From the NCBI GenBank assembly GCA_947629175.1, contig CANRCT010000014.1, positions 1 through 64,000 on the forward strand: 64,000 bases of DNA. Reading direction: 5' to 3'. Below, one piece after another: positions 1-64,000 of this stretch. The position numbers were made by a program, and so were the translations under genes. The DNA comes from an uncultured Muribaculaceae bacterium. Its GTDB lineage: Bacteria > Bacteroidota > Bacteroidia > Bacteroidales > Muribaculaceae. How positions within the stretch are numbered: position 1 is the stretch's first letter; the number at the start of each line of letters is the position of its first letter. Below the pieces are notes generated by a model. It ran no database searches. It had not been told where the DNA came from and saw only the letters and a program-made list of their open reading frames with translations.

Positions 1-76
1 AGAGATTTCAAACGTACTTTTCCGTCAGAGCTATACACCTAAATTCGATGTTTTCAAATTTTTGTCATGTACTTAA

Positions 77-3000
77 ACAGGTACTATTACTAATCAGTAT
101 CATCAGTCCAGCTTTGTAGAATCAGACAAGGATAACATCCAGTCCTATTTTGAAGAAAGCGGGACTATTTCATATGATCCAACAGACAAAAGCATCATAT
201 TTACCCCGACTACTCCGTCACAAGAAGTTGTAATTAAATTCATTAATCTTAATCCCAACAGCCCCAAAACAGCTACTCGCCTGAATTATATAGGTGTAAC
301 CTGGGATGCGCCTATGGATGCTCCGACTATAGACGCTACAGAGCTTTCTACTACCGAAGGATCATATCCATATTATAATTCGGAAAAAGGCGAATACATT
401 TACGATAGCCAGCAGGCTGAAATCACAGTAAACTCTCTTGTCAGCGCCGGAGCCGCAAAGATCGTGTACACCATGAATGGAACGGAACCAGGAGTCAATT
501 CAGAGTCGCTGGACGCTTCTGGAGGCAAGATAACCTTACCTAAAGCTATTCCCGGGCAGGTGACAGAACTTAAGATCAGAGGAATTGATGCTGACGGCAA
601 TCTCGGCATGATTCTGACCCTGAACTGCATGAGGTTTCAACGCACGGCTCCATCGCGTCCCGAAATCACCAGATACACTACAGACTTTACTTATGAATGG
701 CATTCTAATGCCACCTTGCAAACCCAGCTTGACACTGATGATAACAGTTTCCAGACTTATCAGTCATTCGATCCTACCATTTACCTTACGAGCAAGAAAC
801 TGATGCTGGAATTCAGTAAAGCATATGCCATCAGAATCAAAGAAAATTATGGATCAATTATCGACGAAGCTAAGACTTCTGACTTAGAGTTTGCTATCAG
901 CCAACAGCCTCAGGCTTCCCTTGACGGTCTCAATTTCCAACGGGCAGCCATTTATAACAGCAGCACAAGTCAGTTACCAATGCAAAACCATTGGTTTGCT
1001 ATCGGAGAAAATGTCTGTTCGAAAGACGGAAATGTCTCTGTTGAAAACCTTAACTGTGGTAAAGAGCTGTTTCCCAATAACTCAAGTGAATGTTATCTAT
1101 ATCTGAGGGCTGTAACCTATGGCGAGAATGGTGAAGAAAGCCTCTATAGCGATGTCGTCACAGTAAAGATCTGCCGCAAGGCTCCGGCAAGTCCGACAAT
1201 CGAACTCTTCGGCAACGGTACAGTTAACGACCGCGGTACGGTGCCTGTGTTCTCATTCATCGGAATGACCAACATACGTGTATATCAAAGCTCACCCGAC
1301 CAATCGCTTGAATATTATTTCGCAGGACATAACGGCAATGAACCATGGCCGGGAGCAGACCCAGGAGATGTCCATTATACTCCACTTCCGGATGCAACCA
1401 ATGATTTTACACTTACTACCATCGAAAATGGAGAAGGGATACAAGTCAGCGAGGGACGTCTATACATTCGCCTCATAGACAAGGCCACCGGGCTTAAGAG
1501 TGCGCCGGCGATGGTTGACCTCGAACCGATCAACGCGATTAATTATTCGCTCAACTACACATCGGACTATAAGCCTGAGCAGCAGTCGCTGGTATCGCTT
1601 TCCCCCACTTCAACCCCGTACGCCTACAATTTCAAGATTATGGGCGTCTATGAGACCGACGCTGCGGCGGTTGACGGCAAGACTACCTATTATGTGTATC
1701 TGATGGATGGCGCAGGCTACTGGATAAAACTGGTAATCAACGCCAAGGGAATGCCTTCCATACTCAAAACCTACCAGACTACCGATCAAGCGCTTTGGGG
1801 CCCGATAGTCGGTCGCATCTACTATCACAGCATCACTTCTTCCGACAAGACGATGCCGGAGATATGGGTGACACCCGGATCGGAGGATTATACCGCCTAT
1901 CTCCCGCAGCCTATGGGCACATGGACTCACAACAATGTGAAGGAGTGTCCCGACGTGACGGAGATCGACGAGAGGGATTTCAACCGGAAGGTGAGGCTGC
2001 GGTCGCTGACGTGGCTCGGAGGCAACCGAGTGCGCACTGCCGACGGCCGCGAGCTGACGCTCTACAGCCGCCTGAAAGTGGACGGCTATGACTTCCAGGC
2101 CGACATGGCCAATGTCGACCGGATAGCAAAGGAGGAGGGTACCAAACTCTTTGCAGCCACAGGCTATGTGGGTCAGCTCAACGGGCAGCTCGCCCTGCTG
2201 ACGACGGAGCCGACCCTGCAGTGCCCCGGCACTCCGAATCTGTTCGCTCCCAACCCGATCATAATTGATCCTGACAAAGAGACTACCGTAAACGCAATCA
2301 GCGACCATATCGATATCACTATAAAAGGCAACGCCAACGGCGAGTCGAAATTCTATTATGCCAGCTCGGTAAATAACACCCCCTTAGAGGTTGATGGCAA
2401 CACTCTGCCCGTAAACCGCCCTACCGCACAGGAAGGGAACACCCTACACCGGGTGGTCTGGAGCGAACTTAACGGCATGAGAAGCCTCAAACCGGCTCGG
2501 ATAGCGATAACATTCCACAATCCGACTCCGGTCACATCAATCGAGGATTTCAAGACTAAGGAGTTTGCCCGCATGGAAGAGCCTGATCCGGCGGACGAGG
2601 AGACGATCTACTATCAGATGACCGGCAAGGTGGTTATCGAGGATATCACGCCTGAATACATTTACGTGCGCGACTATACCGACGCTCCGGAGGCCGAACT
2701 GATCGACGGAGAGCACATGCGGCGCCTGCTGATCCATAACAGCAACCGCTGGGAGGCTCCGGTGAGTGTGCCAGACAGCGCGGAAGTGACCCGCAAGCTG
2801 CAGATCCACGATGTCATAACCGGCTTTGCGCTGCGACCTCGCCACCGCAACGGCAACCTTTTCAACGAGGCTACCGACTTCGCCCGTACGTTCGAACTCG
2901 TAAAATATGACGCCGACCATAAGGTAGTGCCCGAGGAGATTCAGGCGGCGCCGACCGACAATTTCAGCTTCACCAACGAGTACCGCATGCGTCTGGTGAC

Positions 3001-5227
3001 CCTGAAGGGCGTTGAGGTGAAGCGCACGCCCAACCTCGGCAACGACAAGGACGAATATCCCTACAACTACACTCTCGACGTGGACGGACAGCCGCGCATG
3101 CGCATGGACATATTCCGCCGGTCGGGCTTCGCCGAGGCATTCGCCGAGGGAACCGGCTTCGACCTGACGGGAGTGGTGCTTCTCGACTCCGACGACGAAC
3201 AGAATCCCTCCTATGCCATTGCCCTGATGAGATTTGCCGGTTCAGGCAAGGTAGCAGCTCCGGATGTGTATCTCGACGGCATCGCCGAGGCACTGAGGGG
3301 CGAGACAGAGCAGGCGTTCGTGGCCGGCAAGATCGTCATGGCCCCGACGCTTAAGGATACCGAGGGCAACGCCATCGAGGAGGACGCCAGCCGCAAGGTG
3401 ACGATCCATTACTCCATCGACGGCCTCGACCCGCTGCAGAATCTCGGCTCGCGCCACCGCTACGGCGACCCGCAGTGGGCCGACGAACTGCTGCTTGACG
3501 ACCGCGACGTGGAGATACGCGCCTTCGCCTCCTATCCAGGCATGACGCCGAGCGACGTGGTGGTGCGCCGGTTCCGCAAGCAGAGCAACGACGTGCAGTA
3601 TATCCTCAACTTCCTCAACACCGCCCGCGAGGGAAGCGCCTACCGCTTCACCTCCAATGTCAAGGCCATGGCTGTGGGCGGCGACTACCTGTTTGTGGCC
3701 GGCAGCGTGGGCCACTATCTGCCAATCTACAAGGAGGGCGGATGGAACGGAAGCGACATCGAGCCGGGCGACTACCTGAAGCTCTTCACCGTGGGCTACC
3801 GCGTGGACGACAACGGCAACCGCATGGCCGTGGCCACAGGCTATGACCATACGTTCGGCAACATCACCAAGGAGGCTGACATCGACGAAGCGGCCCGCAT
3901 CGCCGGACTCCCCGACGTGGTCAGCTCCCTCTCGACAGCCAACGCACGCCGGCTTGTAAGGGTGATGAACGTGCGCGTCCAGGCGCCTAAAGAACGCATC
4001 GGACAGTGGACTCTCACCGAGCTTGCCGACGGCAGGACTCACCCGCTGATGAACGGCCTGCTCGGCAACGTGACGATCACCGACGCCGACGGCAACCCCA
4101 CAGGCGAGGAGCTGACCGACGGCGAGACGTACAACATCACCGGCTTCGTGATGCTCGGCGCAGCGGCCGACGACGGCGCTGCGACTGTGGAGCTGTGGCC
4201 GATGAGCGCCGTGCGCGTGACCCGTTCGGCTCCGGTGACCGTCAAATCGATGACCAATCTGACCGACGGCCCGACGACGAATGCCGACGGGGAGATCCGG
4301 GCCTCGTTTGCCGGCATGACGGAGGTGACCCTCGCCACCACCGGCCACAACACCTCGATCTACTACTGGCTCGAAAGCGAGGAGTCCGACGAAGCCAAGG
4401 CGACATGGTATCTCTACCAGCGGCCGTTCATCATCACCGGCAGCGAGCGCATACACGCCAAATCGCAAGCCGAGGGAATGGCCGAGAGCGACCATACCCA
4501 CATCAGCCTGACGCCTGTAGGCATGAGCGGCGACGTGGAGTTTGAAGTGAAAGCCACCGACGGATCGACCGCTGTGGTCATCAAGGCCGCTGATGGTGCC
4601 AGAATATGGTATTCGACCGGCACCCCGGCCTGCGACAAGCCCTACACCGCCGGCACCGTCCTGACATTCAGCGAGGAGACCATGCTCTACGCCTGCGCCC
4701 AGGAGCCCGGTCAGGGCCGCGGGCGGGTGAGCCGCATGCTGGTAATGGTGAAGGAAGCCGTGCCCGACAATATCGAGACTACCGGCAACCGTCTGCTGTT
4801 CAGCCAGACTGTCACTGACGAAGGCTATGCGGTAGTGACCATCGAAGCGGCAGCCCCGGTGGTCGGCGGCACGATCTACTACACCACCGAAGCGGGCAAG
4901 AAGCTTCCCGGCGAGGGCAAGAAGTATGACGGCCCGATAGTGATGACCCAGAGCGGCGTGATCATCGCCGTGATGGTGATCGAGGGACGACCCGTCAGCC
5001 AGGCCTACGAGACCAACGTATGGGTGGTGCCGGTGGTGACCGGCATCGAGGATGTGGAGTCCGACAGCCGTGAGACTGTGCGCGCCGAAGGCAGCGACAT
5101 CGTGGCTCCCGCAGGCTCGGCAGCCTATGACCTGACCGGCCGCCGTGTAGGCCTGACCGGCCTTAGCCGCGGCGTCTACATCGTGCGCACTCCCGACGGC
5201 AAATCCGTGAAAGTGATGATCAGATAA
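77..5227 (+). CDS. Large secreted repeat protein, 5' end uncertain, type IX-like C-terminal tail
   Basis: The frame is open from base 77 to the stop at 5225-5227 (1,637 residues from the first ATG at 314). No signal peptide is visible, so the true N-terminus is missing. An in-frame TAA lies at 74-76, and the same frame is open upstream of it to the window edge, so the gene may begin outside the window and carry a nonsense codon. The protein has repeated chitobiase/hexosaminidase C-terminal-like (Fn3-like) units, recognisable near the C-terminus by IYYWLES, IWYSTG and IYYTTE. It ends with a short tail containing DLTGRRV and GVYIVR, typical of type IX secretion C-terminal domains, so export to the cell surface is likely. 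No catalytic domain was recognised. The first 1.5 kb is visibly richer in A+T than the rest. Confidence 0.75.
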   Translation, partial: TGTITNQYHQSSFVESDKDNIQSYFEESGTISYDPTDKSIIFTPTTPSQEVVIKFINLNPNSPKTATRLNYIGVTWDAPMDAPTIDATELSTTEGSYPYYNSEKGEYIYDSQQAEITVNSLVSAGAAKIVYTMNGTEPGVNSESLDASGGKITLPKAIPGQVTELKIRGIDADGNLGMILTLNCMRFQRTAPSRPEITRYTTDFTYEWHSNATLQTQLDTDDNSFQTYQSFDPTIYLTSKKLMLEFSKAYAIRIKENYGSIIDEAKTSDLEFAISQQPQASLDGLNFQRAAIYNSSTSQLPMQNHWFAIGENVCSKDGNVSVENLNCGKELFPNNSSECYLYLRAVTYGENGEESLYSDVVTVKICRKAPASPTIELFGNGTVNDRGTVPVFSFIGMTNIRVYQSSPDQSLEYYFAGHNGNEPWPGADPGDVHYTPLPDATNDFTLTTIENGEGIQVSEGRLYIRLIDKATGLKSAPAMVDLEPINAINYSLNYTSDYKPEQQSLVSLSPTSTPYAYNFKIMGVYETDAAAVDGKTTYYVYLMDGAGYWIKLVINAKGMPSILKTYQTTDQALWGPIVGRIYYHSITSSDKTMPEIWVTPGSEDYTAYLPQPMGTWTHNNVKECPDVTEIDERDFNRKVRLRSLTWLGGNRVRTADGRELTLYSRLKVDGYDFQADMANVDRIAKEEGTKLFAATGYVGQLNGQLALLTTEPTLQCPGTPNLFAPNPIIIDPDKETTVNAISDHIDITIKGNANGESKFYYASSVNNTPLEVDGNTLPVNRPTAQEGNTLHRVVWSELNGMRSLKPARIAITFHNPTPVTSIEDFKTKEFARMEEPDPADEETIYYQMTGKVVIEDITPEYIYVRDYTDAPEAELIDGEHMRRLLIHNSNRWEAPVSVPDSAEVTRKLQIHDVITGFALRPRHRNGNLFNEATDFARTFELVKYDADHKVVPEEIQAAPTDNFSFTNEYRMRLVTLKGVEVKRTPNLGNDKDEYPYNYTLDVDGQPRMRMDIFRRSGFAEAFAEGTGFDLTGVVLLDSDDEQNPSYAIALMRFAGSGKVAAPDVYLDGIAEALRGETEQAFVAGKIVMAPTLKDTEGNAIEEDASRKVTIHYSIDGLDPLQNLGSRHRYGDPQWADELLLDDRDVEIRAFASYPGMTPSDVVVRRFRKQSNDVQYILNFLNTAREGSAYRFTSNVKAMAVGGDYLFVAGSVGHYLPIYKEGGWNGSDIEPGDYLKLFTVGYRVDDNGNRMAVATGYDHTFGNITKEADIDEAARIAGLPDVVSSLSTANARRLVRVMNVRVQAPKERIGQWTLTELADGRTHPLMNGLLGNVTITDADGNPTGEELTDGETYNITGFVMLGAAADDGAATVELWPMSAVRVTRSAPVTVKSMTNLTDGPTTNADGEIRASFAGMTEVTLATTGHNTSIYYWLESEESDEAKATWYLYQRPFIITGSERIHAKSQAEGMAESDHTHISLTPVGMSGDVEFEVKATDGSTAVVIKAADGARIWYSTGTPACDKPYTAGTVLTFSEETMLYACAQEPGQGRGRVSRMLVMVKEAVPDNIETTGNRLLFSQTVTDEGYAVVTIEAAAPVVGGTIYYTTEAGKKLPGEGKKYDGPIVMTQSGVIIAVMVIEGRPVSQAYETNVWVVPVVTGIEDVESDSRETVRAEGSDIVAPAGSAAYDLTGRRVGLTGLSRGVYIVRTPDGKSVKVMIR

Positions 5228-5255
5228 GCGCCCTGGCAGCGAAATCCTATAAGAA

Positions 5256-5274
5256 GCGGTGCCGTACGCACCGC
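5256..5274 (+). terminator. Hairpin after the giant secreted protein gene
   Basis: A perfect 7-base stem GCGGTGC/GCACCGC with loop CGTAC sits 28 bases after the stop. No strong T-run follows, so termination is likely but not certain. AT-rich mobile-element DNA begins just beyond it. Confidence 0.4.
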
Positions 5275-5307
5275 AATAAACATTGAAAATCAATGTTTTA
5301 CAAATTA

Positions 5308-5346
5308 AACACCCGATTTTACACCCAAGAATGTAAAGTTGGGTGT
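5308..5346. repeat. Left-end integrase-type repeats of the mobile element
   Basis: ACACCC occurs at 5309 and 5321 (12 bases apart) and inverted as GGGTGT at 5341. The 25 bases from 5308 match those from 14377 at 21 positions by eye, in the same orientation. They may be arm-type integrase sites or part of attL/attR. Confidence 0.5.
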
Positions 5347-5689
5347 TTTCGTATTATTTATGATTATAAAGGGAGAGTATAAAAGTTTTTTACCAGTCGA
5401 TGCGTTCATAGGATTTATGTGCCTGATGTTTGCCGGGGGTATTGCTTATGCCATTTATCACGCCTTGTTCGTTGCTGTTGTCCAGCAGAATATCGCTTCG
5501 GAAATTCTCGGGCGCACGTTTTCTTTGATATGTAGTCTGAGCACGCTCTCTTCCTTGTTGGGGATATTGGTATCGGGATATTTGGCTGAAAACATGAGTA
5601 TTGCAACCTTGTTTGTAATCTGTGGGACGCTCATTGGAGCGGTCGGAGTAGCCGCGTGTTTCATCTCTTCGATAAAATCTCTGCAATAA
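5339..5689 (+). pseudogene. 3' remnant of a mef-type MFS efflux gene
   Basis: The frame encodes about 116 residues with three to four hydrophobic segments. It resembles the last quarter of a macrolide efflux MFS transporter of about 400 residues, as in Mef(En2). The only start is a TTG, and the in-frame sequence before it comes from the repeat-bearing end of the element, with a stop at 5306. The N-terminal transmembrane helices are missing, so it should not function as a transporter. It lies 28 bases before lnu(A), the pairing known from NBU2, which supports the identity. Truncation appears to have occurred at the element terminus. Confidence 0.7.
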
Positions 5690-5717
5690 CATATTTATCA
5701 CAAAGACATCGTTTATT

Positions 5718-6212
5718 ATGGCAAAAAAAGAACACATTACGATTTCAGACTTATTCCAAATATTGGATTTATTGGAAAGTACAGGCGTGAAGTATTGGCT
5801 CGATGGAGGATGGGGCGTAGATGCCCTGCATGGAGGGCAAACCAGAATCCATAGAGATGTGGATATTGATTTTGACAGCCGTTATACCGACAATTTGATT
5901 GCCTTTCTTCAGGAAAATGGTTTCGTCATAGAAACGGACTGGCTTCCTGCGAGGATGGAATTATACAGCGTCGAATTAGGGTATATAGACATACACCCGT
6001 TTATATTGAATGAGGATGGTACATCCAGACAAGCGGATTTGCAAGGTGGTTGGTATGAATTTCAGTCGGACTATTTTGGTGAAACTACTTTGGATGGCAG
6101 GGTTATTCCATGTATTTCATTGAAAGGGCAAAAGATATTCCATTCGGGATATGAATTTCGGGATAAGGATATTCATGACTTATCTATTCTTGATGCTATT
6201 TCAAAATCATAA
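5718..6212 (+). CDS. lnu(AN2): Lincosamide nucleotidyltransferase, Lnu(A) family
   Basis: This 164-residue protein is full length for the LinA/LnuA family, which inactivates lincomycin and clindamycin by adenylylation in the cytoplasm. The N-terminal WLDGGWGVDAL and the HRDVDIDFD acidic triad are the nucleotidyltransferase signature and metal-binding residues. DIHPF and FHSGYE further on also fit LinA. It starts at an ATG directly after the mef remnant and ends before the relaxase gene, which converges on it. Base composition is lower in G+C than in host genes. The linAN2-type assignment rests on family resemblance plus its NBU2-like context; the exact allele cannot be told without a search. 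Confidence 0.92.
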   Translation: MAKKEHITISDLFQILDLLESTGVKYWLDGGWGVDALHGGQTRIHRDVDIDFDSRYTDNLIAFLQENGFVIETDWLPARMELYSVELGYIDIHPFILNEDGTSRQADLQGGWYEFQSDYFGETTLDGRVIPCISLKGQKIFHSGYEFRDKDIHDLSILDAISKS

Positions 6213-6260
6213 TTAAAAGCTGGAGGATCAATTCCCCCAGCTTTTTCAGCCCTCGTTACA

Positions 6261-7661
6261 TCATAACTTGAATCCTCTACTTTTTCTTGGCTCTTCTGTT
6301 TTTCGTAAACCTTGCCGAAGTTTCTCCCATTGTTCTTTGAACCATTCGCCAATCGGTTGCCTGTTTATGGTCAGTACCAGTTTACTGTCATTGGTCGGAT
6401 TCTTTTCCACTTTGAAAATATCATTCCTGATGTCAAACTTCCGTCTGTGCTCTTCGGAATAAATCCTGCCATTGCACCTGATAGCCTCTTTCTTCGTCAG
6501 AAGGCTCTCTATCATTTCTTTGGTGAAGCCGATGGCAGAGCATAGCTTTTCCATTCTCAACATTTCTTTGAGCATCGGGAACCATTTGAACGCCTTTTCA
6601 AGAATAGCATTCAGCCGTGATATTTCCTTGTCTTTGGCTTCAAGCTCCTGCTTGTGTATTCCTTGCAGGTTGCGTATCTGCCTGCCGTGCTGTTCCTGCA
6701 TGTGCCGCATTTGGGCTTTCAAGTCATCAATTCCCGTGTCCCGTTTGGCAATTTCCTGATGCAGTTCTGCATTGGATTGTTCCAGTTTCTTCATTTTTCC
6801 GCTACCGAAAAGAGAACCCACTCCGCTTACTATGACCGTAGCGGCATCGGTGGCTGCGCCTTTGAGCTTGTCCGTGCGTATCTCCGATTTCACCTGACGG
6901 AGTTCCTGTTCGGCAAGATTTATCTGTTCTTCTTTGTGCCGTTTTGCAGCATCCATGCGTTGCAGTTCGGCTTTCTGCTTCTCAATGATAAAATCGTTCC
7001 TCTCCAGATGTTCTTTGCCTGTTACGGCCTTTGACTGTCCACGCTCCATCAGCAGGATGTCGGATGCCAAACTCTGCATTTCGGTCATATCCTCGTCATT
7101 GAGTTTGCGGCTCTTGCCTGTATCGTGGTTCATCCAATCGAATACGATATGGGCATGGTAATTGGGCTTGAACCATCTTTCGCCTACTTGGAAACTCTCC
7201 TTGTCATCCACTTCGGGCTGACCGTTCAGCCAATGCCCCTCGTCCTTGTGCAGGAAGATTTGAAGCGGTGTGATGCCCCATCGCCTTTGGCACTCCTCGC
7301 CAAACCTACGCACATCTGCCAAAGTGGTGTCCTGTCTGATGAGCAAGACTCCCTCACGGATGGGTGAACATCCCGCCACCTTGATAATCTTGCCGTTTTT
7401 TCCTTTGCGTTCACGCTCCTTTTCCTGCATGGCGCGTCCTGTCTTTTCCTTGACCATGCGTTTGATGTTCTCATAGTGCGTCTGCAATTCGGGACTGCCG
7501 AAATCCGGATTTATCCATTGTCCATTATCGGCTGTAAGTTCGGGCACGATATAGATTTTGGACTTGCCGATGTTGCGCATATACTCGGCAGTCCTTCGGT
7601 TATGAGCCTCGCTTGATGCCACGTTGCAAGGCTTGACATGTATGCTTGATTTTGTTGCCAT
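6261..7661 (-). CDS. mobN: MobV/Pre-family relaxase
   Basis: The protein (466 residues from the chosen ATG at 7661) nicks DNA at oriT to start conjugal mobilization. The N-terminus HVKPCNVASSEAHNRR matches MobV motif I, and NYHAHIVFDWM with the preceding HKDEGHW is the histidine metal-binding motif. A long coiled coil follows (about residues 210-350), as in other Pre/Mob proteins. An in-frame extension to 7856 exists, but it runs through the hairpins of the oriT-like region and lacks family resemblance, so I chose the internal ATG. The gene sits next to the primase, as in NBU elements, and converges on lnu(A). Confidence 0.9.
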   Translation of the reverse strand: MATKSSIHVKPCNVASSEAHNRRTAEYMRNIGKSKIYIVPELTADNGQWINPDFGSPELQTHYENIKRMVKEKTGRAMQEKERERKGKNGKIIKVAGCSPIREGVLLIRQDTTLADVRRFGEECQRRWGITPLQIFLHKDEGHWLNGQPEVDDKESFQVGERWFKPNYHAHIVFDWMNHDTGKSRKLNDEDMTEMQSLASDILLMERGQSKAVTGKEHLERNDFIIEKQKAELQRMDAAKRHKEEQINLAEQELRQVKSEIRTDKLKGAATDAATVIVSGVGSLFGSGKMKKLEQSNAELHQEIAKRDTGIDDLKAQMRHMQEQHGRQIRNLQGIHKQELEAKDKEISRLNAILEKAFKWFPMLKEMLRMEKLCSAIGFTKEMIESLLTKKEAIRCNGRIYSEEHRRKFDIRNDIFKVEKNPTNDSKLVLTINRQPIGEWFKEQWEKLRQGLRKTEEPRKSRGFKL

Positions 7662-7889
7662 CTTTTCAATCTTTGATTCGGTTATTACTAATTTGGTTTG
7701 CTGCTTTCCGCTCATAACCGCAAAGGGGTTCTTAGGGGTGCGACCCATAAGCGGAGTTTCCAAAGAGAGGGTCACTCTTTGGTCGGGTTGCATAGGGCTG
7801 AAAGCCCTTGCCGGGTTCTTAGGGCAGCGTCCTAAGCCCCTCGGGAGAGCCCACAACTACGAAAGCGAAGCGTGTAGTTATAGTGGGCT
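7662..7889. other. Putative oriT region with duplicated hairpins
   Basis: The 230 bases between the relaxase start and the primase stop hold three secondary structures. GGGTTCTTAGGG-type hairpins occur twice (about 7725-7752 and 7812-7838; the second has a perfect CTTAGG/CCTAAG stem at 7818-7836). A long imperfect inverted repeat spans 7848-7889 (AGCCCAC...AACTAC with GTAGTT...GTGGGCT). In NBU1 the oriT is known to lie just upstream of mob, so this is the expected position. The nic site was not identified. Confidence 0.6.
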
Positions 7890-8847
7890 ATAACCGGAAG
7901 ACTTTCGGTTTCTTGGATAGCGTGTCACTCCTCTTTCTGACGGATTGCATTTGCTCTTTTCCATCAGCCATGCGCTTCTGCAAATACTCGTTCAGGTCTT
8001 TGCATCCGCAGTAGATTTGGGAAGCGTCCCGTATATGCCGGGTGCTGTCGTATTCCTTGCGGATTTGTTGAAGGGCTTCCATTCCTGCACGGTCATTGTC
8101 AAAAAAGCAGTGGATGCGCTCATAGCTTCCCAACGGGTAGAGTGCCTTGGAAACATTGGCTACGGAATTAAGAATCATGTAATCCTGCCTGTCGAAATCG
8201 GGGCATTGCGGACAGCTTTCAAGCCGCAGGGTCAGAAATGAGAGGTAGTCCATAAATCCCTCAAAAACGTAACACGTGTTCCTTTGTTCTCCCGATTGTC
8301 TGATATGGGATATTTCTTTCGGCGCGATACAGCCCTTGAAATATCGGTTGCGTATCTCATAGCCGCCCGATATATTCGGAAACGCAATGGCGAAGTACCG
8401 CTTGCCGTTGTGCGTAAACCGTGCTTCCCTGCATTCTCTTTTCGCCAGTACCGGATTGATACCCCTTTCCTGCAAATAGGCGAGCAAGGCAGGGGAAGAT
8501 AGCGGCACGGTTTCCAACTGCAGGAAACTCGGCTCCGTAAAGGACTGCTTGCGAAAAGAGAAAGAGACGGGACGCACGTGCGGTGCCTGTTCCTCTATGC
8601 GTTTCAAAAGGTACGGCACACTGTCCGTTGCATAGAGGTGCGAAGCCAGTGCGATGATGTTGCCGCCCTTGCCGAGCGCAAAATCGTACCATTGGTTCCG
8701 CTCGGTGTTCACCTTGAACGATGCTTCGGTTTCTTCCCTGAACGGCGATTTATACCAGAGATTGATGCCCTGCCGCTTCACCGGGCTATATCCCAAGCTG
8801 TGAAGATACTCTTCCAGCCTGATTTGTTTTGCTGTCTGTATGTCCAT
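7888..8847 (-). CDS. prmN: Toprim-domain DNA primase of the mobile element
   Basis: A 319-residue primase-like protein. The N-terminal 90 residues have the fold signature of a CHC2-type primase domain (LWYKSPFREE, FALGKGGNII), but the zinc-binding cysteines and histidine are not visible. The C-terminal part carries a toprim domain: YVFEGFMDYLS with its glutamate, then CFFDNDRAG with the DxD pair. In NBU elements a primase lies beside mob and may prime complementary-strand synthesis after transfer. The stop overlaps the last base pairs of the oriT-like inverted repeat. The start at 8847 gives MDIQTAKQIRL, a typical N-terminus for this group. Confidence 0.82.
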   Translation of the reverse strand: MDIQTAKQIRLEEYLHSLGYSPVKRQGINLWYKSPFREETEASFKVNTERNQWYDFALGKGGNIIALASHLYATDSVPYLLKRIEEQAPHVRPVSFSFRKQSFTEPSFLQLETVPLSSPALLAYLQERGINPVLAKRECREARFTHNGKRYFAIAFPNISGGYEIRNRYFKGCIAPKEISHIRQSGEQRNTCYVFEGFMDYLSFLTLRLESCPQCPDFDRQDYMILNSVANVSKALYPLGSYERIHCFFDNDRAGMEALQQIRKEYDSTRHIRDASQIYCGCKDLNEYLQKRMADGKEQMQSVRKRSDTLSKKPKVFRL

Positions 8848-8921
8848 AAATGATTGTCTTTATCGGTTATCGTTTGTTTTTCTTTTCGCCAGTACCTTTT
8901 CATATAGGTTACTGGCTGTAT

Positions 8922-9046
8922 AACCACTTCACTTTATTGTCGTATATATAGGATACGGCTTAAAGTGAAGCGGTTTGATGTGTCCCTGCAACCACTTCGC
9001 TTTATCCTAATATATAGACCCGGAGAATAAAGTGAAGTGATTGCAG
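8922..9046. repeat. Iteron-like repeat cluster forming two long hairpins (possible oriV)
   Basis: Four copies of a 15-base word close to AACCACTTCACTTTA occur in alternating orientation: 8922 (+), 8960 (-), 8990 (+) and 9027 (-). They pair as two consecutive imperfect hairpins, 8922-8975 and 8986-9046; the second has 19 of 22 paired positions. The cluster lies between the primase and the RepA-like ATPase genes, where an origin of replication would make sense. Function is inferred. Confidence 0.6.
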
Positions 9047-9054
9047 GAAGCGTG

Positions 9055-10131
9055 TCAATAGTGGAAATCCGGTTCGTACCTGTACTTCCTGCCGTTCTCC
9101 TGCACTATCATCCGCTTGTTCTTCAACACTGTGATGAGTTTGACCAGCTTGTTGTCGCTTAACAGAACACCCACCAAGGCATACGACTCTTTCAATGCTT
9201 TGCTCAGTTCCTTATATCCGTATTCGTCCTGTAACGAAAATGCTGCTTCCAGTGCTATCCGGTGTTGTTGCTCGGAAATGTCCTTGCAGGCATCGAACCT
9301 TTCGCCTTGGGGTCTGCCGGGTGTTTTGGCTTCTGTCTGGTAATCCTCTATCAGTTCAGGCAGTGCCTTGTCATTGACGCGGAAGGCAAACGGCTCGAAG
9401 TCCATTGCACGGATGTGCATGGCGGAAACCTTGCTGATGTCCCCGTTGCTTTTGTCCTTTTCAACGAGCAGCACGGTTTCAGCCTTGTTGTTCAGTTCCG
9501 TGCCGATATGTCCCCTCGCGTTCTCATCGCCCTTGTTCTGGTGGAGTATCGTGTGGATATGTATCTGCCTGTCGTCCGTCCACTGCATCAGTTTCGATAT
9601 GATGCGTGTCGATTCGCTGGGGCTGTTGATGTCATACACCATGTCACGGATACCGTCTATCACCACCAGACCAAGGTTCGGCGTATGGTAGATTGCCTGT
9701 TCGACAATCCTTATGCGCTGCTCCGGCGTATATTTCCGCAGGGCAAGGAACTCAAGGTTCTCGTTGTCCCTGTCATCGGGCAGCCCTGCCATGCGCATGA
9801 TGCGTTCCATTACATTCAGGCAGTGGTGGGGGCTTTGCTCCGTATCCACGTAAAGCACTTTCCGCTTGGCTTCGGGAAGTTCAGCCGCATACCTGAGCAC
9901 CGTGCCGTTCTTCAATGCCGCAGCCACGATAGCCGACACATTGAATGTTTTCTTGCTTTTGGCTTTGCCGATGGATGCGCTGAAATTTCCTAACGTACCG
10001 ATTACGGAACCTTTCACGCTGAGGATTTCGGGCGCTTTCTCGTATTTTCCCGACAGGCTCAACCGTGAGGCTTGCCAGAGGATTACCGCCTGTTCGTCCG
10101 ATATTTCCCGGATGTCTTTCATATAGTCCAT
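9055..10131 (-). CDS. RepA-like AAA ATPase of the mobile element
   Basis: A 358-residue P-loop protein of the RepA/RecA-like helicase group (orf3 position of NBU elements). The Walker A region is a variant, ASIGKAKSKKT; Walker B is LVVIDGIRDMV; a later HTILHQNKG and RGHIGTELNNKA match sensor-type motifs of the family. The C-terminal part looks like a winged helix. It probably helps excised element DNA to replicate or unwind, together with the primase and the adjacent repeat cluster. It lies 14 bases after the small HTH gene, suggesting one transcript. An alternative start four codons in cannot be excluded. Confidence 0.8.
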   Translation of the reverse strand: MDYMKDIREISDEQAVILWQASRLSLSGKYEKAPEILSVKGSVIGTLGNFSASIGKAKSKKTFNVSAIVAAALKNGTVLRYAAELPEAKRKVLYVDTEQSPHHCLNVMERIMRMAGLPDDRDNENLEFLALRKYTPEQRIRIVEQAIYHTPNLGLVVIDGIRDMVYDINSPSESTRIISKLMQWTDDRQIHIHTILHQNKGDENARGHIGTELNNKAETVLLVEKDKSNGDISKVSAMHIRAMDFEPFAFRVNDKALPELIEDYQTEAKTPGRPQGERFDACKDISEQQHRIALEAAFSLQDEYGYKELSKALKESYALVGVLLSDNKLVKLITVLKNKRMIVQENGRKYRYEPDFHY

Positions 10132-10145
10132 AGCGATTCCTCCCG

Positions 10146-10454
10146 TTACTTGCGTCCACCAGTTTTCTTTCCTGCCAGTTCAAGGGCAAGTTCCGCATCC
10201 ACGATAATCTTGCGCCCTATCTGGGTGATGGCCTTGTCTATCTTTCCGCTTTTCTTTATGCGGTTGGCGGTAGGCAGGCTGCATCCGAACAGCCTGGCTA
10301 TGCCGGGTATTCCGTACACATATTTCCTGCTTGTGTCCGTTACGGGCTGCGGCTGCGCTTCCGTCTGACCGGAAGCGTGCCTGCTTAACATGATGAACTC
10401 TTCGCCTGTCATCTGCCAGACGGGTTTGGATAATAATTCTTGTAGATTTTGCAT
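10146..10454 (-). CDS. Small helix-turn-helix protein, excisionase-like (DUF3853-like)
   Basis: A 102-residue protein with a C-terminal DNA-binding helix-turn-helix (YGIPGIARLFGCS, ANRIKKSGKI) of the kind used by excisionases and small regulators of Bacteroides mobile elements. It occupies the orf2x position of NBU1/NBU2, upstream of the ATPase and primase genes. A likely -7 box (TAATTTTG, bases 10529-10522 on the minus strand) lies about 70 bases upstream. A role in excision or in control of the downstream genes is inferred from position. Confidence 0.75.
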   Translation of the reverse strand: MQNLQELLSKPVWQMTGEEFIMLSRHASGQTEAQPQPVTDTSRKYVYGIPGIARLFGCSLPTANRIKKSGKIDKAITQIGRKIIVDAELALELAGKKTGGRK

Positions 10455-10521
10455 AGTTCTACTTTTTTTGATTCAACAATCAGCCCTGCGCACTGGCTGT
10501 TATTTCTGTTCTCGAACGATG

Positions 10522-10529
10522 CAAAATTA
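10522..10529 (-). promoter_or_regulatory. -7 box for the HTH-ATPase transcript
   Basis: TAATTTTG on the minus strand, 68 bases before the HTH gene. No TTG was seen at the usual -33 distance, so it is a partial match. Confidence 0.4.
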
Positions 10530-10599
10530 GGTAGGATTATGAGTGGTAAGGATGGGGACGGTATAATCCGAATATCGCTGTATCTTATTGAATATCAGA

Positions 10600-10635
10600 A
10601 AATAAAAATACCACTCAAAAATAAATTTGAGTGGT
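10600..10635 (-). terminator. Intrinsic terminator of the cargo gene pair
   Basis: Perfect 10-base stem ACCACTCAAA/TTTGAGTGGT (10610-10635) with loop AATAAA. On the minus strand it is followed by ATTTTTATTTT, so it ends transcription of the 351-residue cargo gene. Confidence 0.8.
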
Positions 10636-10675
10636 AAAAGTGGAACTTTCGTAAAATATCAGGATATGTCACCGA

Positions 10676-11695
10676 TTATCTGAATATATGTTCCATTTCT
10701 TTAGCGAATTTCTGGTTGCTGTCACTCGGAAAATCGGAAACCGGCTCCTTGTACTTTGACTTGTAGTAGCTGTCGTCAATATCCAGCAGTCCCAGTATTC
10801 CGGCTTTCCATTTGTCCCTGTCCTGTTTGGAGAGTTTCTCGCCCATCAGAAATATCAGATAACATACACGTATTTTCTCTCTCGGTTTGATTTTCAGCTT
10901 GCAGTTACAGAGGTGCAGGTTCATATTGGCATAGAAATCCGGTGCGGAAATTTCCTCGAACTGTTCTCCAACACATACCTCATGAATGAGCGAAAGCAAT
11001 TTCATGCTGAAATACTCTTGTTGTTCATCCGCCGTTTCCTGCTGACTGATTGGCTTGCCCGGCTCGTCCTGTCGTTTCCCGTCAGGAATGTATTTCTTCA
11101 ATATATCCAGAAAAAGGCAGCTTTGACGGTACATGTCCGCACAACGGTTCTTCATATATAGGAATGCCTCTTTCCTTGCTGCCTTTTGCTGGTCATAGAG
11201 TTCATTCAGTTTGGCTCTTTCCTTGTCATATTCAGCCTTGCAACATTCATATTCTTTTTCAGCCTGTTTTTCCTCTTCGGCAGTATGTTCCCTGTAACCG
11301 ATGGAATCATACCTGTTGTTGGCTTCATTCAGCGGTTTGCTTAGGCTCCTTGTTACATCCAGTTGGGCTTCAATTTCAAGGGAATACCTTTCCATGTGTT
11401 GATAGCAAGCACGCTCTACGGCATTATCACTCAACGGGCACACCTCATAAGCCTGTATGCTCTTTTCTATTTCGGTTTTCAGGCTGTTGAGTATCAAGAT
11501 GTATTGTTCTTTTTGCCTGTCAAGCACAAGTTCAAGGATAGCAGCCTCAAAAGACTTCATGTCATTGTATTCCTGACAGAAATCGGAAATGAATTTTTGC
11601 CTGTCAAAAGAGAAAACGCGATTGTCTATATAGTCCCTGTATATTCTGTTAAGTTCCCCGTATTGGGGAATCATCGTCTGTATATTGTCTGCCAT
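10676..11695 (-). CDS. Hypothetical cargo protein with coiled coil
   Basis: A protein of 339 residues from the ATG at 11695; an in-frame ATG at 11731 would add 12 residues and overlap the upstream gene. No known domain was recognised. The middle (about residues 130-180) is rich in charged residues (EEEKQAEKEYE, KLNELYDQQ) and likely forms a coiled coil; the C-terminal third is globular with a cysteine-containing LHLCNCKLKI segment. It lies 7 bases after a DUF1016 nuclease gene, before an intrinsic terminator, so the two form a cargo pair. This pair is not part of the classic NBU backbone. A joint role with the nuclease is inferred from operon structure only. Confidence 0.6.
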   Translation of the reverse strand: MADNIQTMIPQYGELNRIYRDYIDNRVFSFDRQKFISDFCQEYNDMKSFEAAILELVLDRQKEQYILILNSLKTEIEKSIQAYEVCPLSDNAVERACYQHMERYSLEIEAQLDVTRSLSKPLNEANNRYDSIGYREHTAEEEKQAEKEYECCKAEYDKERAKLNELYDQQKAARKEAFLYMKNRCADMYRQSCLFLDILKKYIPDGKRQDEPGKPISQQETADEQQEYFSMKLLSLIHEVCVGEQFEEISAPDFYANMNLHLCNCKLKIKPREKIRVCYLIFLMGEKLSKQDRDKWKAGILGLLDIDDSYYKSKYKEPVSDFPSDSNQKFAKEMEHIFR

Positions 11696-11702
11696 AAGCG
11701 TT

Positions 11703-13001
11703 CTACTTTTGTTTGTTCTTTTCATTGTCAAGAAGCATCGTCAGTTCTTCTTCCACCTGTTCTATGCTCGGCAATGCCGATTTCAGGTTCTCTGGTACGG
11801 CCTTGCTGAGTTGGTAGTCACTGATGCCGATAGGCTGGTCATAGCCTGTCAGTGCATACTGCGCAACAATCTCATCCTTGCCCTTGCACAGCAGCAGCCC
11901 GATGGTCTTGTTGTCATTTTCTCCCCTCAGTTTGTCGTCCACCACATTGATGTAGAAATTCAACTGTCCGGCGTATTCCGGTTTGAACGGGGTGGCTTTC
12001 AGTTCCACAACCACGTATGCATGGAGCTTGATATTGTACAGAATCAGGTCGGCATAGAAATCGCTGTCGCCAATCTGGAAATGCTTCTGCCTTGCGACAA
12101 AGGCGAATCCGTTGCCCATTTCCAAAAGATAACGGGTAACGTGCTTCACCAGTTGTTCCTCTATGTCCCTTTCGTCAGCACGTTCTTTGGCTCCTGCCAA
12201 GTCAAAGATATACGGGTCTTTCAACAGGTAGTTGGCAAGGTCGCTTTGAGGTGCGGGAAGCGTGGCGGTAAAATTATTGACTTTACGGCTGTTGATTTGC
12301 CGTTCATACAGTTTGCTTTCAATCTGCATTTTCAGGACATTGCTGCTCCAGCCCATTTCCACGGATTGCTTCATGTACCAGTATTCCACACCCAGCGGAA
12401 GCGAACTGTTGAGCATGACCATTTGGCTTGCCCAATTGATTCTTGCCACAGGCGATGCAAGGAACAGTTTTTCTATATCTCCGATGTCTGTTCTATAAAT
12501 GGCAGATACGGTTTTTGCCACATTCTGAATTTGCGCAGGAACTTCCTGCGTAAATTCTAATTCTCGAAAATCAACCGATTGTATTTGCGCAGTAAGCTCC
12601 TGCGTAAATTGCCCGTTGTTTAATTTCAAGACTTCATCTGTTACATTCCGTATGTTTGGAAGCGACAGCCTTGCATCCGTTTCAATAAAACATCGTAGTA
12701 CACTCAATGGATACGACCTTGCGAATTGGCACATATAAGTAAGGTTGCGTTCCGAATATCCTTTCTTTTCGGGATAATTGAACCGTATCGCCTGCGCCAG
12801 TTTCTTGATGACCTTGCCGCCCCAGCCTTGTCGGTTCTGGTGGTACAATATGTAATTGCCCATCTTCCAGTAGTGGAACAGCATCTGTGCATTGGCGGCA
12901 CTGATGAGCCGGACTTGCGCCTGCTCTATTTCTGAACCGATGGCACTGACGAAAGCCTCGAAACTTCTTTTCTCTATATTGTTGTTATCGTTACTGCTCA
13001 T
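11703..13001 (-). CDS. DUF1016 (YhcG-type) PD-(D/E)XK nuclease protein
   Basis: A 432-residue member of the DUF1016/YhcG family. The N-terminal half carries the winged-helix-like region (FHYWKMGNYI, YSERNLTYMCQFA). The C-terminal half carries the nuclease core: DSDFYADLILYN, then YVVVELK and GQLNFYINVVD. An internal duplication lies near residue 135-165, where FTQELTAQIQSV is followed by FTQEVPAQIQNV. Family members occur on mobile elements and near restriction or recombination genes; the substrate is not firmly known. A -7 box TATCTTTG lies just upstream (13030-13023, minus strand). It forms a cargo pair with the coiled-coil gene. Confidence 0.85.
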   Translation of the reverse strand: MSSNDNNNIEKRSFEAFVSAIGSEIEQAQVRLISAANAQMLFHYWKMGNYILYHQNRQGWGGKVIKKLAQAIRFNYPEKKGYSERNLTYMCQFARSYPLSVLRCFIETDARLSLPNIRNVTDEVLKLNNGQFTQELTAQIQSVDFRELEFTQEVPAQIQNVAKTVSAIYRTDIGDIEKLFLASPVARINWASQMVMLNSSLPLGVEYWYMKQSVEMGWSSNVLKMQIESKLYERQINSRKVNNFTATLPAPQSDLANYLLKDPYIFDLAGAKERADERDIEEQLVKHVTRYLLEMGNGFAFVARQKHFQIGDSDFYADLILYNIKLHAYVVVELKATPFKPEYAGQLNFYINVVDDKLRGENDNKTIGLLLCKGKDEIVAQYALTGYDQPIGISDYQLSKAVPENLKSALPSIEQVEEELTMLLDNEKNKQK

Positions 13002-13071
13002 TGTTGTATGTATTGAAAGTTACAAAGATAAGCCGAATTACAGGCTTTCCATGAGACTTGATGATTGTTTT

Positions 13072-14355
13072 TTACAGTTGGTTGAATTTGTTCATCGCAT
13101 TGGCTTTCACATCATCAGCGATGTCAATGTAAGGTTTCATCGCCTTGTAGTCGCTGTGTCCCGTCCATTTCATGACCACCTGAGCCGGAATGCCGAGAGC
13201 CAAAGCATTGCAGATGAAAGTCCTTCTTCCGGCATGGGTGCCCAACAATGCATATTTGGGCGTAATGGTGTCTATGCGTCTGCTTCCTTTATAATAGGTC
13301 TCGCTTACTGGCTCGTTGATTTCGGCAAGCTCGCCCAACTCCTTCAAATAATCGTTCATCTTCTGGTTGCTGATGACAGGGAGAGCCTTATGCCCCTCAA
13401 ACTCCACATCTTTATATTTATCCAGTATCGCCTTGCTGTGGTTGTTCAGCTCGATGATAAGCCTTTCGGCGGTCTTTACGGTGGTGATTTCTATATATCC
13501 GTCCCTGATGTCGCTTTTCTTTAGGTTATGCACATCCGAATACCGGAGTCCGGTGAAGCAGCAGAACAGAAAGACATCCCTCACCCGTTCAAGGTATTGC
13601 TTTGTGTCGGGTATCTGATAATTTTTGAGTTTATTCAGTTCTTCCCACGTGAGGAATATCACCTTTTTCGGGGTGCTCCGCAATTTGGGATTGAAATCTT
13701 CGTAGGCATTGTTCATGCAATACCCTTTCTTGGTACACCAGCGCAGGAACCATTTCAGATAGGCGACCTGTTTCATGATGGATGTGTTCCGCATGTCTTC
13801 GGTATCTTTCAGGAAATTCACATACTTTGTCAGCTTGGGTTCGTCCAGCGATTCAAAAGTCAGTCCCTTGTCAAACTTTTCAAGGTGCTTCCTTACTGCG
13901 GCAAACTTCTCATAGGTGGCATCTGACCAGCCGTTTTGCGTACCGCATTCTTTGATGAACTCGTCAAACACCTCCAACGGAAGAAACACCACCGGGGCTT
14001 CCTCCTCTTCCTTTTTCCCATCGTGCAATCTGTTGAACGCATCCTTTACCTGTTCGGTAGTGGGCATGAATCCCTGCACCTCGAACTCCTTGAAGATATT
14101 CTGTATTTCGGTGTAGTATTTCAGCAAGTCCGCATTGATTTCCGATGCGCTTTGCTTCAGCTTGTTGGTGCATCCGTTCTTTACCCGCTGCTTGTCGGCA
14201 TCCCATTTGGCGACATCAATGCGGTAGCCCGTTGTGAACTCGATGCGGTGGCTGGCGAAAACCACACGCATACGGATAGGGACATTCTCCACGATTGGCA
14301 CTCCGTTCTTCTTCCGGCTTTCCAATGAAAAGATGATGTTTCGTTTGATATTCAT
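13072..14355 (-). CDS. intN: Tyrosine recombinase (integrase) of the mobile element
   Basis: The protein (427 residues from the ATG at 14355) integrates and excises the element. It has an N-terminal arm-binding domain, a SAM-like core-binding domain and the catalytic domain. The catalytic residues are visible: R271 in FTGLRYSD, H374 and R377 in THAGRR, H400 in WTGHSDY, and the nucleophile Y409 in KPYID. A longer frame to 14412 would start upstream of the promoter's -7 box, so the internal ATG is preferred. It lies at the right end of the element, next to ACACCC repeats, as expected for an integrase beside its attachment site. Confidence 0.95.
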   Translation of the reverse strand: MNIKRNIIFSLESRKKNGVPIVENVPIRMRVVFASHRIEFTTGYRIDVAKWDADKQRVKNGCTNKLKQSASEINADLLKYYTEIQNIFKEFEVQGFMPTTEQVKDAFNRLHDGKKEEEEAPVVFLPLEVFDEFIKECGTQNGWSDATYEKFAAVRKHLEKFDKGLTFESLDEPKLTKYVNFLKDTEDMRNTSIMKQVAYLKWFLRWCTKKGYCMNNAYEDFNPKLRSTPKKVIFLTWEELNKLKNYQIPDTKQYLERVRDVFLFCCFTGLRYSDVHNLKKSDIRDGYIEITTVKTAERLIIELNNHSKAILDKYKDVEFEGHKALPVISNQKMNDYLKELGELAEINEPVSETYYKGSRRIDTITPKYALLGTHAGRRTFICNALALGIPAQVVMKWTGHSDYKAMKPYIDIADDVKANAMNKFNQL

Positions 14356-14357
14356 AA

Positions 14358-14401
14358 TTGGGTGCGTTTGAAATTCAACACCCAAATATACACCCAATAA
14401 T
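14358..14401. repeat. Right-end integrase-type repeats of the mobile element
   Basis: ACACCC at 14378 and 14390 (12 bases apart, as at the left end) and an inverted TTGGGTG at 14358. The block overlaps the integrase promoter, which suggests that integrase or excisionase binding could also control int. Confidence 0.5.
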
Positions 14402-14412
14402 TGAAATAGCAA
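14383..14412 (-). promoter_or_regulatory. Integrase promoter
   Basis: On the minus strand the -33 TTG (complement of 14410-14412) is separated by 19 bases from the -7 box TATATTTG (complement of 14383-14390). The -7 box lies between the two ACACCC repeats. Confidence 0.65.
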
Positions 14413-14573
14413 AAGGTATTTAATGATATTTAGTAATATAGCCGATTTATAATAACTTGATTATTATCAGTATATTGCAGTTTTATGAGATTTCTTGATT
14501 GTGTAAGTTAAAGTCCCGCACGCTCCCTCACCGGGGCTGCGGCACCGCCTGCATATGGTCGTTCCACTAATTT

Positions 14574-15725
14574 TCAGATGGTGGAGGGGACGCCATACAG
14601 GCGATTTATCCACATGGCGAAGAGGCGGTCGTTGATGGAATAGGCACGGCCGGAAACCGTCACGATATCCTTTTCGAGCAGACGACCGAGGGCCGACTGA
14701 ACAGAGCTTGCCGACAAAAGGCTGTGTCGGCGGATAAACGCCGCCGATGTGACGCCGTGGGCCTCCCCTTCGCGGGCTATGGCATACAGAAGCTGTTTCT
14801 GGCGCTCAGGCATCGTGGAGAGTATCTCACGGAAGATTGTGTCGTTTGATTCGACTATATTGTCGATGGACGTGCGGATGATCTCAACCGTACACTGCTG
14901 TCCTTCGGGAGTGTCGGCAAAAGCTTCGTTGAACGTCTTCTGCAGATAGTATGTGTGACCCTGAAAGAGATCATAGACCCAGCCTGCGTCAGTGGCATCA
15001 ATGGAGCGTCCACGGTCAGCGAACAGCCGCATCGCGAACGGCACATATATTTCGCGCGGGATAGCTTTGAGCTCAAGGATATCGGCGCTGTGATAAAACG
15101 GACGGGCTGATGAAGTAAACATCTCCTGCATCATGTGGCGCTCGCTACCGGCGAAAACAAAGTGGCAATTGCTGATTTTCTGTATCTGGGTACGGAGCTG
15201 CGCCTCGATGTTTTTCTCCGGATATCTCGCGATCTGCTGGAACTCGTCGATGGCCACGATACATGGACGGTCGGCATCGGCAAGATAGCGGAATATCTCG
15301 TCGAGAGTGTATTCCGGACGCTCGATGTCGCCCAGTTCGAGATTGAATGTCGGGGTGCCTGTCAGCGGATCGAATCCGAACTTGCCGCTGATCGACCGGA
15401 GAGTGCTGACAAACCGGCCTACCATCCTGCGGCCCAACGGCAGAAGCGTCCGGAATATCTCCCGTCCGAGGATATAGGTGAATTCCCGCAGGCTCGAGGT
15501 GTGGAGTATGTCGATAAAAAACGTATAGTATTCATCACGTATCTCCGGCTTGTCGTAGCAAAACTGTATAAGACCGGTCTTGCCCATCCGGCGGGGAGAG
15601 ATGATGACAAGATTATTGCCGTTGGTGACGGATTTGACGAGTCGCCGCGCCTCGGCAACTCGGTCGCAGAAGTATTCCGGCTCTATTTTTCCGGTGACTA
15701 TAAAGGGATTGACAGGTCGATTCAT
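14574..15725 (-). CDS. AAA ATPase of the archaeal-ATPase (PF01637-like) family
   Basis: A protein of 383 residues from the ATG at 15725. Walker A is SPRRMGKTG and Walker B is IVAIDEFQQIA, as in the stand-alone ATPases common in Bacteroidales genomes. The C-terminus looks like a winged-helix domain (SVQSALGRLLEKDIV). The longer frame to 15899 is rejected because a good promoter lies inside it at 15748-15779. The cellular role of this family is unknown; a STAND-like or defence-linked function is speculation. A related gene occurs at 31722-32852. It is the first host gene right of the mobile element. Confidence 0.8.
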   Translation of the reverse strand: MNRPVNPFIVTGKIEPEYFCDRVAEARRLVKSVTNGNNLVIISPRRMGKTGLIQFCYDKPEIRDEYYTFFIDILHTSSLREFTYILGREIFRTLLPLGRRMVGRFVSTLRSISGKFGFDPLTGTPTFNLELGDIERPEYTLDEIFRYLADADRPCIVAIDEFQQIARYPEKNIEAQLRTQIQKISNCHFVFAGSERHMMQEMFTSSARPFYHSADILELKAIPREIYVPFAMRLFADRGRSIDATDAGWVYDLFQGHTYYLQKTFNEAFADTPEGQQCTVEIIRTSIDNIVESNDTIFREILSTMPERQKQLLYAIAREGEAHGVTSAAFIRRHSLLSASSVQSALGRLLEKDIVTVSGRAYSINDRLFAMWINRLYGVPSTI

Positions 15726-15747
15726 GGGTGATAAAGAAATTTTATTG

Positions 15748-15779
15748 CAAATATAATAATTCTTTCCGGATAATGCAAA
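15748..15779 (-). promoter_or_regulatory. Promoter of the first AAA ATPase gene
   Basis: Minus strand -33 TTTG (complement of 15776-15779), 20 bases, then -7 TATATTTG (complement of 15748-15755). This is a canonical Bacteroidetes promoter and it fixes the gene start at 15725. Confidence 0.7.
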
Positions 15780-15811
15780 CAGCATAACGTGGAGGCGGAG
15801 CTCGGGGCGGA

Positions 15812-15843
15812 TTTGGAAAAAAGTGGAGAAATGGCTAATTTTG
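15812..15843 (+). promoter_or_regulatory. Promoter of the HAD phosphatase-recO operon
   Basis: -33 TTTG at 15812-15815, 20 bases, -7 TAATTTTG at 15836-15843. The leader then contains a hairpin CGGACGCC/GGCGTCCG at 15856-15876. Confidence 0.75.
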
Positions 15844-15936
15844 CAGGAGAGAACGCGGACGCCCGCGAGGCGTCCGATCTGAATGAAACCCGCACGCAAC
15901 TGACAATTCTTTAATCCACCAGCCTGTCATCAGACA

Positions 15937-16830
15937 ATGGACGAAACTCTATCCGAACGCTTCAACGAGGCTGCTTGCCGGCATCTCTTCGTGACCGACC
16001 TCGACGGAACGCTTCTCGATGCCGAAGGGAAAGTGCCCCCCATGAGTGCCAGAATCATATCCGAACTGTCGCACCGCGGCGCTCTCATCACCGTGGCGAC
16101 CGCGCGCACGCCGGCCACCGTAGACCGCATACTCGCCCATACATTCACCCGGCTGCCGCTGATCGTAATGACCGGGGCGGCCCTCTGGGACCGCTCCCAC
16201 CGATGCTACGCCGATCCTCATCCCATCCCTCCCGATCAGGCGGCGGAGGTCTACCGCCTGTGTCTGAGCGCGGGGCTAAGCCCTTTTGTCTATAACCTGA
16301 CCGACGACGCCATGCTGCACGTGCATCATGTCGGAGAGATATCACCGCTTGAACAGCGTTTTATCCGCGACCGCTCGCAGCTGATGCTCAAGCAGTTTCA
16401 TTTCCACACTGAAATGGCTCCGATGTCGACATTCGACGCGACGATGCTTCTGCTGGCCATGGGTCCCGTCGACGACGTGATGAAACTCGGCGAAGCTTTG
16501 CGCCTGTCGATCGACCTCACCGTACAGGCCTATCCCGACAACTACGACCCGGCCCAGGGCGTGCTGGAGGTCTTCGCGCAAGGAGTGTCGAAAGCCGAAG
16601 CGGTAAGAAGCATGGCCGAGCGTGTCGGCGCCGAATGGGTGACTGTGTTCGGCGACAATCTCAACGACCTGCCCATGATGGATGTTGCCGACGAGGCTGT
16701 AGCCGTGGCCAACGCGATGCCCGAAGTGATAGAGCGGGCCAACACGGTCATCGGGCCCAACACCGAGGAATCGGTGGCCCGCTACATACTCGAATCGCTC
16801 GGACTGGCCGACTGTCGAGACTTCTACTGA
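15937..16830 (+). CDS. HAD-superfamily Cof-type phosphatase
   Basis: A 297-residue cytoplasmic hydrolase of the Cof/YidA subfamily, which dephosphorylates small phosphorylated metabolites such as sugar phosphates. Motif I VTDLDGTLLD (nucleophile aspartate), motif II near ITVATART, and motif IV FGDNLNDLPMM are all present. The long C2 cap domain between motifs is typical for the subfamily. The gene follows a canonical promoter and is followed after 6 bases by recO, so they are cotranscribed. The natural substrate cannot be told from sequence. Confidence 0.88.
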   Translation: MDETLSERFNEAACRHLFVTDLDGTLLDAEGKVPPMSARIISELSHRGALITVATARTPATVDRILAHTFTRLPLIVMTGAALWDRSHRCYADPHPIPPDQAAEVYRLCLSAGLSPFVYNLTDDAMLHVHHVGEISPLEQRFIRDRSQLMLKQFHFHTEMAPMSTFDATMLLLAMGPVDDVMKLGEALRLSIDLTVQAYPDNYDPAQGVLEVFAQGVSKAEAVRSMAERVGAEWVTVFGDNLNDLPMMDVADEAVAVANAMPEVIERANTVIGPNTEESVARYILESLGLADCRDFY

Positions 16831-16836
16831 CGCCCT

Positions 16837-17559
16837 ATGCTCGACACCCTTCAGATGATAGCTCTGCGGAGCGTGGCCTATGCCGACGACCGCTCGATAC
16901 TTTCGGTCTACACCCGGAGCCGGGGCTTCATGTCGCTGCTGCTGAAGGGGGGCAAAGGGCGCGAGGCAAGCCGCAGGCGGGCGTTGCTGCAGCCGATGTC
17001 GGTGGTGGAGTGCGTGGCCGACATCGTGCCCGGGCGCGAGGTGAGCCGCATCGTGTCGGTGCGCACCCTGCGTCCGCTTCAGGGACTTATGGCTTCGCCT
17101 GTCAAGCAGACTCTGGCAATGTTTCTGGCCGAGGTGCTTGGCCTGGTGCTACGCAGCGGACAGCCCGACGCGCCGACATTCGACTTCGTGGCGCAGTCCG
17201 TGGCCGTCCTCGACGAGCTTCCGGCCGCCCGCGCCTCAAATTTTCATCTTGCCTTCCTGCGAGGCCTGGCTGTATGTCTGGGCATCGAGCCCGACGCCTC
17301 GGCCTACCGCCCCGGCATGGTTTTCGACATGGCCGACGGCATATGGCGCCGCAGCGCCCCGCTCCATGCCCAATGGATCGGCAGCGACGACGCGAGAGTG
17401 GCGGCAGTCTTATGCCGCATGACCTACGCCAACATGCATCTCTACAGACTCGACCGCCGGGCGCGCAACGACGTGCTCGACCAGATGCTCCGCTTTTATT
17501 CGCTCCACCACACCCGGCTCGACGGACTTCACTCCCTCGAAATACTCAGGGCGCTGTAG
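16837..17559 (+). CDS. recO: DNA repair protein RecO
   Basis: A 240-residue RecO of Bacteroidetes type. RecO acts with RecR and RecF to load RecA on single-stranded DNA covered by SSB. The N-terminal OB-fold begins LQMIALRSVAYADDRSIL with the conserved VYTRSRG segment, and the helical C-terminal domain follows. The four zinc-binding cysteines of some RecO proteins are not present, as is common in this phylum. It starts 6 bases after the HAD phosphatase gene. Confidence comes from the N-terminal pattern and the typical length. Confidence 0.85.
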   Translation: MLDTLQMIALRSVAYADDRSILSVYTRSRGFMSLLLKGGKGREASRRRALLQPMSVVECVADIVPGREVSRIVSVRTLRPLQGLMASPVKQTLAMFLAEVLGLVLRSGQPDAPTFDFVAQSVAVLDELPAARASNFHLAFLRGLAVCLGIEPDASAYRPGMVFDMADGIWRRSAPLHAQWIGSDDARVAAVLCRMTYANMHLYRLDRRARNDVLDQMLRFYSLHHTRLDGLHSLEILRAL

Positions 17560-17593
17560 GATGAGGGGATCTGCGGCAGAGAGCAGCCCGGGC

Positions 17594-17998
17594 TCAGCGC
17601 AGACGGTCGTATGACCGCAGAAGGCTCCTGTCGGCCCTGATGCCCCGCCAGGCGGCGATCTGCGCCACCGCAGCGAGAAGCGGCAGGACGAGACCCCAGC
17701 CGAGCGACGCTCCTTCGGTGGAATACACCGTGACCAGCCCTGCGCATGAAGTGACCACCGCGAACACCATCGCCACAATGACAGCACTCTTCTGGCTGTC
17801 GAGCCTGCGATAAAGGAATATCGCCACGAGGCTCAGCAAGGCGGAGATTCCTGCCGGCAGGATGACGCAGATGCTCCCGAAAGCCATCATGCACTCGGAA
17901 GTCGTGGCCGAGAGCGAATAGCCGAACGGCACTAAACAGAACACCACCAGAAACGCTATGGCGGCGAGGAGATAAAGAGTCTGAACGCGTTGTATCAT
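17594..17998 (-). CDS. DUF4293 family membrane protein
   Basis: A 134-residue integral membrane protein with four predicted transmembrane helices (roughly residues 8-28, 38-62, 70-92 and 98-118). The N-terminus MIQRVQTLYLLAA is the hallmark of DUF4293, a family confined to Bacteroidetes and of unknown function. It converges on recO, whose stop is 34 bases away. No partner is suggested by the context. Confidence 0.82.
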   Translation of the reverse strand: MIQRVQTLYLLAAIAFLVVFCLVPFGYSLSATTSECMMAFGSICVILPAGISALLSLVAIFLYRRLDSQKSAVIVAMVFAVVTSCAGLVTVYSTEGASLGWGLVLPLLAAVAQIAAWRGIRADRSLLRSYDRLR

Positions 17999-18086
17999 AG
18001 ATCAGGTCGTTAAATTGTCAGTCAGCACTTAAATGGCCTGAAAGCCAAACCAAGGACAAAATTAAAGAAAATCGACGGATATTTTG

Positions 18087-18094
18087 TATCTTTG
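18087..18094 (+). promoter_or_regulatory. -7 box upstream of surE
   Basis: TATCTTTG, ending 20 bases before the surE ATG. No clear TTG at -33. Confidence 0.5.
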
Positions 18095-18114
18095 TGGAAC
18101 TTCAAGTAAAATAA

Positions 18115-18879
18115 ATGGATCAACCCACACTAATACTCATAACCAACGACGACGGCTTCGAGGCCCCGGGAATCAGACATCTTGCCGAATATGTCGGCCA
18201 GTGGGCCGAAGTGGTGGTGGCGGCTCCCGACGGCCCCCGCTCCGGACAGTCGTCGGCCATCACGGTCGACGCTCCTCTCTATCTGACGCGCCGCCCCGAC
18301 ATAGGCCGCGCTAAGGTTTGGTCGGTCAACGGCACTCCGGTCGACTGCGTAAAGCTTGCCATGCACGCGCTTTTCAAGGACCGCCGCCCCGACATGATAC
18401 TGTCGGGCATCAACCACGGCTCGAATTCGGGCAACTCGGTGCTTTATTCCGGCACCATGGGTGCCGTGCTCGAAGGGTGCACGCTCGGCATCCCGTCGGT
18501 AGGATTCTCTCTGCTCGACCACAATCATGACGCCGACTTCAGCGGGTGCACCCGCTTCGTCGACGAGATAGCGCGAGGAGTTGCCGCAACGGGACTTCCG
18601 TCGGGTGTATGCCTCAATGTCAACATTCCGGCCGGATGCGTCCCCAAAGGGATGAAAGTGGTGAAGGCTTCGCAAGGCTACTGGACCGACGAATATTCTC
18701 CGGTGACCGAGGCCGACGGACGCACGGCCTACCGGCTGACGGGCCGATACGTCGACCGCGATCCCGATGACGACACCACCGACAACTACTGGCTCGGCCG
18801 CGGCTACGTGACAGTAGTGCCGACATGCGTCGACATGACCGCTCCGCTCAAAGATTTACATTGTATTTCAGAACTTTAA
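18115..18879 (+). CDS. surE: 5'/3'-nucleotidase SurE
   Basis: A 254-residue SurE, a metal-dependent phosphatase acting on nucleoside 5'- and 3'-monophosphates and short polyphosphate in the cytoplasm. The N-terminal LITNDDGFEAPG holds the metal-binding aspartate pair. APDGPRSGQS, the VNGTPVDC segment and LSGINHGSNSG are the conserved active-site loops. Length is normal for the family. It follows a -7 box by 20 bases and precedes a Crp-like regulator gene by 36 bases, so both are probably on one transcript. Confidence 0.95.
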   Translation: MDQPTLILITNDDGFEAPGIRHLAEYVGQWAEVVVAAPDGPRSGQSSAITVDAPLYLTRRPDIGRAKVWSVNGTPVDCVKLAMHALFKDRRPDMILSGINHGSNSGNSVLYSGTMGAVLEGCTLGIPSVGFSLLDHNHDADFSGCTRFVDEIARGVAATGLPSGVCLNVNIPAGCVPKGMKVVKASQGYWTDEYSPVTEADGRTAYRLTGRYVDRDPDDDTTDNYWLGRGYVTVVPTCVDMTAPLKDLHCISEL

Positions 18880-18915
18880 TCGCCTACGGGCGTTTACTTA
18901 CAAAAGACCTGACAT

Positions 18916-19602
18916 ATGGACAGCATGTATGAAATATTGATGGGGCTGCCGCTCTTCAACGGCGTCAGCCGCGAACGCATCAGCGAGGTGGTGGGACGCG
19001 CGCCTTTCCATTTCCTGAAATATCTCGAAGGCGAGAAGGTGATTGAACCCGGAGAGGCATGCACCCATATCAAGTTCGTCATATCAGGCGCGGTGAGATC
19101 AACGATCACCAGCCCTAACGGCCGGTTTCAGGTATCCCAGACCCTACAGGCGCCAAATGTGATAGCGCCGGAATTTCTTTTCGGGCGCAACACGAGCTAT
19201 CCGGCCGAAGTGGTGGCGCTTGAGCCGGCAGGGATCATGCAGATCGCCAAGACGGATTATGTAGATATCCTCAACGCCGACAAGGTGTTTCTTTTCAACT
19301 TCCTCAACACCCTGTCGGTCAACGCACAGAAAGCGATCGACGGAGTGCTGGCCGTGGCCGCAGGCTCGCTTGAGGAGCGCATAGCCTTCTGGATCATAGC
19401 GCTGACGCAGCGCGGAGGCACCGACGTGAAGCTCGTCGGCCGCCAGCGCGATCTGTATTCACTCTTCGGAGTGCAGCGCACATCGTTCATATCCACTCTG
19501 GAGTCGATGCGCGAGCGCGGCATTATAGAATACGATCAGCACGAGATCCGCGTGAAATCGCGCCGCACGCTCCTCGGGATGCTCTCGACCGATAGCGAAT
19601 AA
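18916..19602 (+). CDS. Crp/Fnr-family transcription regulator
   Basis: A 228-residue regulator with an N-terminal cyclic-nucleotide-binding-type beta-roll (about residues 8-125) and a C-terminal winged helix-turn-helix (SLFGVQRTSFISTLESM). It has no cysteine cluster of the Fnr kind. Its ligand is unknown. It is transcribed with surE and ends in a bidirectional terminator shared with the phosphate-type porin gene, so a link to phosphate genes is possible but only suggested by proximity. A second ATG three codons downstream is equally plausible as start. Confidence 0.85.
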   Translation: MDSMYEILMGLPLFNGVSRERISEVVGRAPFHFLKYLEGEKVIEPGEACTHIKFVISGAVRSTITSPNGRFQVSQTLQAPNVIAPEFLFGRNTSYPAEVVALEPAGIMQIAKTDYVDILNADKVFLFNFLNTLSVNAQKAIDGVLAVAAGSLEERIAFWIIALTQRGGTDVKLVGRQRDLYSLFGVQRTSFISTLESMRERGIIEYDQHEIRVKSRRTLLGMLSTDSE

Positions 19603-19664
19603 GCCTCACACGGCCCGGTGCTTTTACAAATCACCGTCTGAAATTTATTTAAGCAATGTAAAAC

Positions 19665-19696
19665 AGGCGTGCCGCGATTCACATCGCGGCACGCCT
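19665..19696. terminator. Bidirectional terminator
   Basis: Perfect 14-base stem AGGCGTGCCGCGAT/ATCGCGGCACGCCT with loop TCAC, between the converging regulator and porin genes. Confidence 0.85.
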
Positions 19697-19749
19697 TCTC
19701 AATTTAATTACTTAAACTAAGAAGATGAAATTTGTTGTTTAGTCCCTGA

Positions 19750-20925
19750 TCAGAAGAGTATCTGAAGACGGGCCTGTATGGTGTTGACGTGACGGCGATG
19801 CTGCACGTCGGATGAGCGCACGTCGGTATAGCTGTAGCGCACACGGCCTATGACGTACTTGTTGAAATAGTAGTTGAGTGTCATCGAGGCGTCGTTGGAG
19901 ATACCGCCGTGGATGCCGCTGCGGCCCTGGTTGCCGTCGGTATAGTTGTAGCCGAGCACCATTTCAAGAGTGCCTTTGCCCGGCGTAGCAAGGCCGGCAT
20001 CGCCATGTGAATATCCGTAGTCCGAACCGATGAGTATGCCGCGGAGCAGTCCGTATACACCCTGGGCACGATATGATTCATAGCCTGAGCGACGGGCAAC
20101 GTTCATGAAGTAGTACTGTCCCTCGCAGGCGATGCGTCCCTTCATAAGCAGCCATTCGGGAGATAGCTTGAATACACCCTTGGCATACGTCACGTCAGCT
20201 CCGAGCATTCCTTCCTTGCTGACGCGCGTGGGGAATCCGGCCGACCAGTTGAAATATCCGGGCGATGCCACTGTCTCGCCTTCGTCGTTGACATCTTTCT
20301 TATGAAGCGCCGACTGATACCAGAGCGAAATACCCACCTGGGCCACGCGGCCGGTCTCGTGGAAGGGGCGCCATACAGCACGGTTGAGAGCTCCCACACT
20401 GACCTTTTCCTGATCGTTGGAAGGAGAGGTCATCGACGTTCCGGCTACTATACCCGAAAAACTCAGAAACGCCTGACCGCGGTCATGAACATACTCTACG
20501 CCTATGTTACGCCCCGTAGCGTTGAAATAGGTATCGGTGGTGGCGGCTTCCATCTGCGGTTTCATCGACGATGAGGTGGCGGCGTTGAGACCGAACTGAT
20601 GCACGAAATAACCGGCACGGAGATAATTAGCCGGATCAAACGAATACTGGATATAGACATCCTTCATGCTCAGCTTATTGAAGGAATATCCCGCATCGAT
20701 CTTGCCCGACCATTTGCCATAGGAGGCCTTGACACCCATGCGGATATCGGGGAGGGCGGCTCCGTCGGCGAGGCCGTCGCCGTCGGGGAGATATACCGCG
20801 CCGTCCATCAGCACTCTTCCGGTGGGTTTCACTGTCAGCTTGGGCTCATCGTCGGAGGCAGCTGCCTGAAAAGCCGGCATGGCCACAAATGCCATGACAG
20901 TCATCATCTTAACGATTCTGTTCAT
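19750..20925 (-). CDS. Phosphate-selective porin (OprO/OprP-like) outer membrane protein
   Basis: A 391-residue outer membrane beta-barrel with a signal peptide ending about residue 23 (FQAAAS-D). Alternating hydrophobic and polar strands run to a C-terminal phenylalanine (RLQILF), as in porins. The overall pattern (MGVKASYGKWSGKIDAGYSF, YIQYSF, AGYFVHQFGL) is that of the phosphate-selective porin O/P family. It is divergent from a histidine acid phosphatase gene, so one protein would release phosphate from organic esters and the other would let it through the outer membrane. Specificity for phosphate is inferred from family and context. Confidence 0.75.
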   Translation of the reverse strand: MNRIVKMMTVMAFVAMPAFQAAASDDEPKLTVKPTGRVLMDGAVYLPDGDGLADGAALPDIRMGVKASYGKWSGKIDAGYSFNKLSMKDVYIQYSFDPANYLRAGYFVHQFGLNAATSSSMKPQMEAATTDTYFNATGRNIGVEYVHDRGQAFLSFSGIVAGTSMTSPSNDQEKVSVGALNRAVWRPFHETGRVAQVGISLWYQSALHKKDVNDEGETVASPGYFNWSAGFPTRVSKEGMLGADVTYAKGVFKLSPEWLLMKGRIACEGQYYFMNVARRSGYESYRAQGVYGLLRGILIGSDYGYSHGDAGLATPGKGTLEMVLGYNYTDGNQGRSGIHGGISNDASMTLNYYFNKYVIGRVRYSYTDVRSSDVQHRRHVNTIQARLQILF

Positions 20926-20971
20926 TTTTACTAATCTGGTTAAAAATGATTGTGTTTTTGGTTAGAGGTTG

Positions 20972-20979
20972 CAAATTTA
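20972..20979 (-). promoter_or_regulatory. -7 box of the porin gene
   Basis: TAAATTTG on the minus strand, 47 bases upstream of the porin start. A TTG follows at only 16 bases, shorter than usual. Confidence 0.45.
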
Positions 20980-21072
20980 ATAAAAGTTTAACAAGCAAAA
21001 ACATTTTATTGTTCATATTGTTTGTAATAATGAATCTACGACCATTCACTTACTCACATAATCATAAATAAC

Positions 21073-22367
21073 ATGAAACTCTTCAACTCGGCTTTAGCAG
21101 CCATCCTCCTCTCACTCCCCCTCGCTGCCGGCGCACAGCAGCAGCGCTCGCCCGAATTCAAACAGAAATACCAGCTCAAGGAAGCCGTTGTGCTCAGCCG
21201 TCACAACATCCGATCGCCGCTCTCCGACTCAAAGAGCGACCTCGGCCGAATGACACCGCATCAGTGGACCGTCTGGTCGGCTCCCAAAAGCGAGCTTACG
21301 CTCCGCGGAGGCGCCGTCGAGACAATGATGGGCCAGTATTTCCGTAAATGGGCCGAAGACGCCGGGCTCTTCCCCGAGAATCATCAGCCCTCGGCCGACG
21401 ACGTCAACGTCCAGGCCAACTCCATGCAGCGCTGCATAGCCACGGCGCAGTATTTCACCTCCGGATTCATGCCCGTGGGAGGCATCGAGGTCAACCACCG
21501 CTACGTGCCCTCAAAAATGGATCCGCTCTTCAACCCGCAGCTCACCAAAGTATCGCCCGAATTCGTGGAGATAGCCATGGAACAGATCGCACAGCAGGGC
21601 GGCAAGAAAGGTATCCGCGGACTCAGCGAACAGCTCAAACCCGACTACGACCTGATCATCGACGTGCTCGATGTCGACCAGTCGCCGATGGCCAAGGAAT
21701 CAGATCCAAAACTGAAAGCCCTCGACAACTATGACACGGAGTTTGTATTCGAGCAGTTCAAGGAGCCGGGGCTCAAGACAGGATCGGCGCTCAAGACGCT
21801 CAACGGCGCGAGCGACGCCTTTATCCTCCAGTATTACGAGGAGCCCGACACTCTCAAGGCTGCCTTCGGCCACAAGCTGACCCGCGCCGACTGGGAACGC
21901 CTCGCCCACATCAAGGACGTGTATCAGGACGCCCTCTTCACCGCTCCCATAGTAGCCGTCAACGTGGCCCGTCCTCTTATACAGTATATGTATGACGAGC
22001 TGCGCTCGCCCGACCGCCGCTTCACATTCCTCGTAGGCCACGACAGCAACCTGTCGTCGGTGGCCACCGCTCTGGGAGTGGAGCCCTACGAGCTGCCTCA
22101 GGCTATAGAAAAGAAGACCCCGATAGGCTCGAAGATCGTCGTGGAGAAATTCGAAGGAGCCGACGGCAAGACCTATGCCGACATCAACATCGTTTATCCC
22201 AGCCTCGCCAGCTCCGCAACCTGCAGCTCATCGACCTCGACAATCCGCCGGTCATCTATCCGCTGTCGCTCGAAGGACTGACCCGCAACGCCGACGGGCT
22301 CTATCTGCTCTCCGACGTGGAATCGCGCTTCGAGCAGGCCCTGCGCGCCTACGACGCCATACCGTAA
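21073..22367 (+). CDS. Histidine acid phosphatase (phytase-like), frameshifted near the 3' end
   Basis: A secreted histidine acid phosphatase with a signal peptide ending near residue 21 (AAGA-QQ). The catalytic SRHNIRSPL (RHxxRxP) and the downstream VGHDSNLSSV (HD proton donor) are intact. As read, the frame stops at 22281 (402 residues) after a serine-rich nonsense tail. From about 22210 the -1 frame clearly continues the protein (NLQLIDLDNPPVIYPLSLEG) to a stop at 22365-22367. One missing base near 22205-22212 (GCCAGCTCC where GCCCAGCTCC would restore the frame) explains this. It may be a real mutation or a sequence error. It pairs with the divergent porin as a phosphate-scavenging unit; phytate as substrate is only a possibility. 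Confidence 0.82.
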
Positions 22368-22391
22368 ACTACCTCTTCCCCGACCTTAAAG

Positions 22392-22424
22392 GCGCGGCTG
22401 TTCCGGATGTCCGGACAGCCGCGC
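22392..22424 (+). terminator. Terminator after the acid phosphatase
   Basis: Stem GCGCGGCTG(T)TCCGG/CCGGACAGCCGCGC with one bulged T and a short loop. It lies 25 bases after the restored-frame stop, which supports the view that the gene originally ended at 22367. Confidence 0.7.
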
Positions 22425-22580
22425 TTCCCGGTTTATCACGTCTTTCGACGCTTAATTCTTAATTTTAAGAGCCGGCGATTGCCGCGGATTGCCCTTTTTT
22501 GCTTACCTTTGTAAAAAATACATGCAAAACAATAATCTACAAATATTTTCAACCTTAAAAACCGTAAACAACAGTCAAAA

Positions 22581-23975
22581 ATGAGCCTCAAGAGAATCAT
22601 GGCTGCCACGCTCTGCGCGATGGCACTACTCACATCGTGTGGCAACGCCGACACCAAGCGCACCATCACCACCGACGTTCCCGAACGTCCGGCCGGACAG
22701 ACCGACATGATCGGCTTCGCCGCCGAGCCGATGGATTCAGTACGCATCGGCGTGGTCGGACTCGGCATGCGCGGCGCTGACGCCGCCAACCGCCTGACGT
22801 TCGTTCCGGGAGCGCGCATCACCGCCATCTGCGATATCGACACATCGCGCGTCAACAAAGTCATGGCACGCTATGCCGCCCGCAACTACGGCCCCGTAGC
22901 CACCTACGGCGGCGAGGAGGAGTCGTGGAAACAGCTCTGCGAAGATCCCAACGTAGATCTCGTGTATGTGGTCACCGACTGGAAACACCACACTCCCATA
23001 GCCAAATACGCCATGGAGCAGGGCAAGCACACCGCCATCGAGGTGCCCGCCGCTTCCACCCTCGAAGAGATCTGGGATCTCGTCAACACTTCGGAGAAGA
23101 CCCGCAAGCACTGCATGATGCTTGAGAACTGCGTGTATGACTTCTTCGAGATGAACACTCTCAACATGGCCCAGCAGGGCCTCTTCGGCGACGTGCTCCA
23201 CACCGAGGGATCCTACATACACAACCTCGATGAGTTCTGGCCCGCATACGCCAACAACTGGCGCCTTGAATTCAACAAGGAGCGTCGCGGCGACGTATAT
23301 CCCACCCACGGCGTAGGCCCCGCATGCCAGCTGCTCGACATCCACCGCGGCGACCGCATGGAGACCCTCGTGGCCATGGACACCAAGGCAGTCAACGGAC
23401 CGGCTGCATGGAAGAAAATGTTCGGCGAGACACCCGACTCGTTTGCCAACGGCGACCACACCATGACAATGATCCGCACCGCCAACGGCAAGACCATCCA
23501 GATACAGCACGACGTCGTCAACCCTCGCCCCTACAGCCGCATGTACCAGCTGACCGGCACAAAGGGCTTCGCCAACAAGTATCCCATCGAACAGTATGCC
23601 TTCGAGCCCGAGCAGCTTGACTCGGCCACAGTGCCCGACCACCAGAACCTCTCGGCCCACGGCGCCATCTCGCCCGAACAGCAGGCCGCCCTCGTGGCAC
23701 AGTATACCCACCCGATCATCCGCGAGGTAGGCGAAGTAGCCAAGACCGTAGGCGGTCACGGAGGCATGGACTACATCATGGACTACCGCCTCATCTACTG
23801 CCTGCTCAACGGACTGCCCCTCGACATGGACGTGTACGACCTGGCCGAATGGTGCGCCCTGACTCCCCTCTCGGAGATCTCGATTGCCAACGGCAACGCC
23901 CCGGTGGAAGTGCCCGACTTCACCCGTGGAGGATGGGACAAGGTGAAGGGCTACCGTCACGCTTATAAGAAATAA
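22581..23975 (+). CDS. GH109-like lipoprotein of the Gfo/Idh/MocA family
   Basis: A 464-residue lipoprotein (lipobox LLTSC, cysteine 20) with an NAD-binding Rossmann fold starting at IGVVGLGMRGADAA. The EVPAAST loop, the MLENCVYDFFEMN segment and YIHNLDEFW match the GH109 group, which includes alpha-N-acetylgalactosaminidases that use NAD in the reaction. This would place it in the periplasm, acting on mucin-type or other GalNAc-bearing glycans. It stands alone between two terminators, with no susCD genes beside it. The GH109 call is by resemblance; other Gfo/Idh/MocA activities are possible. Confidence 0.8.
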   Translation: MSLKRIMAATLCAMALLTSCGNADTKRTITTDVPERPAGQTDMIGFAAEPMDSVRIGVVGLGMRGADAANRLTFVPGARITAICDIDTSRVNKVMARYAARNYGPVATYGGEEESWKQLCEDPNVDLVYVVTDWKHHTPIAKYAMEQGKHTAIEVPAASTLEEIWDLVNTSEKTRKHCMMLENCVYDFFEMNTLNMAQQGLFGDVLHTEGSYIHNLDEFWPAYANNWRLEFNKERRGDVYPTHGVGPACQLLDIHRGDRMETLVAMDTKAVNGPAAWKKMFGETPDSFANGDHTMTMIRTANGKTIQIQHDVVNPRPYSRMYQLTGTKGFANKYPIEQYAFEPEQLDSATVPDHQNLSAHGAISPEQQAALVAQYTHPIIREVGEVAKTVGGHGGMDYIMDYRLIYCLLNGLPLDMDVYDLAEWCALTPLSEISIANGNAPVEVPDFTRGGWDKVKGYRHAYKK

Positions 23976-24032
23976 GCGGCACCCAAGCACATCTTTCCAG
24001 CCGGGATCCGGATTCGGAGGCCGGCTTACATA

Positions 24033-24072
24033 CAATCCCCGCAGGCGATCGTGATGTCGCCTGCGGGGATTG
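24033..24072. terminator. Strong bidirectional terminator
   Basis: Perfect 16-base stem CAATCCCCGCAGGCGA/TCGCCTGCGGGGATTG with an 8-base loop, between the converging GH109-like and sigma factor genes. Confidence 0.85.
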
Positions 24073-24114
24073 CATTATCCTTCAATATGTATCAATCTAT
24101 ATACCTCGCGCTTC

Positions 24115-24618
24115 TCAGCGGTAGTCGGCAAAACGTGTCTGGAGCTGCTGGCGGGCGAAGAATATGCGGCTCTTGATGGTGCCCAGCGGGAGCTGCATCT
24201 TCTCGGCGATCTCGCCGTATTTGTAGCCTGCCACGTGCATCGAGAAGGGGATGCGGTACTTGTCGGGGAACTCGTTGATCGCAGCCGTGATCTCGCTGGC
24301 GCCGATGGAGCCTTCCGGAGTCTCCAGACCCGAGTCCTGGCTGAGGTTGAGATGGTAGAGATCCTCCGTCTGGTCGATCACGGTGGCCGAGCGCACCACG
24401 CGGCGGTAGTTGTTGATGAATATGTTGCGCATGATGGTGAACACCCAGCCCTTGAAATTGGTGTTCTCCACATACTTGTCGGCGTTGTCAAGGGCTTTCA
24501 GCGTGGTGTCCTGCAGCAGATCGTAGGCGTCGTCGCGGTTGGAAGTGAGCATGTAGGCGAAGTTCAGGAGATTTGCCTGAAGACCCATGAGGCGGTTTTG
24601 GAAGTTTGCTGTAGCCAT
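24115..24618 (-). CDS. ECF-type RNA polymerase sigma factor
   Basis: A 167-residue sigma-70 family protein of the extracytoplasmic function class. Region 2 includes AYDLLQDTTLKAL and GWVFTIMRNIFINNYRR; region 4 includes YGEIAEKMQLPLGTIKSRIFFARQQL, split here by description only, as the DNA-binding HTH. No anti-sigma factor gene lies next to it. In Bacteroidales, similar stand-alone ECF factors are linked to stress responses. A good promoter lies 75-100 bases upstream. The regulon cannot be inferred. Confidence 0.92.
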   Translation of the reverse strand: MATANFQNRLMGLQANLLNFAYMLTSNRDDAYDLLQDTTLKALDNADKYVENTNFKGWVFTIMRNIFINNYRRVVRSATVIDQTEDLYHLNLSQDSGLETPEGSIGASEITAAINEFPDKYRIPFSMHVAGYKYGEIAEKMQLPLGTIKSRIFFARQQLQTRFADYR

Positions 24619-24691
24619 TGTAAGGAGTTTTTAGAGGTGATCTGTTTTATGTCGGGTTTGTCAGCGCTGTTGTTACATTTCGTTGACAATG

Positions 24692-24720
24692 CAAAGTTAC
24701 GGAGAATTGCGGGTGTGCAA
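24692..24720 (-). promoter_or_regulatory. Promoter of the ECF sigma gene
   Basis: Minus strand TTG (complement of 24718-24720), 18 bases, then TAACTTTG (complement of 24692-24699). The rest of the 305-base gap 24619-24923 holds this promoter, a terminator of mdh, and nothing else recognised. Confidence 0.6.
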
Positions 24721-24862
24721 TAGTTTTTGCGTTAAACGAAGTTAAAATGGTTACGACCTTGTTACAATGATTGTTGCAGATCAACCATATAGCTGGGTTT
24801 CAGCACTTTATAGTGTTCAATAAAATCTTCCGGCTTAACTATTTTTGGTACAAAAAGAAAAA

Positions 24863-24893
24863 GAAGACCGTCGGACTGGATCCGGCGGTCTTC
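24863..24893 (-). terminator. Terminator of mdh
   Basis: Stem GAAGACCG(T)CGG/CCGGCGGTCTTC with one mismatch, followed on the minus strand by TTTTTCTTTTTG. Confidence 0.85.
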
Positions 24894-24923
24894 ATGATGT
24901 CTATCAGGTAAACCTGATCAGAT

Positions 24924-25937
24924 TTACTTGATGTTGGGGTTGAGAGCGTTCCACTCGCTGATGGGAGGAAGGACGCCCATGGAGATCACCTCGTCGCGCA
25001 TCTTGCAGAGGTGCTCGTAGCTGGCCTGGAGGGCAGCCATCTCCTCGGGTGTGCCGGCGATAGCCTTGGTGTAGACGCCATCGGCGTTGATCACTGAAGG
25101 CATGGCCATCATCACGTGGTTGAAGCGCTCGGTGTCGGCGTATGTGCCCACGGGATATTCAAACTGCGGGCCGCCCATGGCTGCAGCCACCATCTCTACC
25201 GAGAGGTAAGCGGGGCTCTGGAACGAGCTGCGGCGACGGAGCTCGATGATCTTGGCACCGCCCTGGGTAACCTCTTTCTGCATCTGCTCCCACTCGATCT
25301 GCGAGAGACCGCGGCCGTTGACTGTCTCCTTGCCGGCGATGATGTCGACGAGTTTCTTGCCGTCGACAGTGGTCGGAGTAGCGAACACTGCCATCTTCTC
25401 GCCGTGGCCGCCATAGGTGTAGGCGTTCTTGACTGCGGTCTGACTTACGCCGAAGTGGAGTGCGAGAGCCTCTTTGAGACGGGTGGAGTCGAGGGCTGCG
25501 AGAGTAGCCACCTGATTGGGCTTAAGGCCGCTGTGGATCAGAGCCACCAGACCGGTAATGTCGGCGGGGTTGAAGATGACAACGAGGAATTTTGCATCGG
25601 GGCAATATTTCTTGATGTTCTGTCCGAGCTCCTCGGCCACCTTGGAGTTGCCGGCGAGAAGATCCTCACGGGTCATGCCCTCCTTACGGGGAGCGCCGCC
25701 CGAAGAAATGATATACTTGGCATCCTTGAATGCTTCAGCAGCATCGGTGGTGCTGGTAAAGTTGATGTCGTCAAAGCCACACTGACGCATTTCCTTGGCA
25801 ACGCCCTCGGCGCTGAACACGTCGTAGAGACAGATGTTGGGGGTAAGATGCATCATGGCGGCTGTCTGAGCCATGTTGGAGCCGATCATACCTGCAGCGC
25901 CAACAATCACGAGTTTTTCGTCGGTCAGAAATTTCAT
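24924..25937 (-). CDS. mdh: Malate dehydrogenase
   Basis: A 337-residue NAD-dependent lactate/malate dehydrogenase family protein. The Rossmann motif VGAAGMIGS, the substrate loop GAPRKEGMTR with its arginines, NPADITG, and the catalytic histidine in YGGHGEKM are all visible. The arginine at the substrate loop (APRKE) fits malate rather than lactate. In Bacteroidales this enzyme feeds the fumarate and succinate fermentation branch. Monocistronic: own promoter upstream and a terminator downstream. A 7-base inverted repeat GTAACGA/TCGTTAC at 25981-25999 beside its -7 box may be an operator. Confidence 0.93.
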   Translation of the reverse strand: MKFLTDEKLVIVGAAGMIGSNMAQTAAMMHLTPNICLYDVFSAEGVAKEMRQCGFDDINFTSTTDAAEAFKDAKYIISSGGAPRKEGMTREDLLAGNSKVAEELGQNIKKYCPDAKFLVVIFNPADITGLVALIHSGLKPNQVATLAALDSTRLKEALALHFGVSQTAVKNAYTYGGHGEKMAVFATPTTVDGKKLVDIIAGKETVNGRGLSQIEWEQMQKEVTQGGAKIIELRRRSSFQSPAYLSVEMVAAAMGGPQFEYPVGTYADTERFNHVMMAMPSVINADGVYTKAIAGTPEEMAALQASYEHLCKMRDEVISMGVLPPISEWNALNPNIK

Positions 25938-25975
25938 TGTTTAGTGTATTAAAATGTTAGACAATTTCCAATTCA

Positions 25976-26002
25976 CAAAAGTAACGATATTTTCGTTACC
26001 AA
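25976..26002 (-). promoter_or_regulatory. mdh promoter with possible operator
   Basis: -7 TACTTTTG (complement of 25976-25983) with TTG 16 bases further up. GTAACGA/TCGTTAC, separated by TATTT, overlaps the spacer. Confidence 0.45.
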
Positions 26003-26082
26003 CGTTCATCGCGGCGCGTTTTTTTTAGCAAACAATAGTTACGCTATGTTACGCGCCGCGACGGGGATGAAACCAGCCTCAC

Positions 26083-26988
26083 TTAGCTGCGCTGAAACTG
26101 CGTGGGCGACATGCCGGTAAGGTGTTTGAAATACTTTCCGAACGACGACTGGTTGGTGAAATTGAGCTCATAGGCTATCTGCTGCACGTTCTTGCCGGAG
26201 AAACGCAGGAGATTTTTCGCCTCAAGTATCACGTAGTCGTCGATCCAGGCCGAAGCGGGCCGTCCCGTAGCCTCGCGGATGATGATGGAGAGATATTTTG
26301 GAGAGATGAACAGCCTGGCGGCATAGAACGTGATGGAGCGCTCGCTGCGGTGATGATCCCTGACGAGCTGCATGAACTCCTTCACGTAGTTGTGGCGTCG
26401 GGTGGAGGAGCGTTCGGCCGGAGCCTCCTCCTTCACCTCGCGGCGCTTGCCGAACTGCATCAGCTGGTAGAAGGCCGCAGCTATGACCGAGCGGGCTATT
26501 GATTTGACGAAAATAGCGTCGGTGTTGTCGAGCGTGCTGTGATGCACCAGGGCGAAATACCGTTTCAGCAGATCCATCTCTTCAGGCGTCAGCTGCATCA
26601 GCGGCGAATGATTGTTGGAGAACCCCATCGAATTGATGGTGTTGATGTCGAGATTGATGTCGCGCACGAATTCCGACGACACCACAAACAGACAGAAGTC
26701 AAACGGCCCCGAATCGATGTGGCGGAGCTGGAAGAGACTCTCGGGCCCGACGAGCATCACGGAGCCTGCCTGCATGTCGTAGGTATTAAGGTTCACGTCG
26801 ACCGTCACGTTGCCCTGCAGCCCGAGGATTATGGTCAGGCCGGTGACCCTCTTGGGAGTATCGGAAATCACGTCCGCGTCGGGCAGACGGTTGAAGTGTG
26901 CAAAGAGGTAGTCATCGCCGAAATTGCTGAAATCGGAGGCATAACGCTGAAGATCCTGCTTCTGTGACCGGTTGATTTCATTCTCCAT
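26083..26988 (-). CDS. AraC-family transcription regulator
   Basis: A protein of 301 residues from the ATG at 26988 (MENEINRSQK). The N-terminal part is a cupin-like sensor region. The C-terminal 100 residues are a classic AraC domain with two helix-turn-helix units (AARLFISPKYLSIIIRE and VQQIAYELNFTNQSSFGKYF, then TGMSPTQF). The longer frame to 27063 is rejected because a canonical promoter lies within it. It is monocistronic, and its target is not indicated by neighbours, which are mdh and dapF. Confidence 0.9.
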   Translation of the reverse strand: MENEINRSQKQDLQRYASDFSNFGDDYLFAHFNRLPDADVISDTPKRVTGLTIILGLQGNVTVDVNLNTYDMQAGSVMLVGPESLFQLRHIDSGPFDFCLFVVSSEFVRDINLDINTINSMGFSNNHSPLMQLTPEEMDLLKRYFALVHHSTLDNTDAIFVKSIARSVIAAAFYQLMQFGKRREVKEEAPAERSSTRRHNYVKEFMQLVRDHHRSERSITFYAARLFISPKYLSIIIREATGRPASAWIDDYVILEAKNLLRFSGKNVQQIAYELNFTNQSSFGKYFKHLTGMSPTQFQRS

Positions 26989-27032
26989 AATGACAATATT
27001 AATGCTGGGTAATGTGTGAACTGAATCGACCA

Positions 27033-27064
27033 CAAATTTAACACAATTTATCCCATAAATCAAA
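27033..27064 (-). promoter_or_regulatory. Promoter of the AraC-type gene
   Basis: Minus strand -33 TTTG (complement of 27061-27064), 20 bases, -7 TAAATTTG (complement of 27033-27040). It decides the start at 26988. Confidence 0.7.
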
Positions 27065-27247
27065 GATCTGTGGCCTTAACTGCCAAAAATCAGCATTTTT
27101 TGCCAACATCAGGCCGTCGCGGCAGCATTTCCGGCGCCGATATGATGCTGCCCGGAAGATTAATAACCCGGTTCGGCCGGCGTTGGCTTACAATAATTTT
27201 TTTGCGTTAAAATTTTAGCGGAAGGATGGTGTATTGAATAATTTGAT

Positions 27248-27255
27248 TAATTTTG
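27248..27255 (+). promoter_or_regulatory. -7 box of the dapF-dapL-glnN operon
   Basis: TAATTTTG, 34 bases before the dapF ATG; no TTG at the canonical -33 distance. Confidence 0.45.
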
Positions 27256-27289
27256 CGGCTTAAAATTTACGGATTTCAATTTTCCTGCT

Positions 27290-28111
27290 GTGGAAGAAAT
27301 CAGATTCATAAAGATGCACGGCATCGGCAACGACTACATATATATCGACTGTATGGAGTCAGAGCCCGCCTCCCCCGACGCTCTTGCGAGGGAGATGGCC
27401 GACCGCCACAAAGGAGTAGGGGGCGACGGAATCGTGCTGATATGTCCGTCGGAGGCGGCCGACTTCAGGATGCGCATCTTCAACGCCGACGGATCCGAGG
27501 CAAGGATGTGCGGCAACGCATCGAGGTGCATAGCCAAATACGTCATCGACCATGGCCTGACCGACCGCAGCGAAATCACTCTTGAGACACTTTCGGGAAT
27601 ACGCCGGCTGACGGCCCGCAAGGGAGCCGACGGCAAGGTGGAGAGCGTGACCGTCGACATGGGGCGGCCCGAAGTTGGCGTCGTGGATATGCCGCTGCGG
27701 CTCGCCGACGGCAGCGAATACCGGCTGACGGCCGTGTCGATGGGCAATCCCCACGGCGTGATGCTGACCGACGATCTGACCGACGCGATGGTGCTCGGCC
27801 GCGGCCCCGAGCTTGAGACGCATCCCGCATGGCCCGACCGCGCCAACATAGAGTTTGCCCGCGTAGAAGCGCCCGACCGCATAACGATGAGGGTATGGGA
27901 GCGGGGCTCGGGCGAGACGATGGCCTGCGGCACCGGCGCCTGCGCCACAATCGTGGCGGCTGCCACTGCAGGCCGCACGGGACGCCGGGCCGAGATCAGC
28001 CTGCCGGGCGGATGCCTCGACATAGAGTGGCTCCCCGAGAGCGAAGGTGGCCACGTGATGATGACCGGCCCCGCCGCCGAAATTTTCTCCGGCACTTATT
28101 TAAGACGCTGA
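27290..28111 (+). CDS. dapF: Diaminopimelate epimerase
   Basis: A 273-residue enzyme that converts LL- to meso-diaminopimelate for lysine and peptidoglycan synthesis. The N-terminal KMHGIGNDYIYID is the family signature. The two catalytic cysteines are in RMCGNASRC and ACGTGACAT. It is the first gene of an operon with dapL (21 bases apart) and glnN. dapL makes LL-diaminopimelate and dapF epimerises it, so the two act in consecutive steps. Length and motifs are normal. Confidence 0.95.
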   Translation: MEEIRFIKMHGIGNDYIYIDCMESEPASPDALAREMADRHKGVGGDGIVLICPSEAADFRMRIFNADGSEARMCGNASRCIAKYVIDHGLTDRSEITLETLSGIRRLTARKGADGKVESVTVDMGRPEVGVVDMPLRLADGSEYRLTAVSMGNPHGVMLTDDLTDAMVLGRGPELETHPAWPDRANIEFARVEAPDRITMRVWERGSGETMACGTGACATIVAAATAGRTGRRAEISLPGGCLDIEWLPESEGGHVMMTGPAAEIFSGTYLRR

Positions 28112-28132
28112 CAAAAACACACGGTTTACACA

Positions 28133-29365
28133 ATGGTACACATCAACGATAATTTCACCAAGCTTCCGTCGGCCTACCTCTTCTCCGACATCGCACGCAA
28201 GGTGGAAGCCTTCGCCGCATCCCATCCCGGCGAGAAGATAATCAGAATGGGGATAGGCGACGTCACGCGCCCCATTTGCCCGGCCGCCGCAGAGGCTCTG
28301 CACCGCGCCACCGACGACGAGAGCCACGAGAAGACTTTCCGCGGCTACGGCCCCGAACAGGGCTATGACTTCCTGCGCGAGGCCATCGCACGCGCCGATT
28401 ACCGCGACCGTGGCATCGACGTGGGCGCCGACGAGATATTCGTCAGCGACGGCGCCAAGAGCGACACCGGCAACATAGGCGACATACTGGCTCCCGACAC
28501 GCGGGTGGCCCTGACCGATCCGGTCTATCCGGTATATATCGACACCAACGTGATGGCCGGACGCGCCGGCACCCTCGGACCCGACGGCCGCTGGAGCCGC
28601 ATCATATATCTGCCCGCCACGGCCGCCAACGGTTTCGTGCCCGATCTCCCGGCCGAGCGCCCCGACGTAATCTATCTATGCTTCCCAAACAATCCCACCG
28701 GCACCGCGCTGACGCGCCGCCAGCTGAAAGAGTGGGTGGACTACGCCGCGCGAGAGGGATCCCTGATACTCTTCGACGCCGCCTATGAGGCCTACGTCAG
28801 CTCGCCCGACGTACCCCGTTCGATCTACGAGATCGAAGGCGCGAGGGAGGTGGCCATAGAATTCCGCAGCTTCTCCAAAACTGCCGGATTCACCGGCCTG
28901 CGCTGCGGCTATACGGTCATACCGCGCGATCTCTGCGGACTTGCCTCCGACGGCAGCCGGGTGAGCCTCCACAGGCTCTGGCTCCGCAGGCAGACCACGA
29001 AATTCAACGGTGCGTCGTATCTCACACAGCGCGCCGCCGAAGCCATATATTCCGACGAAGGACGCCGTCAGGTGGCCGAGACGATCGGCTATTACAAGCG
29101 CAACGCCTCGACACTGCTGCAGTCGCTGCGCGAGGCCGGACTGGAAGCCTTCGGAGGCGTGGATTCCCCCTATATATGGCTCCGCACTCCGGGCGGCCTT
29201 ACGTCGTGGGAATTCTTCGACATGCTTCTGAAGCGCTGCCGCGTGGTGGGCACTCCCGGATGCGGCTTCGGCCCGTCGGGCGAGGGCTACCTGCGCCTTA
29301 CGGCGTTCGCCTCGCACGAAGCCACAGCCGAGGCGGCCGCCCGGATAGCCTCGCTGAGGCTCTGA
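28133..29365 (+). CDS. dapL: LL-diaminopimelate aminotransferase
   Basis: A 410-residue PLP-dependent class I/II aminotransferase that forms LL-diaminopimelate from tetrahydrodipicolinate in one step, bypassing succinylation or acetylation. LFSDIARKV, FRGYGPEQGYDFLREAI and DGAKSDTGNI are typical of DapL, and SFSKTAGFTGLRCGY contains the PLP-binding lysine. It sits directly after dapF, which uses its product. The gene shows that lysine is made here by the aminotransferase route. Confidence 0.95.
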   Translation: MVHINDNFTKLPSAYLFSDIARKVEAFAASHPGEKIIRMGIGDVTRPICPAAAEALHRATDDESHEKTFRGYGPEQGYDFLREAIARADYRDRGIDVGADEIFVSDGAKSDTGNIGDILAPDTRVALTDPVYPVYIDTNVMAGRAGTLGPDGRWSRIIYLPATAANGFVPDLPAERPDVIYLCFPNNPTGTALTRRQLKEWVDYAAREGSLILFDAAYEAYVSSPDVPRSIYEIEGAREVAIEFRSFSKTAGFTGLRCGYTVIPRDLCGLASDGSRVSLHRLWLRRQTTKFNGASYLTQRAAEAIYSDEGRRQVAETIGYYKRNASTLLQSLREAGLEAFGGVDSPYIWLRTPGGLTSWEFFDMLLKRCRVVGTPGCGFGPSGEGYLRLTAFASHEATAEAAARIASLRL

Positions 29366-29450
29366 AACCTGAAAAAACGCCGCGGCCGGTAGATAGCTCG
29401 AAAGCCGGGGCTCAATCAACAATATCAATTAACCGTTAAAGCTAACGACA

Positions 29451-31637
29451 ATGGAATCATTACGATTCAAAGTGGTCGACGAAGCGTTCAACCGCAAGGC
29501 CGACCCGGTGGAAATCCCGGAAGAAAGACCCGAAAAGTATTATGGCAAGTATGTGTTCAACCGCCAGAAGATGTTCGAATACCTGCCGGCCGACACCTAC
29601 CAGGCTCTCTGCAGCGCCATCGACAACAAGCAGCCCCTCCGGCGCGAAGTGGCCGACAGCGTGGCCGAAGGCATGAAGCGCTGGGCGCTTGAGAACGGCG
29701 CCCGCCATTACACCCACTGGTTTCAGCCTCTGACCGAGACCACCGCCGAAAAACACGACTCCTTCATAGAGCACGACGGCAAGGGCGGAGTGATCGAGAG
29801 CTTCACGGGCAAGCTGCTCATGCAGCAGGAGCCCGACGCGTCGAGCTTTCCCAACGGCGGCATCCGCAACACTTTCGAAGCCCGCGGATATTCGGCCTGG
29901 GACATCTCGTCGCCGGCATTCATCCTCGCCAACACCCTGTGCATACCCACCATATTCATCTCCTACACCGGCGAAAGCCTCGACTACAAGACTCCCCTGC
30001 TCCGCGCCCTCAACAGCGTGGACAAGGCCGCCACGGCCGTGGCCCGCATGTTTGACCCGGAGGTGGAGCATGTGCGCGCATATCTCGGCTGGGAGCAGGA
30101 ATACTTCCTTGTCGACGAGAGTCTCTACTCCGCCCGACCCGACCTGATGCTGACCGGGCGCACACTGATGGGCCACGAATCGGCCAAAAACCAGCAGCTT
30201 GAGGACCACTATTTCGGAGCGATCCCCTCGCGCGTGGAAGCTTTCATGCTCGATCTCGAGATCGAGTGCCACAAGCTCGGCATCCCCGCCAAGACCCGCC
30301 ACAACGAGGTGGCACCCAATCAGTTTGAGCTCGCCCCGATATTCGAGGAAGCCAACCTGGCCAACGACCACAACCAGCTGATCATGTCGGTGATGGCCGA
30401 AGTGGCCCGCAGGCATCATTTCCGAGTGCTTCTCCACGAGAAGCCCTTTGCCGGCATCAACGGATCGGGCAAGCACAACAACTGGAGTCTCGGCACCGAC
30501 AAGGGCACCCTCCTCTTCGCCCCCGGACGCACCGACATCGACAACCTGCGCTTCCTCACGTTCACCGTCAACGTCATGGCGGCCGTACACCGCCACAACG
30601 CCCTTCTCAAGGCGTCGATCATGTCGGCCACCAACGCCCATCGTCTCGGAGCCAACGAGGCGCCTCCCGCCATCATCTCGATATTCATGGGATCGCAGAT
30701 CTCCGGGATACTCGACCGAATCGAAAACTCCACCAACGCCGAGCTGACCGATCTGGCCACCCGCAAGGAACTTGAGCTCAACCTGAGCCAGATACCGGAG
30801 ATAATGCGCGACAACACCGACCGCAACCGCACGTCGCCCTTCGCCTTCACGGGCAACCGCTTCGAGTTCCGCGCCGTAGGCTCGTCGGCCAACTGCGGAG
30901 CCGCCATGATAGCCCTCAACGCCGCCGTGGCCGAGCAGCTGATGCTCTTCAAGAAAGCGATCGACCGGCGCATGGCCGGCGGCCAGAGCCAGAACGACGC
31001 CATACTTGAGGAGCTGCGCGCGCTCATAAAGGAGTCGAAAGCGATCCACTTCGACGGCAACGGCTACTCCGACGAATGGAAGGAGGAGGCCGCACGCCGC
31101 GGACTCGACTGCGAGACCTCCGTGCCGCTGATCTTCGACGCCTACCAGCGCAAGTCGTCGGTCGACATGTTCCGCTCCACGGGAGTTTTCTCCGAGGTCG
31201 AACTCGCCGCACGCAACGAGGTGAAGTGGGAAATGTACACCAAGAAAGTGCAGATCGAGGCGCGCGTGCTCGGCGATCTCGCCATCAACCACGTAATACC
31301 CGTAGCGACTCAGTATCAGTCGGTGCTCCTCGACAATGTCATGAAGATGCGTCAGGTGTTCGGCGCCGACCGCACGGATCTGACCGCTTCAGTCATGGAG
31401 TCGATCGAGAAGCTGACGCAGCACATGAAAGTGATACGCGAGGAGGTGGCCGCCATGGTCGACGACCGCCGCGTGGCCAACCGTCTGGAGTCGGAGCGCG
31501 ACAAGGCGATAGCCTACCACGACACCGTTGTGCCCCACATGGACACTATCCGCTACCACATCGACAAGCTCGAACTGATGGTCGACAACGAGATGTGGCC
31601 CCTGCCCAAATACCGCGAGCTGCTCTTCATCCGCTGA
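29451..31637 (+). CDS. glnN: Glutamine synthetase type III
   Basis: A 728-residue GSIII, the large glutamine synthetase typical of Bacteroides. It condenses ammonium and glutamate using ATP. The N-terminal region, the central catalytic domain (WEQEYFLVDE, RHNEVAPNQFELAPIFEE, NGSGKHNNWSLG) and the long C-terminal helical domain are all complete. It lies 85 bases after dapL on the same strand and ends at a strong terminator, so it is probably the last gene of the operon, linking ammonium assimilation with lysine synthesis. An extra promoter inside the 85-base gap was not seen. Confidence 0.96.
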   Translation: MESLRFKVVDEAFNRKADPVEIPEERPEKYYGKYVFNRQKMFEYLPADTYQALCSAIDNKQPLRREVADSVAEGMKRWALENGARHYTHWFQPLTETTAEKHDSFIEHDGKGGVIESFTGKLLMQQEPDASSFPNGGIRNTFEARGYSAWDISSPAFILANTLCIPTIFISYTGESLDYKTPLLRALNSVDKAATAVARMFDPEVEHVRAYLGWEQEYFLVDESLYSARPDLMLTGRTLMGHESAKNQQLEDHYFGAIPSRVEAFMLDLEIECHKLGIPAKTRHNEVAPNQFELAPIFEEANLANDHNQLIMSVMAEVARRHHFRVLLHEKPFAGINGSGKHNNWSLGTDKGTLLFAPGRTDIDNLRFLTFTVNVMAAVHRHNALLKASIMSATNAHRLGANEAPPAIISIFMGSQISGILDRIENSTNAELTDLATRKELELNLSQIPEIMRDNTDRNRTSPFAFTGNRFEFRAVGSSANCGAAMIALNAAVAEQLMLFKKAIDRRMAGGQSQNDAILEELRALIKESKAIHFDGNGYSDEWKEEAARRGLDCETSVPLIFDAYQRKSSVDMFRSTGVFSEVELAARNEVKWEMYTKKVQIEARVLGDLAINHVIPVATQYQSVLLDNVMKMRQVFGADRTDLTASVMESIEKLTQHMKVIREEVAAMVDDRRVANRLESERDKAIAYHDTVVPHMDTIRYHIDKLELMVDNEMWPLPKYRELLFIR

Positions 31638-31666
31638 GGAGCATCCCGCCTCACCCCACATAGCAT

Positions 31667-31699
31667 ACACGCCCGGCGGCCAGGAGCCGCCGGGCGTGT
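31667..31699. terminator. Bidirectional terminator after glnN
   Basis: Perfect 14-base stem ACACGCCCGGCGGC/GCCGCCGGGCGTGT with loop CAGGA; it serves glnN and the converging AAA ATPase gene. Confidence 0.85.
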
Positions 31700-31721
31700 C
31701 GTTTGTAACATGACGGCTTAT

Positions 31722-32852
31722 TCACATACCCGCTTCGCGCCTGAGCCATTCGGCCATGACAGGATCGGAGATCACAACCTGGCGGCTGTCGATCTCGATA
31801 AGTTCTTTCCTGATTAGCGCGCTCTTTACGGCAGTGACATTTGCCGACGACCCAAGATCATACTTCTCCATGATTTCCCGGGTAGTAAATCCGCTGTGTA
31901 CGCCATCGATGACAGCACGCATAAAATTCATCTGATAATTCGTGAGATTCTCGGTCTGCTTCTCAAACAGCGGAGTATTCTGGTCGAGGAGATCCTGATA
32001 AGCCGCATCAAAATCATGCTCTGCGGCACTATTGTCAGTGTGGATCCAGACCAGCCATGCCAACTGCTGCACATATGATGAATGGTTGTCGACCGCCTGA
32101 CAGACTTTGGCCGCCAATTCTTCCGAAATATGCTTTCCGGTGGCCTCAAAGCGTCCGCAAATATATTCCACCCAGTCATCGGTGCCTATTTTCTGCAGAT
32201 AAACCGCGTCGCCGAACTTATAAAAGGGAAGGCTCTTTTTTTCAAAAAGCTCGTTCATGAGATGCTTCTTGCTCCCGAAGAGACAGTAGGATGCCGACGA
32301 CTGCAGCTGCCACACCGTCCGCAGCCGCTTCTGAAATATCCTGGAATCCTGAAACTCGGCTATCTGCTGGAACTCGTCGATGCAGACTACGATATTGCAC
32401 CCCTTTTTCTTCGCGATCTTTTCAGGCAGCTGCAGAATCTCGTCTACATCGTCGCTTTTCGTGTTCACGTCAAAAGATATGGAAAAATCTGTCATCGGAT
32501 CAGCGCCCATAGAGATTTTCGGACTGATACGCGACAGAAACAGTCGGGCATTCTCAAGCCACTCTTCAAACCTCGAAGATGTCTGCTTAAGCACGGCGGC
32601 GGCAAATGCGTCATAAAATTCCCGATCGCTGCGACAGGCAAACACGTCAAGATATACTATTTTCAGCTCATCGGATTGAGCAAGCTGACATACCTTCCGC
32701 ACCAAGGAGGTTTTCCCCCAGCGACGAGGTGAGATCAACACAGTATTTATACCGTGCCTGAAATTCAGCAGCAGTCGCTCGGTCTCTTTTTTGCGGTCGG
32801 TAAAGTTGACTCCTGAAGTAGCCACTCCGAATATGAAGGGTTTTTTATCCAT
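31722..32852 (-). CDS. AAA ATPase of the archaeal-ATPase (PF01637-like) family
   Basis: A 376-residue stand-alone ATPase. Walker A is SPRRWGKTSLV and Walker B is VVCIDEFQQIA. The C-terminal 80 residues look like a winged helix (FTTREIMEKYDLGSSANVTAVKSAL). It is related to the gene at 14574-15725 (same length, same motifs) but clearly diverged. A canonical promoter overlaps an inverted repeat upstream, which suggests self-regulation through the winged helix. The biological role of the family is unknown. Composition is somewhat lower in G+C than that of the neighbouring operon. Confidence 0.82.
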   Translation of the reverse strand: MDKKPFIFGVATSGVNFTDRKKETERLLLNFRHGINTVLISPRRWGKTSLVRKVCQLAQSDELKIVYLDVFACRSDREFYDAFAAAVLKQTSSRFEEWLENARLFLSRISPKISMGADPMTDFSISFDVNTKSDDVDEILQLPEKIAKKKGCNIVVCIDEFQQIAEFQDSRIFQKRLRTVWQLQSSASYCLFGSKKHLMNELFEKKSLPFYKFGDAVYLQKIGTDDWVEYICGRFEATGKHISEELAAKVCQAVDNHSSYVQQLAWLVWIHTDNSAAEHDFDAAYQDLLDQNTPLFEKQTENLTNYQMNFMRAVIDGVHSGFTTREIMEKYDLGSSANVTAVKSALIRKELIEIDSRQVVISDPVMAEWLRREAGM

Positions 32853-32875
32853 TATATTCTATTGTAAGACAGACA

Positions 32876-32928
32876 CAAAGATAAGCAATAACTTTATTAG
32901 TAACAACATTGTTAGTAACAAAGTTATT
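32876..32928 (-). promoter_or_regulatory. Promoter and palindromic operator of the second AAA ATPase gene
   Basis: -7 TATCTTTG (complement of 32876-32883), 20 bases, -33 TTG (complement of 32904-32906). An inverted repeat AATAACTTT/AAAGTTATT (32887-32928) and two direct copies of TTAGTAACAA overlap the -33 region. Confidence 0.6.
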
Positions 32929-32998
32929 ACGTTTGTCTTGATTAACGACAGAATTAGCTGATATTTAGAGCAATAACCGCCACGGAATCCGACTGTCC

Positions 32999-33106
32999 CT
33001 GCGGCTCATCTACGAAGAGCCGTAGCGTATCCCATAGAGCGATCCCCACCAAGGCGCTGCTTCGCGCGCCATGGCGGGGTTATCGATAGTATCGAGGTCT
33101 ACGACC
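32999..33106 (-). repeat. Dispersed structured repeat, copy A
   Basis: Read on the minus strand: GGTCGTAGACC, a 14-base spacer, AACCCCGCCATGGCG, a short spacer, CGCCTTGGTGGGG, a spacer, then a GGCTC/GAGCC hairpin followed by GCAG. The same blocks occur in the same order at 55021-55124 on the plus strand. Part of the 332-base gap 32853-33184. Confidence 0.7.
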
Positions 33107-33140
33107 TCTCTGCTTCTGACTGCTCAGACGGATCAGACGT

Positions 33141-33175
33141 GTCGGACAAGTCCGACAAGTCCGACGTGCCCGACG
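33141..33175. repeat. Nine-base tandem repeat
   Basis: GTCGGACAA, GTCCGACAA, GTCCGACGT, GCCCGACGG in a row, just downstream of the DUF3298-like gene. The first two units form a perfect GTCGGAC/GTCCGAC inverted repeat. Confidence 0.6.
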
Positions 33176-33184
33176 GGCCGGGTG

Positions 33185-34015
33185 TCAAATCTTGAGGGAG
33201 GGATTGAGGAGGGGGCGGAGATCCTCCATGGGGATGATGCAGGAGGGCATGCCGCAGGCGTAGGGGGCTATCTCATACTGCTGGTAGATCACGTGCAGGC
33301 CTTCGGGGGAGAGAGCGGGGCCGGCCACGGGGAGCGTTATCTCGTCGGGCTTGACGAGGAGCATTTCGGCGAAGGCCTCGTCGGTCGACACGTCGAAATA
33401 CTGCTCCATGAGCGCGCGGCGTATCATGCCGAGCAGCTCGGCCTTGCGGTCGGGCGCGATCAGATCGTTCCACGTGAGCTGATGGCCTTCCGGCCGGGTG
33501 AATACTGCCGGAAGTATGTAGAACGATCCGTGGGCGCCGCCGGTGAATGTGTAGCCGCTGAACTGAATGGTCGCATACGTTGGCGTGACGGCCAGAGTGT
33601 CGGCATTGTAGTCGAATGAATAGAACATTTCGCGCGTATTCTCTCCGGCAAGCTCGGCGAAGTCGCGCTGCGCTACTTTAAGAAGCGAATCGGTCACCGT
33701 GCGGGCCACAGCCGGCAGCTGACCGGCCTGCTCAAGAGAGAACATCTGCGGAGCGCCGTAGCTGGCCGACGCCGAAGCCATGACGTCGGCGAGCCAGAGC
33801 CGCATGGAGTCGGCGGCCGCATCGCTGCCCGAGGGATAGACCAGCCGCATGCTTACCACCGCTGCGGATCCCTCACAGACAGTGGAATCCGCAAGCTGAA
33901 GCGAATCGACTGCAAAGCCTGCAGTCGGATCGGCCGATGTTGACGCGCCGCGCTGCCCGCAGCCTGTCAGAGCGAGAGAGGCCACGAGAGCTGTAAAAAG
34001 AACATTTCGTTTCAT
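33185..34015 (-). CDS. DUF3298/RsiV-like periplasmic lipoprotein
   Basis: A 276-residue lipoprotein (lipobox ALTGC, cysteine 19). The pattern FYSFDYNADTLAVTPTYATIQFSGYTFTGGAHG followed by LTWNDLI and a C-terminal IYQQYEIAPYACG is that of the DUF4163 plus DUF3298 arrangement seen in RsiV, described here in parts. In Bacillus, RsiV is a lysozyme-binding anti-sigma factor, but this protein lacks a cytoplasmic anti-sigma part, so only the sensor-like domain is shared. Ligand binding at the cell envelope is a guess. It is transcribed alone. Confidence 0.75.
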   Translation of the reverse strand: MKRNVLFTALVASLALTGCGQRGASTSADPTAGFAVDSLQLADSTVCEGSAAVVSMRLVYPSGSDAAADSMRLWLADVMASASASYGAPQMFSLEQAGQLPAVARTVTDSLLKVAQRDFAELAGENTREMFYSFDYNADTLAVTPTYATIQFSGYTFTGGAHGSFYILPAVFTRPEGHQLTWNDLIAPDRKAELLGMIRRALMEQYFDVSTDEAFAEMLLVKPDEITLPVAGPALSPEGLHVIYQQYEIAPYACGMPSCIIPMEDLRPLLNPSLKI

Positions 34016-34089
34016 ATATTAAAGAGGCTGTAAAAGAGATCTACTGATAGGAACAACGCTGCAAATATAGCGAATGTTCCCGTAATGCA

Positions 34090-34428
34090 TCACAACATCG
34101 CCGCAATCTGTTTTTCGACAGCTATACGTATAAAAGAATTTATCGACATTCCGGCCTGCTTGGCGAGAAATGCCATTCGCGAATGAATCTCAGGCGTGAG
34201 GCGTACATTCAGAGTGCCGGTATAACTTTTGTGAGGCGCTATGCCTTCCGCCTCACAAAAAGCGAGATAATCGTCGACTGCCTCATGGAAAGCTCCGGTA
34301 AGTTCATTGACACTCTCGCCTTCAAAATTCACCAGACCGTCGATACCTTCTATCTTGCCAAAAAACAGATTATCTTTCTCGCTAAAAGCTACAGACCCTA
34401 TAAAGCCCTTATATTTCAATGTATTCAT
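34090..34428 (-). CDS. hicB: HicB-family antitoxin
   Basis: A 112-residue HicB with the N-terminal partial RNase-H-like fold (YKGFIGSVAFSEKDNLFFGKI, IDGLVNFEGESV, AFHEAVDDYL, described in parts) and a C-terminal ribbon-helix-helix (LNVRLTPEIHSRMAFLAKQ). HicB neutralises the HicA mRNA interferase and represses the operon. Its ATG overlaps the stop of a hicA reading frame upstream, which is interrupted by a nonsense codon. The antitoxin is therefore intact beside a probably dead toxin. Confidence 0.9.
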   Translation of the reverse strand: MNTLKYKGFIGSVAFSEKDNLFFGKIEGIDGLVNFEGESVNELTGAFHEAVDDYLAFCEAEGIAPHKSYTGTLNVRLTPEIHSRMAFLAKQAGMSINSFIRIAVEKQIAAML

Positions 34429-34679
34429 ATCAGTCCTTCATTTTTTAGAAAATCATGTATCTGCCTCATCATATATGCCTTTACCGTATTTCCCGGATGG
34501 GGTCGATGAAGCATTATCGGCTTCAGACCATCGCCCTGAAATATAACACGTGATCCTGACGTTTTACCCTTGTTTCCGATTACATATCCTAATGAACCGA
34601 GCATACGTTTCAGTTCATCCCAGGTAAAATCGCTGGGTTACGAGCAGAATCTGGCTATCAGTTTATCCTTTGTGCCCAT
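34425..34679 (-). pseudogene. hicA: hicA toxin gene with in-frame TAA at codon 14
   Basis: An 84-codon frame from ATG at 34679 to a TGA that overlaps the hicB start. The product reads MGTKDKLIARFCS, stop, then PSDFTWDELKRMLGSLGYV, KGKTSGSRVIF, PIMLHRPHPGN and a helical end, the layout of HicA mRNA interferases. The only defect seen is the TAA at 34638-34640 (complement), which could arise from CAA by one change. Restart at the internal ATG (codon 26) would lose the first strand-helix unit, so the toxin is likely inactive unless the stop is read through. It is too broken to appear as an open frame. Confidence 0.82.
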
Positions 34680-34695
34680 TCAAATGATTTTATCG

Positions 34696-34726
34696 CAAAG
34701 GTAACTGTTTTTCAGTTGCAAAACAA
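34696..34726 (-). promoter_or_regulatory. hicAB promoter and operator
   Basis: -33 TTG (complement of 34724-34726), 20 bases, -7 TACCTTTG (complement of 34696-34703). An AACTG/CAGTT inverted repeat with loop TTTTT (34703-34717) lies in the spacer and may bind HicB. Confidence 0.6.
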
Positions 34727-34789
34727 GTATATCCGTACATAAGTTCAGGGGAATGCCCGGGAGCTACATGAATTCCGGATATAACGGAA

Positions 34790-34821
34790 GCAGGGGCTGC
34801 GCCTTGCGGTGCAGCCCCTGC
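34790..34821 (-). terminator. Terminator of the first susCD operon
   Basis: Perfect 11-base stem GCAGGGGCTGC/GCAGCCCCTGC with a 10-base loop, 65 bases after the stop of the lipoprotein gene. The gap 34680-34885 holds this and the hicAB promoter. Confidence 0.75.
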
Positions 34822-34885
34822 AGCAGTTGGATAGTCCTTTATTGCAAATTTAATATGCTAAAGGCTGATAAATCAATGATCAGAG

Positions 34886-36682
34886 TCAGAGAAGGGGAGT
34901 GAATTTACGTTTTGCGACAACCGGAGCTATACCGCTCATGATAGTGATCTTAGCTTTAGCTGTTGCCTGTACGGAATAGGGTACTTTGACAGAAGTTGTC
35001 TCTGCATCCTCCTCTTCATCCTCCTTCGGATCCAGGTCAAGAAGTGTGACAGGCTTGTCCCACAGAGCTCTCCATACATATTGGCCTTCGGCATTAATTC
35101 CTGCCTGCACGCCCATACTGTTGGCCGGGAAATTGAATTTTGTACCGTCAACGAGCTGTCCGGGTTTAGTGCTTCCTACATTGAAGAAACCTACATAAGA
35201 AACAGGAACAGTCACATTATCGGGATCAGCGGCATTAATGTAGATGTAGTAATGGCCACGATCTACACCTACTCCATAAGGATCGTCCTTGAACGGATTA
35301 TCTATACGATACAATCCCTCACGGTTGTCGCTCTTCTGAACAGTCACAAGGAACTGTGCGGGCTTCGACAGACCTATGTTTACTGTAAATGCATCGGTGA
35401 AAAGTGCCTGGAGAGGAACAACCTTGTCATTGACTTTTGTGGTAAGAGTGGTCCAGCCTTCATTCCAGTCAATACCCTGAACCTCATAGAAGAACGAGTA
35501 AGAAACGGTTTCCTGAGGATTGGATTCGGAATCGTAAGGAACCACAACCACAGTGTAGTAATCTTCTTCAGCGATCGGGAACTGGAACGAGCGGCTCGAA
35601 GGATAAAGTACCTGATCGACATTAGCCTTCATGGCGTCGGCCTTCTCTTTAACCTTTTCAGCAGAAAGCTCACCCTGATAGAATCCAACGGCATAGGATG
35701 CAACATCATCACCTTTTGCGATATCTATAATTGCAAATTCCTGCGAATCACCTTCCGAAATGAATGTACCGTTATTGCTGATGGATACGGAGTAGTCAGG
35801 ATAGCCGGGGAGCTGAATCATCTCATTGCCCGGTCCCCAGAGACCTTTGCCTTTTGCATACCAGCATGTGGAGATATGCATTACGCCGGTCTTAGGATCG
35901 AACCACGAAGCATCCTTATAATCCTCAGGGTCGAGAGGCTCCTGAAGACTGGCGGGATTAAACACCTCCGTGAAAGCAGTATAGGTATCGCACATCTGCC
36001 ATGCAGCATCGCCATTCTTACCGCCGTTGGCCTGGAAAGGCATACGGATGATATTTGTTGTTGTATTAAGGTTAACGATGACCCAGGATGTGATGAGCTC
36101 GCTTGCCTTAAAACGATACTGCACGTTTTCGGGGTTAAGCAACGATTTACGTGTCTCAATTGAGAGACCAAGGCTTCCGCCGTATGCACAGTTCAGCGTA
36201 TAGACACCGGTGCCTTTGACAGCGGTCCATGAGCTCCAGGGAGCATACTGGAGAGTCACGGTCTGGCTCGACTTGCCGTAAGGTGTCAGATCAGCACCCT
36301 CAAGATTGAGGGAAATGGTATATTTGGTCTCCTGTTTGATCTTTGCGAAGTCGAAATCGATAGAGATAGGAGCGGTGTTGGAGCCGTCGGCGAAAGCTGC
36401 CACGGTCGACACGGTGAATATATCGGTAGCCTCGCCACCCACAGTAGCAGTAGCAGTGACAGGTACTGTGATGGCACCGGTGGTGTTCACGCGCTCTACG
36501 TTGATGGTCACCGAGGTCTGATTCTCCTCGATGTCGATCGATGAAGGAGTGGTGGTGGGGAAGTATACCTGGGGGGTAGTGAGCTCCTCAGCGGGATCAT
36601 ACTTCACCTCGTCGGTGCAGGCGCCGAGTCCCCACATTGTGAGGGCCAGGGCCGGCAGAGCGATTATTTTGTTGAATTTCAT
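34886..36682 (-). CDS. Surface lipoprotein of a susCD locus (SusE/F position)
   Basis: A 598-residue lipoprotein (signal peptide, lipobox GLGAC, cysteine 22). The N-terminal 130 residues look like a Calx-beta or Ig-type domain (VTINVERVNTTGAITVPV). The remainder is beta-rich with no domain I can name. It is the third gene after susC and susD, the position of SusE/SusF-type glycan- or peptide-binding lipoproteins, and probably sits on the outer membrane surface. No enzyme genes accompany the locus, so the substrate is unknown. Confidence 0.75.
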   Translation of the reverse strand: MKFNKIIALPALALTMWGLGACTDEVKYDPAEELTTPQVYFPTTTPSSIDIEENQTSVTINVERVNTTGAITVPVTATATVGGEATDIFTVSTVAAFADGSNTAPISIDFDFAKIKQETKYTISLNLEGADLTPYGKSSQTVTLQYAPWSSWTAVKGTGVYTLNCAYGGSLGLSIETRKSLLNPENVQYRFKASELITSWVIVNLNTTTNIIRMPFQANGGKNGDAAWQMCDTYTAFTEVFNPASLQEPLDPEDYKDASWFDPKTGVMHISTCWYAKGKGLWGPGNEMIQLPGYPDYSVSISNNGTFISEGDSQEFAIIDIAKGDDVASYAVGFYQGELSAEKVKEKADAMKANVDQVLYPSSRSFQFPIAEEDYYTVVVVPYDSESNPQETVSYSFFYEVQGIDWNEGWTTLTTKVNDKVVPLQALFTDAFTVNIGLSKPAQFLVTVQKSDNREGLYRIDNPFKDDPYGVGVDRGHYYIYINAADPDNVTVPVSYVGFFNVGSTKPGQLVDGTKFNFPANSMGVQAGINAEGQYVWRALWDKPVTLLDLDPKEDEEEDAETTSVKVPYSVQATAKAKITIMSGIAPVVAKRKFTPLL

Positions 36683-36707
36683 ATTCTTAATGTATTATGG
36701 TGCTTGA

Positions 36708-38327
36708 TTAGAATTTGAGCGAGGTGTAGCAGTCGGAGGGGTCGGGATTGTTGAAATCCTTGACGGCCTCGTTGTTGTTGCCCTCGGTCTCTACGATACA
36801 GAAGTTCATCCATGCCGGACGGGTTGTGGTGTTGAACTGTGCCGACTGCTGGAAGTTGGTGCCTTCATATCCGCGGATCACGGGCTTGTTGAGACGCTTG
36901 TAATCGAAGAATGTCTGTCCCTCGCCCCAGAGCTCTATGCACTTCTGGGTGAAGATCTCGTCTATGATGCCTTCCTGATCGGTTGCGAAGCAGGTATAGG
37001 TGTTGTAACGGTAGGTCTTCATGAAGTCCTCGATGAGCTGCTTGCCCTGAGCAGGAGCTGTGTGAGCCACGGCCTCGGCCTCGATTAGATACATTTCCTC
37101 GATACGCATCAGCGGCAGACAGGTAGCGGAGCCTACGTTGTAGTCCTCGATATTGCCTGCACCCGGACGGAACTTGAACGAAGAGTAGGCGGGAAGCGAG
37201 GCAGCGAACTCAGCGTCGAGCACCGGTTCCTGACCTGCGAGTGTCGAGCCATTGGGAGCCTTATAGGAGAGCTTGCGGAAGTCGCGGTCGTTCATCTTGT
37301 TGTAGAGAGCCACGCTGATCTTGCTGAAGGGGCCTGCGGCTGCGTAGCCGTACTGCGCCTCGTTGGAAGCCCAGGCGGTCCAGTTGAGGATGCCGGACTG
37401 CACGCATGCGTCTTCCTTCATCGCCTTCGAGCACCACATCCAAGAGTTGCCGAGCTGCGAGTTGTTGAAGCCGTCGGTTGTCGAAAGCCACTCGTCGCGG
37501 GTCAGAGGAGCGTACTTGCCGGTGGCGATCGCCTTGCGGGCATATTCGGCAGCCTTGGGATAGTCCTCAACCCACATGTATGCACGGGCCTTGAGGCCGT
37601 AGACTACAGCGATGTCGGGGATGTTGTGCCATGAATCGGATGTCTCCACGCCTGAAGCCACGAGCTGCTCGGCCTGGTCGAGGTCGCTCATGATGAACTC
37701 GAACATCTGCTGGCGCGGCACGCGGGGATTGTTGCGCGACTCGGCCTCGGTAGTCTTGTCGGTGACGATAGGCACAGTCAGGCCGAGAACGTCCTTACCG
37801 TTGAGGTTGACCGACGATGTGCCGTCGTTGGGCAGGAACTCATAAAGGCGTGCCATGTCGAGATAGGTCGATGCACGGAATGCGAGACCGGCTCCGTAGT
37901 AAGTCTTCTGAGCCTCGTCGGCATTCTCAATATCGACGGCGGCCATGAGGTTGTTGCAGGTGAGCACCTGCTTGTTGTAGAAGTTCCACACCCACTGTGT
38001 GCGCATGTAGTTGGGACCGATATACTGGTTGAACTCCCATGCTGTGAACCAGTCGTAGCCCGAAGCCTCGATCGACATGTCGGATGTCATGACGTCGCGG
38101 ACGTGCATGAGCGCGCCGTAGCCCCAGTCGTAGGCCTGGCTGTTGTCCATGATGTCGTAGGTGTTGTAGTAGGCCGGCATAGCCCAGAGAAGGGCCTCGG
38201 TGGCCTTGGAGGAGGCGGCCAGCTGGTCCTGTGTGGCTCCGCTGGTGGGGAATGTCTCCTCTACGCAGCCGGTGAGAGCCGGAGCTACAACGGCTGCTGC
38301 CAGTAATGACTTGAATATATTGTTCAT
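36708..38327 (-). CDS. susD: SusD/RagB-family surface lipoprotein
   Basis: A 539-residue lipoprotein (lipobox ALTGC, cysteine 21) with the tetratricopeptide-rich SusD fold: YYGAGLAFRASTYLDMARLYEF near residue 150 and the IEEMYLIEAEA segment near residue 410 are the two family landmarks (each described in part). SusD caps the SusC transporter and delivers substrate to it. It follows susC by 22 bases and precedes the lipoprotein gene by 25 bases. The start ATG at 38327 gives a normal signal peptide. Confidence 0.92.
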   Translation of the reverse strand: MNNIFKSLLAAAVVAPALTGCVEETFPTSGATQDQLAASSKATEALLWAMPAYYNTYDIMDNSQAYDWGYGALMHVRDVMTSDMSIEASGYDWFTAWEFNQYIGPNYMRTQWVWNFYNKQVLTCNNLMAAVDIENADEAQKTYYGAGLAFRASTYLDMARLYEFLPNDGTSSVNLNGKDVLGLTVPIVTDKTTEAESRNNPRVPRQQMFEFIMSDLDQAEQLVASGVETSDSWHNIPDIAVVYGLKARAYMWVEDYPKAAEYARKAIATGKYAPLTRDEWLSTTDGFNNSQLGNSWMWCSKAMKEDACVQSGILNWTAWASNEAQYGYAAAGPFSKISVALYNKMNDRDFRKLSYKAPNGSTLAGQEPVLDAEFAASLPAYSSFKFRPGAGNIEDYNVGSATCLPLMRIEEMYLIEAEAVAHTAPAQGKQLIEDFMKTYRYNTYTCFATDQEGIIDEIFTQKCIELWGEGQTFFDYKRLNKPVIRGYEGTNFQQSAQFNTTTRPAWMNFCIVETEGNNNEAVKDFNNPDPSDCYTSLKF

Positions 38328-38349
38328 TGTGTGATTTCGTTTGTAATGT

Positions 38350-41300
38350 TTAGAACGTCACTGTCAGGCCACCGGTGAGGGTGCGGATAGGAGCGTAGTA
38401 AGTGTTGTTGATTGAACCGCTGAGCGACTGGCGGGGGTCGATGCCCTGACGCTTAGCCCAGATCCATACGTTCTCGGCCTGGAAGTAGACACGGAGCTTG
38501 GTGAGGAACATCTTGGCGGTGATGCTCTGGGGCAGCGTGTAGCCGAAGTTGATGGTGTTGAGGCTCAGGTAGTCGGCGCTCTCAAGGAAGCGGTCGGAGG
38601 TAGAGGTGGCATACTTGTCGTCAAACTGCAGGCGCGGTATGGTCTTCGAGGGCTTCTCGGGAGTCCATGCCTTGAGTATGTCGGCGTGCCAGTTGTAGCC
38701 CTTGGATGTCGACGAGGGGTTGCCCATGAAGAGAGAATACTGTCCGTCGTAGACCTTGCCGCCGAGCGAGTAGCCGAAGTCGAGCGAGAGGTCGAAGCCG
38801 TAGGCCGAAACCTGAGTGCCGAATCCGCCGTAAACCTTAGGCAGGGCGCTGTCGAGGATGAAGTAGTCGTTGTTGGTCAGCTTCTCGTAGGCCACCTTCT
38901 CGAGCTCGCCGGTGGGCTTATTGTTGTCGTCGAGCACTTTGTGATAGTAGAGAGCGGTACCGTCCTCCTGGTTGACGCCGGCGTAGCGATACATGCGGTA
39001 GCTGTAGAGAGGGAGACCCTCGCCGTAGAAGTGGCTGCCGGAGGAGTAACCGCGGTGACCGTCGATCTCCATGGTCTTGCGCTCCTCGGGGAGGTAGGAG
39101 ATCTTGTTCTTATACCATGTCAGGTTGGCGTTGACGCTCCAAGTGATGTTGCGGGTGTTGATGATGGTTCCGCTGAGGTCAACCTCGACGCCGGTGTTGG
39201 TCATGTCGCCGATGTTGTCCCAGTAGCCGGTGTAGCCGAACGACGGGGGGAGGGGGAACCATGAGAGCATGTCGGATGTCTTGCGGTAGAATCCCTCGAT
39301 GCTACCGGAGAGGCGGGAGTTGAAGAGATCGAACTCTACGCCGTAGTTGAGGTTGCCGTTCTTCTCCCACGAGATGTCGGGATTACCCTTGGTGGCGGGA
39401 GTGGCGGCGGGCATACCCGAACCGTTGACGATGTTGTAGGTGTTGGTGTAGAGGAAGTTGCTGATATTGTCATTACCCTGCTCACCATACGATGCCTTGA
39501 TCTTCAGCATGTCGACCCAGTCGGCGTTGAAGAAGCTCTCCTTGGAGATGATCCATGCTGCTCCGGCGCTCCAGAAATTACCCCAGCGGTTGTCGGGATG
39601 GAAACGCGAGGAGGCGTCGCGGCGGAACGAGAACGATCCGAAGTATTTCTGGTCGTAGCTGTACTGGCCGCGGAAGAGCCAGCCCTCGTTGTTGTAGTAG
39701 GTGCGGTAAGACCCTGACTCACCCGAGAGGATGGCTCCGTCGAGCTCGTCGTTGGAGGGATCGAACATATTGGAACGGTTGGCCGAGAGGTAGTTGTACT
39801 TGTCCTGATAGAACTCGTGACCGAGGAGGACGCTTGCCTCATGGACGTTGCCGAATGTGTGGTTCCAGTCGAGGAGCTGCTGGAATGTGGTGCTCAGACG
39901 GTGGGTGGAGGTCTTGCTGACGATACCGTTGGAGGAAGCATACGAACCGTAGAAGGGGTTGGTGATGTTGCTCAGACGGGTCTCGTTGTAATCAACGGAG
40001 TTGTTGGATGTGAACTTGAAGTCATTGAGGAAACGCACTTCAACGAATCCGCTGCCGCTGAGGGCGTTGCCGTTGTACTTGTTGGTGTCGAGGAGCGTGT
40101 TGGAGATAGCGTTGGACTGTCCGAACACGGGACGCTGGAGGCCGGCGTTCTGGCCGTCGCCATAGTCATAGCGCTTGATGCCGTTCTGGTCGATGATGAT
40201 GTCCTTCTGTCCGTTGCGGATGAAGAGGGGATAGATGGGAGCTACCTCGGTGGCGGCAGCGAAGATGTTGCCGGAGGAGTTGCTCGATCCGTCCTCGCTC
40301 ATGCGCGAAGCGGAGTAGTGAGTATAGCTCATCGATGCGCCTACCTTGAGCCACGACTTGGCCTGGGTGTCGGCCGACAGACGTCCGGTGAAACGCTTGA
40401 AGCCGGTGTTGGGTGTGATACCCTCGTTGTTGAGGAAGCCGGCCGATGCGTAGAACGAAGTCTGGTCCGTACCATTGGTGACGCTCATGTTGTATTCCTG
40501 ACGGAGAGTGGTCTTATAGGAAGCGTCGAGCCAGTTGTCGGGCTGCATCCAGTATTCCTGTCCGCGGTATGTGCGCATGTAGCCCTTGGTGGCGGCGGGG
40601 TTGAACTTGCCGTTCTCGCCTACGAGATACTGGCCCTGGGGAGCGGTGTAGGTCTGATACCAGAGACCGTAGTCGTTGGCTGCGGTAAGGTTCTGGTTGG
40701 CCCACTGATAGGCTTCCTGAGCGCTCTTGTTCATCTTGTCCATCGCGTAGCGGTTGAGGGCGCTGTAGTAGAGCTCATAGTACTGGCGGGGATCCTTGAT
40801 GAGGTCGTAGTCCTGTGTGGCGCGTGTATTCGCACCCCACTTGGCGTCAACAGTCACGGTAGCGCCCGTGCCGAGCTGGCCTTTCTTGGTGGTGATGAGG
40901 ATGACACCGTTGGCACCGCGCGCACCGTAAAGGGCGTTGGAAGCAGCATCCTTAAGCACAGTCATCGATGCTATATCCTGCGAGTTGAGGGTGTTCATGT
41001 CGCCCGAGAAGGGGGCTCCGTCGACGATCACGAGCGGCGCATTGCCGGCGTTGATCGAAGAGATACCGCGGATGCGGATGGTGGGGGTAGTGGTGCCCGG
41101 GGCGCCGGAAGCGTTGGTGAGCTGTACGCCTGCCACCTTGGAGTTAAGGGCATTGAGGGCGTTGCTGACCTGTGACTTCTCGATCTGCGAAGCGTCGACC
41201 ACGGCAGCCGATCCGGTGAAGGCCTCCTTGGTAGCCTTACCGTAGGCCACGACCATCACTTCGTCGAGACGGTTGTCTGCATTGTCGAGCTTGATGAGCA

Positions 41301-41565
41301 TCTTGCCCTCGGTGATGTCGACTTCAGCGGTCTTCATGCCCACGTAGGTGACTTTGAGTCGCTTCACGTTAGGCCGAACCTTGAGTGAGAACATGCCGTC
41401 GATGTCAGTGGAGCATCCCGTGCCGCCGCCTATCGGAAAGACAGAGGCGCCTACGAGAGGCTCGCCGTCGCCGGCGTAGATGACCTGACCCGTCACGATG
41501 CGTTCCTGAGCGGAAGCAACCGCAAACATAGCCACGGTCATGAGTAACAAAAACAACTTTTTCAT
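38350..41565 (-). CDS. susC: SusC/RagA-family TonB-dependent outer membrane transporter
   Basis: A 1,071-residue TonB-dependent transporter. Signal peptide to about residue 19, then a carboxypeptidase-regulatory-like domain (VTGQVIYAGDGEPLVGASV), a plug domain (GISSINAGNAPLVIVDGAP, VLKDAASNALYGARGANG) and a 22-strand barrel ending in the aromatic terminus TGGLTVTF. It imports a nutrient across the outer membrane using TonB energy. It is first in the susC-susD-lipoprotein operon and has a good promoter and a 160-base leader. Substrate unknown. Confidence 0.95.
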   Translation of the reverse strand: MKKLFLLLMTVAMFAVASAQERIVTGQVIYAGDGEPLVGASVFPIGGGTGCSTDIDGMFSLKVRPNVKRLKVTYVGMKTAEVDITEGKMLIKLDNADNRLDEVMVVAYGKATKEAFTGSAAVVDASQIEKSQVSNALNALNSKVAGVQLTNASGAPGTTTPTIRIRGISSINAGNAPLVIVDGAPFSGDMNTLNSQDIASMTVLKDAASNALYGARGANGVILITTKKGQLGTGATVTVDAKWGANTRATQDYDLIKDPRQYYELYYSALNRYAMDKMNKSAQEAYQWANQNLTAANDYGLWYQTYTAPQGQYLVGENGKFNPAATKGYMRTYRGQEYWMQPDNWLDASYKTTLRQEYNMSVTNGTDQTSFYASAGFLNNEGITPNTGFKRFTGRLSADTQAKSWLKVGASMSYTHYSASRMSEDGSSNSSGNIFAAATEVAPIYPLFIRNGQKDIIIDQNGIKRYDYGDGQNAGLQRPVFGQSNAISNTLLDTNKYNGNALSGSGFVEVRFLNDFKFTSNNSVDYNETRLSNITNPFYGSYASSNGIVSKTSTHRLSTTFQQLLDWNHTFGNVHEASVLLGHEFYQDKYNYLSANRSNMFDPSNDELDGAILSGESGSYRTYYNNEGWLFRGQYSYDQKYFGSFSFRRDASSRFHPDNRWGNFWSAGAAWIISKESFFNADWVDMLKIKASYGEQGNDNISNFLYTNTYNIVNGSGMPAATPATKGNPDISWEKNGNLNYGVEFDLFNSRLSGSIEGFYRKTSDMLSWFPLPPSFGYTGYWDNIGDMTNTGVEVDLSGTIINTRNITWSVNANLTWYKNKISYLPEERKTMEIDGHRGYSSGSHFYGEGLPLYSYRMYRYAGVNQEDGTALYYHKVLDDNNKPTGELEKVAYEKLTNNDYFILDSALPKVYGGFGTQVSAYGFDLSLDFGYSLGGKVYDGQYSLFMGNPSSTSKGYNWHADILKAWTPEKPSKTIPRLQFDDKYATSTSDRFLESADYLSLNTINFGYTLPQSITAKMFLTKLRVYFQAENVWIWAKRQGIDPRQSLSGSINNTYYAPIRTLTGGLTVTF

Positions 41566-41636
41566 ACTAAAAAATAATTATACAATATGTGACTGTTCTG
41601 TTGGTAAGTCGCGATAATATCCCATTGCCGTCCGGA

Positions 41637-41707
41637 GAGCGTCGTTGCGACGCGGCCGGCTCCTGCTTTCTCTGACGCAAACCCGCCTTACGGATGGCGG
41701 CTTTTTT
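41637..41707 (+). ncRNA. Candidate antisense sRNA end or structured susC leader
   Basis: Two hairpins lie in the leader of the minus-strand susC: GCGTCG/CGACGC (41637-41651) and CCGCC/GGCGG (41683-41700). The second is followed by CTTTTTTG on the plus strand, so it looks like an intrinsic terminator for a plus transcript, although no plus gene lies upstream. Antisense RNAs opposite susC leaders are known in Bacteroides (DonS). No plus-strand promoter was found with confidence. Confidence 0.35.
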
Positions 41708-41731
41708 GTGTTTATGAAAGTTATTAAAGCG

Positions 41732-41762
41732 CAAAATTAATTCTTTTTGACAATACGCGCAA
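41732..41762 (-). promoter_or_regulatory. Promoter of the first susC operon
   Basis: -33 TTG (complement of 41760-41762), 20 bases, -7 TAATTTTG (complement of 41732-41739), about 165 bases before the susC ATG. Confidence 0.7.
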
Positions 41763-41823
41763 CAATCGCGCAATAAATTTCCCGATTTTAACAATTGAAG
41801 GCGATAAACCGACGGGAAAAACG

Positions 41824-41831
41824 TAATTTTG
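41824..41831 (+). promoter_or_regulatory. -7 box of birA
   Basis: TAATTTTG, ending 20 bases before the birA ATG. The nearest TTG upstream (41795-41797) is 26 bases away, longer than usual. Confidence 0.45.
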
Positions 41832-41851
41832 CATGAAGAAAAGCTGAAATC

Positions 41852-42640
41852 ATGATAAAATCGGAGAAATCAGAAAAATCGGAGCTATCGGAGAGCGCGG
41901 AGCTCTGCCGCGACCGCTGCCCGCAGCTCACCATAATAGAGGAGGCCGCATCGACCAACACCCTTATGGCCGAAGCCGACCGCGGGGGATGCCTGCCCCA
42001 CGGCGCGGCCATCATGGCGCGGCGCCAGACCGCCGGGCGCGGGCAGAGGGGCAACCACTGGGAGAGCGAGCCGGGGATGAACGTCACTCTGTCGATAATG
42101 CTGCGGCCGGAGGGAGTCGAGGCAAGGGAGCAGTTTCTCGTGTCGGAAGCGGTGGCCATAGCCACTGCCGAGACTGTCAGGGAGCTGACCGGGCTTCAGG
42201 CGGAGGTGAAATGGCCCAACGACATATATATAGGTGATCGCAAGATAGCGGGCATACTGATAGAGTGCGCCCTCGAAGGGAAGCGCATCAGCAGGGCGAT
42301 AGCCGGAATAGGGCTCAACGTCAACCAGACCGCATGGCTGAGCGACGCCCCCAATCCGGTCAGCATGCGCGAGCTGACCGGGTCGGCGTATGATGTGGAG
42401 GCTACCGCGCGGATGCTCGTGGAAAAAGTGACCCGGCTGACGGCTGCCCTTCCGTCATCGGCCGGTGAGACGGAGCGTCGCTACGCCTCGATGCTGTGGA
42501 GGCGCGAAGGGAGCCACAGCTGGGAAGACGCAGCGAGCGGCGAGGTGTTCAGCGCCGGCATAGCGCGGGTGGAGCGCACCGGCCGCCTCGTGATGGACAA
42601 CGGCAGATGCTACTGGTTTAAGGAAGTGAAGTGGCGTTAG
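41852..42640 (+). CDS. birA: Biotin--[acetyl-CoA-carboxylase] ligase
   Basis: A 262-residue biotin protein ligase that attaches biotin to carboxylase subunits. ARRQTAGRGQRGNHW is the biotinyl-AMP binding loop, KWPNDIYIGDRKIAGIL is the conserved core, and GIGLNVNQ follows. It lacks the N-terminal DNA-binding domain of E. coli BirA, so it does not act as a repressor. Oddly, the first 16 residues (MIKSEKSEKSELSESA) come from a 9-base tandem repeat and are not part of the family fold. It is followed by the capsid-type gene cluster. Confidence 0.92.
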   Translation: MIKSEKSEKSELSESAELCRDRCPQLTIIEEAASTNTLMAEADRGGCLPHGAAIMARRQTAGRGQRGNHWESEPGMNVTLSIMLRPEGVEAREQFLVSEAVAIATAETVRELTGLQAEVKWPNDIYIGDRKIAGILIECALEGKRISRAIAGIGLNVNQTAWLSDAPNPVSMRELTGSAYDVEATARMLVEKVTRLTAALPSSAGETERRYASMLWRREGSHSWEDAASGEVFSAGIARVERTGRLVMDNGRCYWFKEVKWR

Positions 42641-42676
42641 CGACAAACACGCAGCTTAAGGGGGCCGTCCGTAGAG

Positions 42677-42684
42677 TAATTTTG
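42677..42684 (+). promoter_or_regulatory. -7 box at the head of the capsid-type gene cluster
   Basis: TAATTTTG 35 bases before the first gene of the cluster. No canonical -33 element was seen. Its presence suggests the cluster has a host-type promoter. Confidence 0.5.
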
Positions 42685-42718
42685 CATCATCAACAAGCGA
42701 TAAACCCTACGGAACGAA

Positions 42719-43057
42719 ATGGAAGAAGAACTGAAAGAAACGAAGGCCACGCCTGCACAGCCGGCACAGGAAAAGGAACAGAAACCAGCGGAGACGGCAC
42801 AGGAGCCTGCGGCGTCGCCTGAAGGGGCGATAACGCCCGAAAGCGTGATGAAGCTCATAGCGGAGGCCGAAAAGCGCGGATTTGAGCGCGGCAAGGCTGC
42901 CGGAGCCGAAGAGGAGAGAGAAAACGCGCGGAAATGCGGCAGCGGCTCCATATGGGAGGATACGCGGCTGACAGAGGCTGAGAATGAACAGCGGCGAAGC
43001 CGACTGCAGATCGACGACGAATTTCTGACCAGGCTGCGCCCGACAGCCTGGGACTGA
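42719..43057 (+). CDS. Small acidic protein, scaffold-like, first gene of capsid cluster
   Basis: A 112-residue protein without a recognised family. The N-terminal 35 residues are rich in Glu, Lys, Pro and Ala (TPAQPAQEKEQKPAE), then a likely helix (VMKLIAEAEKRGFERGKAAG) and a charged C-terminus. Phage scaffolding and capsid-assembly proteins placed before the capsid gene are often small, acidic and helical, so this is a reasonable guess from position. No protease motif is present. It precedes the capsid gene by about 100 bases of very AT-rich DNA. Confidence 0.55.
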   Translation: MEEELKETKATPAQPAQEKEQKPAETAQEPAASPEGAITPESVMKLIAEAEKRGFERGKAAGAEEERENARKCGSGSIWEDTRLTEAENEQRRSRLQIDDEFLTRLRPTAWD

Positions 43058-43090
43058 AAAACAGTCAGAGAGCCACGAGTATGATTTTAT

Positions 43091-43127
43091 ATAAATTTAT
43101 ATAAGTTTATATAATTTATATAAACTT
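43091..43127. repeat. AT-rich palindrome before the capsid gene
   Basis: Perfect inverted repeat AAGTTTATATAA/TTATATAAACTT around a single T (43103-43127), preceded by two more TTTATATAA copies. It is a sharp AT island in GC-rich DNA. Confidence 0.75.
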
Positions 43128-43159
43128 ACAACCAATCACAATCTTTATCTAAATCAATT

Positions 43160-44425
43160 ATGGGAGAAATTTCAGTAAAAGCCGAAGGCATGGCCGGAGG
43201 AACCCACGTGGCCGACGGGCCGCTGACCACAGTAAACATCCGCGAGGCATCGGCCGACCTGCTGCGCAACGACGTTGACAGTCGCGTGGCCCGCGTAAGA
43301 CCGATGGCGACTCCGGTCGACCAGATCTCGCGCATGATAGGCGCACGCCGCGCCTCGTCGATGGTTGTCGAATACTATTCTGTCGACACCAAGGCCCAGA
43401 CAGCTCAGGCATCGTCCGAACTCAGAATAATCGGCGACACCCACGGAAGCGGACTGCCGGTGTATGAGCTCACTACCGACAACGACACCGTTTTCGCCGT
43501 GACCGACACCATAATGGTGAAAGGCGCCAAGGGTGTGCCGGAGACTACGGGCGGCGATGCGCCCGATCTGGTGCTCTACGTAGTGGGACGGGGCGACGGC
43601 GGCCAGGGACTCCATGTGATAGCGGTCAACGCCGGCGAGAGCGGCGAAGTGAGCGCCGAGGTGAGCGGCAAAACCCTCGTCAGGATGGGACGCGCCGCGG
43701 CCGAGCTCGACGTGCAGACCCCGCAGTTCGAGGCGCTTCCCCGCAAGGCCCGAAACTACTGCCAGATCTTCAAGGCCCAGGTGGAACAGAGCGTGCTCTC
43801 GCGCCTCAGCTCCAAGGAGACCGGCTGGACATTCAGCGATCAGGAGGAGGTTGCGATCATGGACATGCGCCTGGGCATGGAGAAGAGCTTCCTCTTCGGC
43901 ACCAAGGCGCGGGTGACCGATCCGCTGCGGTCGGACGAGGTGCTCTTCACCGGAGGAATCTGGAATCAGGCAGGCAGCGACTTCAGCTACTCCGCCATCA
44001 GCGAGAACACTCTGATAGACCTGATGAAGACCGCATTCACCGGCAGCAACGCCGGCTCCGGACGCAAAGTGCTCCTTGCAGGCAGCGAGCTGACCGCCCT
44101 GCTCAACAAGATCAGCTATACGCGCGTGGCGCAGGCCTCCGACAAGGTGACCCACTGGGGTATAGACTTCTCGGAGATCCGCTCTAAGTTCGGCTCGCTC
44201 TACGTGATCCATGCCGAAGTGTTCGACCAGTGCGGCCACGAATACGACGGCCTGGTGATCGATCCGGAATATCTGGTGAAGTATGTCCACGTGCCGTTCA
44301 GGGTGGAGCGGCTCGACCTGCGCAAGTCGGGACAGCGCAACACAGAGGCCGTCGTGGCCACGGAGGCGAGCTGCCTGGCTCTCCGCCATCCGAAGTCGCA
44401 TGTCAGAGTGACCCGCAGCGTCTGA
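43160..44425 (+). CDS. Phage-type major capsid protein (DUF5309/SU10-like)
   Basis: A 421-residue protein resembling the HK97-fold major capsid proteins of the SU10/DUF5309 group: VRPMATPVDQISRMIG and MVVEYYSVDTKAQT near the N-terminus, FSDQEEVAIMDMRLGMEKSFLFG in the middle (in parts), and a C-terminal region with GKVLLAGSEL-like strand and VVATEASCLALRHPKSH. Such proteins assemble into icosahedral shells. The gene is intact, full length and of host-like composition. It lies directly before a short connector-like gene and a portal gene. The family call is from pattern recognition and should be confirmed by a profile search. Confidence 0.75.
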   Translation: MGEISVKAEGMAGGTHVADGPLTTVNIREASADLLRNDVDSRVARVRPMATPVDQISRMIGARRASSMVVEYYSVDTKAQTAQASSELRIIGDTHGSGLPVYELTTDNDTVFAVTDTIMVKGAKGVPETTGGDAPDLVLYVVGRGDGGQGLHVIAVNAGESGEVSAEVSGKTLVRMGRAAAELDVQTPQFEALPRKARNYCQIFKAQVEQSVLSRLSSKETGWTFSDQEEVAIMDMRLGMEKSFLFGTKARVTDPLRSDEVLFTGGIWNQAGSDFSYSAISENTLIDLMKTAFTGSNAGSGRKVLLAGSELTALLNKISYTRVAQASDKVTHWGIDFSEIRSKFGSLYVIHAEVFDQCGHEYDGLVIDPEYLVKYVHVPFRVERLDLRKSGQRNTEAVVATEASCLALRHPKSHVRVTRSV

Positions 44426-44429
44426 CACC

Positions 44430-44987
44430 ATGCCGATCACTATCCGACTGACCGAAGATGAACTCCTGCAGCGCGTGCGCCTGACGCGCTGCATGGAGCC
44501 TCCGGCCGAATCCGGCACGGTTATAATCAGAGAGGACGCCCCGGTGGCCGACCTGTGGCTCAAGGCCACTCTGCGCATGCGCTACGAGAAGATGATGACT
44601 GCCGACGATCCCTCCGGGCTGCCGCTGACCGACTGCACCGCCACGGCCACTGTCGAAGCATCGCCCGGCGACCGCACTCGCTGCGAACTTTATCTGCCGC
44701 CAAGTGCGGTGAGAGCCGTAAGCGTCAGGCTGCGCGGGTGGCTTGCGGATGCAAAGATAGTGCCTCCCGACAGCGAGGAGGCGGCCGACCAGACGAGCGA
44801 ATACGGCCGCGCAGGCCGATGCCGCCCGATAGCCGTGGACCACGGCGACGGGCATCTGACCCTTTACGGCGGTTTCGATGGCGCGACACCCACCGCCGAA
44901 CGTATCACAGCGGTAGCGCTGCCCCCGGAAGGTGAATATCTCCTCACGCCCGCGATGCTCCACTCACTCGCCGGCTGCGAATGCTAA
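44430..44987 (+). CDS. Hypothetical protein between capsid and portal genes
   Basis: A 185-residue protein beginning 5 bases after the capsid stop. It is beta-rich and has no recognised family. Segments such as LWLKATLRMRYEKMM and CELYLPPSAVRAVSVRLRGW recall small phage head or connector proteins, but this is a weak impression. Its position between major capsid and portal genes and the tight spacing imply a joint role in a head structure. A cysteine-bearing C-terminus (LAGCEC) is unusual. Confidence 0.6.
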   Translation: MPITIRLTEDELLQRVRLTRCMEPPAESGTVIIREDAPVADLWLKATLRMRYEKMMTADDPSGLPLTDCTATATVEASPGDRTRCELYLPPSAVRAVSVRLRGWLADAKIVPPDSEEAADQTSEYGRAGRCRPIAVDHGDGHLTLYGGFDGATPTAERITAVALPPEGEYLLTPAMLHSLAGCEC

Positions 44988-45005
44988 AACACAACAATCC
45001 GAACT

Positions 45006-46418
45006 ATGCACAACGACGACAATGCCCTCAGGCTCGCGGCCTCGGCCTGGATGGCCGGGGAGAACCTGCGCCGGCGGCGCAGACGCCTGAAAAGATATAC
45101 CTACGGCGATCAGTGGTCGGATCCCGTCAGACTCCCGTCGGGAATCACCGTCACCGAAGGAGAGGCCGCCTCCGAAGGGGGCGAACGACCTATGACCAAC
45201 AATCTGATACGCCAGCTCGTGAAGAGCGTGGTGGGACTTTACCGGCGCGACTTCAGCCCCGCCGACTGCGGCACCGACAGCGCGACGGCCCGGCGCAACA
45301 GTCTGCCGGAAATGGACGCCCGCATGCTTGAGGAATTCCTGATATCGGGATGCGCCGTGCAGCGGGTGACGGCCGAGCGGCGCATCGAGGGCGACGGAGT
45401 ATGGGTAGACAACGTCAGTCCGGAGCGCTTTTTCGTCAACCCCCATCTCGATCCGCGCGGATCCGACATAGAGATAGCCGGCATGATCCACGAGATGAGC
45501 CTGCGAGAGCTGACAGTGAGACTCGGAGGGGCCGACGAGGCCAGGCGCAGGATGATCGAGCGGATATATCTCGGGCATGACAGGAGAACCTACGGCGATG
45601 GCGATGCCGGAGAGGCCATAGCCGAGATGACCCGGCCTGACACTCCCGGCAGGTGCCGCGCGATAGAACTGTGGACGCTCGAGAGCCGGCGCATAATCCG
45701 CTGTTATGATCCGGCTTCGGGCGAGGGATTCGCCGTAGGCCCTGATGAAGAGGTCAAGCTCCGGCGCATCAACCGGCGGCGCAAAGCCGCAGGAAAGAGC
45801 GCAGGCCCCAGCCGGGCACCGCTCAGCTGGAGGCGCGCCGACACGCTGCGCTGGCACTGCCGGTGGATAGCTCCCGACGGCAGCGTGATGAGGGAATACG
45901 ATTCCCCGTGGCCCCACGGACGGCACCCTTTCGCCATAAAGATGTATCCGCTGACCGACGGTGAGATACACTCTTTCGTGGAGGACGTCGTAGACCAGCA
46001 GCGCATCATCAACCGCATGATCACCCTGATGGAGAAGATAATGAGCGTATCGGCAAAGGGAGTGCTCCTCTTCCCCACCGACCGGCTGCCCCCTGATCTG
46101 ACGTGGGCCGACCTGTCCAATCTGTGGAGCCGGCCCGGAGCCATCCTCCCCTTCAAGCCGTCGGAACGATCCTCGGAGCCACGGCAGCTCACATCGTCGG
46201 GCGACTGCGGAGCCGACCGTATGCTGCAGATACAGACCTCGATGCTCGAACAGATATCGGGCGTCAACAGCTCGCTGCAGGGCCGCGACACCACGGGCAA
46301 CACTTCGGCCGCGCTCTACGACGCCCGCACCCGCAACGCCACCACCGCGCTGATAGATATCATAGAGGCGTTCAGAACATTCATCGACAAGCGAAACAAA
46401 CTGATCGCCGGCATGTGA
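45006..46418 (+). CDS. Phage portal protein
   Basis: A 470-residue portal-type protein. RLKRYTYGDQW, TNNLIRQLVKSVVGLYRRD, the central HPFAIKMYPLTDGEIHSFVED (in parts), RIINRMITLMEKIMSVSAKG and the C-terminal SGVNSSLQGRDTTGNTSAALYD are typical of portals of tailed phages, which form the dodecameric DNA gate of the head. It is shorter than many portals (often 500-700 residues), with the last helical barrel part missing. It lies downstream of the capsid gene, the reverse of the usual terminase-portal-capsid order, and no terminase gene is present. Confidence 0.8.
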   Translation: MHNDDNALRLAASAWMAGENLRRRRRRLKRYTYGDQWSDPVRLPSGITVTEGEAASEGGERPMTNNLIRQLVKSVVGLYRRDFSPADCGTDSATARRNSLPEMDARMLEEFLISGCAVQRVTAERRIEGDGVWVDNVSPERFFVNPHLDPRGSDIEIAGMIHEMSLRELTVRLGGADEARRRMIERIYLGHDRRTYGDGDAGEAIAEMTRPDTPGRCRAIELWTLESRRIIRCYDPASGEGFAVGPDEEVKLRRINRRRKAAGKSAGPSRAPLSWRRADTLRWHCRWIAPDGSVMREYDSPWPHGRHPFAIKMYPLTDGEIHSFVEDVVDQQRIINRMITLMEKIMSVSAKGVLLFPTDRLPPDLTWADLSNLWSRPGAILPFKPSERSSEPRQLTSSGDCGADRMLQIQTSMLEQISGVNSSLQGRDTTGNTSAALYDARTRNATTALIDIIEAFRTFIDKRNKLIAGM

Positions 46419-46467
46419 TTTGCATATTTTAACCAAAGAGATACTTATTCTTGCCCGGGCGCACCCT

Positions 46468-46475
46468 TAACTTTG
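46468..46475 (+). promoter_or_regulatory. -7 box before the last two genes of the capsid cluster
   Basis: TAACTTTG, 70 bases before the 141-residue gene; a TTG lies only 14 bases upstream. Suggests separate transcription of the last two genes. Confidence 0.4.
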
Positions 46476-46545
46476 CAACACCCGACACAACCCGACAGAC
46501 ACTCGACCTTTAACCCTTTATCACAGCCACCACACCCTACAGACT

Positions 46546-46971
46546 ATGACCACCACACGCAACACCCACCTCCCCGCCCTCTCGCCCCGCGACCGCGACT
46601 TCATAGCCGCGTGCCGCAGGGTGATGGCATCGAGCGGCCGCACCAGCCTGACCGCAGCCGAAATCGCCGGCATAGCCTCGCGGCAGCCCGCACCGTCATA
46701 TTATCTCAGCCACGAGCAGGCCATGCGCCAGCTCCACAGAGCCGACACCGGCGCCGACCCGGGCAAAGCTCACCCGTCGACCCTCAGCCGGCGGGAGGAG
46801 CTGCGCCGCAAGGTGGCCGCGCTGCAGGAAAGCAGAGGCATAGGGCGCGGAGAGGCGCTGACGCACGTGCTCGCCGGAGGAGCTTCGGGATTCTTCATCG
46901 AGCCGTCGACCGCCCTCAGGCTCTATCAGCGGATACGCCAGCGACGCCGCCGGGCCATGAAAAACGCATGA
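46546..46971 (+). CDS. Hypothetical basic protein of the capsid cluster
   Basis: A 141-residue, arginine-rich protein without a recognised family. A helical N-terminal half (LSPRDRDFIAACRRVMASSG) is followed by SLTAAEIAGIASRQPAPSYYLS, which looks like a helix-turn-helix, and a basic C-terminus (RIRQRRRRAMKNA). It may bind nucleic acid. The overlapping alternative frame at 46473-47024 gives only a Pro/Arg-rich shadow. It lies 127 bases after the portal gene and 58 bases before the last gene of the cluster. Confidence 0.6.
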   Translation: MTTTRNTHLPALSPRDRDFIAACRRVMASSGRTSLTAAEIAGIASRQPAPSYYLSHEQAMRQLHRADTGADPGKAHPSTLSRREELRRKVAALQESRGIGRGEALTHVLAGGASGFFIEPSTALRLYQRIRQRRRRAMKNA

Positions 46972-47029
46972 GTCGCAGCAGGCCGATACTCATATATTCA
47001 TCAACATCAGTCCAGAAACAATAAAGACA

Positions 47030-47467
47030 ATGACAGGCATATCAATCGACGCAGCCATAGCTGAAATACTGGCCGACAACGCCCTCCGGCGCCGACTCGG
47101 GCGCATGACACCGGGCCTTATCACGACCGACAGCCGCGAGGCCCTGGCCACAGGCCTTCGGGCGGCGACCGCACGAATCATAGCGCTGACAGCGCCCTAT
47201 ACGCGCATCATCGCCGACGACGGTGAGATAATGACCATCGATACTCCCGATGAAATGACCGACGCCGAACGCTCGCTATCCGCGAGGCTGATCACCCACG
47301 CGGCCGGCCGACGGATGCTGGCCGACCTCTATTCCGGAAGCGATCCGGATATGGCGGCTGCCTACGTGCGCTCGGCCGAGGCCAGCGAGTCGGCGCTGCG
47401 GGAGATAATGGCACGCGCCACTTCGGGCAACGCATCAGCGCCGCCGATCAAAGGACACCTCTATTGA
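47030..47467 (+). CDS. Hypothetical protein, last gene of the capsid cluster
   Basis: A 145-residue, mostly helical protein of unknown family. IDAAIAEILADNALRRRLGRM at the N-terminus and DPDMAAAYVRSAEASESALREIM at the C-terminus (in parts) are amphipathic helices. Size and position would fit a head-completion or connector protein, but nothing in the sequence proves it. The gene converges on the U32 peptidase gene 20 bases away, which marks the end of the cluster. Confidence 0.6.
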   Translation: MTGISIDAAIAEILADNALRRRLGRMTPGLITTDSREALATGLRAATARIIALTAPYTRIIADDGEIMTIDTPDEMTDAERSLSARLITHAAGRRMLADLYSGSDPDMAAAYVRSAEASESALREIMARATSGNASAPPIKGHLY

Positions 47468-47486
47468 ACAGAAGACGCACTGACAT

Positions 47487-48746
47487 CTACCGGGAGCCTG
47501 CCGCGAGAGCTGTGGGCTCCCAGACATACAGGCGGTCGGCCGGTCTGATGCGCGAGGGGAGGGGCATGGAGAATGCCTCTCCCTTCACCGTTTTCTCCAC
47601 CGGCCTGAGATCGACACGTATCTCGCCGACGGTAGTGATGAGCGCGCCGGTGGTCGGGCCGGTGACGACGATCTCGTCGCCCACATGGAGCTCGCCGGCC
47701 TCCATGACAAACTCCCCTACCCCCAGCCGCGGGAACCATTTCACAGCTTTGGCGGCATAGCGCTTCACGCGGGTGGCCGACGAGCCGTATTTGCCCGACC
47801 ACTCACCGAGCCGCTGTCCGAGATAATAACCGTTCCAGAATCCGCGGTTGAACACCTTGCGGAGCTCAGCCGTCAGCTCCTCTACGAGCGCGGCGCCGTA
47901 GGTGCCGTCGCAGAGCGCGCGCAGAGCGCGGTCGTAGGCGCCGACGACGGTGGCCACATATTCCGGACCGCGGGCGCGGCCCTCGATCTTCAGCACCCTC
48001 ACTCCGGCATCGGTCAGACGGTCGAGGAAACCGATCGTGCAAAGATCCTTCGGCGACATGATATACTGGTTTTCGATATCGAGCTGATCGCCCGTCTCGC
48101 AGTCGGTGACGGTGTATGACCGGCGGCATATCTGGGTGCAGGCTCCGCGGTTGGCCGACGAGTTCATCTCGTGGAGGCTCAGATAGCACTTGCCGCTGAC
48201 GGCCATGCAGAGAGCGCCGTGGCAGAACATCTCGATGCGCACCGGCTTGCCGCCGGGCCCGAGGATCGGACGCCGGCATATCTCGCGGTGGATCGCTCCG
48301 ACACGGTCGAGCGACAGCTCGCGGGCGAGCACCACCACGTCGGCCCACTGCGCGTACATCTCCACAGCCTCCACGTTGGAGATATTGGCCTGAGTGGAGA
48401 TATGCACCTCCACACCACGGCTCCGGGCATAGAATATCGCGGCCGGATCGGCGGCTATGATGGCCGAGATCCCGGCCTCGGCGGCCGCATCGATGATGTC
48501 GTGGAGCAGCGCTATGTCGTCGTCGTAGATGATGGTGTTGACGGTGAGATATGTCTTCACTCCCGCGCGCGCGCATAGCGAGGCTATGTGGCGCAGATCG
48601 TCGAGAGTGAAGTTGGCACTCGACCTGGAGCGCATATTGAGCCCCTCCACTCCGAAATACACCGCGTCGGCTCCGGCTCTTATCGCAGCCTGAAGCGACT
48701 CGTAGGAGCCCACCGGAGCCATTATCTCAAAATCCTGACGTGTCAT
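47487..48746 (-). CDS. U32-family peptidase-like protein (TrhP/RlhA type)
   Basis: A 419-residue U32 protein. APVGSYESLQAAIRAGADAVYFG at the N-terminus (in parts) is the TIM-barrel start, and the signature EMFCHGALCMAVSGKCYLS with the later cysteines in GACTQICRR hold an iron-sulfur cluster in related enzymes. TrhP (YegQ) and RlhA of this family hydroxylate uridine in tRNA or cytidine in rRNA, using prephenate; peptidase activity is also claimed for some members. It precedes no partner but shares a short gap (7 bases) with the nitroreductase gene upstream, so they are cotranscribed. Confidence 0.88.
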   Translation of the reverse strand: MTRQDFEIMAPVGSYESLQAAIRAGADAVYFGVEGLNMRSRSSANFTLDDLRHIASLCARAGVKTYLTVNTIIYDDDIALLHDIIDAAAEAGISAIIAADPAAIFYARSRGVEVHISTQANISNVEAVEMYAQWADVVVLARELSLDRVGAIHREICRRPILGPGGKPVRIEMFCHGALCMAVSGKCYLSLHEMNSSANRGACTQICRRSYTVTDCETGDQLDIENQYIMSPKDLCTIGFLDRLTDAGVRVLKIEGRARGPEYVATVVGAYDRALRALCDGTYGAALVEELTAELRKVFNRGFWNGYYLGQRLGEWSGKYGSSATRVKRYAAKAVKWFPRLGVGEFVMEAGELHVGDEIVVTGPTTGALITTVGEIRVDLRPVEKTVKGEAFSMPLPSRIRPADRLYVWEPTALAAGSR

Positions 48747-48753
48747 GCGATGA

Positions 48754-49503
48754 TCATATATTTATGCCGGCGCGGCGGATATAATCAAGAAATGTCTGCG
48801 AGAAGCGCTCGTTGGATTCACGCGGATAACGCACGCGTGTGAATACCTGGGCCAGCGTCTCAAGCGAATTCTCCTCGACGAAACGGCGCGAATCGTCGCG
48901 GGCCTCTTTCTCGGCGTAGAGCTGACGCAGACGCGAGTCGGAGAAGTCTTCATAGGCCTCATCGTGAAGTATCGCCTCGACGGGCAGACGTCCCGGGTCG
49001 TCGGGGTGCTCGTCGGGATATCCGAGAGTGACGGTGGTGACCGGCACCACGAGCTTCGGCAGACGGAGCGCAACGGCTATCTCCGGTGCGTTGTAGGTGG
49101 TGGTGCCGAGGTAGCATGTGCCGAGACCGCGGCTTTCGGCGGCAGTGCATAGCTGCTGTGCGAAGAGAGCGGCGTCGAGCACAGCGGCGAAAAACATCTG
49201 CAGATTGTCGAAGCCGGCGTCGGCTCCGGATATCTCACACCAGCGGGTGAACCTCCGCAGGTCGGCGCACACAGTCAGAGCCGCCTGGCAGCCGGCAAGC
49301 TGCGGCTGGTTGAAATGCATCGGCGCGAGCATCCGCTTCATCTCCGGCGAGCGGGTGACTACTGCCGAATAGAGCTGCATGTTGCCTGTGGTGGGAGCAT
49401 GGGATGCCTCGCTGACTATCTCGCGCAAAGTCCCGTCGGATAGCGGCCTGTCGGAATAAAGGCGTATGGTGCGACGCCCGGTGAAAAATGTGTCGGTAGG
49501 CAT
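48754..49503 (-). CDS. Nitroreductase-family protein
   Basis: A 249-residue flavin-dependent oxidoreductase of the nitroreductase (NfsA-like) family. RRTIRLYSDRPL is the family N-terminus with the FMN-binding arginines, SHAPTTGNMQ the second FMN contact, and SRGLGTCYLGT the third. It reduces nitro compounds or quinones with NAD(P)H; the natural substrate is unknown. It is transcribed from a promoter back to back with that of nrdJ and cotranscribed with the U32 gene. Confidence 0.9.
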   Translation of the reverse strand: MPTDTFFTGRRTIRLYSDRPLSDGTLREIVSEASHAPTTGNMQLYSAVVTRSPEMKRMLAPMHFNQPQLAGCQAALTVCADLRRFTRWCEISGADAGFDNLQMFFAAVLDAALFAQQLCTAAESRGLGTCYLGTTTYNAPEIAVALRLPKLVVPVTTVTLGYPDEHPDDPGRLPVEAILHDEAYEDFSDSRLRQLYAEKEARDDSRRFVEENSLETLAQVFTRVRYPRESNERFSQTFLDYIRRAGINI

Positions 49504-49526
49504 AAGTGTCGGTAAAGCTTATTTTT

Positions 49527-49565
49527 GTCTGCAAAGTTACTCAATTATTTCGTAACTTTGCAGAC
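49527..49565. promoter_or_regulatory. Divergent promoters inside a perfect inverted repeat
   Basis: GTCTGCAAAGTTA/TAACTTTGCAGAC (13-base arms, 49527-49539 and 49553-49565). Each arm holds a TAACTTTG -7 box, one for the nitroreductase (minus) and one for nrdJ (plus). Transcription from the plus box would begin near 49567, which places the nrdJ start downstream. Confidence 0.65.
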
Positions 49566-49589
49566 CATAAATCAGAACATCTCCAAGCA

Positions 49590-52124
49590 GTGGAAAAGAA
49601 GACTTATACCTACGACGAGGCCTACGAGGCCACACTTGAATACTTCGGCGGCGACGAACTGGCCGCCCGCGTTTGGGTCAGCAAATACGCCCTGAAAGAC
49701 TCTTACGGCAATATCTACGAGCAGACTCCGGCCGACATGCACCGGCGCCTGGCTGCAGAGATAAGCCGCATCGAGAGCAAGTATCCGCAGCCGCTGACCG
49801 ACGGGCAGGTGTTCGATCTCCTCGACCATTTCCGGTATATCGTGCCCCAGGGGAGCCCGATGACAGGTATCGGCAACGACTATCAGGTGGCGTCGCTCAG
49901 CAACTGCTTCGTAATCGGCCTCGACGGCAACCCCGACAGCTACGGCGGCGTGATCAAGATCGACGAGGAACAGGTGCAGCTGATGAAGCGCCGCGGAGGA
50001 GTGGGCCATGACCTCACCCATATACGACCCAAGGGGACGCCGGTAAAGAACTCGGCGCTGACATCGACCGGCCTCGTGCCGTTCATGGAACGCTACAGCA
50101 ATTCCACCCGCGAGGTGGCCCAGGACGGACGCCGCGGCGCCCTGATGCTGACCGTAAGCATCAAGCATCCCGACTCGGAGAAATTCATCGACGCCAAGAT
50201 GACCGAGGGGAAGGTGACGGGCGCCAACGTGTCGGTGCGTATCGACGACGCCTTCATGCAGGCCGCCGTCGACGGCACGGAATACGTACAGAGCTTCCCG
50301 ACTGAGTCGGCCACGCCCGATGTGACGCACAAGATCGACGCGGCCCAGCTTTGGGGCAAGATAGTCCACAACGCCTGGAAATCGGCCGAACCGGGAGTGC
50401 TGTTCTGGGACACGATCATCCGCGAGTCGGTGCCCGACTGCTATGCCGACCTCGGTTTCCGCACGATCTCCACCAACCCCTGCGGCGAGATACCCCTCTG
50501 CCCCTACGACAGCTGCCGCCTTCTCGCCATCAACCTCTATTCCTACGTCGACGATCCGTTTACTCCTCAGGCCCGATTTGACTTCGAGAAATTCTCGGCG
50601 CATGTGGGCGCGGCACAGCGCATCATGGACGACATCATCGATCTGGAGGCCGAGAAGATCGACAAGATCATCGAGAAGATCAAGTCTGACCCCGAGACTC
50701 CGGAGGTGAAGCAGACCGAACTGACACTCTGGGAGAAGATACGCCGCAAGACCCTGATGGGACGCCGCACCGGAGTGGGCACCACGGGCGAAGGCGACAT
50801 GCTCGCCGCCCTCGGCCTGCGCTACGGCACCCCCGAGGCCACCGACTTCTCGGAGCGCGTACACCGCTCGCTCGCCCTGGCGGCCTACCGCGCCTCGGTG
50901 GAGCTCGCCCGCCAGCGCGGAGCTTTCGAGATCTACGACGCCGAACGCGAGAAAAACAATCCCTACATACTCCGCCTCAAGGAGGCCGACCCGCAGCTCT
51001 ACGCCGATATGGCCGCACACGGGCGCCGCAATATCGCCTGTCTGACCATAGCCCCTACGGGCACCACAAGCCTGATGACGCAGACCACTTCGGGCATAGA
51101 GCCGGTGTTCATGCCGGTCTACAAGCGGCGCCGCAAGGTCAACCCCAACGACACCGACGTAAGGGTGGACTTCGTCGACGAGAGCGGCGACGCTTTCGAG
51201 GAATACATCGTCTACCATCCCAAGTTCCTAACATGGATGCAGACCGCCGGCATAGAGGTGCGTCAGGACTACACCCAGGAGCAGCTCGACGCCATAACGG
51301 CCCGCTCGCCCTACTGGAAAGCCACGTCGAACGACGTAGACTGGCTTGAGAAGGTGCGCATGCAGGGCCGCATACAGAAGTGGGTCGACCACAGCATCTC
51401 CGTGACCATCAACCTGCCGTCCGACGTCAGCGAGAGCCTCGTCAACCGCCTCTACGTGGAGGCATGGCGATCGGGATGCAAAGGATGCACCGTCTACCGT
51501 GACGGCTCGCGCGCCGGAGTGCTCGTGGCCGTGGAGAAGAAAAAGGAGCCGGCTCCGGGGATGGAGCTTGTGCCCCACGTGGTGAAACGCCCCATGGAGC
51601 TGGAGGCCGACGTCGTGAGGTTCCAGAACAACAAGGAGAAATGGATCGCCTTCGTCGGACTGATGAACGGACGTCCCTACGAGATATTCACCGGTCTGGC
51701 CGACGATGACGACGGCATATTCTGCCCCAAATCGGTCACCAAGGGAAAGATCATCAAGGCCATCGACGACAAGGGCAACAAGCGCTACGACTTCCAGTTT
51801 ATCAACAAGCGCGGCTACAAGACTACCATCGAGGGACTTTCCGACAAGTTCAATCCTGAATACTGGAACTACGCCAAACTCATCTCGGGAGTGCTCCGCT
51901 ACGGCATGCCTATCGACCAGGTGATCAAGCTTGTCGGAGGCCTGGAGCTCAACTCTCAATCGATCAACACGTGGAAGATGGGCGTGGAGCGTGCGCTCAA
52001 GAAATACCTCCCCAACGGCATGAAGGCTTCGGGCCAGACCTGCCCCAACTGCGGACAGGAGACGCTGATCTACCAGGAGGGCTGTCTGATATGCACCTCG
52101 TGCGGCACATCGAAATGCGGTTGA
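49590..52124 (+). CDS. nrdJ: Adenosylcobalamin-dependent ribonucleotide reductase (class II)
   Basis: An 844-residue class II ribonucleotide reductase that makes deoxyribonucleotides without oxygen, using vitamin B12. SNCFVIG, NPCGEIPLCPYDSC and APTGTTSLMT are catalytic-core motifs with the redox cysteines. The C-terminal CPNCG...CTSCG is the zinc-like cysteine tail. I chose the GTG at 49590 (VEKKTYTYDEAY) because the frame upstream (ATG at 49506) would span the promoter. It is followed after 4 bases by the glucanotransferase gene. No cobalamin riboswitch fits in the short leader. Confidence 0.92.
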   Translation: MEKKTYTYDEAYEATLEYFGGDELAARVWVSKYALKDSYGNIYEQTPADMHRRLAAEISRIESKYPQPLTDGQVFDLLDHFRYIVPQGSPMTGIGNDYQVASLSNCFVIGLDGNPDSYGGVIKIDEEQVQLMKRRGGVGHDLTHIRPKGTPVKNSALTSTGLVPFMERYSNSTREVAQDGRRGALMLTVSIKHPDSEKFIDAKMTEGKVTGANVSVRIDDAFMQAAVDGTEYVQSFPTESATPDVTHKIDAAQLWGKIVHNAWKSAEPGVLFWDTIIRESVPDCYADLGFRTISTNPCGEIPLCPYDSCRLLAINLYSYVDDPFTPQARFDFEKFSAHVGAAQRIMDDIIDLEAEKIDKIIEKIKSDPETPEVKQTELTLWEKIRRKTLMGRRTGVGTTGEGDMLAALGLRYGTPEATDFSERVHRSLALAAYRASVELARQRGAFEIYDAEREKNNPYILRLKEADPQLYADMAAHGRRNIACLTIAPTGTTSLMTQTTSGIEPVFMPVYKRRRKVNPNDTDVRVDFVDESGDAFEEYIVYHPKFLTWMQTAGIEVRQDYTQEQLDAITARSPYWKATSNDVDWLEKVRMQGRIQKWVDHSISVTINLPSDVSESLVNRLYVEAWRSGCKGCTVYRDGSRAGVLVAVEKKKEPAPGMELVPHVVKRPMELEADVVRFQNNKEKWIAFVGLMNGRPYEIFTGLADDDDGIFCPKSVTKGKIIKAIDDKGNKRYDFQFINKRGYKTTIEGLSDKFNPEYWNYAKLISGVLRYGMPIDQVIKLVGGLELNSQSINTWKMGVERALKKYLPNGMKASGQTCPNCGQETLIYQEGCLICTSCGTSKCG

Positions 52125-52128
52125 TACG

Positions 52129-54798
52129 ATGAAAGTCAGATTCCACATCCACTACCATACACAGTGGGGCGAACAGCTTGCCGTCAGCGGCGACTGCCCC
52201 GCCCTGGGCAACGGCGCTCCGGCCACTGCCCTGCGGATGACGCATACGGGCTCCGGCCACTGGACCGCCGAGGCCGATATCGACGCGCCGACATCGCTCA
52301 GCTACTCCTACATACTGCTGCGCGACGGTGTCAGTCTGCCCGTCCGCACTGAATGGGGACGCCCGCGTACCGTGGCCCTGCAGAGAGGCCCCCTCTCGAT
52401 CGAGGATCGCTGGCACGACCGGCCGGCCGACGCGCCGTTCTACTCTTCGCTGCTGCGCGACGTCGTCAACCGCCGACCCACTCACCCGCGCCTCGATTCG
52501 CGGGGATGGCTTACGCTGAGCATTCAGGCACCGACGATCGACCCGTCGCGGCGCCTGGCCATAGCAGGCAATCTGCCGCAATTGGGACAGTGGGATCCCG
52601 AGCATGCTTTTCCGCTCGACGACTCCGCTTTCCCCTTATGGCAGGCCACGCTCGACCTGACGCCGGAGCAGGCCCGCGCAATGGAGTTCAAGATCATATC
52701 CATAGGCCGCGACGCAACCGTAGCATGGCCGCAGGGCGACAATCTACGGCTCCCGCCCTCCGTGGGCCACGCCGATACGCAGCAGCGACTCATCGAGCTG
52801 CCGCAATACATCGATCCGCTTCCGCTCTGGAAAGCCACCGGCACAGCTGTCCCGGTATTCTCGCTGCGGTCGGCCGACGACTACGGCATAGGCGACTTCT
52901 ACGACCTCATGCCGCTGGCCGACTGGGCTGCGGCTACCGGACAGCGCATCATTCAGATCCTCCCCGTCAACGACACCACCAAATCATACGACGGAGGCGA
53001 CGCATATCCCTACAACGCCATATCCACCTTCGCCCTCAACCCGGTGTATCTGCGTCCGGAGGCCATGGGATCGCTCCACGATCCCGACCTGACGGCTGAG
53101 ATGAGAGAGCGGGCCGCCGCCCTCAACGCCCTTGAGGCTGCCGACTATGCCGGTGCGCTCCGCCTCAAGCTCGACTATGCCCGGCGCCTCTATGCGCTCG
53201 AAGGGAAAGCGCTGCAGGCCACGGCCGAATACCGCGACTTCGTGAGCCGCAACGACACCTGGCTCCTCCCCTACGCCGCCTACTGCACCCTGCGCGATCT
53301 GCACCACAGCCCCGACTACCGGCAGTGGGGACTATATGCCCACTACCATCCCACGCTTATCGGACGGCTGGCCCAGGAGCAGCCTGAAGAGATCGGATTT
53401 CACTATTTCCTGCAATATCATCTCGACCGGCAGCTGCGCCACGTGCGCGACTACTGCCACTTGACCGGAATATGCCTCAAAGGCGACATACCTATCGGCA
53501 TATCCCCCACGAGCGTCGACGCCTGGCAGTGGCCGCAGCTCTTCAATCTCGACGCATCGGCCGGCGCACCCCCCGACCCGTTCGCACGCCTGGGACAAAA
53601 CTGGGGCTTTCCCACCTACAACTGGCAGGCGATGTCGCGCGACGGATTCGCATGGTGGCGCGCCCGGTTCAGCAAGATGGCCGACTATTTCGACGCTTAT
53701 CGCATCGACCACATACTCGGATTCTTCCGCATCTGGCAGATTCCCGCGTCGCAGACCCACGGACTGCTCGGCACGTTCAGCCCGGCCCTGCCGCTGACCC
53801 CTGAGGAGATACACGACGGTTACAACTTCAGATTCGACAGTCATCTCCACACGTCGCCATGGATCACCGACCAGGTGCTTGCCGACACGTTCGGGCCATA
53901 TGCAGGCGACATACGCCAGATATATCTGACACCCGATCCGCAGGCTCCCGGTCACTATCTGCTCCGGCCCGGCTTCGGGACACAGCGCGACATCCTGCGC
54001 CATTTCTATTCCCTGCCTGATTCGGAGCGCCCCGACGCGTCGGTATGCGACAACATGCTCTCTCTTATCGACGACGTTCTCTTCCTTCCCGATCCAGAGC
54101 GGCCCGACGCCTACCATCCGCGCATCGACGGCTCCCACACCGCCGCCTACAAAGCCCTGCCGGAGCAACAGCAGAGAGCCTACGACGCCCTCTACCACGA
54201 CTTCTACTATGTGCGCAACGACGATTTCTGGCGACGTCAGGCCCTCTGGAAACTGCCGCCGCTCATCGACGCCACCGCTATGCTCACGTGTGCCGAAGAT
54301 CTCGGCATGATACCGGCCTGCGTGCCCGACGTGCTCCATCAGCTTCGCATACTCTCGCTGAAGGTGCAGAGGATGCCCGATGCAGTCGACCGCGAGTTTG
54401 CCGACACAGCGACCTATCCCTACGCTTCCGTGGCCACCACGTCGACCCACGACATGCCCCCGCTGCGCCTGTGGTGGGAGCAGGATCCGCAGCGATCGCA
54501 GCGCTACTGGACGAGCGTGCTGCATCAGTCGGGGGAAGCCCCGCGCACCCTCACGCCTGAAACCGCGCGGATGATCGTCGGGCTGCATCTGCAATCGCCC
54601 TCCATGCTCGTGATCCTCCCCCTGCAGGACTGGATAGCCACGGCCGACGATCCTTCGCTCCACCGCGCCGACCCCGCGGCCGAGCAGATCAACGATCCCG
54701 CCGATCCCCACAATCCCTGGAACTACCGCATGCACCTCACCCTCCGGCGCCTCAGCGAAGCCACCGGCCTCAACGCCTGGATCCGCTCCCACAGCTGA
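52129..54798 (+). CDS. malQ: 4-alpha-glucanotransferase with two CBM20 modules
   Basis: An 889-residue GH77 enzyme that transfers alpha-1,4-glucan chains, for use of maltodextrin and glycogen. Two starch-binding CBM20 modules form the N-terminus (residues 1-100 and about 125-225; IAGNLPQLGQWD in the second). The GH77 barrel follows: nucleophile D527 in AYRIDHILGFF, acid/base E723 in CAEDLGMIP, and STHDMPPLR later. The CBM20-GH77 order is that of plant DPE2-type enzymes. No signal peptide, so it is cytoplasmic. It is cotranscribed with nrdJ, an unexpected pairing. Confidence 0.93.
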   Translation: MKVRFHIHYHTQWGEQLAVSGDCPALGNGAPATALRMTHTGSGHWTAEADIDAPTSLSYSYILLRDGVSLPVRTEWGRPRTVALQRGPLSIEDRWHDRPADAPFYSSLLRDVVNRRPTHPRLDSRGWLTLSIQAPTIDPSRRLAIAGNLPQLGQWDPEHAFPLDDSAFPLWQATLDLTPEQARAMEFKIISIGRDATVAWPQGDNLRLPPSVGHADTQQRLIELPQYIDPLPLWKATGTAVPVFSLRSADDYGIGDFYDLMPLADWAAATGQRIIQILPVNDTTKSYDGGDAYPYNAISTFALNPVYLRPEAMGSLHDPDLTAEMRERAAALNALEAADYAGALRLKLDYARRLYALEGKALQATAEYRDFVSRNDTWLLPYAAYCTLRDLHHSPDYRQWGLYAHYHPTLIGRLAQEQPEEIGFHYFLQYHLDRQLRHVRDYCHLTGICLKGDIPIGISPTSVDAWQWPQLFNLDASAGAPPDPFARLGQNWGFPTYNWQAMSRDGFAWWRARFSKMADYFDAYRIDHILGFFRIWQIPASQTHGLLGTFSPALPLTPEEIHDGYNFRFDSHLHTSPWITDQVLADTFGPYAGDIRQIYLTPDPQAPGHYLLRPGFGTQRDILRHFYSLPDSERPDASVCDNMLSLIDDVLFLPDPERPDAYHPRIDGSHTAAYKALPEQQQRAYDALYHDFYYVRNDDFWRRQALWKLPPLIDATAMLTCAEDLGMIPACVPDVLHQLRILSLKVQRMPDAVDREFADTATYPYASVATTSTHDMPPLRLWWEQDPQRSQRYWTSVLHQSGEAPRTLTPETARMIVGLHLQSPSMLVILPLQDWIATADDPSLHRADPAAEQINDPADPHNPWNYRMHLTLRRLSEATGLNAWIRSHS

Positions 54799-54918
54799 TT
54801 CCTCACGACCCGTTTTAAGGCCAATGGACAAGGCCATATTGACGCATTGCTCATTTGACTGATACCATCACGGCGGAGCCCACGCAGCCTGACACTCACC
54901 GGATCGCGAGGCAGCCTG

Positions 54919-55008
54919 CAGGATCGGCTCGACTGCCGAAGACAGATGCTCCCCCGGGCCGAAGCGTGCAGCAGGATCCCCGGAGCGACTGCCGAAGAGG
55001 TATGCTCC
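54919..55008. repeat. Imperfect tandem repeat of about 55 bases
   Basis: CAGGATC, then GACTGCCGAAGA, then ATGCTCC occur in order at 54919-54952 and again at 54972-55008. It lies just upstream of copy B of the dispersed repeat, in the 369-base gap 54799-55167, which holds no gene. Confidence 0.55.
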
Positions 55009-55020
55009 ACAGGCGGGAGC

Positions 55021-55124
55021 GGTCGTAGACCGCATCACCTTTGTAAACCCCGCCATGGCGGGCGCAGCTCGCCTTGGTGGGGTGGAAGGACACCCAACAC
55101 GGCTTCTTCGTAGAAGAGCCGCAG
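55021..55124 (+). repeat. Dispersed structured repeat, copy B
   Basis: GGTCGTAGACC, spacer, AACCCCGCCATGGCG, spacer, CGCCTTGGTGGGG, spacer, then a GGCT...AGCC hairpin and GCAG. Same order as copy A at 32999-33106 (opposite strand). Spacers differ while the hairpin arms stay complementary. Confidence 0.7.
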
Positions 55125-55167
55125 GAAAAGTCACATTATTCACTTACACTCATATTATTCCATTATC

Positions 55168-55458
55168 ATGTATTTTCAGGGACTGATATTAGGGGCGGCG
55201 ACATTTCTGATCATAGGAGTGTTTCATCCGATCGTCATCAAAGCCCACTACCACTGGGGCACAGGCTGCTGGTGGGTGTTTCTCGTCGTGGGACTGATCT
55301 GTATCGGCGGCTCGCTCGCCGTGGCCGACCCATTCTGGTCGGCGCTGCTCGGCGTCACCGGCTTCTCGTCGCTATGGACCATCAAGGAGGTGTTCGAGCA
55401 GGAACAGCGCGTAGCCAAGGGATGGTTTCCGGCCAATCCCCGGCGCAAGCGCAGCTGA
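55168..55458 (+). CDS. DUF4491 family membrane protein
   Basis: A 96-residue membrane protein with three hydrophobic helices (about residues 3-22, 34-53 and 58-73). MYFQGLILGAATFLIIGVFHPIV (in parts) and the ending EQEQRVAKGWFPANPRRK are characteristic of DUF4491, a family of unknown function common in Bacteroidales and Clostridia. It is monocistronic, with an intrinsic terminator downstream. Confidence 0.85.
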   Translation: MYFQGLILGAATFLIIGVFHPIVIKAHYHWGTGCWWVFLVVGLICIGGSLAVADPFWSALLGVTGFSSLWTIKEVFEQEQRVAKGWFPANPRRKRS

Positions 55459-55504
55459 CTCCCATCAGGCGGCTGCTCTCACTTTTCCCACAGATATAAA
55501 TTAA

Positions 55505-55545
55505 GGCAGGCTAACCTCCCGGTCAGCCTGCCCGCACTATTTTTT
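55505..55545. terminator. Terminator between DUF4491 and the second susD
   Basis: Stem GGCAGGCT/AGCCTGCC with a 12-base loop (55505-55532), followed on the plus strand by a T-rich tract TATTTTTTAG. Confidence 0.8.
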
Positions 55546-55586
55546 AGTATGAAATATCACCGGTTTTACCCGGCAATGGGATATTG

Positions 55587-57086
55587 TCACTGAGGACGTG
55601 TATTCTGCCAGCCCTCGTTCTGGGTCACGCCGAAACCGGCGTTGATCTCATCGACAGGTATCGGCAGCAGGAGATCGCCAAGCTGCGCATTGCTGATGCC
55701 CCAGTCTATGTCGGGAGCACCGATGGCGTTCAGATTGGTAGTGATGTTCCAGCGGCGGAGATCCCAGAGGCGGTGGCCCTCCTGGAAGAGCTCGCGTGCG
55801 CGCTCATCGCGGATGAAGCTCATCAGACCTGCCTCGTCGGAGGGGAGATCGGCAGTCGACGTGATGTCGAGATTACGCTTTGCCACCACGAGGAGAGCCT
55901 GACGGGCAGCATCGAGATCCTTGTTGGGGCTGCGCAACTTGGCCTCGGCCTCGATCAGGAACATCTCCGGAGCGTTGATCAGATAGTTGGTGGCCTCGGC
56001 GCAGTTGCCGCTTGCGGGCACGCCGAACTTACCGCCGCCGAACCAAGGCACTGCGTCGCCGTAAGGCACGTTCTTCTTATGCTGCTGGTCGGTCCAGTAC
56101 CAGATAGACGTACGGATGTCGTTTTCGCCCATGAGGCTTACCAGATAGGGGCTCGGGCCGTAGCAGTAGGTAGTGAAGAGAGTGCCGCAGGAGTTGGCGC
56201 TCCAGTTGGTCTTCTCGTCGAGAGCGAGAGCCAGGAAGCTCTCTGTATTGGTGTTGTTGCCTGCATAGAGAGCCTTATAGGCATCGGGATCATAGGTAAG
56301 GGATGTGATGCCCTTGGCTGCGAGAGCCTCCGAAGCCGCGGTATATGCTTCGTCGAACTCCTCAAGCATCAGCTTCACGCGGGCCATGAGTCCGAGAGAA
56401 GAAGCCTTGCCGAAAGCGAAGAGCGAGCGGCGGTCGCCCACCTCGTTGAATCCGGCTATTGCCGCATTGAGGTCGGAAAGGATCTGCGCGTAGCAGTCGC
56501 CTACGCTCGAACGGCTTACCTGAGTGCCGGCCACGACAGGCTCGTTGACCACCACTACGCCGGTGCTCGACGAATAGTCCTGGCCGTTGACCTTCACCTG
56601 ATGGCCGAAGACGTTGGTCATAACGCTCATGGCATAGGCTCTGAGAGCGTGGGCCTCCGATTTGGCACGGATGAGAGTCTCCTTGTCATCGCCTGTAGCC
56701 GAAGGGATCTGCTGGTCGCAGGCCTGGATGATGCGGGCGGCGTTGTCCACCACCTTGTAGCCGTAGGACCAGATGTAGAGCATCGAGTATTCGGTATCGA
56801 GGTAGTTGAACTGATACATTGCGTTCTGGTGGCTGTTGGAGCCGTTCCAGTAGGTGATGTCCGATGCCAGGTCGGGAGTCATCGTGGCGAAGTTGCCGGC
56901 GAAATAATACTGGCTGAACCGGTAGTAGGTGCCGTTGAGGGCAAGCTCCACGCGGTTGGCGTTGTCGAGAGCGCCTTCCATATCGACGGCATCGTAGATG
57001 TCGGTGTCGAGGAAGCTGTCGCCGCAGGAGGTCATCGTCATGGCCACGGCGGCTACTCCGAGCGCCTTTACAAATATATTTTTCAT
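55587..57086 (-). CDS. susD: SusD/RagB-family surface lipoprotein
   Basis: A 499-residue lipoprotein (lipobox MTMTSC, cysteine 21) with SusD landmarks: NRVELALNGTYYRF near the N-terminus, KSEAHALRAYAMSVMTNVFG near residue 150, and a C-terminal FIRDERARELFQEGHRLWDLRRW (in parts). It follows susC by 28 bases. It is a short pair with no SusE/F-type gene or enzyme gene beside it, so the substrate is not indicated. It is unrelated in detail to the SusD at 36708-38327. Confidence 0.93.
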   Translation of the reverse strand: MKNIFVKALGVAAVAMTMTSCGDSFLDTDIYDAVDMEGALDNANRVELALNGTYYRFSQYYFAGNFATMTPDLASDITYWNGSNSHQNAMYQFNYLDTEYSMLYIWSYGYKVVDNAARIIQACDQQIPSATGDDKETLIRAKSEAHALRAYAMSVMTNVFGHQVKVNGQDYSSSTGVVVVNEPVVAGTQVSRSSVGDCYAQILSDLNAAIAGFNEVGDRRSLFAFGKASSLGLMARVKLMLEEFDEAYTAASEALAAKGITSLTYDPDAYKALYAGNNTNTESFLALALDEKTNWSANSCGTLFTTYCYGPSPYLVSLMGENDIRTSIWYWTDQQHKKNVPYGDAVPWFGGGKFGVPASGNCAEATNYLINAPEMFLIEAEAKLRSPNKDLDAARQALLVVAKRNLDITSTADLPSDEAGLMSFIRDERARELFQEGHRLWDLRRWNITTNLNAIGAPDIDWGISNAQLGDLLLPIPVDEINAGFGVTQNEGWQNTRPQ

Positions 57087-57114
57087 TTTGTTTAGCTTCT
57101 TGTTGGGTTAAAGG

Positions 57115-60100
57115 TTAGAATGTCACCTGCACGCCGCCGGTGAACGTGAACACTGCGGGATACTGCCATGCGATCTGGCCCGACGAGTAAGTCTCGGGAT
57201 TATAGCCAGTGAAGTCGCCTGCGGTCCAGGTGTGTACGTTGTCGAAGGTGGTGTATACGCGGAGCTTCTGCACGAAGAACTTGCGTGTCAGCTTGGCAGG
57301 GATCGTATAGCCGAAGGTGATGTTGCTCAGGCGCAGATAGTTGCCGCTCATCAGCCAGCGGGTGGAGTTGGCCATGGTGTTGTACGGGTCGCCTTCGATA
57401 TACTGCGGGTATTTGCCGTTCTTGTTCTCGGGAGTCCAGGAATCCTTGACCACCTTCTCCAGAGGAGTGCGCCTATCCATGCCCCAGCCGGTGAACTTGT
57501 GGCCCGAGTCATATACCTTGCCGCCGAGACGGTAGTTGAACTGCATCGAAGCGTCGAAGCCATAGGCGTTTGCCGAGAAGCCGAAGGCGCCGAACACTTT
57601 CGGATCGGCCGATCCTACGTAGCGCTTGCCTGCCTCAAGATAATTCTCGGTGAGCTCGTCGCCCTCCTCGCCCTTATAGTACTGCGCCTTGCCGTTCTCG
57701 GGGTTGACGCCGGCATATTTGGGCATGTAGAACTGACGGTAGGGGCGTCCCTCCTCGATGATGGTGTAAGTGCTCTCCACCGAGCCGTCGGCGAGCTTGA
57801 TCACCTCATTCTTGTTCCAGGTGATGTTGGCGAATACGTTGATCAGCACGTCGTTGGTGTAGAAAGCAGTGCCGTTGACACCGAATTCGATACCGCGGTT
57901 GCGGATCTTGCCGATATTCTTGTACCACGATCCGAGACCGGTGGTGTACGACAGAGGCACGGAGTAGAGGGCGTCGGAGGTGTCCTCGTTGTAGAAGTCG
58001 AAGGTGAAGTGAACGCGGTTGATGAGCGAGAGGTCGAAGCCTACGTCAAATTTGCGCGATGTCTCCCACGACAGTTCGGGATTGGCGAGCTGCGAGGGCA
58101 CCATGCCCGGCTTGCCGTTGTAGTTGAAGCCGAGACCGTAGTATCCGCGGGCGGCGTAGACCGAAGGCAGGCTCTGGTTGCCGACCGTACCGTAGCTGAT
58201 TCGCAGGGCGGCATTGGTCAGGGTTGTGTTGTCCTTGAGCCAGTTCTCCTGGGTCAGACGCCATTTGCCGCCTACCGACCAGAAGTTGCCCCAGCGGTTA
58301 TCATTGCCGAATACCGAGCTGCCGTCGCGGCGGAACGATGCCGAGAGATAGTAACGGTTGTCGTAGCTGTAGTGGAAGTCGCCGAAGTACGATGCCAGAC
58401 GGCTCTGATTCTTGTAGTAAGAGCTGTCGCCCCACGATCCGGCAGTCGAGAGATCGCGCATGCCGTCGCCGGCGAAGGGAAAGTCCTGACCCGAATAGTA
58501 TTCATTCCAGTATGTGCGGCGCATCATCTCCTGGCCGATCAGCAGGTTGACGGTATGCTTGCCGCCGAAAGTATAGTCCCAGCCGAGGGTATTGGTCCAG
58601 GTGAGTGTAGTGGTGTTGGCGTTATACTGCTGGCCGAAGCCGTTGTAGTCCATGCCCTGAGGGTTGGTGATGGCGCTCCAGTACTGATACTGGCGCTGAC
58701 CCATGATGTTGACGCCGAAATTGGTCTTGGCCCAGATTCCCTTGCCGAAATCCACGCGCAGCCAGGGGTTGGCGTTGATAGTCTGGTTGTTGACCTGGTT
58801 GAGGTCGCCGACCTTGGGATCCATTACTGCGAGAGGGTTGTAGCTTACCGGATTCCACTCCCACTTGCCGTCGATCTCCACCTTGGTAGGATTAAACGGA
58901 GTCATGGAGCTGACGGCGCCGGTCATAGGAGCAGACATGGAGCCGGAGGTCGACTGCGACGACGACTGGTTGTCGGTATAGCTGTACTGCGAGTTAAGTC
59001 CCACGGTCAGGAACTTGTATTTCGAGTCGAGGTTGATGCGGCCCGAATAGCGGGTGTTGCTCGATCCGATCATCAGACCGTCGGTGTTGTTGTAGCCGAG
59101 GCTCACGTAGTAGTTGGTCTGGCCTACGGTGCCGTTGAACGACAGCACATAGTCCTGATAGTAGGGTTTACGTGTGATCTCCTTCACCCAGTCGGTCGAT
59201 GTCTTGCCGTCCCAGCCGAAATAGGTATCCGTCAGGTACTCACGGGCACCTTCAACGCTCTGGTATGTCGAAGGATAACGATTGTAGAGACCCTGGCTGA
59301 TCAGGCCCATCATCTGCTCCGAGTTGGCATACTTCATGTTGTTGTTGGCCATCGAGGAGAAGCCCTGGCGGGTCTCGAAGGTGACGTTCAGACGGCTCTG
59401 TCCGCCCTTCTTGGTAGTGATCACGATCACGCCGTTGGCGGCGCGCGATCCGTAGATGGCCGTGGCTGCGGCATCCTTCAGCACTGTGACGCTCTCTATG
59501 TCGGCAGGGTTGTAGGCCGACATGGGGTCGAAGTAGTTGTTGTTGGAGTACATGTCCTCGTAGTCAGAGTTGACAGGCACGCCGTCGATCACGTAGAGCG
59601 GCTGCGACGAGGTGCTCAGCGAGCCCATGCCGCGCACGTACACCGAACCCCACTGGCCGGGAGCTGAAGTGGAGTTGTTGTACTGGAAGCCGGTGACGGT
59701 GCCTTCGAGCGACTTCACGAAGTTGACGTCGCTCTTGCGGTCGACCACGTCGCCGTCCACCATCGAAGCTGCGCCCGTAAAGGCAGCCTTGCGGGTCTGG
59801 CCGTAGCCGGTCACCACTACCTCTTCGAGCATCTGCTCGTCGTTCTCCATCACGATGCGGAGATCGGGCTTGACAGCCACCTCTACGGGGAGCATTCCCA
59901 CGTAGGACACTGTCAGACGCTTCACGTCGGAAGGCACCGTCAGGCGGAATTCGCCGTTGATGTCGGTCTGTGTACCGATCGAAGTGCCCTTCGCCTTGAC
60001 TGTGGCGCCTACCACCGGCTCTTCATCGCCGGCAGTGATGACCACGCCATGCACGTTGACCGTCTGGGCCGACGCGCTTATGGCAATGGTTGCCACCATC

Positions 60101-60126
60101 ATAAGTAATAAAAACAGCTTTTTCAT
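57115..60126 (-). CDS. susC: SusC/RagA-family TonB-dependent outer membrane transporter
   Basis: A 1,003-residue TonB-dependent transporter with signal peptide (cut near SASA-QT), carboxypeptidase-regulatory-like domain (VHGVVITAGDEEPVVGATV), plug domain (EVVVTGYGQTRKAAFTG, VYVRGMGSL, LKDAAATAIYGSRAANG) and barrel ending in TGGVQVTF. Its upstream region has a C9 homopolymer and a palindrome close to the -7 box. Together with the following susD it forms an outer membrane importer; the substrate is unknown. Confidence 0.95.
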   Translation of the reverse strand: MKKLFLLLMMVATIAISASAQTVNVHGVVITAGDEEPVVGATVKAKGTSIGTQTDINGEFRLTVPSDVKRLTVSYVGMLPVEVAVKPDLRIVMENDEQMLEEVVVTGYGQTRKAAFTGAASMVDGDVVDRKSDVNFVKSLEGTVTGFQYNNSTSAPGQWGSVYVRGMGSLSTSSQPLYVIDGVPVNSDYEDMYSNNNYFDPMSAYNPADIESVTVLKDAAATAIYGSRAANGVIVITTKKGGQSRLNVTFETRQGFSSMANNNMKYANSEQMMGLISQGLYNRYPSTYQSVEGAREYLTDTYFGWDGKTSTDWVKEITRKPYYQDYVLSFNGTVGQTNYYVSLGYNNTDGLMIGSSNTRYSGRINLDSKYKFLTVGLNSQYSYTDNQSSSQSTSGSMSAPMTGAVSSMTPFNPTKVEIDGKWEWNPVSYNPLAVMDPKVGDLNQVNNQTINANPWLRVDFGKGIWAKTNFGVNIMGQRQYQYWSAITNPQGMDYNGFGQQYNANTTTLTWTNTLGWDYTFGGKHTVNLLIGQEMMRRTYWNEYYSGQDFPFAGDGMRDLSTAGSWGDSSYYKNQSRLASYFGDFHYSYDNRYYLSASFRRDGSSVFGNDNRWGNFWSVGGKWRLTQENWLKDNTTLTNAALRISYGTVGNQSLPSVYAARGYYGLGFNYNGKPGMVPSQLANPELSWETSRKFDVGFDLSLINRVHFTFDFYNEDTSDALYSVPLSYTTGLGSWYKNIGKIRNRGIEFGVNGTAFYTNDVLINVFANITWNKNEVIKLADGSVESTYTIIEEGRPYRQFYMPKYAGVNPENGKAQYYKGEEGDELTENYLEAGKRYVGSADPKVFGAFGFSANAYGFDASMQFNYRLGGKVYDSGHKFTGWGMDRRTPLEKVVKDSWTPENKNGKYPQYIEGDPYNTMANSTRWLMSGNYLRLSNITFGYTIPAKLTRKFFVQKLRVYTTFDNVHTWTAGDFTGYNPETYSSGQIAWQYPAVFTFTGGVQVTF

Positions 60127-60221
60127 ACTTAAGAAAATGTGTAAATAAGTAAAATTGATTTATGTGTTATGATTTCAGGTTTGCACCGACTTCTCATCGG
60201 GGCCTTTTATCAAAATCCTTG

Positions 60222-60268
60222 CAAAGATATATAGCTTTGTTTAATTATAATTAACTTTACCCCCCCCC
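60222..60268 (-). promoter_or_regulatory. Promoter region of the second susC with palindrome and C9 tract
   Basis: -7 TATCTTTG (complement of 60222-60229). The perfect palindrome TTAATTATAATTAA is at 60241-60254, in the -33 zone, which has no TTG. Just beyond it is a run of nine C at 60260-60268 (G on the coding strand), about 45-53 bases upstream of the likely start of transcription. The leader also holds a weak GC-rich hairpin (about 60183-60203). Together with the terminator at 60373, this accounts for the 328-base gap. Confidence 0.5.
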
Positions 60269-60372
60269 GTTTAACTTTATTTCACCTTTTTAACTATTAA
60301 ATTTTGCATAACTGCTGTTTCGTTAACAGAACATTGTGATTTCGGGGCTGTATGGCGGCAGATCACGTAAAA

Positions 60373-60411
60373 AAGGCGCCGCGGCAGGAATAGCTCCCGG
60401 CGCGGCGCCTT
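60373..60411 (-). terminator. Terminator of the purC-ubiE-M13 operon
   Basis: Stem AAGGCGCCGCG/CGCGGCGCCTT, followed on the minus strand by TTTTTTAC. Confidence 0.85.
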
Positions 60412-60454
60412 GAAAAGTATTTTTCTCAGAATTCTGTAGGCTTGCAGAGCGGCA

Positions 60455-62500
60455 TTACCAGATGATCACACGCTCCTCCGCTGGGCGATACATCGGCTCG
60501 CCCTCGGCGATCGAGAAGGCCTCGAAGAACGGCTGGAGATTGCGAAGCGTGACGTTCACGCGGTTCTTGCCAAGAGAGTGGACATCGCCCTGGGTGAGCG
60601 AGCGCATCTCGGCCTCGCGGATATTCTGCGCCCAGAGATTGGCGTAGTTGAGATAGAACACCTGCTCCGGTGTGAATCCGTCGATCCGTGCTGTCGCTAC
60701 ATCAACACCCTTCTGCTTCTGGGAGTTGAGGAATGCGGTCATGGCTACGCGCAGGCCACCCTGGTCGGCGATGTTCTCGCCGAGGGTATACTCGCCGTTG
60801 GCCATCAGGCCCGGGAGAACCTCAACGGCATTAAACTGTGCGACGAGCTTGTCGGTCAGCGACTTGAACGCCGCAGCGTCCTCCGGAGTCCACCAGTCGG
60901 TCATATTGCCTTTGGCGTCGAAGTGGCGTCCCTGATCGTCGAATCCGTGGGTCATCTCGTGGCCGATAACCACTCCGATGCCTCCGTAGTTCTCGGCGTC
61001 GGACGAAGCCGGATCGAAGAACGGAGCCTGCAGTATGGCAGCCGGGAACACGATCTCGTTGGCCAGCGGATTGTAGTAGGCGTTGACAGTCTGCGGAGTC
61101 ATGCCCCACTCGGTGCGGTCCACCGGCTTGCCCCACTTCGAGAGCATGTCGCGGGTGTGCCACATGCTCACCTCGTGCATATTGTCATAATAGCTCTTTT
61201 CGGGATCGATCTGCATGGTGGTGTAGTCCTTCCACTTGTCGGGATAGCCGATCTTCACGGTGAATGCTGCGAGCTTCTCGCGGGCCCGGGCCTTAGTGGT
61301 GTCGCTCATCCAGGTCAGCGAGTCGATATGCTGGCCGAGGGCCGTGCGCAGATTCTCCACGAGGCCGAGCATATACTGCTTGGACGATTCGGGGAAGTAT
61401 TTCTCCACATAGAGCTGGCCTACGGCCTCGCCCATCGCACCCTCGGTGGCGCTGAGAGCGCGCTTCCAGCGCGGACGCTGCTCCTGGGCGCCGCTGAGCA
61501 CCTTGTAAAACTCGAATGATGCGTCGGAGAAAGCATCCGAGAGGTAGCCGGCCGCACCCGACACGTATTTCCAGAGATAATAGTCCTTGATCTGGCGGTC
61601 GGTGAGAGTCGACATGAGGGCGTTGGCGCGGGCCATGCTCTTGGGATCGGTCACGATGATGGTGTCGATCGGAGTTGTGATGTCCATGGTCTCAACGAAG
61701 AAGCGGTCCCAGGGCACTGCGGGATAATCCTTCTTGAGTGTCTCGAACGAGCGGGGATTGTACATCGCCTGGATGTCGCGGCTCTCCTCGCGGGTCTTGG
61801 CGTCGCGGGCCATGGCCGTCTCGATCTCCATGACGGTGTTCATGATGCGCGCAGCTGTGTCGGCGCTGAATCCAGCGTTGACGAGCTGGCTGCTGATAAG
61901 CTTCTTGTAGGCCTCGCGCACCTCTGTGTTTCGTGGATCATCCTTCAGATAATAATCGCGGTCATTGAGGCCCATCGAGCCTCCGGAGAGATACATGGCG
62001 TATTCGTCGGAGTTGACCATGTTTTCCATCGGTCCCGCGCCCATGAACGGCGAGCCATACTCTTTCTGAAACCACAGGAAGAGATCGGCCATACCCTCGT
62101 GGGGAGTATTCTCGATCTTCTGCAGTCCGGCCTGAATGGGAGCGGCGCCCTCCGAATTGCGTCGCGCGGAGTCCATGGCCTGATTGTAGATCGTCGATAC
62201 CTTGAAGGCCACGGATCCCGGCTCGGGATTGGTGGCTGCAAGGCCTGTGATGATATCCTTCACGCGTGCCTCCGACGAGTCGTTGAGCACATTGAACTGG
62301 CCGTAGCGTGAGTATTCGGCGGTCAGCGGGTGAGCCTGCTGCCAGCGCTGTGTGACATGTTCGTAGAAATCGGTGCCTGCCGGTATCGAATCATTGATCA
62401 GATTCGCGTCGAGGCTTTTCAGATGCTCGCCTTTCGAGCATCCCCCGAGAGCGAGCGCAGTGACTGCTGTCAAAGCGATAATGGTTTTTGGTTTAAGCAT
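60455..62500 (-). CDS. pepO: M13-family zinc metallopeptidase lipoprotein (PepO-like)
   Basis: A 681-residue neprilysin-type endopeptidase. Lipobox LALGGC (cysteine 20) anchors it to a membrane. The zinc site is HEMTH at residue 514 with the third ligand in GENIAD (E575), and NAYYNPLANEIVFPAA is the substrate-binding strand. The C-terminal tryptophan of the CxxW end is present (VIIW). It degrades oligopeptides in the periplasm or at the surface. It lies 8 bases after ubiE in a three-gene operon starting with purC. Confidence 0.94.
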   Translation of the reverse strand: MLKPKTIIALTAVTALALGGCSKGEHLKSLDANLINDSIPAGTDFYEHVTQRWQQAHPLTAEYSRYGQFNVLNDSSEARVKDIITGLAATNPEPGSVAFKVSTIYNQAMDSARRNSEGAAPIQAGLQKIENTPHEGMADLFLWFQKEYGSPFMGAGPMENMVNSDEYAMYLSGGSMGLNDRDYYLKDDPRNTEVREAYKKLISSQLVNAGFSADTAARIMNTVMEIETAMARDAKTREESRDIQAMYNPRSFETLKKDYPAVPWDRFFVETMDITTPIDTIIVTDPKSMARANALMSTLTDRQIKDYYLWKYVSGAAGYLSDAFSDASFEFYKVLSGAQEQRPRWKRALSATEGAMGEAVGQLYVEKYFPESSKQYMLGLVENLRTALGQHIDSLTWMSDTTKARAREKLAAFTVKIGYPDKWKDYTTMQIDPEKSYYDNMHEVSMWHTRDMLSKWGKPVDRTEWGMTPQTVNAYYNPLANEIVFPAAILQAPFFDPASSDAENYGGIGVVIGHEMTHGFDDQGRHFDAKGNMTDWWTPEDAAAFKSLTDKLVAQFNAVEVLPGLMANGEYTLGENIADQGGLRVAMTAFLNSQKQKGVDVATARIDGFTPEQVFYLNYANLWAQNIREAEMRSLTQGDVHSLGKNRVNVTLRNLQPFFEAFSIAEGEPMYRPAEERVIIW

Positions 62501-62508
62501 ATTGTTGG

Positions 62509-63249
62509 TTAATTACAGGCGGTATATATGGTGCATGCGCCGAATGTCAGAGGCCGGTGGCGCGCCGATTTCCATCCGCTCGCCTCAAGCAGGGCGCACA
62601 TCTCGGCGCCTTGCGGCACGGCGGCGATGCTTTCAGGCAGATAGGTATAGGCGTTGGCATCCCGGCTCACCAGGCGCCCCAGCGCAGGCACTATCGTACG
62701 GGTATAGAACCGGTAGAGAGGCCCCGTTATGGCTCCGCGAGGAGTGGAGAGCTCAAGCACGCACAGCATTCCTCCGGGTCGGGTGACGCGCGCCATCTCG
62801 CGCAGGCCGGCCGACAGATCGGCAAAATTGCGCACTCCGAAAGCGGCTGTCACGGCATCGAAAGAGCCGTCGGCAAACGGAAGCTTCAGGCAGTCGGCGG
62901 GCATAAGCGTGATCTGGCGCGAAAAGCCGGCCCGGGCCACCTTTTCGCGTCCGATGCCTATCATTCCCTCCGAAAGATCGACGCCGGTGATACGCGCGCC
63001 GTCGATCGTTCGCGCCATCTGAAGCGCCAGATCGCCGGTGCCGGTCGCTACGTCAAGGATGCCGGTGGCTCCGTGACGGCGCACCATAGCCACAGCCTTG
63101 CGTCGCCACAGCCGGTCGATGCCGAGCGTCATGGCGCGGTTCATGAAATCATAGGCAGGGGCTATGTGGTCAAACATGCGTCTGACCTGCGATGCCTTAT
63201 CGTCAGCACACGCCGCGTCGGGCTTCACTTTTTCGCATTCGGCACCCAT
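62509..63249 (-). CDS. ubiE/menG: Demethylmenaquinone methyltransferase
   Basis: A 246-residue SAM-dependent methyltransferase of the UbiE/MenG family, which makes menaquinone from demethylmenaquinone for anaerobic respiration. VRRMFDHIAPAYDFMNR at the N-terminus, ILDVATGTGDLA (SAM motif I), GVDLSEGM and FGVRNFADL are typical. Most Bacteroidales use menaquinone only, so the MenG role is more likely than ubiquinone synthesis. It lies between purC and the M13 peptidase gene with gaps of 22 and 8 bases. Confidence 0.94.
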   Translation of the reverse strand: MGAECEKVKPDAACADDKASQVRRMFDHIAPAYDFMNRAMTLGIDRLWRRKAVAMVRRHGATGILDVATGTGDLALQMARTIDGARITGVDLSEGMIGIGREKVARAGFSRQITLMPADCLKLPFADGSFDAVTAAFGVRNFADLSAGLREMARVTRPGGMLCVLELSTPRGAITGPLYRFYTRTIVPALGRLVSRDANAYTYLPESIAAVPQGAEMCALLEASGWKSARHRPLTFGACTIYTACN

Positions 63250-63271
63250 GATGGAGCAATCCTCGCGCTTT

Positions 63272-64000
63272 TCAGAGACTGAGATTGGCTATGCAGTCGA
63301 GCACGTTCACTTCGATACGTCGCTCCAGATCATTCTCGTCGGCCTTGACAAACGGACGGCCTGTGACATGCTCATAGAGCTCGATATAGCGTGCGCTGAC
63401 GCTCTCGCAGAATTCCGGAGTCATCTCAGGCACCGTCTGGCCGGCTTTGCCCATGAACCCGCGGTCGATAAGCCACTGGCGCACGAACTCCTTGGAGAGC
63501 TGACGCTGAGGCTCGCCCTTGGCGAAACGCTCCTCGTAGCCTTCGGCATAGAAATAGCGCGAGGAGTCGGGGGTATGGATCTCATCAATGAGCATCACCT
63601 CGTCGCCGAGCTTGCCGAACTCATATTTGGTATCGACCAGTATCAGACCCTTCTCGGCAGCCATCTGTGTGCCGCGCTCGAAGAGCTTGCGGGTATAGCG
63701 CTCCATCACCTCATAGTCTTTCTCGCTGACGAGACCCTGCGCTATTATCTGCTCGCGCGAGATATTCTCGTCATGACCGGCATCGGCCTTGGTGGTCGGC
63801 GTGATGATCGGCTCGGGGAAGCACTGGTTCTCCTTCATTCCCTCGGGAAGCTTCACTCCGCAGAGCTCGCGGCAACCAGCCTGATACTCGCGCCAGGCGC
63901 TGCCGGTCAGGTAGCCTCTTATTATCATTTCCACGCGGAAACCCTCGCAGCGCTTGCCAACGGTCGCCATCGGATCCGGCGTAGCAAGCCGCCAGTTGGG
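63272..64000 (-). CDS. purC: SAICAR synthetase, 5' end beyond the window
   Basis: The visible 243 residues are the C-terminal part of phosphoribosylaminoimidazole-succinocarboxamide synthase, step 8 of purine synthesis. The frame continues upstream of the ATG at 63970 to the window edge with NWRLATPDP, which matches the family before [14 protein letters not shown], so the ATG is internal and the gene is cut by the right edge. [22 protein letters not shown] and [12 protein letters not shown] are conserved ATP- and substrate-binding segments. Confidence 0.95.

Follow-up and report, generated by a model that had tools for sequence, protein, structure and literature searches.

Hairpins of the model IS200/IS605 elements are recognised as single-strand DNA. 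Canonical REPs are 20–40 bp long according to PMC3733652, and a length of 21–65 nt has also been given (PMC6006769). The protein TnpA_REP (RAYT) reads the tag and in certain systems also the loop (PMC8266576). Subclass 1.2 of TnpA_Y1, as defined by Quentin et al. (2018), comprises Bacteroidetes proteins of about 148 aa with a Y---Q--HH motif and a low copy number, and it is listed without REP and generally without IS200-type end structures (PMC6006769). The automatic repeat search in that study demanded a hairpin of the GT[AG]G type (PMC6006769) and would therefore miss the repeats described here. In a survey confined largely to open-access papers, we found nothing that described repeats next to subclass 1.2 genes or REPs from Muribaculaceae.

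Architecture and copies of the repeat

The window, that is, the whole stretch of 64,000 nucleotides that was analysed, is contig C14 of a Paramuribaculum-like genome (G000) of 2,941,209 bases (2.94 Mb) on 79 contigs. An earlier note on this DNA had described five conserved blocks shared in opposite orientation by two gaps between genes, copies A and B, and all of them were found in the sequence. The block GGTCGTAGACC occurs in the window without mismatch solely at 33096–33106 (minus strand) and 55021–55031 (plus strand). The core CGCCATGGCG-N(2-22)-CGCC has two sites in the window, again copies A and B, for a chance expectation of 0.07 matches (two were reached in 1 of 100 shuffles), and no inverted pair found in the window is longer than that of the 52-nt arms 33059–33110 and 55017–55068, which are 77% complementary.

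The earlier note had recognised a single terminal hairpin. That hairpin is indeed present, but the folds give three per copy, with the other two formed by the first block and by the two central blocks. The element is about 110–118 bp long and has all three hairpins on one strand: H1 with the consensus NNGGTC-GNA-GACCNN; H2, CCCCGCCATGGCG...CGCCTTGGTGGGG, in which there are a conserved G.T pair and a T.T mismatch as well as a short upper stem; and H3 with the consensus GGC..TCTTC-GNA-GA.GAGCC. Copy A lies on the minus strand at 32997–33110 (104.1 bits with the covariance model R1, described below), its conserved edges extending a few bases beyond. Sequence and folds place its H1, GAGGTC-GTA-GACCTC, at 33094–33108 and its H3, CGGCTCTTC-GTA-GATGAGCCG with a T.T mismatch, at 33002–33022; its H2, CCCCGCCATGGCG...CGCCTTGGTGGGG with the upper loop C-GAA-G, was located at 33044–33079 by sequence, DNA fold and pattern match. 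Copy B lies on the plus strand at 55017–55126 (110.8 bits with R1), and sequence and folds place its H1, GCGGTC-GTA-GACCGC, at 55019–55033, H2 with the upper loop C-GCA-G at 55048–55082 (here also by pattern match) and H3, with a CTTC-GTA-GAAG top and a GGC/GCC base, at 55100–55121. Directly 5' of its H2 stands the tag GTAAA (55043–55047), a possible guide judging from the base counts given below.

The surroundings of the two copies have features of their own. Adjoining copy A are runs of short palindromes of the GTCGGAC/GTCCGAC type (33124–33176) and an ATPase-like ORF (31722–32852), which is preceded by an AT-rich inverted repeat (approximately 32880–32935). Just upstream of copy B, 54925–55013 holds two imperfect 33-bp tandem units, 79% alike, in the position where relatives have the transposase locus discussed below.

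Loops and tags were counted in 37 copies from three genomes. GNA loops were present in 33 of the 36 H1 hairpins found (17 GTA, 15 GGA, 1 GCA; the rest were 2 TGA and 1 TCC) and in all 37 of the H3 hairpins (29 GTA, 5 GGA, 2 GCA, 1 GAA). A GTWAA-like tag takes up the five bases 5' of H2 in most copies; position by position, G occurs in 35, T in 32, A/T in 33, A in 34 and A in 25 of the 37. In the same alignment the conserved stretch runs from approximately GGGA before H1 to approximately GCAGGGACAG after H3, and beyond these limits the copies are largely unrelated.

An alignment of 39 copies to the model has 1111 cells, of which 93.3% pair. The covariation that the earlier note had expected is present, with changes on both sides that keep the pairing at 10 of 29 pairs (52 such cells). 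The covariation score was as high in 0 of 500 shuffles, and of five measures of covariation four were reached by 0 of 500 shuffles and the fifth by 15 of 500. Five of the ten covarying pairs are from H1, five from H2 and none from H3, which has one pair left open in 21 of 38 sequences. Because the alignment was made to fit the structure, these counts lean towards it; covariation does not separate RNA from single-strand DNA. RNA folds of three copies are strong on the element strand (z −3.3 to −4.7). Since H1 and H3 resemble each other in several genomes, it was tempting to see them as the left-end and right-end hairpins of a miniature IS200-like unit. H1 and H3 differ in the window family, and we set this idea aside as speculation.

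A pattern search for the central core over the whole of G000 gave 8 exact matches, from which R1 was built. R1 returned 34 rows at E ≤ 1 in this genome. The further copies predicted from the window were found: 24 rows are full-length copies (E ≤ 2.7e-8), of which the 8 seeds match by construction and 16 do not, and the next row has E 0.026. Most of the remaining 10 rows, from E 0.026, overlap known copies on the opposite strand. According to our reading of the surrounding ORFs, the copies sit between genes. Sixteen of the 24 form 8 neighbour pairs less than 1 kb apart, with opposite orientation in 8 of 8; by our arithmetic random placement would give about 0.2 such pairs. Pair partners have a mean identity of 0.687 versus 0.725 for random pairings of the same 16 copies, and values as low as 0.687 were reached in 30 of 5000 random pairings. 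This low within-pair identity recalls the E. coli Y/Z mosaics (PMC6006769). Simple clustering into 2 to 5 groups did not resolve two repeat subtypes; of the two approaches, the comparison of identities within pairs was the informative one.

A role as regulator of one type of gene was considered and rejected, the ORFs next to the copies having, by our reading, no gene type in common. On contigs C7, C13 and C32, however, members of a duplicated lipoprotein family are found close to several copies. Between two inverted copies on C29 (32904–33528, locus L071) there are two small ORFs, which by eye we take to resemble a HigB/HigA toxin-antitoxin pair.

Some copies occupy places that are empty in relatives. 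Between the genes that we assigned from their sequences as metG, ansA and pyrG, G000 has approximately 1.2 kb with two copies, and such a stretch is absent from its nearest relatives, G005 and G012. The gap of copy A and the ATPase-like ORF are missing together in G005; G012 keeps the ORF, and its contig ends soon after. A clean insertion of a single copy with intact flanks was found at none of four sites compared with the nearest relatives (metG-ansA-pyrG, copy A, G005 C301 and valS), all of which have presence/absence differences or broken contigs.

Y1 transposase genes and their flanking repeats

At E ≤ 0.01, R1 matched 9 of 61 genomes searched, with 24 rows in G000, 11 in G005, 10 in G012, 15 in G030 and fewer in five others; outside Muribaculaceae it matched 0 of 24 genomes. 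The Pfam domain Y1_Tnp (PF01797) was detected in 39 of those 61 genomes. The earlier note had suggested looking for a linked RAYT-type transposase, and in both nearest relatives a Y1 (HUH) gene is indeed flanked by inverted copies of the element, one at C8:8488–8817 in G005 and one at C134:290–619 in G012. The upstream copy is on the same strand as the gene in both, and the protein is a Y1 (HUH) transposase of 147 aa. G005 has one Y1 gene and G012 two, versus 11 and 10 matches to R1.

The cognate transposase gene is missing from G000, as judged from PF01797 and a protein search of the whole genome. Its single Y1 gene (C5:97839–98276, within locus L097, C5:88000–98675) is 34% identical and stands beside a different repeat, a family with a GCCCC-GGA-GGGGC hairpin followed by TAACCCCGG. 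Pieces resembling this second, C5-type repeat were also seen between paired copies of the window type on C11, where clusters seem to mix the two families. No transposase gene or relic was found in the window, a tblastn search with the G012 protein giving chance matches alone (best E 2.0).

Copy B and the small gene downstream of it (55170–55457, plus strand, outside the element) provide the link between the window and the transposase locus. Window positions 55014–55682, which include both, are 77% identical to G012:C134:1073–1743 and 76% to G005:C8, and an orthologue of the small gene follows the transposase locus in G005 and G012. By synteny, copy B is orthologous to the innermost repeat of that locus. 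At this place G000 is without the transposase gene and its upstream neighbour is different. As the genome retains 24 copies of the repeat, the simplest reading is that G000 has lost the gene, although it may instead have been gained in the ancestor of G005 and G012. G030 appears to be a second orphan case, with no Y1 gene at E ≤ 0.001. Its 15 matches to R1 often form tight inverted doublets approximately 11 bp apart (loci L077, L078, L103, L104 and L111). Since G030 and G000 both are without the cognate gene, loss must be assumed twice.

The partner protein was compared with profiles, structures and relatives. NCBIfam IS200/IS605 gave 61.9 (G012 protein) and 62.4 bits, above the cut-off of 55; with the REP-associated tyrosine transposase profile NF047646 (cut-off 80) the G012 protein scored 24.6 bits and the G005 protein had no match. 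An AlphaFold2 model of the transposase (mean pLDDT 91.6) is closest to IS608 TnpA with left-end DNA (E 2.2e-8) and also matches 4er8, a REP-associated transposase (E 5e-5). The motif Y-x3-Q-x2-HH is present in 29 of 30 primary proteins, which came from the best 30 of 69 genomes with a match. A tree of 80 proteins, rough because of few columns and several long branches, places 73 rows of this kind in one group (99/94), with seven other Y1 rows apart. In motif, length and tree position the protein thus matches subclass 1.2 of TnpA_Y1, to which it would belong on sequence grounds.

The G012 protein has matches at E ≤ 1e-10 in 69 of 149 Muribaculaceae genomes, in 24 of 30 genera. One locus was examined in each of the best 30 of these 69 genomes, and both flanks were present in 29. 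To score inverted pairs, the 600 bases upstream were aligned locally with the 600 bases downstream in reverse complement. The score exceeded 40 at 25 and 22 at 27 of these 29 loci, and it was 40 or less at four (L120, L123, L124 and L133). Mismatched loci (n=280) gave a median of 14, a 95% point of 22 and a maximum of 40, and 150 random positions in the window gave a maximum of 29. The inverted arms usually begin approximately 20–70 bases from the start codon and 1–60 from the stop codon.

C-GNA-G hairpins, counted if they had at least 5 perfect pairs and lay within 250 bases of the gene, were present at 27 of the same 29 loci from the best 30 of 69 genomes, on both sides in 20. They numbered 86 on the element strand and 11 on the other, and shuffled sequences gave a mean of 0.22 and a maximum of 2 (100 shuffles). 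In the window outside copies A and B, C-GNA-G accounted for 0 of 78 such triloop hairpins, one of them being the complement. By eye, the flanking repeats of different genomes have a common layout and unrelated sequences. The flanking element of G127, a genome from a different genus, was matched 11 times across 7 contigs, with several of the matches in inverted pairs, and it is absent from three congeners.

Seven loci added by hand stand outside these counts (L080, L083, L097–L099, L101 and L102). At one, L083 of G035, no inverted pair spans the gene and repeats lie downstream instead. Among Y1 genes without the HH motif, C-GNA-G hairpins were found at 0 of 7 and an inverted pair above 22 at 0 of the 6 that had both flanks. 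Three HH genes of other families gave an inverted pair above 40 in one case and C-GNA-G hairpins in none.

A search of the phylum at E ≤ 1e-12 matched 119 of 296 genomes, and from the best 30 of the 119 we examined 29 loci, leaving out that of G000 itself. In this sample the score exceeded 40 at 10 loci and 22 at 18, and a C-GNA-G hairpin was present at 19; these hairpins numbered 29 on the element strand and 8 on the other, for a shuffle mean of 0.07. Three of six more distant loci scored above 40 (L203 154, L207 87 and L206 43). Distant homologues in MAGs labelled Gammaproteobacteria or Planctomycetota (L203 and L205–L208) in part have inverted flanks too, with scores from 37.5 to 154, and two of them have C-GNA-G hairpins. 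It is apparent that the layout is strong in Muribaculaceae and partial outside.

In the window family the conserved GTWAA tag before H2 may act as a guide. As a universal guide it was rejected, being supported in the window family but with moderate support in Muribaculaceae (41 on the element strand versus 24 opposite; shuffle mean 11.3, maximum 19) and without clear enrichment beyond (27 versus 14 opposite; shuffle mean 16.4, maximum 27).

Proposed mechanism and alternative readings

The element is probably a REP-like, non-autonomous single-strand-DNA module that co-evolves with subclass 1.2 transposases and has been orphaned in this genome; its mobility and cleavage are inferred. In the mechanism that we propose, the element strand would become single, for example as lagging-strand template, and the hairpins would fold. 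H1 and H3, as GNA mini-hairpins of great stability, could dock the protein or mark the ends, and the tyrosine of the enzyme would cut near a hairpin foot, for which the GTWAA tag before H2 and the GGGA-like ends are candidate signals. The cut module would then be joined elsewhere, and in this way copies would spread singly and as inverted pairs, every transposase lineage having its own repeat sequence. With the presumed loss of the cognate gene in G000, copies A and B would be orphans, and B would mark the former transposase locus. Recognition of a single strand and cutting by a tyrosine are extrapolated from studies of TnpA_REP together with the HUH fold. DNA mini-hairpins that have a GNA loop and two or more G-C pairs are described in PMC4686876 as extraordinarily stable (Tm of 78 C for GCGAAGC), a stability that, in a connection we draw ourselves, suits a single-strand DNA signal. 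Several observations weigh against this reading: no clean single-copy insertion turned up at the sites compared, the gene must have been lost twice, four loci of the family score 40 or less, and outside the family the signal is weaker and the tag not clearly enriched. The flanking pairs could partly be older repeats kept for another reason.

The earlier note had offered either a structured RNA or a REP/MITE-like mobile repeat. The REP-like half of that reading is supported, because in the relatives a Y1 gene lies between inverted copies and copy B stands at the orthologous place. The other half would make the element a dispersed small RNA, a leader or a bidirectional terminator, with the fold selected as RNA. 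It draws on the strong RNA folds and the covariation, though neither separates RNA from single-strand DNA, and on the G.T pair of H2, which stabilises one strand only. We nevertheless consider it improbable, because the inverted pairs lie by unrelated genes and the C-GNA-G hairpins track a DNA transposase, and because Rfam gave no match (none at gathering score in the window and none at E ≤ 1 in two further-copy loci of relatives). The copies also stand at different places in relatives, and both sides of Y1 genes carry repeats that are unrelated in sequence and have the same layout.

Another alternative is that the repeats are simply left and right ends of dead IS200/IS605 copies, as the NCBIfam IS200/IS605 score of the protein and its fold, similar to IS608 TnpA, might suggest. 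The numbers speak against such decayed ends, with 24 repeats and no cognate gene in G000 and, in G005 and G012, 11 and 10 matches to R1 for one and two Y1 genes. The flanks, moreover, are complete inverted three-hairpin modules and not distinct left and right ends on one strand, which makes this origin, in our judgment, improbable as well. The size, copy number and intergenic placement would also fit a MITE moved in trans by a DDE transposase. Of all the alternatives we give this one the slightest chance, as neither a terminal inverted repeat nor a flanking duplication is evident in the 37 aligned copies and repeats of unrelated sequence are linked to Y1 genes in many genera.

The best reading is therefore a variant of the REP/RAYT kind and not a canonical REP, since the element has no GT[AG]G foot tag and is approximately three times longer or more. 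The earlier note knew of no name for it, which is fair given its departure from known REPs. The findings suggest a hitch-hiking repeat of an undescribed type and a substrate for an enzyme group previously without one. We would put at about even chances the broader proposal that subclass 1.2 TnpA_Y1 proteins drive a separate REP-like system across Bacteroidota, and perhaps beyond, with arrays of GNA-capped mini-hairpins of DNA as substrates, recognised mainly through their shape. If so, each lineage could change the sequence of its stems and still preserve the fold. The turnover of sequence under a constant fold makes the family a natural experiment in shape recognition by HUH enzymes, and inverted multi-hairpin modules with C-GNA-G loops offer a signature for finding such repeats in gut Bacteroidales.

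Comparison with REP and IS200/IS605 systems

The element resembles the canonical REP, BIME and REPIN systems, such as the Y and Z REPs of E. coli, in its dispersed intergenic hairpin repeats, its inverted pairs and its slightly different subtypes, and the dispersed intergenic copies (24) and inverted pairs (8) of canonical REPs are both found in G000. As in REP and TnpA_REP (RAYT) systems, the gene is flanked by its own repeat family and orphan repeats are left after loss of the gene (PMC6006769). This trait of a REPtron, a Y1 gene flanked by the same repeat, was found in G005 and G012 and not in G000. The differences are equally clear. At approximately 112–118 bp with three hairpins, the element is about three times as long as a canonical REP with its short single hairpin, or more, if the 20–40 bp of PMC3733652 are taken as the measure. 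In canonical REPs a GT[AG]G tetranucleotide stands 0–2 nt 5' of a hairpin foot. This tag is absent here: among the 5 nt preceding each hairpin, GT[AG]G was seen at 1 of 36 H1, 0 of 37 H2 and 1 of 37 H3 hairpins. C-GNA-G loops also set the element apart from canonical REPs, and the Y-x3-NP motif of TnpA_REP is replaced in the partner protein by Y-x3-Q-x2-HH.

Subclass 2.6 (RAYT group 5) is similar in its occurrence in Bacteroidetes, its repeats without GT[AG]G and the copies elsewhere in the genome (PMC6006769). Compared by description, it differs in having YIH[QN]NP and 'atypical' or weaker structures, whereas the proteins studied here have Y-x3-Q-x2-HH and the repeats have strong GC-rich hairpins. 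With IS200/IS605 elements such as IS608 and ISDra2 the system shares the HUH Y1 fold and an NCBIfam IS200 score above the cut-off. In those elements a left and a right end enclose the gene, an arrangement at odds with 24 repeats and no cognate gene in G000; the present repeat spreads without carrying its gene, and the modules on either side of the gene are inverted, with three hairpins each.

Subclass 1.2 was described in 2018 without IS properties or REPs and with its substrate unknown (PMC6006769), whereas in our analysis inverted multi-hairpin repeats flank most of the genes examined in one family. The element is thus a concrete candidate substrate. If the proposal of GNA arrays read by shape is true, subclass 1.2 gains its missing substrate, and a third logic of recognition would stand beside those of the IS200 ends and the GT[AG]G REPs.

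Follow-up and report, generated by a model that had tools for sequence, protein, structure and literature searches.

A Capsid-Portal Cassette of Muribaculaceae as the Probable Head Locus of a Dispersed, GTA-Like DNA-Packaging System

Introduction

The gene transfer agent (GTA) of Rhodobacter capsulatus, RcGTA, is siphovirus-like and has one large structural operon. It belongs to the Rhodogtaviriformidae and is encoded at five chromosomal loci (PMC9662315). GTAs are defined as Caudoviricete-derived proteins forming virion-like particles, the genes for which are completely endogenised in the host, often at multiple loci, and are inherited mostly vertically, co-diversifying with the host; the encapsidated DNA is mostly random host DNA that is delivered to other cells, and full packaging of their own genome is impossible (PMC9662315). 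FpGTA of Faecalibacterium is a podovirus-like, GTA-like element in which about 10 kb encode TerS, TerL, portal, scaffold and major capsid protein (MCP), with structural and lysis genes at a separate locus and no visible tail; it was present in every Faecalibacterium genome examined in that study (PMC12946183).

The locus described here lies in a window of 64,000 nucleotides (the whole stretch of DNA analysed), the host of which is a Paramuribaculum-like member of the Muribaculaceae. Like RcGTA, it is part of a phage-derived gene set that has become endogenous at several places in the chromosome, but its MCP and portal are of the SU10/P22 type, unlike those of the siphovirus-like RcGTA, and in some genera even these two genes are separated. 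FpGTA is the closest functional parallel, being podovirus-like, from a gut commensal, and with lysis genes at a second locus. However, FpGTA belongs to one genus, whereas the Muribaculaceae system extends over most of a Bacteroidota family and, in most species, places head, terminase and lysis genes each at separate loci. Particles and packaged DNA have been observed for FpGTA; the present system is predicted from its genes and is called GTA-like. With a probability of roughly 0.6, the cluster is the head/neck operon of a domesticated, podovirus-like, dispersed DNA-packaging system, that is, a GTA or a GTA-like system.

The Capsid-Portal Cassette

Six plus-strand ORFs are packed between birA and the gene of a U32 peptidase (Table 1), as the sequence-only reading had described, and the capsid- and portal-like motifs noted there correspond to clear Pfam matches. 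G1, G3, G5 and G6 had no Pfam match above the cut-off. The host-like GC content and the host-type promoter box (TAnnTTTG, ending at about 42685) were likewise confirmed, as was the lack of an integrase within the cassette and of att-like direct repeats flanking it; no tRNA was found at the cassette, and no terminase or lysis gene within it. G1 ends in a FLxxxRPSVWD-like motif, and its profile relative is the gene that precedes the MCP in phages. The portal comprises 470 aa, versus 590-670 aa in Bacteroides phages and prophages, the shortening being at the C-terminus.

Table 1. Coordinates of the cassette (42719-47467), its flanks and the associated terminase
Feature	Coordinates	Strand	Remarks
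birA	41852-42640		5' neighbour
Promoter	42640-42686	+	GCGACAAACACGC-N23-GTAATTTTGCA; also present at the terminase, holin and spanin-like loci of this genome
G1, scaffold-like protein	42719-43057	+	Invariably directly 5' of MCP
AT-rich repeats, G1-MCP gap	43084-43128		Four near-tandem 16-mer copies (AATTTATATAAGTTTA-like), spacing 9-10 bp
Major capsid protein (MCP), SU10-type	43160-44425	+	Pfam SU10_MCP, E=1.3e-52
G3, conserved head-region protein	44430-44987	+	Phage homologue directly 3' of MCP
Portal, P22-type	45006-46418	+	Pfam P22_portal, E=4.2e-20; phrog_156, 1.2e-36 (PHROGs)
G5	46546-46971	+	Two HTH-like repeats; phage homologues adjoin large terminase
G6	47030-47467	+	Predicted fold as in tail adaptors of short-tailed phages (T7 gp11, P22 gp4, SU10)
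U32 peptidase	47487-48746		3' neighbour
Large terminase, another contig	G000 C23:17058-18893		

The last two genes had been listed as small unknowns in a cluster without a tail, a description that no longer fits G6. Its AlphaFold2 model is confident (pLDDT 91.5), and each of the 12 best-scoring VIA-align matches is a structure of the tail, portal-tail or adaptor of a short-tailed phage (Z of 9.9 for KHP30, 8.7 for HRP29, 7.8 for SU10, 7.6 for T7, 7.0 for Sf6 gp7 and 6.5 for the P22 complex). These Z values are modest and the Foldseek E-values by themselves not significant, so that the predicted tail-adaptor fold follows from the coherence of the match list rather than from the size of Z. The G5 model is of similar quality (pLDDT 90.8), and a structure search gave no clear match. 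An assignment as small terminase on structural grounds was thus rejected; the position of its homologues beside the terminase in phages makes G5 a possible small terminase.

Distribution in the Family

The MCP was present in 57 of 101 relatives, nearly all from one family. Named records, among them Paramuribaculum intestinale DSM 100749 at 89% identity, identify it as Muribaculaceae. When 225 genomes of the family were searched by profile, the MCP was recovered from 174 of the 223 near-complete ones and from 25 of 26 genera. Because drafts and metagenome assemblies make up the bulk of the genomes, these and the following counts should be read as minimum values, and the "unlinked" status of two genes is established on long contigs only. 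Among the 174 carriers the copy number is nearly always one and the frame open. Absence from close relatives, which the sequence-only reading had named as an argument against its proposal of a domesticated phage head, is therefore not what the family displays.

Gene clustering around 41 MCP loci revealed the recurrent order G1-MCP-G3-portal-(G5-G6). The synteny with birA and U32 that had been suggested as a check holds in part: the cassette frequently adjoins one of these genes and in other cases lies at unrelated sites. Where at least 4 kb downstream of the MCP was available (59 loci), G3 and portal were found in 54, G5 in 30 and G6 in 33. In several genera, the locus consists of the MCP and G1 alone.

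Terminase, C1 and Portal at Other Loci

The gene for the large terminase could be traced because prophages (L061-L067) and cultured Bacteroides phages with related capsids pointed to it. A profile combining four copies from prophages with three from the vicinity of a cassette detected it in 58 of the 101 relatives, and in most MCP carriers the gene is single and open. It lies on another contig in the window's genome (Table 1), and at 103 kb (G042), 795 kb (G006) and 956 kb (G040) from the MCP on long contigs of others, where the separation is certain. In all 42 terminases compared, whether from dispersed loci or from phages, the Walker A lysine, the ATPase glutamate and the nuclease D, E and D residues are unchanged; solved structures among the relatives are those of large terminases, including T4 gp17. 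"Without terminase" is thus accurate inside the cluster and wrong for the genome as a whole. A terminase elsewhere had been named as a sign of a recently broken prophage; one was indeed found, but it does not carry that meaning because it is conserved across the family like the MCP.

In 19 of 27 loci the terminase is adjoined or closely accompanied by C1, a large gene whose product gave a profile match (3.6e-22) to gp26 of phage BS-TP4, and no match to a protein family, to the PDB or to phages by tblastn; a known fold was not recognised in it. C1 may be a large virion-type protein, possibly adhesin-like, and is the fastest-evolving large component.

MCP, portal and terminase are all kept in 30 of 37 near-complete sampled family genomes, and two of the remaining seven carry only a divergent MCP. 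Some species are without one or more of these hallmark genes, and in G011 portal and terminase are both broken. In genomes with a locus of MCP and G1 alone, a third locus holds the portal (G056, G057, G053, G055, G049, G037, G059 and others); its frame is open, apart from a single internal stop in G055.

Such solitary MCP-G1 loci would suit a protein shell or storage compartment of the encapsulin type that holds no DNA. Yet the apparently "MCP-only" genomes were rejected as encapsulin-like since portal and terminase are present at their other loci, the terminase active site is invariant, and no conserved cargo gene adjoins the MCP, all of which makes this reading very improbable. The related suggestion of a packaging-free head selected as an empty shell fails on the cognate, active-site-intact terminase and on lysis genes at other loci. 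A phage satellite or parasite, the small capsids of which would package a mobile element upon infection by a helper phage, would account for the presence of head and packaging genes. Capsid-forming satellites have such genes of their own and obtain tails from the helper. In the Muribaculaceae, however, no integrase and no satellite-like unit was found, the components occupy separate loci, and most species of the family have a single copy; this explanation is accordingly judged quite unlikely.

Promoters and Lysis Genes

The promoters of the cassette and of the C1-terminase locus share the pattern CGACAAACNCGC-N22-AGTAATTTTGCA, which in its exact form occurs only at these two sites in the window's genome. 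A mismatch-tolerant or relaxed pattern adds exactly two further sites, one 5' of a solitary PF05105 holin gene and one 5' of a DUF6808 gene, whose product, with a membrane anchor at its N-terminus and relatives in phages, appears spanin-like. Six simulated genomes contained no match to the pattern. In the P. intestinale-like genome G005 the same four units are among 13 promoter sites. The holin was detected by single-sequence search in 41 of 61 family genomes, mostly as a single gene. Independently of the promoters, its membership of the system is indicated by its position near the portal in genomes of two other genera: holin, G3 and portal form one run in G048, and in G050 the holin and an M15 peptidase (PF08291) lie beside the portal, with the peptidase in between. 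The earlier statement that lysis genes are lacking therefore applies inside the cluster and not to the genome, where holin and spanin-like genes occupy other loci.

A dedicated regulon was considered and rejected. The equivalent promoter element has 36 near-copies in G007, many of them 5' of housekeeping genes, and host genes are also among the sites in G005 and G012. Judged from these sites, the promoter appears to be a shared host promoter class, of which four of four sites in the window's own genome are phage-like. The G007 element (L237-L246, L257-L276) is long, highly conserved and GCAACTTTTAGCGTATAGGCCAAATTCGCAGATT-N17-TAAnTTTGC-like, and other species have their own versions.

Neither a dedicated endolysin nor a complete tail was found in the window's genome. 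The only M15_3 peptidase detected there, on contig C49 of the same genome (G000), was rejected as the endolysin of the system, given that it sits in a separate prophage-like region. Also in this region (L396) are a tape-measure-like gene of 1383 aa and another DUF6808 gene.

The head and lysis genes could also belong to a killing particle that packages host DNA and eliminates competing relatives instead of delivering genes, exactly as PBSX of Bacillus subtilis behaves (PMC7667829, PMC12946183). The retained lysis genes and the possible adhesin-like protein C1 would fit such a particle. Against it, the analysis turned up no tail of the long contractile or siphovirus type, and the predicted adaptor fold of G6 points to a short tail, a build not known from killing particles. 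This is an unlikely reading, if the strongest of the rivals.

Phage Relatives and Phylogeny

The nearest phage homologues are the Bacteroides temperate phages BF1-TP2, BS-TP4 and BKO1-TP3 together with Muribaculaceae prophages, at identities of 38-40% for the MCP, 34-35% for the portal and 38-39% for the terminase; the capsids of prophages L061-L067 are about 36-40% identical to the cassette MCP. As in the dispersed system, the Bacteroides phages encode profile homologues of G1, G3 and G5, and BS-TP4 a homologue of C1. Unlike the cassette, these phages and prophages have an integrase or regulators, very large virion proteins and another gene order.

A quick tree of 65 capsids places the 34 dispersed MCPs together on one side of a branch with support of 94, apart from the prophages, and 16 of 16 sampled rows from the window's genus fall in one group (support 100). 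Two genomes from other families of the same order (G081, G087), with genes likewise scattered among housekeeping genes, nest within the Muribaculaceae MCPs, which leaves some uncertainty as to transfer or rooting. MCP and terminase distances are weakly correlated (Mantel r=0.20, p=0.05), and TsaD identities were too flat to serve as comparison. Vertical inheritance is supported at the genus level and putative beyond it.

Since related phages and prophages infect the same hosts, the head proteins might act as an anti-phage decoy or interference system. PADLOC-DB defence models, however, gave no match to ten proteins at E up to 0.01, and a decoy would need neither an active-site-intact terminase nor a holin and a spanin-like gene; the idea has very little in its favour.

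Selection

A comparison of the window with G005 gave dN/dS values of 0.12 for the MCP, 0.12 for the terminase and 0.17 for the portal, 0.19 for the holin and 0.23 for the spanin-like gene, and 0.27-0.37 for G1, G3, G5, G6 and C1. Host neighbours gave 0.10 (U32), 0.13 (nitroreductase) and 0.25 (birA). The hallmark genes are under strong purifying selection, similar to host genes, and the values near 1 that would have spoken for decay were not observed.

A decaying prophage had been put forward as the simple alternative. The phage origin of the genes, the degenerate portal and terminase of G011 and the one stop in the G055 portal are in its favour, but frames are intact in nearly all of the 174 species, dN/dS of the hallmark genes is 0.12-0.17 and the MCPs occupy a branch separate from the prophages, so that it is contradicted by the results and the least probable of the explanations weighed here. 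Nor is a functional prophage indicated, as the cassette has no integrase or att-like repeats and host genes border the terminase, the holin and the spanin-like gene at their own loci. Conversely, the proposal of a domesticated phage head is strongly supported by the family-wide single-copy conservation, the strong purifying selection and the host promoter, and gene transfer, one of several functions that the sequence-only reading had listed, is now the preferred one.

A Probable GTA-Like System in Muribaculaceae

The MCP, portal, terminase, holin and adaptor relate to those of tailed phages by sequence similarity. The genes are endogenised at four or more loci in the window's genome, and MCP, portal and terminase are separate in many genera. 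With loci 100-950 kb apart, full self-packaging is very likely impossible. The label "GTA-like" is preferred to outright membership because the sequence covers the definition only in part (PMC9662315).

According to the proposed mechanism, a subset of cells would transcribe all loci together. Capsids would assemble on the portal, and the terminase would pack pieces of the host chromosome in a headful-like manner. The G6 adaptor, probably with C1, would close the head and tip a short tail, after which the holin and the spanin-like protein would lyse the cell and the released particles would bring DNA to kin. The genes would be inherited with the host, as there is no replicating or excising unit.

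This arrangement suggests that Muribaculaceae may make virus-like particles that move their own DNA. A literature search of mostly open-access papers found none that joins GTAs with Muribaculaceae and, among those mentioning both GTAs and Bacteroidota, no report of a GTA in Bacteroidota; within that literature this would be the first GTA or GTA-like particle in Bacteroidota. The stronger claim, to which we give even odds, is that of a working GTA in most Muribaculaceae, with possible relatives in neighbouring families: an "exploded" podovirus with capsid, portal, terminase and lysis genes at separate host loci, the first GTA in Bacteroidota and a hidden, major route of DNA exchange in the mammalian gut.

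Muribaculaceae are dominant in the mouse gut. In particle fractions from this habitat, 83 contigs with transduction patterns were from Bacteroidetes, and patterns of generalised transduction or GTAs were found on 46 contigs (PMC7667829). If family-wide, host-controlled packaging is true, it would offer a concrete source for the unexplained bacterial DNA in these fractions. A GTA with singly scattered genes can evade prophage finders, and systems of this kind may thus be overlooked on a wide scale. A close carrier, Paramuribaculum intestinale DSM 100749, is cultured, making the claim directly testable.

Variants

A divergent version with about 39% MCP identity occurs in the window's genus (L061 and L402 of G002; L062, L403 and L404 of G032). 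Its terminase is on a separate contig in both genomes, and in G032 the portal is separate as well; it is possibly a second, independently dispersed lineage.

Several capsid ORFs (L042, L043, L046, L048, L049, L050, L055, L063-L066, L069) begin with a strongly hydrophobic, anchor-like segment, found in dispersed systems and prophages and missing from the window's MCP; the cause may be capsid assembly linked to the membrane, or start codons that were called wrongly. A contig listed as viral (L072) carries two copies of the cassette as an inverted duplication; it is probably a bacterial fragment that was misassembled. One compact cluster still unites the genes in G054 and L159, an arrangement that may be ancestral.
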